Shown in pieces: positions 1 through 17,663 of a DNA stretch of 17,663 nt. A program made the translations under genes and the position numbers. Location: NCBI GenBank assembly GCA_023247085.1, contig JAHFHC010000019.1:1-17663 (forward strand), in the 5' to 3' direction. A model generated the notes under the pieces. The model ran no database searches. It was not told the DNA's origin and worked only from the letters and a program-made list of their open reading frames with translations. Position 1 is the stretch's first letter, and each line of letters starts with the position of its first letter. Source of the stretch: Microcaldota archaeon (lineage in GTDB: Archaea; Micrarchaeota; Micrarchaeia; Norongarragalinales; UBA8480).

Positions 1-375
1 TAATTTTTTTCTGACGCTTGCAATTATCAGGGAAGTAGAATGGGCTTTTTTTATTCCAACTGCAGATGCAATTGCCCGCGCCGCTTGATCATCGCACACT
101 AGTATGCCATTTATCTTTTTAGCTAAAGAAATCACGCTGGCATCTCCAGCGCTGATGCCGTCTATTACGTTACCCGTTATATCCTTCGCTTTTAGTTTTT
201 TGCTTGCTAATAGTTCTTTTATAATGTTTGACTCGCTGTAGGAATCGTTTTGAACTTCACGTATGACTGCTTGAGTAGTAAAAGCTTCATATCCAAGCTG
301 CTCTAGGTATTTCCAAAACCCGATTTTAGCTAGGTAAATAATAGGGGTGGCGTCGAGCACTAGTGTTTTGTTCAC
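1..375 (-). CDS. PIN-domain ribonuclease toxin (DUF3368-like), 3' end cut by window edge
   Basis: Predicted toxin nuclease of a VapC-like pair. The 125 codons visible have no stop and run off the left edge. The N-terminus reads LVLDATPIIYLAKIGF, the typical first strand of a PIN domain with Asp8. Further candidate metal ligands are Glu40 (VIREV), Asp78 (ISAGDASVISLAK) and Asp95/96 (ILVCDDQAARA). The GDASVI and CDD blocks match the DUF3368 type of PIN protein. The start is GTG at 375-373, one base after the TAA of the antitoxin gene, so the two are certainly co-transcribed and probably translationally coupled. Family knowledge says such PIN proteins cut RNA and are held inactive by the partner. 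The RNA target cannot be read from sequence. Confidence 0.85.
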   Translation of the reverse strand, partial: MNKTLVLDATPIIYLAKIGFWKYLEQLGYEAFTTQAVIREVQNDSYSESNIIKELLASKKLKAKDITGNVIDGISAGDASVISLAKKINGILVCDDQAARAIASAVGIKKAHSTSLIIASVRKKL

Positions 376-376
376 T

Positions 377-685
377 TTACTTAATCAGCTCCGCTACTTC
401 TTCTTCAATCTCTTTTTTAGAGGTTTTTATGTAGTGGATTTTTCTTGCTTTTATCAGTTCAATCATTTCCCAAATGGATATTCCAGTAAATTCAGCTGCA
501 CGGGACAAGGTGTATTTGCCCTGTTCTAATTTCTTTAATGCTTCATCTTTTTTCCATTCGGCCAGCCCAACGGCTATCATTTTTCTAGCTGCCGCTGACT
601 TGTCAATATCCTCTATTTTCATGACGTATTCCAGCTCTTTTTCGTCTTTCTCCGGCAAACGCGCCGCAATAATTGTATATGCCAT
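377..685 (-). CDS. UPF0175-family antitoxin, partner of the PIN toxin
   Basis: Small 102-residue protein. The N-terminal half (about residues 1-50) looks like a DNA-binding ribbon-helix-helix/Arc-type region (YTIIAARLPEKDEKEL, then a helix with SAAARKMIAVGLAEW). The C-terminal half carries the UPF0175 signature EALKKLEQGKYTLSRAAEFTGISIWEMIELI, a helix-turn-helix-like stretch. UPF0175 proteins are known as frequent partners of DUF3368 PIN proteins. The start ATG (685-683) is preceded by a strong Shine-Dalgarno, AGGTGA, 8 nt upstream. The stop is one base before the GTG of the toxin gene. It probably represses its own operon through the palindrome just upstream. Confidence 0.85.
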   Translation of the reverse strand: MAYTIIAARLPEKDEKELEYVMKIEDIDKSAAARKMIAVGLAEWKKDEALKKLEQGKYTLSRAAEFTGISIWEMIELIKARKIHYIKTSKKEIEEEVAELIK

Positions 686-699
686 AAATATTCACCTTT

Positions 700-734
700 G
701 TTTACGAAACATAGTAAACGTTTACGTATATAAT
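700..734 (-). promoter_or_regulatory. Promoter and palindromic operator of the UPF0175/PIN operon
   Basis: On the minus strand a TATA-like element (ATTATATAC, about 726-734) lies 45 bp before the antitoxin ATG. Between the TATA box and the start there is a perfect 12-bp palindrome, GTAAACGTTTAC (714-725), plus another GTTTAC half-site at 700-705 that is inverted relative to the GTAAAC at 714-719. The expected transcription start (about 704) falls among these half-sites, as expected for antitoxin autorepression. That function is inferred from position. Confidence 0.6.
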
Positions 735-800
735 GATTTGCTTCTTTAAGTAGATGCGGTCGATGAATAATTTGAAACGTGCAATATGGTGGCTAAAGCT

Positions 801-840
801 TTTTAAATTAACTTGCTATAGTGGTCATAAGCTAGGTGAT
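801..840 (+). promoter_or_regulatory. Promoter and ribosome-binding site of the histidine phosphatase gene
   Basis: The TATA-like element TTTTAAATT (801-809), preceded by an A-rich BRE-like AAAGC, lies about 41 bp before the ATG at 846. A Shine-Dalgarno AGGTGAT (834-840) follows at normal spacing, so this gene has a leadered transcript, unlike several of its neighbours. Confidence 0.55.
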
Positions 841-845
841 TTACA

Positions 846-1589
846 ATGCCAGAAATTGAATTTATTGTCCGAAGACATGCTGATAAAGCAAAAGGTGGAG
901 AAGAATGGGGAGGTCGCACGCTTGTAAAAGATGAAGTCTCTCCAAAAGGTTATGGACAAGCAAACCGCGCAGGTGTAATAGGCTATGCTCATGCACCAAG
1001 GGTAATTATCCTGCGTAGGGTATCAAATGCAATTCGTACCCGCCAAACTTCTGATGAAGTTATGCGCGGAGCAGTTGAAAGCGGAGCTAGATTAACCACT
1101 ATTGCTCCACGCGAAGATGCTAACTTTTTCGGCATAACTGTAGCTGATAAAGCAAAGTGGGCAGAAGCGTTATCAAAAGGAGAAGATGAAGGAATTCGCA
1201 AATTCTTTAAAGGCCATGACGTTGGTTTAACTGAAAATCCCCGTCAATTGGGCGAACGCTATGCAACTGGAGTTAAAAGTCTTTTATCTAAAGTTCAAAT
1301 GCATCTTGCTAATAAACGGGCTAATGCGCTTAGATCCAAAGCCTATGTTGTTGACGTCACTGCGCATTCTCCGGGCGTTGGGGCATTAGCTGCGTATTTA
1401 CTAGGCCGTCATGAAAGTGATGGTAGTGTAAAACTCGCTACTGCCTCGCTGCTTAAAATGCCTGAGCGCCTTACAGAAGAAGTGAGAATAACCATGCATG
1501 TCGATGATTATGGTCAACTTAAAAGCGCAACAGCACACTTTCGTGATGACAAAAAAGACGTAACAAAACTATTTATGCCCCGCACGTAG
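846..1589 (+). CDS. Histidine phosphatase superfamily protein
   Basis: 247 residues. The N-terminus has the phosphatase signature FIVRRHADK (Arg10-His11, the phosphorylated histidine), followed by a region typical of the family (VSPKGYGQANRAGV). A second arginine block NAIRTRQTSDE (residues 61-71) fits the phosphate-binding Arg that follows the first helix. The second catalytic histidine is probably His174 in VDVTAHSPGVGALAAYLLG. Family members remove phosphate from sugars, nucleotides or proteins through a phospho-histidine intermediate; the substrate here is unknown. No signal peptide is visible, so it is cytoplasmic. The ATG is supported by the Shine-Dalgarno AGGTGAT. It converges with the next gene, with a 4-bp gap, and no operon partner is visible. 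Confidence 0.85.
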   Translation: MPEIEFIVRRHADKAKGGEEWGGRTLVKDEVSPKGYGQANRAGVIGYAHAPRVIILRRVSNAIRTRQTSDEVMRGAVESGARLTTIAPREDANFFGITVADKAKWAEALSKGEDEGIRKFFKGHDVGLTENPRQLGERYATGVKSLLSKVQMHLANKRANALRSKAYVVDVTAHSPGVGALAAYLLGRHESDGSVKLATASLLKMPERLTEEVRITMHVDDYGQLKSATAHFRDDKKDVTKLFMPRT

Positions 1590-1593
1590 TTGT

Positions 1594-2346
1594 TCATATT
1601 AATTTAACTAGGTTTGCTCTTCCTTTTTTGACTTTTTTTAATTTGCCCATTTTCTCGAGTTCAGAAATTTCAATACTGACCCGTGCTTCGCTCCAAGGTA
1701 ACTCGCGCCGTAACTCTTTTTGTTCAACTGCCCCGCCTTTTTCTTTTAATAATTTCAATAATTCAACTTTAAACGAGTCAAGTTCAACTGTTGTAGGTGC
1801 AGCTGGCAGCGTGATTTGTGGAAGTTGTATTGCTGGAGTAACGGGTTGTGTGTCTTTAACTTTTTTTGGGCTAATTGGTTTATTTCTATATAAGTAAACT
1901 ACTCCAATTCCAATTACTATTGTGAGTAGCGCGATTATCCACGTTATTGGTATAGTTGTATCTTCTAATGCGTTTAATGGTGTTTCAGGTTGTGCTAATT
2001 CGCCAAGTGTTTCGTTCAAGTCAGTTACGTCGCTTTCAAAACCCGCGGGAGTGATGAGTACGATGTCAAAGTGGACATCTTGATTTCCTACGTTCATTTC
2101 ATTGGTTTCGCGAAAAGTTGAATTAATTGAAGTGGCAGTTAAAGTATAGTTTTTGTTGGGTTCAACGACAAATGAAAAAGTGCCATTTGAAGCGGCAACT
2201 ACTTGTGTAGGTGAAGAGAGCTCAACAACTGCTTTCATTGGCTGAAAAGTGGAGTCAACAACAGTTCCGCTGATTACTACTCCGTTTGCCATTGTTGAAA
2301 ATAAAGCTAGTAATAGAAACAATGGTGATACTGTGAGTTGCTTCAT
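1594..2346 (-). CDS. Membrane-anchored winged-helix regulator with extracellular Ig-like domain
   Basis: 250 residues with clear order: signal peptide or signal anchor (1-22), an extracellular beta-rich domain (about 23-100) of the carboxypeptidase-regulatory-like type (VVISGTVVDSTFQPMKAVVEL...NGTFSFVVEPNKNYTLTAT), a linker, one membrane helix (about 134-153), a basic/proline-rich cytoplasmic linker (154-188), and a C-terminal winged helix (about 190-250; LLKLLKEKGGAVEQKELRRELPW, then a recognition helix and a KKVKKGRANLVKLI wing). The layout suggests a one-component receptor: an outside domain senses or anchors, and the inside domain binds DNA. This architecture recurs in archaea. The ligand and target genes are unknown. 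The ATG at 2346 is about 24 bp from a TATA box and has no Shine-Dalgarno, so the transcript is probably leaderless. Confidence 0.8.
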   Translation of the reverse strand: MKQLTVSPLFLLLALFSTMANGVVISGTVVDSTFQPMKAVVELSSPTQVVAASNGTFSFVVEPNKNYTLTATSINSTFRETNEMNVGNQDVHFDIVLITPAGFESDVTDLNETLGELAQPETPLNALEDTTIPITWIIALLTIVIGIGVVYLYRNKPISPKKVKDTQPVTPAIQLPQITLPAAPTTVELDSFKVELLKLLKEKGGAVEQKELRRELPWSEARVSIEISELEKMGKLKKVKKGRANLVKLI

Positions 2347-2363
2347 TAATGTAATTTATTTGA

Positions 2364-2375
2364 TTATATATAAAA
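2364..2375 (-). promoter_or_regulatory. TATA box giving a leaderless transcript of the winged-helix gene
   Basis: The minus strand reads TTTTATATATAA, centred about 24 bp before the ATG at 2346. No Shine-Dalgarno is present in the gap. In archaea the TATA centre sits about 26 bp before the transcription start, so the start codon should be at or next to the 5' end of the mRNA. Confidence 0.6.
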
Positions 2376-2447
2376 TCATTTCGTTAACGCCCTTATTTTG
2401 CCAAATGTGGGCATTATGGTGCTTTTTTTGGTAAAAAACGCTTTTCT

Positions 2448-2564
2448 AAAGCTTTGATGGGCTAAATAAGTTGTTTTAAAGCTTTAAAGGGTTTTTTTGG
2501 CGAAAGTATGCTTTTAAAGGTAGCTTGTGCAGTTTCGTGTTAAGAAGAAAAACCGTTGAGGTGG
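2448..2564 (+). promoter_or_regulatory. Upstream region of the coiled-coil protein: three TTTAAA/AAAGCTTT elements and Shine-Dalgarno
   Basis: The 224-bp gap (2347-2570) has no gene. It contains AAAGCTTT at 2448-2455, a 14-bp palindrome TTTAAAGCTTTAAA at 2475-2488, and GCTTTTAAAGG at 2510-2520, spaced about 30 bp apart. The last is best placed to be the TATA box. A Shine-Dalgarno GAGGTGG (2558-2564) lies 6 nt before the ATG at 2571. The roles of the upstream copies (alternative TATA boxes or protein sites) are inferred. Confidence 0.45.
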
Positions 2565-2570
2565 TTTTGA

Positions 2571-3497
2571 ATGAAAATTGAAAATTTGTTTTTGCCCGGA
2601 GTCGTTGTGGTGTTAGTTTTGTCAACTCTTGCAGTTTTTGCAGTTGCTGCACCGCTTGATTTGCCTGGAAGCCCACGTGAGCGCGGTGTACTTGGAGCTG
2701 AAGTTGCAGCAAATGCTTCGGTTGATGCTTCAGTTAATACAAACGCAGAAGCTAGAAAAGAGTTGCGCGAAGCTGGACGTGAGGCGCGTGGAGAGATGCG
2801 CGAAGTCCGTGTAAAGGTTAGAGACCTTAGCAAAGAGCTTCAAGCTGCTAAACGTAATTTAACTGAGGCATGGCGTGATTTGAAGGATGCTCGCCAAATG
2901 TCAAAAGATGAACGTAATATTCGCTTGTTAAGGGCAATTGACGCTTTTGCAGAAAGTAGAATAGCTGCTGCTGCCCGTTTTGAAGAACGTGGAGTTAGTG
3001 CATCTGTGGTTGCTGAATATGACGCAAATGTAACTGCACTTCAGGCAAGAGCAGTGAATGCTTCGTTTGAAGAACGCAAGATAATTTTCCGCGAGCTTCA
3101 CCGAGAGTGGAAAGCGTTTGTAGCAAAAGTTGTGAAGACCTTGGTTCTTGAAAAAGTCAAGCGACATGTTGGGACTCTAAACGCAACTTTGGTTCGAATT
3201 GACCAAGCTATAACTTCGCTTGAATCAAATGGTACAAATGCCTCTATAATTACGTCTCTCAGGCTTAGATACGACGGTGCAGTTAATGCGACTGCTGAAA
3301 TTGAGAGTGCAACTACATTGCGTGAAACCGTATACAAGTTCTTTGTTGCACGTTCAAAAATCCATCAGTTGGTTAAGATGATTAGCCGAGTGCGCAATAG
3401 TTTGTCGCAAGAAGTGGAAGCAGAAGAAGTTTCAGAGGCAATATCTGATAACTTGCCTGACGTTCAGCTAAACGTAACGTCTTCGACAACTAGTTAA
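2571..3497 (+). CDS. Secreted or membrane-anchored alpha-helical protein rich in N-glycosylation sequons
   Basis: 308 residues, no family recognised. A hydrophobic segment at 8-27 (GVVVVLVLSTLAVFAVAAP) is a signal peptide or N-terminal anchor. The rest is almost wholly helical and charged (a long Glu/Arg/Lys/Ala-rich coiled-coil region, about 58-120, then several helical hairpins to about 285) and ends in a Thr/Ser-rich tail. At least nine N-x-S/T sequons occur after the anchor (NAS, NLT, NVT, NAT, NGT), so it is probably exported and glycosylated. There are no cysteines. A surface or cell-envelope structural role is a guess. It stands alone between its own promoter and a T-rich terminator. 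The start is well supported by GAGGTGG. Confidence 0.7.
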   Translation: MKIENLFLPGVVVVLVLSTLAVFAVAAPLDLPGSPRERGVLGAEVAANASVDASVNTNAEARKELREAGREARGEMREVRVKVRDLSKELQAAKRNLTEAWRDLKDARQMSKDERNIRLLRAIDAFAESRIAAAARFEERGVSASVVAEYDANVTALQARAVNASFEERKIIFRELHREWKAFVAKVVKTLVLEKVKRHVGTLNATLVRIDQAITSLESNGTNASIITSLRLRYDGAVNATAEIESATTLRETVYKFFVARSKIHQLVKMISRVRNSLSQEVEAEEVSEAISDNLPDVQLNVTSSTTS

Positions 3498-3550
3498 GCC
3501 TTCCTTTTTTTGTTTTTTTTATTTCTCTTTCTTTTTTCCTTCTTTTTTGT
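3498..3550 (+). terminator. T-rich archaeal terminator
   Basis: Directly after the stop codon the + strand becomes a run of T tracts broken by single C or G bases (blocks of 4 to 8 T) over about 50 bp with no stable hairpin. This is the usual form of an intrinsic archaeal terminator, and it separates the secreted coiled-coil gene from the ferredoxin gene. Confidence 0.6.
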
Positions 3551-3628
3551 TTATTTTAAAGCGTTTTTTTTAACGCGAACAATTTTATTCTGATTTCCAC
3601 CAAAGTTAAAATAGGTGTTTTATAATTT

Positions 3629-3919
3629 ATGGCAAAAGTTAATTTTAAAAACGACAATTTAACCGTAGATGCGCCAGCTGGCAAGAGCATTAAAGAAGTA
3701 TGCGACGAAAATGGCTCTTCAATTCCATTTGGTTGTAGAAACGGCGTGTGTGGAACATGTTTAAGCACAATTACAAAAGGAAAGCATAACTTACGCCCAG
3801 CAGAGGAAAACGAAAAAGCCACCCTTGAAGGGTTTGGTGCACAAGCGCCTGACAAACGACTTATTTGCCAGTGTAAAATGGGTGATAAAAACGAAGAAGT
3901 TGAAATTGAAAACCCGTAA
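3629..3919 (+). CDS. [2Fe-2S] ferredoxin, plant type
   Basis: 96 residues, the usual length for a plant/bacterial-type ferredoxin. The cluster motif is clear: Cys36, Cys41 and Cys44 in PFGCRNGVCGTCLS (C-x4-C-x2-C), with the fourth ligand Cys80 in RLICQCK. Cys25 and Cys82 are extra. It is a soluble one-electron carrier; no reductase or oxygenase partner lies nearby, so the pathway is unknown. A possible Shine-Dalgarno AGGTG lies about 12 nt before the ATG, which is further than usual. The next gene starts within 15 bases of its stop, so the two are probably one transcript. Confidence 0.9.
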   Translation: MAKVNFKNDNLTVDAPAGKSIKEVCDENGSSIPFGCRNGVCGTCLSTITKGKHNLRPAEENEKATLEGFGAQAPDKRLICQCKMGDKNEEVEIENP

Positions 3920-3933
3920 ATTTGATTATTGTT

Positions 3934-4257
3934 ATGCCTCAGCCGATTGTATTTAGTGAAGTATTGAAACTACATGACTCTACTAACTATAATGTTGGTC
4001 AAAAGCATTGGGTTTGTTATGGCGGCTACTTAGTTTTTCCAATGGCAGGCACAATTAAACTAGTTGATTCTTTTAACAAGCCAATTGGCAAAGCCAGGGT
4101 TATTTCTACTGAAACCAAGTTTCAAGAATTTTTAACTGATGGCGACGCCGAACGCTGTGGCTTCAAGCGCTTTACAGAACTAGGCTATTATTTGGAATTT
4201 CAAAACCCAGCTGAAGGACAATTAGTTACTTTCGTTAACTTTGAACGACTTGAATGA
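3934..4257 (+). CDS. ASCH-domain (PUA-like) protein
   Basis: About 107 residues from the ATG at 3934; a TTG at 3922 in the same frame would add four. The pattern fits the ASCH fold: an N-terminal strand (PIVFSEVLKL), a central beta part (GTIKLVDSFNKPIGKARVIS), and the typical segment LTDGDAERCGFKRFTELGYYLE, followed by a last strand (GQLVTFVNFERL). ASCH domains are PUA-like and are thought to bind RNA or modified nucleosides; some cleave N4-acetylcytidine. No activity can be assigned here. It follows the ferredoxin gene with a 14-bp gap and faces the next gene tail to tail (9 bp). Which start is used is uncertain because no Shine-Dalgarno is obvious. Confidence 0.65.
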   Translation: MPQPIVFSEVLKLHDSTNYNVGQKHWVCYGGYLVFPMAGTIKLVDSFNKPIGKARVISTETKFQEFLTDGDAERCGFKRFTELGYYLEFQNPAEGQLVTFVNFERLE

Positions 4258-4266
4258 AATTAGGCG

Positions 4267-4596
4267 CTATAACGCGAACACATCTGCGCTTGTGAATCGC
4301 TTTCCTTCTTTTTTTAATTTAATAAATGCACTTCGCGTTTTTTCCACTCCATTTTCCTTGAGTTTCGCTACAATTTCTTCAAGTGACATACCGTATGCAT
4401 CACGAATAAGCATAGCGACGAGAACAAGTTCGTCTCCAGTACAATCCCCCACAGCGTTCCAGGCTTCTTCTAAGTTGTAAACTTCTAAGTTTCGAACTTT
4501 TTTGTACGCGTCTACCCCATATTTTTCAATAAACTTACGCGCTTTTTCTTTACCCGCGTCAGGCACACCTTGTAAAATTGATTCAATGTCAGCCAT
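4267..4596 (-). CDS. Small cytoplasmic protein of unknown function, divergent from purA
   Basis: 109 residues, mostly helical, no signal peptide or membrane segment, and no family that I recognise. Visible features are an N-terminal helix ILQGVPDAGKEKARKFIEKYG, an acidic middle, and a C-terminal region (SLEEIVAKLKENGVEKTRSAFIKLKKEG) that could form a helix-turn-helix or winged helix. A DNA- or RNA-binding role is only a guess. The ATG at 4596-4594 has an AAAGG about 11 nt upstream. It shares an 86-bp promoter region with purA on the other strand, so the two may be regulated together. Confidence 0.65.
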   Translation of the reverse strand: MADIESILQGVPDAGKEKARKFIEKYGVDAYKKVRNLEVYNLEEAWNAVGDCTGDELVLVAMLIRDAYGMSLEEIVAKLKENGVEKTRSAFIKLKKEGKRFTSADVFAL

Positions 4597-4638
4597 TTTT
4601 TCTAAAACCTTTAGAAGTAATAGTAGTTTCGATAGTGG

Positions 4639-4650
4639 TTAAAAGCTTTC
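4639..4650. promoter_or_regulatory. Shared TATA region between the small unknown gene and purA
   Basis: The near-palindrome TTAAAAGCTTTC is the only good TATA-like element in the 86-bp divergent gap. It lies about 39 bp before the purA ATG and about 48 bp before the ATG of the opposite gene, so it could serve both directions with short leaders. This assignment is inferred from spacing. Confidence 0.45.
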
Positions 4651-4682
4651 ACATTCTAGCTAATCGTGGTTGTTGAAAGTTA

Positions 4683-5960
4683 ATGCCAGTAAATGTTATT
4701 TTGGGTTTACAATGGGGCGATGAGGGAAAAGGTAAAATCGTCGACTACTACTCGCGAGACACTGAATTAATTCTACGCGCAACTGGCGGCAATAATGCTG
4801 GTCATACGGTTGTGATTGACAAAACAACTTACAAACTACACTTAGTTCCATCTGGGTTATTTGAAAATAATAAAGTTGGAATACTTGGCAATGGTACTGT
4901 GCTTGATTTAGCTGTGCTTTGCAAGGAACTCAATGACTTGAAGCAACGTAACAATGGTTCAGTTGTATTCGTGTCAGGCAAAGCGCATGTGATTATGCCG
5001 TGGCACAAGCACTTCGATGTGTCAACAGAGGCGAAAAGTGGCGACAAAAAGATAGGCACAACAGGCAGGGGAATTGGACCAGCGTATGAATCAAAAGCAA
5101 ATCGTTCAACTGCAATTCGAATCTATGACTTAACTACAAAGGAACGCTTTGCCGATCGAGTCGCACAAGTTTTTCAACTTCTTAAACCTAGATTACAAGA
5201 AACTGTTTTTGATAAAAGTGTTGAAAACATCTTAAGCGAAATGGAGCCACTTCGCTTGCAAATCGCGCCGCTTGTTATAGACTCAATTGCATTTACACAG
5301 CCTTTTATCGACCAAGGCAAACTAATTTTAGTCGAAGGTGCGCAAGGTGCGTTGTTAGATTTTGACCATGGTACATTTCCTTTTGTAACCTCTTCTAACC
5401 CAACAATTGGTGGGATCTTTACCGGTACAGGCGTTTCGCATAAAAACTTGCAACGAGTAATCGGCGTTGCGAAGGCTTACTGCACTCGCGTTGGAGCCGG
5501 GCCTTTTCCAACTAAACTAGTTGATGCAGATGGCGAATATCTGCAAGTGCATGGTAATGAATTCGGCACAACAACTGGTAGAAAACGCGACTGTGGCTGG
5601 ATTGATTTAGTTGCACTCCGATATGCTTGCCAATTAAATGGCGTAACTGAAATTGCTTTGACTAAACTGGATGTACTAAGTGGACTAAAAACAATTAAAG
5701 CAGCAGTTGGGTACAAGTTGCCAAACGGAGAAACATCTAGTATTTTTCCAGAGGATACTGTAGTGCTATCAAGCGCGGAGCCAATATACCGAGAATTTCC
5801 CGGCTGGAGCGAAAAGTTAGAACCAAATTTTGAAACGCTACCAAACAACGCAAAGCAATTTATAAACGCAATTGAAAAATACACTGACACTCCAATTACT
5901 CTTGTCTCAACTGGACCAGAAAGAAAACAAACTATTACGCGAACAAATCATGCCTTGTAA
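4683..5960 (+). CDS. purA: Adenylosuccinate synthetase
   Basis: Catalyses GTP-dependent joining of IMP and aspartate to give adenylosuccinate, the first step from IMP to AMP. 425 residues, full length. The GTP-binding N-terminus GLQWGDEGKGKIVDYYS carries Asp13 and Lys16, and GGNNAGHTV carries His41; both sit at the same residue numbers as in the E. coli enzyme. Other family blocks are TTGRGIGPAYESK, GAQGALLDFDHGTFPFV, TRVGAGPFPTK, TTGRKRDCGWIDL, TKLDVLSG and STGPERKQT. Some archaea have a shorter form of about 340 residues; this length is like the bacterial and longer archaeal enzymes. It is cytoplasmic. No other purine gene is adjacent. The ATG follows a weak GAAAG and a shared TATA element. 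Confidence 0.97.
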   Translation: MPVNVILGLQWGDEGKGKIVDYYSRDTELILRATGGNNAGHTVVIDKTTYKLHLVPSGLFENNKVGILGNGTVLDLAVLCKELNDLKQRNNGSVVFVSGKAHVIMPWHKHFDVSTEAKSGDKKIGTTGRGIGPAYESKANRSTAIRIYDLTTKERFADRVAQVFQLLKPRLQETVFDKSVENILSEMEPLRLQIAPLVIDSIAFTQPFIDQGKLILVEGAQGALLDFDHGTFPFVTSSNPTIGGIFTGTGVSHKNLQRVIGVAKAYCTRVGAGPFPTKLVDADGEYLQVHGNEFGTTTGRKRDCGWIDLVALRYACQLNGVTEIALTKLDVLSGLKTIKAAVGYKLPNGETSSIFPEDTVVLSSAEPIYREFPGWSEKLEPNFETLPNNAKQFINAIEKYTDTPITLVSTGPERKQTITRTNHAL

Positions 5961-6029
5961 AATAAACCGCTAGTGTTTATCAGTTTTGTTGTTTGATTAT
6001 TTCCACGCATTTTAGAAATTTGCAAAAGC

Positions 6030-6185
6030 TTAGCTTGAAGAGTCGGAGCGTAAGTCAATTTGTGTTATGCGTCCAATTTTTTTGAATCGTCCTTTAGGCC
6101 AATTTGAGAGGATTTGCCAAAAGCGTTCGCTGACATGAAGTGGATCTCCTGTTTTCCTCTGCTTAATTGAACCTATTATTGCCAT
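6030..6185 (-). CDS. Small 51-residue protein, unknown function
   Basis: A short frame of 51 codons begins with ATG at 6185-6183, five bases after the TGA of the upstream gene. The sequence AAGTGATAACTATGG gives it a Shine-Dalgarno-like AAGTGA. The protein is basic and soluble (MAIIGSIKQRKTGDPLHVSE..., then RFWQILSNWPKGRFKKIGRI) with several aromatic residues. I recognise no family. The close spacing, the ribosome-binding site and the non-random composition make it likely to be real and co-transcribed with the 92-residue gene. The stretch between its stop and the end of purA (5961-6029) holds no feature that I can see. Confidence 0.55.
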   Translation of the reverse strand: MAIIGSIKQRKTGDPLHVSERFWQILSNWPKGRFKKIGRITQIDLRSDSSS

Positions 6186-6190
6186 AGTTA

Positions 6191-6469
6191 TCACTTTAGT
6201 TCTACTGGTTTTTTAATGCTTTTATCAGAAGGAATTTTGAATCTATCCATTATAGAATCGGTTTCGTCAACTATGCCGCTAACAACTATGTTACAGCTTT
6301 CAAATGCCGTTCTTTTATTCAGTGTCGATATAGGAAAAGCAAATCCAATTCCCGGGCTTACTTCTGCGGATATAATTACGTGAAACGGTTTATTTTGAAG
6401 CCACTTAGATAGAAATTTTTCTAGTTCAATTGCAAATTCATTTTGTTTATCAAAGTCCATGTGCTTCAT
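6191..6469 (-). CDS. Small protein of unknown function, first gene of a two-gene unit
   Basis: Up to 92 residues. No family recognised. It has an alpha/beta pattern: an N-terminal helix (DFDKQNEFAIELEKFLSKWLQ), then strands (FHVIISAEVSPGIGFAFPIS, CNIVVSGIVDET) and a charged C-terminus ending in KKPVELK. There is no signal peptide. Two starts are possible: ATG 6469 and ATG 6460 (fourth codon, MDFDKQ). A TATA-like TTTATAAAC is centred at about 6487. If the transcript is leaderless, the inner ATG fits the spacing (27 bp) better than the outer one (18 bp). The 51-residue frame follows five bases after its stop. Confidence 0.6.
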   Translation of the reverse strand: MKHMDFDKQNEFAIELEKFLSKWLQNKPFHVIISAEVSPGIGFAFPISTLNKRTAFESCNIVVSGIVDETDSIMDRFKIPSDKSIKKPVELK

Positions 6470-6572
6470 TTACATTGTACAGTTTATAAAAACTTACCTC
6501 AAAAAAGTGAATAAATAGCTAAAATTATAATAGTGCATTTTCTGTTTTGTTATTTTTTTAATTTTTCAATCA

Positions 6573-6590
6573 CTTTTTATTCTTTAAACG
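6573..6590 (+). promoter_or_regulatory. Promoter of the metalloprotease gene, probably leaderless
   Basis: CTTTTTAT (6573-6580) is centred about 26 bp before the ATG at 6603, with a second TTTAAA just after it. No Shine-Dalgarno is present in the gap, so the mRNA probably begins at or very near the start codon. Confidence 0.45.
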
Positions 6591-6602
6591 CTTTTTTTAC
6601 TT

Positions 6603-8123
6603 ATGGTTGTTTGTTCGCATTGTAATGCAAAAGTCGCGAGTGGCAAATTCTGTTCAGAATGCGGAGCAAGGTTAACTCCCATTACAGTTCAAGGAGTTAA
6701 CTTATCTTTTTTACGAACTAAAAACTTTAAAATTGCAATACTCGCGCTCGGTATTTTGATCGTATTTGCTGTTGGCGTTTGGTTTTATTCAACTAGTAGC
6801 GTTTTATCGACGTATAATTCCAAGCTAGCGTTGCATAACGCACAAATACAAGAACTAAATTCATTGTTTACTAATTACACGACTATTCCATCTACGCACA
6901 GTGGGTGGAATGATAAAATAGCAACGGGTAATCAATACTTAACCAACACAAAAAAAGTAGAACAAGAAACCGCTGATTTAGTTGCGTTTATTCAAGGAAA
7001 CAGCGCAATTCTTGAACAAAGGGCAATTGACCCTGTTGCGATTATTAATTCTCTACAGCGAGATAATTCTTCAATTACGGTTAATTCCGAACTAGTTTTT
7101 CAACAGCTTCACGAATTAAATTTCACCATTTCAACATGTAACCGCCTCATAACTCAATTCAATTCAATTAAAAGTAATTACGATGTTAATGTAGTTTTGT
7201 GGAACCAATTTGGTGACTGTAGTGCAAAAAGTTTTGAAGAGGCGCCATTTTGCCGCTATAATGCTTCTGTAAAGCTTGATGAATTGAAAACAAGCATTGA
7301 AAAAATACTCTTGTTCATTGATACAAATCCAACACCATTGCAAAAATGTGATTTTGATTCAACTGCAGAAAAAGCCATTTTTACAAGTGAATTAGCAAAA
7401 GTTCAACAACAGCAACTAAATCTACCCCCAGTGCGGCTAAATCGGGTTATTCAGTTAGTTGTTGCGCCATTACCTGCTTGGGCTGACCAAACTTATTCTG
7501 CTATACTTCCAGAGGCGTTCAGTTACTGGCAACAACGCGTAAACGCCTCTTTTCAAGTTGTTCCACAAGCAAATATTCAATTGGAATGGGTAAAAGAATT
7601 TGGTACTCAAGCTTTAGGTCACGTCGTGAATACAAATTTTGTTCAAATCGGCCTCGGTGATAGTAATTGTTTAAACGAATGGAAGCCTTACACTTATGCA
7701 ACCGTAAAACAAATTACGACTCATGAGCTTGGCCACGTTATTGGATTCGACCACTCTCCAGATCCAACTGATGTAATGTACGCGACTAGCAAAATTAAGT
7801 ATACTTACGACTTCAACAAACAACAAATACTCGCGCCGCGTTACGTATTGTTTATACCTCTCTGCACCCAAGAAGCGCAATCCGCTTATACTTTTGAAGT
7901 CACTTCAGACAGGTCGATAACTGCGGGTATTGTAGCTTCTCAAGCTGCTTATGAACAGTTTACTTCAACTGGCAATTTAACCAGCACTGAAGGTTGCCAA
8001 AAATACGATTCAATCAGTTCATTTACAACTTCGTGCGTAGTGCCTAAAAGCGGGGGCTTGTTAATCGCAAACCCGAGTAATACCGCTTCAGCGTCAGTGA
8101 CAATTAAAATGCGCGAGTCCTAG
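6603..8123 (+). CDS. Membrane-tethered matrixin-like zinc metalloprotease with cytoplasmic zinc ribbon
   Basis: 506 residues. Residues 1-22 form a C4 zinc ribbon (Cys4, Cys7, Cys17, Cys20: CSHC ... FCSECG). A single membrane helix follows at about 42-61. Residues 65-275 are helical, with coiled-coil-like parts and four cysteines (180, 206, 217, 249). The protease domain (about 278-400) has the metzincin zinc site HELGHVIGFDH (His374, Glu375, His378, His384) and a Met-turn at DVMY (Met392), as in peptidase family M10. The C-terminal part (410-506) is beta-rich with cysteines 421, 465 and 478. With the ribbon inside, the protease faces outward. Its substrate is unknown; cleavage of surface proteins or host polymers is a guess. 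No pro-peptide cysteine switch is recognised. Confidence 0.85.
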   Translation: MVVCSHCNAKVASGKFCSECGARLTPITVQGVNLSFLRTKNFKIAILALGILIVFAVGVWFYSTSSVLSTYNSKLALHNAQIQELNSLFTNYTTIPSTHSGWNDKIATGNQYLTNTKKVEQETADLVAFIQGNSAILEQRAIDPVAIINSLQRDNSSITVNSELVFQQLHELNFTISTCNRLITQFNSIKSNYDVNVVLWNQFGDCSAKSFEEAPFCRYNASVKLDELKTSIEKILLFIDTNPTPLQKCDFDSTAEKAIFTSELAKVQQQQLNLPPVRLNRVIQLVVAPLPAWADQTYSAILPEAFSYWQQRVNASFQVVPQANIQLEWVKEFGTQALGHVVNTNFVQIGLGDSNCLNEWKPYTYATVKQITTHELGHVIGFDHSPDPTDVMYATSKIKYTYDFNKQQILAPRYVLFIPLCTQEAQSAYTFEVTSDRSITAGIVASQAAYEQFTSTGNLTSTEGCQKYDSISSFTTSCVVPKSGGLLIANPSNTASASVTIKMRES

Positions 8124-8199
8124 CTACGCTAAGTTTATACTTTCAAAAATCGGCACGTTTATAAGTTATGTTTGCCTCGCTATTAAGGTTAAAACATTC

Positions 8200-8547
8200 A
8201 TGGCATCGTTGATCTCTAGTGATTTAGTTGGTTTAGTTTCATTAGTTGCAAGCGTCTTGGTTGTATTTTACATTCTTGGCTATTCGCTAATGTTGTTTTA
8301 TCAGTTAAAAACAAAACAAGTTAGAACTGATTGGAAAATCTCAGTTGTTTTCTACGCTGGCATATTAGTACTGGCAATTGGCTACATTTTAGCAATTAGT
8401 AACCTCTGCTTTGGAAAAGTTTGTTCTGATAACGTATTCAATGGAGCGTATTTAATTTCCCTAATTTTGTTTGTATACGGCTTTGAACTCAGAGCAGGTA
8501 CTGCACAACAATTCGTGACAAACCTAAAAACTAAACACAAAAAATAA
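8200..8547 (+). CDS. Small three-helix membrane protein, unknown function
   Basis: 115 residues with three predicted membrane helices, at about 9-34, 47-68 and 78-97, a short basic loop between the first two (KTKQVRTDW), and a basic C-terminus (KTKHKK) that should be cytoplasmic. Cys70 and Cys75 (NLCFGKVCSDN) sit in the outer loop and could form a disulfide. I recognise no family. The ATG has AAGGTT 9 nt upstream and a TATA-like GTTTATAAG about 38 bp upstream, so it has its own promoter although it follows the protease gene in the same direction. Confidence 0.65.
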   Translation: MASLISSDLVGLVSLVASVLVVFYILGYSLMLFYQLKTKQVRTDWKISVVFYAGILVLAIGYILAISNLCFGKVCSDNVFNGAYLISLILFVYGFELRAGTAQQFVTNLKTKHKK

Positions 8548-8564
8548 TTTTTTTCTTTAAACTA

Positions 8565-9428
8565 CTAGCAAGCGTAGTCGCCGTACTTGTTTCGTCTGCA
8601 GCTCAGACAACTGTTGTAGGAACAATATTTGTGTGATCCGCATTGTGAGTCGGTTGTGCATTCAACGTCTATGCACTGTCCAGAAGAACATATTTGTCTA
8701 TAACCGGTACAATCCGAATTATACGAACAACCCGTTTGGGTACTTGTTGTACTATTATCTACGCTTGGCGTACCACAATCTGCACTGCAACTTATTTGCG
8801 TTTCATCTAGGTCGCAAACGCCATTTCCACACACTGGACCTGTTGAAACTGGTGCATCGTGGGGTTGAACTGTTATTTGCAATGGCGTTTTAAAGGACTC
8901 TTGTCCACCTAAATCTTTTGCATATACATTGATTGTTTTTAATCCATCTTGGCTTGAAACGAATGTCCAAGTCACATTACAACTTGTTTGTGAATTACAT
9001 TCAAAACTAGTCGAAGCCGGGCTCGTTGCAAAAGTATCGTTTGATTCCCAGTATATTCCTTGAAGCCCTTCTGTATCTTTTGCGCTAACGGTTATGTTAA
9101 AGTTTTGACCACGGTCTGGATTAGACGGCCCCACAGTTGTTCCTGATATGTAGGGGTGATCGCCTCCGCTGTTAGTCGTACTGTCGTTGTTTGAATTTAT
9201 TATTGAGTCGTTTTCGTTATTATTGTTTTGAACTGAGTTGTTTAGGTTATTTGTAGTTGGATTGCTTGGGTTGTTAGGAATTATGCCGTTTGTTGCTGGG
9301 TTATTCGGATTATTTGGAAATATGTTGTTTGTTTGGTTATTGTAATTTAGGGTCACATTTGCGTCATCTGGAGTTATGCATCCGCTTAGAAGAAGAACTG
9401 CTGCAATTAAAGGTAATATAAGCTTCAT
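8565..9428 (-). CDS. Asn-rich, Cys-rich surface lipoprotein
   Basis: 287 residues. A lipoprotein signal ends at a lipobox LSGC (Cys17). Residues 24-90 are low-complexity Asn/Pro/Thr linker with a loose repeat (FPNNPNNPATN, IPNNPSNPTTN). Residues 95-190 look like an Ig-like/CARDB domain with a Cys144-Cys150 pair. The C-terminus has the motif CGNGVCDLDETQISCSADCG (200-219), seen in many archaeal and bacterial surface proteins, and two short Cys-repeat units of the type C-x5-DC...C...GQC (234-287). It is predicted to be lipid-anchored outside the cell and heavily disulfide-bonded. Ligand and role are unknown. A TATA-like element centred at about 9455 lies 27 bp before the ATG, consistent with a leaderless or very short leader. 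Confidence 0.8.
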   Translation of the reverse strand: MKLILPLIAAVLLLSGCITPDDANVTLNYNNQTNNIFPNNPNNPATNGIIPNNPSNPTTNNLNNSVQNNNNENDSIINSNNDSTTNSGGDHPYISGTTVGPSNPDRGQNFNITVSAKDTEGLQGIYWESNDTFATSPASTSFECNSQTSCNVTWTFVSSQDGLKTINVYAKDLGGQESFKTPLQITVQPHDAPVSTGPVCGNGVCDLDETQISCSADCGTPSVDNSTTSTQTGCSYNSDCTGYRQICSSGQCIDVECTTDSQCGSHKYCSYNSCLSCRRNKYGDYAC

Positions 9429-9468
9429 TTCATCTTTTAATGTTTTGAATTATATTAAAACATTTGGT

Positions 9469-10884
9469 TTATTCTATTTTCCTTATAATTCCGTTGTTCG
9501 CGTCAACTTCTATTAAATCTCTGGTTTTAATCGCTTTTGTGGCAATGTGTGTTCCGACAATGCACGGTACTCCAAACTCGCGCGAAAGCACCGCCGCATG
9601 TGAAGTCATTCCACCTTCATCAGTTACAACTGCACTTGCTTTTCTCATAAGCGGAACCATGTTTGGTTGAGTCATAGTAGTTACTAGAACTGCGCCTTGT
9701 TCAAATTCTTTAATTGCATTTGAAAGCTCTGCAATTCCAACTACTTTTACCACGTAGGCTTTTGCTGTGACTTTTCCAGGGTTAGCAACTCCGCCACGAA
9801 TTTCCCGTACGTCATTGCGTACAAAATACTCTGGAAGATGCTTTTGAACTAAAACCTTAGCCTCTTCTCCTTCAACTATGCTTACTTTTCCAGCTTTAAC
9901 CGTAACTGTGTAAAATTGCTTTCGTTGCCGCAACTTTGTTTCTTCAACACGTGGTTCATTACGCAGAAAAGCAATTAGTTCGGGAATAGAATAAACTGAA
10001 AAAACGTCATTTAAGCCGATTGACATTCTCTTTGAAACTTCTTTGAACAGTGAAAGGAAACGGAACTCCGCGCCTGCCCACTTATCTTTTAGTTCAAGGC
10101 GTTGCAAGCCCAGTGTTCTTAAAAACTGTACAGCGCGCTTAGTATCTGCATTGAGTTTTGCTTCTAATTTTAGCTGAAGCGCTTTACGATGCTTTTGTTC
10201 GGCTTCAAATTCTTTTTTAAGCTCAGAAAATGGTTTAATGCGTGATAGTCTTGAACGCAGGAAATCAATGTTTTGGAGCTCATTGTAACTATTGTAAAAA
10301 AGCACGGCATATTCATAACAATGTGCAAGTAACGCTTCTTGAGATGGGTTTTTGCCTAGTTTAGAAAATGCGAGTTCTTCGCGCTTTATAACGTCCATTT
10401 CGTCCGGCATAAGTAGAATAGATAAGTCTTCTTCAACTGCGGAACCGCCAGTTTTTTTCATTGCTTCTTTTATGATCTTGTGAGGATAGTCAGTGAACTC
10501 CGCTTGCATCATAGCAAATGGAACCGCTGTATTGATAATACAACTTTCAAACTTTTCAAGAAAAACTGCAAGTTGTTCGTTGGATAAAGAATGGAGTTTT
10601 GTTGCGCGTAGTTCAGAAAAAAGCGAATCAAAATCGGTTTTTGCAGAGTCTATTTTCAATAAAAATTCTTTTTGAAATTCAGCTTCAAGAAAACGTTTGG
10701 AAAACTCTGCGCTTACTTCCGCATTTTGTTTTGTTATAAACGTTGTAACGTTTCTGGTTTCAACAACTCCAAACATGTCAGTATCTTTGCCGATGTACTT
10801 GCTAAGTTCACAAAAACACTTCGCCCAACAATTAAACAAAACTAGTGACTCGCCTTCACTCCATTGAAAAATGTAGTTTTCCAT
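9469..10884 (-). CDS. PEP-utilising enzyme swivelling-domain protein (paralogue 1)
   Basis: 471 residues. Only the C-terminal part (about 365-471) belongs to a known family: the mobile phospho-histidine domain of PEP synthase/pyruvate phosphate dikinase, with VVTDEGGMTSHAAVLSREFGVPCIVGT and catalytic His429. In those enzymes this domain swings between an ATP-grasp domain and a PEP-binding barrel. Both are absent here. The N-terminal 350 residues are mostly helical, with a charged Lys/Glu stretch near 225-260, and are not recognised. It may act with a separate kinase or phosphate donor, or bind nucleotides; this is inference. A related protein is encoded at 13345-14406. The tRNA gene upstream on the same strand ends 44 bp before its ATG. 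No Shine-Dalgarno is visible. Confidence 0.8.
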   Translation of the reverse strand: MENYIFQWSEGESLVLFNCWAKCFCELSKYIGKDTDMFGVVETRNVTTFITKQNAEVSAEFSKRFLEAEFQKEFLLKIDSAKTDFDSLFSELRATKLHSLSNEQLAVFLEKFESCIINTAVPFAMMQAEFTDYPHKIIKEAMKKTGGSAVEEDLSILLMPDEMDVIKREELAFSKLGKNPSQEALLAHCYEYAVLFYNSYNELQNIDFLRSRLSRIKPFSELKKEFEAEQKHRKALQLKLEAKLNADTKRAVQFLRTLGLQRLELKDKWAGAEFRFLSLFKEVSKRMSIGLNDVFSVYSIPELIAFLRNEPRVEETKLRQRKQFYTVTVKAGKVSIVEGEEAKVLVQKHLPEYFVRNDVREIRGGVANPGKVTAKAYVVKVVGIAELSNAIKEFEQGAVLVTTMTQPNMVPLMRKASAVVTDEGGMTSHAAVLSREFGVPCIVGTHIATKAIKTRDLIEVDANNGIIRKIE

Positions 10885-10944
10885 TTTGTTAATCGCTTGT
10901 TTTTCGCTTAACTCAAATTAGTATAAACGCAGAGGATGGGATTT

Positions 10945-11065
10945 TTGGGCGACCTTCGACTTGTTTCTTTTCAGCATTTTGCTGATAAGCAAAATGTCTA
11001 AGTCATCGAGCTTTGCTCGATGCTCATTTCGTCGACGTTTTTTCTTTTAAAAAGAAAAAAGGTCG
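10945..11065 (-). other. tRNA-Ser intron 2, non-canonical T-loop site 56/57
   Basis: 121 nt splits the T-loop after C56. A bulge-helix-bulge is visible: central helix GGGT/GCCC, 3-nt bulges TC^C and AA^A, and inner helix GACC/GGTC. Cutting at these bulges gives exactly the consensus loop TTCAAAT. The outer helix is weak, as in the relaxed motifs of other non-canonical introns. The intron body holds three strong hairpins: a T/A-rich one at 11038-11060, an 8-bp stem at 11004-11022, and a 9-bp stem at 10975-10996. It contains no open frame of note. Confidence 0.85.
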
Positions 11066-11094
11066 GAACCCATAAGGACCGAAGCCCACTAGAT

Positions 11095-11159
11095 GCCGCG
11101 CTTATAGGAGCGCAATAGTTTCACAACGTTTTATGTTAGTGTGCAGCTATTTTGCTTAT
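11095..11159 (-). other. tRNA-Ser intron 1, canonical site 37/38
   Basis: About 65 nt inserted after A37, the most common archaeal tRNA intron position. Removal restores the 5-bp anticodon stem and a 7-base loop. Because an A occurs at both junctions, the boundary can slide by one base with the same mature product. A weak bulge-helix-bulge can be drawn with only three good pairs (TCG with CGG), so the splice motif is of the relaxed kind. Confidence 0.8.
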
Positions 11160-11229
11160 TTCGAGTCTAGCGCGTTACCGGATTCCGCCACCTCTGCATT
11201 ACTGGAATTTATTAGGGTTATTCTGGTTT

Positions 11230-11254
11230 TTCAACGTTTGGAGCGTTGAATTTT
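11230..11254 (-). terminator. Hairpin between the tspO stop and the tRNA gene
   Basis: A perfect 7-bp inverted repeat, TTCAACG and CGTTGAA, with a 7-nt loop lies four bases after the stop of the TspO gene on the same strand and 33 bp before the tRNA 5' end. Position suggests a terminator or a 3'-end processing structure. Strong T runs do not follow on the minus strand, so this is tentative. Confidence 0.35.
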
Positions 11255-11743
11255 CTAGGGGTTTAGCATCCAGATACTGTAGTTAAGGTAACTTGCAAAT
11301 AGTACCCAAGCTAAGTATGGAAGCATCAATAGTGCAGCGTTACGGTTTATTTTATTGAACTGGATAATCGTTGCAATTATTGCAATTGCAAGTGGGATTA
11401 TGTCAATAAGGCCGTAAAATGGGTTATGTTGTCCGAAGAATAGAAATGACCAGGTTACGTTGAGTGTTAGCTGAATTGCAAATAAGTTTATCGCGGTTTT
11501 TACTTCTGATTTTTTGAACTTGGTTTGCCAGACTAAGTAAAGTGCTATTCCCATAAGTAGGTATAATATTGTCCAAACTGGGGCGAACACCCAAGGTTGT
11601 GGTGTAAATTGCGGTTTAATTAGCGTCCTATACCACGCGGTTACGCTTGGAAAAGTGAAGATGGATCCAATTAATCCAGCAAGTTGACATAAGATAATTG
11701 AAATACCTAGTTTACTGTAGTTTATTTGCGTTTTTTTCTTCAT
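11255..11743 (-). CDS. tspO: TspO/MBR (peripheral benzodiazepine receptor) family membrane protein
   Basis: 162 residues, the normal length, with five membrane helices. Family signatures are WYRTLIKPQFTPQPWVFAPVW and ILYLLMGIALYLVW, then NVTWSFLFFG, and PYLAWVLFASYLNYSIWMLN at the C-terminus. TspO proteins bind porphyrins, and in other organisms sterols, and are linked to oxidative stress and tetrapyrrole handling. The role in this archaeon is unknown. It lies upstream of the tRNA gene on the same strand. No Shine-Dalgarno is visible, and an A/T-rich TATA-like element centred at about 11772 (29 bp upstream) fits a leaderless or short-leader transcript. Confidence 0.9.
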   Translation of the reverse strand: MKKKTQINYSKLGISIILCQLAGLIGSIFTFPSVTAWYRTLIKPQFTPQPWVFAPVWTILYLLMGIALYLVWQTKFKKSEVKTAINLFAIQLTLNVTWSFLFFGQHNPFYGLIDIIPLAIAIIATIIQFNKINRNAALLMLPYLAWVLFASYLNYSIWMLNP

Positions 11744-11883
11744 TTTATTATAACAATAAATTGCGTTAATAAAAATTGGCTAGTTTGATGTTTTTTCTAA
11801 CGGCGCGGTTTTTATTCTACTTTCGTTCAAATATTCTTCTCGTAATTAAGAAGTTTATTGTATAATAGGTGAATTTTTTCAAA

Positions 11884-13338
11884 ATGGATCCACAGCAAAA
11901 TTTTAAGTTAAAACAAGTCAGCGAAGCGGTTTGGGAAATGCCAAAGGAAGGCAACATGAATGTGCCCGTAAGGGTTTTTGCAACTGCTCCGTTAATTGAA
12001 AAAATGAAGCGCGACCGGACACTGCGCCAAGCTCGCAACGTGGCAAGTTTGCCTGGAATTCTTGAAGCTGCTATGGTTATGCCAGACGGTCACGAGGGTT
12101 ATGGCTTTCCCATTGGAGGCGTAGCTGTTTTTGACATAGAAACCGGAGTGGTTTCACCTGGCGGTGTAGGATACGACATAAATTGTGGCGTGCGCTTGCT
12201 TCGCACTGATTTAACCGAAAAAGAAATTCGGCCTAAGCTCAAGGAATTAACGCATAAGCTGTACGATAACATTCCTTCTGGTGTTGGTAGTAAGAGTAAA
12301 TTGCGGTTAAACGACCAGGAGTTTGAACAAGCGGTTACTCGTGGCGCACGTTATTTTGTTGAAGAAAAAGGAATTGGGGTTGAAGAAGACCTTGAACATT
12401 GTGAGGAGAATGGCCAAAAGGATGGTGCAATTTACTCTAAAGTTAGCCAAATGGCAATTAAGCGAGGCAAGCCGCAGTTTGGCACGCTTGGAAGTGGAAA
12501 CCACTTTGCAGAGATTCAAAAAGTTGACAAGATTTACAATGAAGAGGCAGCGAAAGCTTTTGGCATAACTGAAGAAGGGCAAGTTACGGTTATGTTGCAC
12601 ACTGGCTCGCGTGGATTTGGCCATCAAGTGTGCGAAGATAATATTCGTGTGATGCTTGAAGCGGCAAAGAAGTATGGAATCGACCTCCCTGATCCTGAAC
12701 TATGTTGTGCGCCGATTAAGAGTCCAGAAGCACAAGATTATTTTGGTGCAATGAACTGCGCTATTAATTTCGCTTTTGGTAACCGCCATTGTATTGGCCA
12801 GTGGGTCCGCGATAGTTTTGAACAAGTGCTCGGTAGAGAATGGGAAGCTATGGGCATGCGGACGGTTTATGATGTGTGTCATAATATTGCAAAATTTGAA
12901 GAACATGAAGTTAATGGAGTTAACCGCAAAGTTTGTGTACACCGAAAAGGGGCAACGCGCGCGTTTTGGGCTGGAAGAAAAGAAGTTCCAGCTGCTTACC
13001 GCAAAGTTGGCCAACCCGTACTAATTCCAGGCAGCATGTCAACTGCATCCTACGTGCTAGTTGGCAGCGAAACCGGAAGAGTTACGTTTGGTTCATCTTG
13101 CCATGGCGCTGGCCGAGTTATGTCGCGCCACCAAGCAATGCGTGAATTCAACGGCGTGCAACTTGAAAAAGAAATGTTAGACGTTGGCATTCAAGTTCGT
13201 GCACCAACCCCGCGCAGCTTAGCTGAAGAAGCCGGCGGAGCATACAAAGACATCGACGAAGTCATCAAAAGCGTCAAACAATCCGGAATATCAAACGTAG
13301 TATGCCGGTTAGTACCCTTAGGTGTAATTAAAGGTTGA
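11884..13338 (+). CDS. rtcB: RtcB RNA ligase (tRNA-splicing ligase, 3'-phosphate/5'-OH)
   Basis: Joins RNA ends with 2',3'-cyclic phosphate (or 3'-phosphate) and 5'-OH, using GTP and Mn2+; in archaea it seals tRNA exons after intron removal. 484 residues from ATG 11884, close to the roughly 480 of archaeal RtcB. Numbered from that ATG, key residues are Cys101 (YDINCGVRL), His207 (LGSGNHFAE), His239 (MLHTGSRGFGH), His333 (VCHNIAKFE) and the guanylylated His407 (SSCHGAGRVMSRH). A GTG at 11869 in the same frame is less likely, because it overlaps the Shine-Dalgarno AGGTGA (11867-11872) that serves the ATG. The next gene begins six bases after its stop. The intron-containing tRNA-Ser lies about 700 bp upstream. 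Confidence 0.97.
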   Translation: MDPQQNFKLKQVSEAVWEMPKEGNMNVPVRVFATAPLIEKMKRDRTLRQARNVASLPGILEAAMVMPDGHEGYGFPIGGVAVFDIETGVVSPGGVGYDINCGVRLLRTDLTEKEIRPKLKELTHKLYDNIPSGVGSKSKLRLNDQEFEQAVTRGARYFVEEKGIGVEEDLEHCEENGQKDGAIYSKVSQMAIKRGKPQFGTLGSGNHFAEIQKVDKIYNEEAAKAFGITEEGQVTVMLHTGSRGFGHQVCEDNIRVMLEAAKKYGIDLPDPELCCAPIKSPEAQDYFGAMNCAINFAFGNRHCIGQWVRDSFEQVLGREWEAMGMRTVYDVCHNIAKFEEHEVNGVNRKVCVHRKGATRAFWAGRKEVPAAYRKVGQPVLIPGSMSTASYVLVGSETGRVTFGSSCHGAGRVMSRHQAMREFNGVQLEKEMLDVGIQVRAPTPRSLAEEAGGAYKDIDEVIKSVKQSGISNVVCRLVPLGVIKG

Positions 13339-13344
13339 GAAACA

Positions 13345-14406
13345 ATGCTGGTTATTGATGACTTTAAGTACGATGACTGGGAAACTTACTGGTCCGGCGA
13401 CTGGCCTATTTTAGATGTTTCTTACTGGAGCGCATTTTATACTCTGCAACATTTTACAGAAAAAATTAGCCGCTTTGTTCCTAAAACTATTATTGAGTGG
13501 AAAGACAGCAAGAGTACATGCTACCTTAGAATTTCAGACAAAGAAAAGTTTGCTAAAAAAGTTATTGCTTTAATAGAAAAAAATGAGGAATACCTAGGCG
13601 AAGTTTGTAGAGGCCTAAAGAGCGCCGCTAGTAATTTTTTGGAATTTGGGGATAGGGAGCGACAGCGAGAAATAACACCAGAACAGTATTTAGAATATCA
13701 AGACTTAATTTTACGCTATTATCCTTTCCACATTCAAGTTAAAGTCTGCGTTGATTTCCTTCCACCGGAATTGTTAAACCGTTATTTGCCTAAGCTTCAA
13801 GAAGCGAGGGTTTATGCTGAACCGGTTTTTACACAGTCTGTAAAATTTGCGAACGCTTTTGCTAATTCGCTGTCGCGTAAGACCGGATATGCTCCAGAAT
13901 TAATCAAAGCACTCACAAAAGACGAGTTTGAGCTTTATCTTAAAACCGAGAAGCTTCCATCTAAAACAGTGCTTGAAAAAAGAAATGCATACTGCATAAT
14001 GCTGTGCGCCGACGGTAAAATAATTGTTGAAACTGATTCAAAATCAATTCTGCAAATAGAAGACTTTTTAATTCCTAAAGCACGCGGAGATGAAATAAAG
14101 GGGGTAAGCGCTTTTCCGGGAAAAGTTACTGGTAGGGTTAGAATTGTAAACGAACCCGAAGGTGCAGAGTTTAAAGAAGGGGAAATTCTTGTGTCACGCA
14201 TGACGCGGCCAGAATATCTTTCATTGATAAACAAAGCAGCTGCGTTTGTAACAGACGGCGGTGGAGTACTAAGTCACGCAGCTATTGTTGCCCGTGAATT
14301 AAAAAAGCCATGTGTAATTGGCACCAAAATAGCCACTAAAGTACTTAAAGACGGGGATTTGATTGAGGTCGACGCGGAAAAAGGCGTTGTAAAACTGATT
14401 AAGTGA
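13345..14406 (+). CDS. PEP-utilising enzyme swivelling-domain protein (paralogue 2), rtcB operon
   Basis: 353 residues. The C-terminal domain (about 250-353) is the mobile phospho-histidine domain: KGVSAFPGKVTGRVRIV, then VTDGGGVLSHAAIVARELKKP with His311, ending IEVDAEKGVVKLIK. It closely resembles the C-terminus of the protein at 9469-10884 (both share GTxIATK and DLIEVDA). There is no ATP-grasp or PEP-binding domain. The N-terminal 245 residues are helical, aromatic-rich at the start (DDWETYWSGDWP) and not recognised. Its ATG is six bases after the rtcB stop, so it is almost surely co-transcribed with the RNA ligase. A role linked to RNA ligation or its energy supply is possible but only suggested by context. 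Confidence 0.8.
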   Translation: MLVIDDFKYDDWETYWSGDWPILDVSYWSAFYTLQHFTEKISRFVPKTIIEWKDSKSTCYLRISDKEKFAKKVIALIEKNEEYLGEVCRGLKSAASNFLEFGDRERQREITPEQYLEYQDLILRYYPFHIQVKVCVDFLPPELLNRYLPKLQEARVYAEPVFTQSVKFANAFANSLSRKTGYAPELIKALTKDEFELYLKTEKLPSKTVLEKRNAYCIMLCADGKIIVETDSKSILQIEDFLIPKARGDEIKGVSAFPGKVTGRVRIVNEPEGAEFKEGEILVSRMTRPEYLSLINKAAAFVTDGGGVLSHAAIVARELKKPCVIGTKIATKVLKDGDLIEVDAEKGVVKLIK

Positions 14407-14414
14407 ATTCAGGT

Positions 14415-14966
14415 TTATTTGTAATTATATCTTAGTCCCAGTTTTTTTCTTAGTTCATCCGATACTTCAAATTGTTCTAAGTCAAACAGGGTTATCCCCT
14501 TTGAATGTCTAAACCACTGCGAATCCACCGGCGTTATGCCGTGGGGAGCTAAAATTCGTTCAATTTCAAGTGCTTTTGTTCCATGTGAATCCCAGTTTTC
14601 TTCATCAGTTGAAGTGTCGGCAACCTTTCGGAATACTGCATGTTTTCTTTGTTTTTGCATAATAACTGCTAGTGGCGGTTCTGCGTTTATGCCTTGGATA
14701 TTCAAGCTATTTATGTACGCTGCTAGTTTAACTTCGGATAATAATGAAAGATTACGGTGTGTTGATCCACTTTGTTTTTTGATAAATTCGGGCCGATCGC
14801 CAATGTTACTCCGTATAAAAACAGCTCGGCCAATGTTTAATACTGGCTTGTGGTTCTGTGGAAAAAAGTGTTCGATGTCAAACTCGTGCCCCGGCAAACG
14901 AACTACTCTTGTGCGGTTTGGCCCGGTTCCAAACGTTTTCACTTCAAGCGCTCCAATTTTTGCCAA
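14415..14966 (-). CDS. Unknown protein, possible minimal kinase-like fold, third gene of the AbrB/MazF operon
   Basis: 183 residues from a TTG start at 14966 (17 bp after the MazF stop, with GTGAT upstream); a GTG nine codons in is the alternative. No family is recognised with confidence. The order of motifs resembles a short RIO- or APH-like kinase: Lys63/64 after a strand (EFIKKQ), Glu78 in a helix (LLSEVKLAAYI), a hinge-like strand (PLAVIMQ, HAVFRKV), HGITPVDSQWF with Asp148 where a catalytic loop would be, and ITLFDLEQFEV with Asp162 where the metal-binding Asp would be. It is too short for a full kinase. Its place behind a toxin-antitoxin pair suggests a linked role, but this is inference. 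Confidence 0.5.
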   Translation of the reverse strand: MAKIGALEVKTFGTGPNRTRVVRLPGHEFDIEHFFPQNHKPVLNIGRAVFIRSNIGDRPEFIKKQSGSTHRNLSLLSEVKLAAYINSLNIQGINAEPPLAVIMQKQRKHAVFRKVADTSTDEENWDSHGTKALEIERILAPHGITPVDSQWFRHSKGITLFDLEQFEVSDELRKKLGLRYNYK

Positions 14967-14983
14967 ATTTAATCACGACTATT

Positions 14984-15328
14984 TTAATCCAGTGCCAGGC
15001 TTGCTTTTAGTGCTTCGTTTACTTTTTTCATAATTTCTGGCGAAAGAGTACCTAGTTTTTTCTGTATTCGATGTTCTTTTGAGATCGTCCGAATTTGATT
15101 GCATTGAATTAAACTATCCTTTGGTAGGTTTCCTTCCCCCGTTTTAACAAGCACAGTAAAGGGGTACTGTCTTTCAGTATGTGACGTAATTGAGGCTACG
15201 ACTGTAGTTGAAGAAACTTTATTTCCAATATCGTTTTGTATAACTACACAAGGTCTAGTTTTGCCTTGTTCAGAGCCGCGTACTGGGTCTAAATCTGTTA
15301 AAACGATATCGCCACGTTCAATAATCAT
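14984..15328 (-). CDS. MazF/PemK-like endoribonuclease toxin
   Basis: 114 residues from the ATG at 15328 (MIIERGDIVLTDLDPVRGSE); another ATG four codons upstream (15340) is in frame. Family signatures are RGDIVLTDLDP, GKTRPCVVIQND and TTVVASITSH, followed by strands and a C-terminal helix (SPEIMKKVNEALKASL). MazF toxins are small SH3-like barrels that cut single-stranded RNA at short sites. The gene overlaps the 3' end of the AbrB-type antitoxin gene by 11 bp, so translation is coupled. Cut-site preference cannot be read from the sequence. Confidence 0.88.
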   Translation of the reverse strand: MIIERGDIVLTDLDPVRGSEQGKTRPCVVIQNDIGNKVSSTTVVASITSHTERQYPFTVLVKTGEGNLPKDSLIQCNQIRTISKEHRIQKKLGTLSPEIMKKVNEALKASLALD

Positions 15329-15584
15329 CAAGCATCGCATCCGCTTCTATGCTGGCGTATTTCCATTCTTCGGCGGTTTCTTCGTCAAATTTGGCCAGTT
15401 TTTTATATCCTTCAGCCATTAATGCTTCTTTTTCTTGCTTGCTCTGCGGCTTTTCAACTACTATTTTATGGTCTTCTATCTTCACGATTACTTTGTTTCC
15501 TGGCTTTAAACCTTCAATTTCGCGAATGGTCTTTGGAATAGTTATCTGTCCACGTTCTCCAACAACTGTTATTTGCTCGTACAT
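15318..15584 (-). CDS. AbrB/MazE-type antitoxin
   Basis: 88 residues. The N-terminal swapped-hairpin DNA-binding domain (about 1-46) is clear: ITVVGERGQITIPKTIREIEGLKPGNKVIVKI. The acidic helical tail (50-88) is the expected toxin-binding part. It should neutralise the MazF-like protein and repress the operon. The ATG (15584) has AAGGTG about 10 nt upstream. Its promoter lies at the 3' end of the thymidylate synthase-like gene. Confidence 0.88.
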   Translation of the reverse strand: MYEQITVVGERGQITIPKTIREIEGLKPGNKVIVKIEDHKIVVEKPQSKQEKEALMAEGYKKLAKFDEETAEEWKYASIEADAMLDDY

Positions 15585-15593
15585 TCTTAGTTA

Positions 15594-15645
15594 GCACCTT
15601 ACGTATTTTTTACATATTTATTCATACCTTATACCTATTTAAATC
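15594..15645 (-). promoter_or_regulatory. Promoter and repeat region of the AbrB/MazF operon
   Basis: On the minus strand a TATA-like TTTAAATAGG (15636-15645) overlaps the stop codon of the upstream gene. It is followed by direct repeats GGTATAAGGTAT and later an AAGGTG (15594-15602) that is also the ribosome-binding site. The repeated AAGGT/GGTAT units are candidate operator half-sites for the AbrB-type antitoxin. Confidence 0.45.
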
Positions 15646-17087
15646 ATTGCATTTTTCATCGGTAGTGGTTTGTCTTGTGTATATTGTATTCCTAGTTTTA
15701 GTGCTGTTTCTGCTTTTTGTAGTTCGCACCCGATGTCCAGCGCGTGGGTTATGACTGAAATTTTATTGCGGTACGCGATGTACCTGTAAGTTTCGATCGC
15801 AGTTTTAGCGTGGAACTCTTCAAGCACTTTTGACCCTTGCGCGACGTGGGTAACGTAAATTTCGCCGTCGCGTGTTGTAATTACTAGGTTTCCGTTCGGG
15901 TCAGGTTGCCATTCACTTTTTGGTTTAGCCGCGACTACTTCTTTTGCCTTGGAAAAGTCATGCTGGTACACGTGGCAGCTTTGCGACACAATGGAAAGAA
16001 AGCCCATTTGAAGTTCCGTATCTTTTGCAACTATTCGTTGTAGTTCGCGTAACGCGAATGCATTTTTTGGCCAAGCTGCGTACATGTCGTTACTTCGAAT
16101 AAACGCTGTCGTGTGCAGTTTACCTTCAGTTACGTTGAACTGTAGCAGGACTAAACATGGTGCGTTTGGGTTATTGTGGTCTTTTTCAATGTTCCATGTG
16201 CATGCCATGTGCCGCCGGCTGTGAGGTGAACTCTTTATTTTTTCTGTGATATGTGCAATTTGGTCAATTGGGGCACGTAGCCGTTGGCCGTACGTGTATT
16301 CAACGCCGTCGATTTTTAACCCAGTTGCAACTTGTGGCACATAAGCTGCAATATCTTCTCGCGTGAATGGAAAAAACCGGTTCCATGACCCACTTCCGTT
16401 TACTGGCAGCGGTTCGTCGTCAGTGATAATTGACGTGAAGCACAAGAGTTCTTTTTGGGGCTCTTCGTACTCGCTTTTTTTCAACGCTCCGAATGTTAGC
16501 ACTTTGTCCAGGATTTGTGGCCACGCTTTTGGGATGTTTGGGGCAATTACTTGCAAGCCGCTTAACTGCGAGGGGAAAATTTCTGGTGCCGGCGGTGAAC
16601 TTAGTTCAAACCGATGGTTTTCGCCGTACGGTATTTTTCTCTCTAGTTTTTCGATTACTGGGTTCAATTCTTCGAGTTTCGTTGTGTTGCGTAAATCGAT
16701 GAGTTCAATGTTTTGACGAAACGATTCGAACTCCGCAATTGGAATGTTCGGGTCAAGGATAAAATTGTCATCGCCGGCGATCATTCGATTTTCGTTTACG
16801 CCCTTTTGAAACAATTTTGCCAGCGTTTCGCCTGAACCACTTAAATCCAACCCAATTACGACTAAGTAGCGTAGTGATTTATTCGCAAGGCAGTTGACGA
16901 TCAACGCGTTTACTCCTTGGTGACGCGAGTACAGTTGCCCGATGACAGTATAGTTGTTTTCTGCGATGCGGTTCGCAACTAGCTCTTTACGCGTCCACAA
17001 CGCTACAATTCCGATTCCCTTGTCGCTTTTTCCGTACAATAGTTGCTCCGTGAACACCACCGCCTTAAACAGCCAGCTGTTTACCAT
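15639..17087 (-). CDS. Thymidylate synthase (ThyA-like) with N-terminal DUF4346-like extension
   Basis: 482 residues. Residues 1 to about 200 form an N-terminal alpha/beta domain of the kind fused to archaeal thymidylate synthases (DUF4346-like; GIGIVALWTRKELV, SLRYLVVIGLDLSGSGETLA). The C-terminal part (about 210-470) has the ThyA pattern: SRRHMACTWN, the nucleophile Cys311 in NAPCLVLLQF, His325, RSNDMYAAWPKNAFAL (331-346) as the dUMP-binding block, and SCHVYQHD (His372, Tyr374). It should make dTMP from dUMP; the one-carbon donor may differ from bacteria. The ATG at 17087 has no Shine-Dalgarno and lies 27 bp from a TATA element shared with the divergent dUTPase-like gene. Confidence 0.82.
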   Translation of the reverse strand: MVNSWLFKAVVFTEQLLYGKSDKGIGIVALWTRKELVANRIAENNYTVIGQLYSRHQGVNALIVNCLANKSLRYLVVIGLDLSGSGETLAKLFQKGVNENRMIAGDDNFILDPNIPIAEFESFRQNIELIDLRNTTKLEELNPVIEKLERKIPYGENHRFELSSPPAPEIFPSQLSGLQVIAPNIPKAWPQILDKVLTFGALKKSEYEEPQKELLCFTSIITDDEPLPVNGSGSWNRFFPFTREDIAAYVPQVATGLKIDGVEYTYGQRLRAPIDQIAHITEKIKSSPHSRRHMACTWNIEKDHNNPNAPCLVLLQFNVTEGKLHTTAFIRSNDMYAAWPKNAFALRELQRIVAKDTELQMGFLSIVSQSCHVYQHDFSKAKEVVAAKPKSEWQPDPNGNLVITTRDGEIYVTHVAQGSKVLEEFHAKTAIETYRYIAYRNKISVITHALDIGCELQKAETALKLGIQYTQDKPLPMKNAMI

Positions 17088-17118
17088 GCAGGTAACAACA
17101 GGGTAACTTTTTTTAAAG
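17080..17118. promoter_or_regulatory. Bidirectional promoter with GGTAAC repeats between the thymidylate synthase and dUTPase-like genes
   Basis: The symmetrical element TTTTAAAG (17111-17118) is centred about 25 bp from the ATG at 17139 (+) and about 27 bp from the ATG at 17087 (-). Both transcripts would therefore be leaderless from one TATA box. Between it and the minus-strand start are GGTAAC at 17091-17096 and 17102-17107 (11 bp apart, one helical turn) and an inverted TTTACC at 17080-17085. These could bind a repressor. Confidence 0.5.
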
Positions 17119-17138
17119 CGGAATTACTTATTAGTAAC

Positions 17139-17582
17139 ATGATTGAGAATTTTGACGTTTCTTGTTTTAAGCCAGTTTCGTATGAATTGCGGTTGGGAAG
17201 TGCTTCTGTATTAGTTGGTGAAGGATCGCGAGGGGGAAATGCGGTGGAAAAAGAAGTGACTGAATTAAGTACATTGAAATTACCTTGCGTGTTGAAACCA
17301 GCGGAATACGTAATTGGCAAAAGTATGGAGAAGCTTAATATGCCTTCTAATTTGATGGCTGTTGTTGTGCCAACGAGTTACGCTATTCGAGTTGGGTTTG
17401 GGATAAACAGCGGCAAAATCGACCCAACGTATAAAGGGGAAGTGAGCTTCGGGATTCAAAACCTATTGAAACACGATATTTCGTTGTCCGTTGGAATGCG
17501 GCTCGTTCACTTGCTTGTTTCTGAGTTTAAAGGCGAAACTATTCCGCTTGAAACGAAGTATTTTGGAGTTGACTTGAAGTAA
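17139..17582 (+). CDS. dUTPase/dCTP deaminase superfamily protein
   Basis: 147 residues from ATG 17139. Family blocks are PVSYELRLGS (12-21), LKPAEYVIGKSMEKLNMPSNLMAVV (52-76), and SGKIDPTYKGEVSFGIQN (91-108) with Asp95. The usual GRSS loop is replaced by VPTS (77-80), and the glutamate that catalyses deamination in dCTP deaminase appears to be Gly105, so it looks more like a dUTPase or a divergent relative. The flexible C-terminal glycine motif of dUTPases is also absent. Context supports dUMP supply to the divergent thymidylate synthase. An upstream TTG at 17043 in frame would place the promoter inside the gene, so the ATG is preferred. Confidence 0.78.
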   Translation: MIENFDVSCFKPVSYELRLGSASVLVGEGSRGGNAVEKEVTELSTLKLPCVLKPAEYVIGKSMEKLNMPSNLMAVVVPTSYAIRVGFGINSGKIDPTYKGEVSFGIQNLLKHDISLSVGMRLVHLLVSEFKGETIPLETKYFGVDLK

Positions 17583-17584
17583 AA

Positions 17585-17663
17585 ATGTTCCTTGCTTATT
17601 CTGAAATTTTCGGCCGCGCAGCTGGACTAAAGCGTAACCTTCAAAATTGGTTTATTGTCCTTG
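17585..17663 (+). CDS. Start of a further gene, cut by the right edge
   Basis: An ATG two bases after the dUTPase-like stop opens a frame that stays open for 26 codons to the end of the window (MFLAYSEIFGRAAGLKRN..., then QNWFIVL). The tight spacing suggests an operon with the dUTPase-like gene. Too little is present to name a family. Confidence 0.45.
   Translation, partial: MFLAYSEIFGRAAGLKRNLQNWFIVL

Follow-up and report, generated by a model that had tools for sequence, protein, structure and literature searches.

A stretch of 17,663 nucleotides from a Micrarchaeota genome, here called the window, carries on its minus strand the parts of a serine tRNA gene separated by two insertions, one of which lies in the T-loop. 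Is this a working gene whose insertions are removed as introns, and how would intron sequence have come to lie in a T-loop? Judging from the sequence, we consider it highly probable (roughly 0.93) that the locus is a functional gene for tRNA-Ser(CGA) interrupted by two introns of the archaeal bulge-helix-bulge (BHB) type, predicted to be cut by an epsilon2 endonuclease and joined by RtcB.

Anatomy of an interrupted tRNA-Ser(CGA) gene

The gene comprises three exons and two introns lying in order within 270 nt of the minus strand (11197..10928). Exon 1 (11197-11160, 38 nt) holds the 5′ strand of the acceptor, the D-arm, the 5′ strand of the anticodon stem, and the anticodon loop up to position 37, where intron 1 (11159-11095, 65 nt) follows at the canonical position 37/38 with a relaxed BHB motif. 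Exon 2 (11094-11066, 29 nt) resumes with position 38, the 3′ strand of the anticodon stem, a 15-nt variable arm, the 5′ strand of the T-stem, and T54 T55 C56. Intron 2 (11065-10945, 121 nt) then interrupts the T-loop at position 56/57, and exon 3 (10944-10929, 16 nt) supplies T-loop positions 57–60 and the 3′ strands of the T-stem and acceptor. The 3′ end is the discriminator G73 at 10928, CCA is not encoded, and excision of both introns leaves a mature tRNA of 83 + 1 = 84 nt. A split or permuted tRNA is ruled out, since the three exons are collinear within 270 nt.

The spliced sequence pairs fully in the acceptor (GCAGAGG/CCTCTGC), anticodon stem (CTAGA/TCTAG), and T-stem (ATGGG/CCCAT), its T-loop reads TTCAAAT, and the conserved tRNA positions are intact. 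An earlier note on this DNA had described two introns of 65 nt at 37/38 and 121 nt at 56/57 whose joint removal was needed for perfect acceptor, anticodon, and T-stem pairing, and had derived the TTCAAAT junction and an 84-nt product. Its coordinates and lengths proved exact, all stems pair once the gene is spliced, and loop and mature length were both reproduced on the spliced sequence.

The canonical tRNA is recovered only with both introns out. On raw DNA, ARAGORN reports no tRNA at the locus whether or not anticodon introns are permitted, yet it calls tRNA-Ser(cga) with complete pairing once both introns are excised. The Rfam tRNA model reaches 16.4 bits at the locus, which is under threshold. 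The suspicion that tRNA finders could miss this gene is thus borne out by the silence of both tools on its unspliced form. A custom three-exon search that allowed anticodon and T-loop introns (score cut-off 36) gave the locus a score of 48. The same search returned nothing else ≥36 in the window, nothing ≥36 in 1.41 Mb of first-order Markov sequence, and a single match, with a score of 41, in ~0.3 Mb of unrelated genomic strand. Nor did an intact tRNA-Ser(CGA), which the earlier note had held would count against this copy if related genomes had also lost the latter, turn up elsewhere in the 92%-complete assembly.

Predicted splice sites, enzymes, and conservation across Micrarchaeota

The two introns differ in the strength of their splice motifs. 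At 56/57, the central helix GGGU/GCCC has 4 bp, including one U.G pair, with strict spacing, the bulges UC^C and AA^A (^ marking the exon–intron boundary) are 3 nt each, and the inner helix begins GACC/GGUC and extends over at least 4 bp. The 5′ side of this motif (11061..11071, minus strand) carries GGGU, the bulge UC^C, and GACC, and the 3′ side (10944..10954, minus strand) carries GGUC, GCCC, and the bulge AA^A. There is no outer helix, and because the T-stem and the motif are mutually exclusive, this is the relaxed HBh′ form in the terminology of PMC6379350, not the full strict motif; it is in this form that the 4-bp central helix and 3-nt bulges described earlier were found. The central helix takes three bases of the T-stem, which must therefore form after splicing. 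The 37/38 motif is weaker, with a central helix CUCG/CGCG containing one U.C mismatch, yet it has a 6-bp outer helix. Measured against the archaeal BHB intron pattern of 3-nt bulges and a 4-bp central helix, intron 2 conforms and intron 1 is relaxed, with one mismatch. Placement of intron 2 at 59/60 was rejected, since it gives the loop TTCCGAT and breaks the central helix. The fold of the intron region is much more stable than those of shuffled sequences (z = -4.65). CGACC at the 5′ end of intron 2 has two alternative partners, GUCG within a folded element described below and GGUCG at the 3′ splice site, and since these pairings exclude each other, one may speculate about a refolding step.

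These motifs suggest how the precursor would be processed. The 3′ end of each intron would pair with the adjacent 5′ exon, in intron 2 through GCCC with GGGU, borrowing the T-stem; an epsilon2-type endonuclease would cut within the two 3-nt bulges (for intron 2, at UC^C and AA^A); and RtcB would join the exons, after which the T-stem could form. The host genome (Micrarchaeota, 892 kb, 92% complete) encodes both an epsilon2-type EndA, the type able to cut relaxed motifs, and RtcB. Its endonuclease gene (contig C26, minus strand, ~1785) encodes a protein that aligns nearly full length with ARMAN-2 EndA (PDB 4fz2, E = 2.8e-127) and is, by this alignment, of the three-unit epsilon2 type, known for its broad specificity. 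The alignment keeps Tyr236, His251, Lys282, Arg275, Trp384, and the ARMAN-loop Tyr160-Lys161, residues whose roles are given in PMC12397907, with the middle of the protein and its central residues uncertain because the gene was read across a run of N.

The ligase gene rtcB (11869..13338, plus strand) lies in the window itself and encodes an archaeal-type tRNA-splicing ligase (Pfam PF01139, E = 1.4e-171) that is 98% identical to a protein of 'Candidatus Micrarchaeota archaeon isolate nzgw34'. It is near the tRNA gene without sharing a transcription unit with it, and this proximity was judged more likely a coincidence than a sign of a functional link. The tRNA, tspO, and rtcB are flanked by two distinct proteins (9469-10884, minus strand, and 13345-14406, plus strand), each with a PEP-utiliser mobile domain at its C-terminus. 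Farther along the minus strand are a PemK/MazF-like toxin gene adjoining a small gene that resembles an AbrB-type antitoxin (14984-15584) and a single open frame with thymidylate-synthase, MtrA-like, and DUF4346 domains, possibly a fusion protein (15639-17087).

Comparison with relatives bears directly on intron 2. The closest comparable orthologue, in a genome of the same order (G015), shares 77% identity along the full spliced sequence; it retains a short intron at 37/38 and has the uninterrupted T-arm ATGGG-TTCAAAT-CCCAT. This T-arm is identical to the product predicted by removal of intron 2, with the same exon ends joined directly. The T-loop is also intact in a member of the same family (G004), so the T-loop intron is absent from the near relatives that can be compared; two same-genus genomes (71% and 62% complete) gave no Ser(CGA) match. 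Introns at 37/38 occur in most same-order Ser(CGA) orthologues, with lengths of 14-186 nt.

The 56/57 site itself recurs across the phylum. Three genomes of another family (G043, G051, and G054) have a Ser(CGA) gene with a 19-nt intron at exactly 56/57 and the GGGU/GCCC helix. The 15-mer of the 3′ splice site, GCCCAAAAATCCCAY, occurs in 22/301 phylum genomes (0 for a reversed-pattern control), and the matches that could be parsed fall mostly in Ser, Leu, Lys, Ala, or Thr tRNAs; two further matches without an upstream T-stem partner look like chance. T-loop introns at 56/57 are present in about 20 genomes across the phylum, a distribution at odds with the earlier note's view of such a long T-loop intron as unusual. 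Among 17 distinct inner helices at this site, 3.59 of 4 positions pair on average, compared with 2.43 when partners are permuted (at most 3.12 in 5000 permutations). Short of RNA data, this covariation is the best evidence that 56/57 sites are probably spliced.

A folded element shared among introns

Many introns of the host genome hold TTTTCTTT...AAAGAAAA, then AAAAGAAA, and the palindrome occurs 40 times in that genome vs. 2 for a reversed control. In consensus, the element consists of a covarying basal stem, a C.C mismatch, and a U/A-rich stem YUUUUCUUU/AAAGAAAAR, followed by GGAAAAGAAA. The copy in intron 2 (11027..11065, minus strand) has the basal stem CGAC/GUCG, the C.C mismatch, and the U/A stem UUUUUUCUUU/AAAGAAAAAA, then ACGAAA. 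Sequences flanking the U/A stem pair with each other: 46 distinct flank pairs have a mean of 3.17 contiguous pairs, compared with 1.76 when permuted (maximum 2.28 in 5000 permutations). When 16 sequences are aligned, pairing reaches 92% over the 13-pair stem and double changes number 26, vs. 9.9 in shuffles; some copies pair one base out of register. This smaller, better-behaved set replaced a MAFFT alignment of 30 copies, which was dropped because low complexity had put it out of register.

A covariance model of the element (R1), trained without the window sequence, matches intron 2 with 40.8 bits and E = 3.9e-8, although the short calibration makes its E-values rough. R1 finds 47 copies in the host genome and, in the two other genomes of the genus, 25 and 24. 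Of 60 Micrarchaeota genomes searched (host genome counted), 35 have copies, compared with none of 11 genomes outside Micrarchaeota. In the host genome, the matches fall in tRNA introns of numerous isotypes and in a 16S rRNA gene, which is interrupted by an element-bearing insertion (contig C28, 1200-2000, minus strand), and a further genome (G012) has an element-bearing insertion apparently at the corresponding 16S site. In a sample of six loci, the element falls under no Rfam family. We found no description of T-loop introns or of the element in Micrarchaeota in the literature searched, which mostly lay outside subscription journals and the original ARMAN paper, and within that literature the phylum-wide element appears to be undescribed. 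The novelty here is the shared folded element and its phylum-wide reach; the tRNA itself is of a known kind, with archaeal BHB introns.

That the intron 2 element is common to many tRNA introns and some rRNA introns suggests that T-arm introns multiplied in this lineage as copies of intron sequence, the mode of spread proposed for Thermoproteales. Going further, and at somewhat less than even odds, the element may represent a family of mobile or selfish Micrarchaeota elements not described before, one that expands through tRNA and rRNA genes and can persist there because the introns are excised by the epsilon2 endonuclease. The dependence could also run the other way, with the T-loop insertion being a MITE-like mobile DNA repeat that is tolerated only because its flanks permit excision by the endonuclease, the intron being a by-product. 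Consistent with such a repeat, some element copies lie beside tRNA ends or in apparently intergenic DNA, and copies inside introns occur in both orientations, for example, in Ala(TGC) and Val(CAC). However, introns at 56/57 and 59/60 also occur without the element, down to 19 nt, and the element stem covaries as RNA. Together these observations indicate that the introns are independent of the element, and we regard the mobile-repeat origin as unlikely, though deserving of some weight, compared with a tRNA gene whose BHB introns are spliced in their own right.

An interrupted tRNA set and its meaning

T-arm introns are present in at least 17 tRNA genes of the host genome, mostly at 59/60, and its T-loop introns measure 34-145 nt. 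A script recovered 13 genes with a T-loop intron (Ser CGA, GGA, and TGA; Ala GGC, CGC, and TGC; Val CAC; Thr TGT and CGT; Arg CCT; Gly TCC; Trp CCA; Leu TAA). Eight of these introns fit 59/60 with a perfect central helix and three fit it with one mismatch; the idea that all lie at 59/60 was rejected because Thr(CGT) fits better at 58/59 and the window Ser(CGA) intron is at 56/57. Allowing one extra intron added four genes, Pro GGG, Leu CAG, and Gly GCC with 53/54 and T-loop introns and Gln CTG with D-loop and T-loop introns, and ~8 more loci look alike by eye. The sequence of the 53/54 genes makes the piece between their two introns seem to be only ~6 nt (TTCRAA). Five loci of Leu, Gly(GCC), and Pro(GGG) genes seem to have this arrangement (one at contig C36, 29700-30700). 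Two introns are likewise seen at loci of Gln(CTG) (contig C35, 82100-83000), Lys(TTT), where by eye they are in the D-loop and anticodon loop, and Met(CAT), where an intron near 29/30 accompanies the anticodon intron. Matches to a D-arm pattern at six loci had no surrounding tRNA. The earlier note had placed the T-loop intron in a DPANN-like genome, which holds for this Micrarchaeota host, and had thought it unusual there, which the 17 or more genes with T-arm introns contradict.

Conventional searches recover a small part of this set. At E ≤ 0.01, Rfam yields 13 tRNAs for the host genome. The other two genomes of the genus, 71% and 62% complete, have 11 and 15, whereas four family members of other genera have 26, 34, 30, and 19; 13 against 26-34 in three of those four is expected if many tRNAs are interrupted. 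Against the 13 found by Infernal with the Rfam tRNA model, ~40 tRNAs can be located in the host genome, a lower bound because the inventory covers targeted stretches. Two genomes of the same order (G009 and G027) yield 5 and 6 Rfam tRNAs despite completeness of 90% and 71% and have many copies of the element (56 and 19 by the model), and their tRNA sets are probably even more interrupted. Within the genus, the T-loop intron is kept in Gly(TCC) of G002 and Leu(TAA) of G001, while that of Thr(CGT) is present in the host genome and absent from G002, which implies that introns turn over within the genus.

The breadth of interruption also weighs on whether the window gene could be a decayed tRNA pseudogene whose insertions are never removed. 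Its long insertions and the repeat-like element inside intron 2 would fit such decay. Yet all stems are perfect, conserved positions are intact, no other Ser(CGA) copy was found in the assembly, each insertion occupies a known splice position marked by a BHB motif, and the same splice site covaries across the phylum. Moreover, many other tRNA genes are interrupted alike, and the cell cannot have lost them all. We therefore consider decay very improbable and a functional, spliced tRNA-Ser(CGA) gene the better account. Self-splicing group I or group II introns can be dismissed almost entirely: group I introns are reported from archaea (PMC6125680), but the window has no group I or group II match in Rfam at gathering thresholds, and the two introns are short (65 and 121 nt) and have junctions of the BHB type.

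The nearest published parallel in extent is Thermoproteales, for which non-canonical and multiple introns and 'intron transposition' are described (Sugahara 2008; Fujishima 2010, as cited in PMC4033280 and PMC8450103), with 71 introns in 46 tRNA genes of Pyrobaculum calidifontis (PMC8450103) and 16S rRNA introns as well (PMC4496867). In both systems, a tRNA may hold two or three BHB introns, their positions vary, and similar intron sequences recur in different tRNA genes (here R1, with 47 matches). They differ in phylum and in endonuclease, which is epsilon2 here and (alpha-beta)2 there, and, in a comparison made on the Micrarchaeota side only, in the conserved structured element with its U/A-rich stem that is often found in introns here. 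The statement that non-canonical tRNA introns are mostly known from Thermoproteales mirrors the published record and not genome content. Closer in descent are ARMAN-1 and ARMAN-2, for which PMC4033280 lists multiple introns; they belong to the same phylum and share an epsilon2 EndA and relaxed BHB introns at various positions (Fujishima 2011 and Hirata 2012, as cited in PMC4033280 and PMC12397907). A T-arm intron and an anticodon intron in one gene also occur in a red alga, which is unlike the present host in being a eukaryote and for which a single gene is described.

Counts of tRNAs underlie genome-quality checks and inferences about codon decoding, and with 13 tRNAs found against ~40 that can be located, Micrarchaeota tRNA sets may be misjudged as incomplete. 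This Micrarchaeota lineage offers, besides Thermoproteales, a second system for testing whether an endonuclease of broad specificity permits an explosion of introns, and the shared element makes intron spread testable through close relatives. If the element is mobile or selfish, it would have interrupted these tRNA sets to the point where standard annotation overlooks the majority of their genes.
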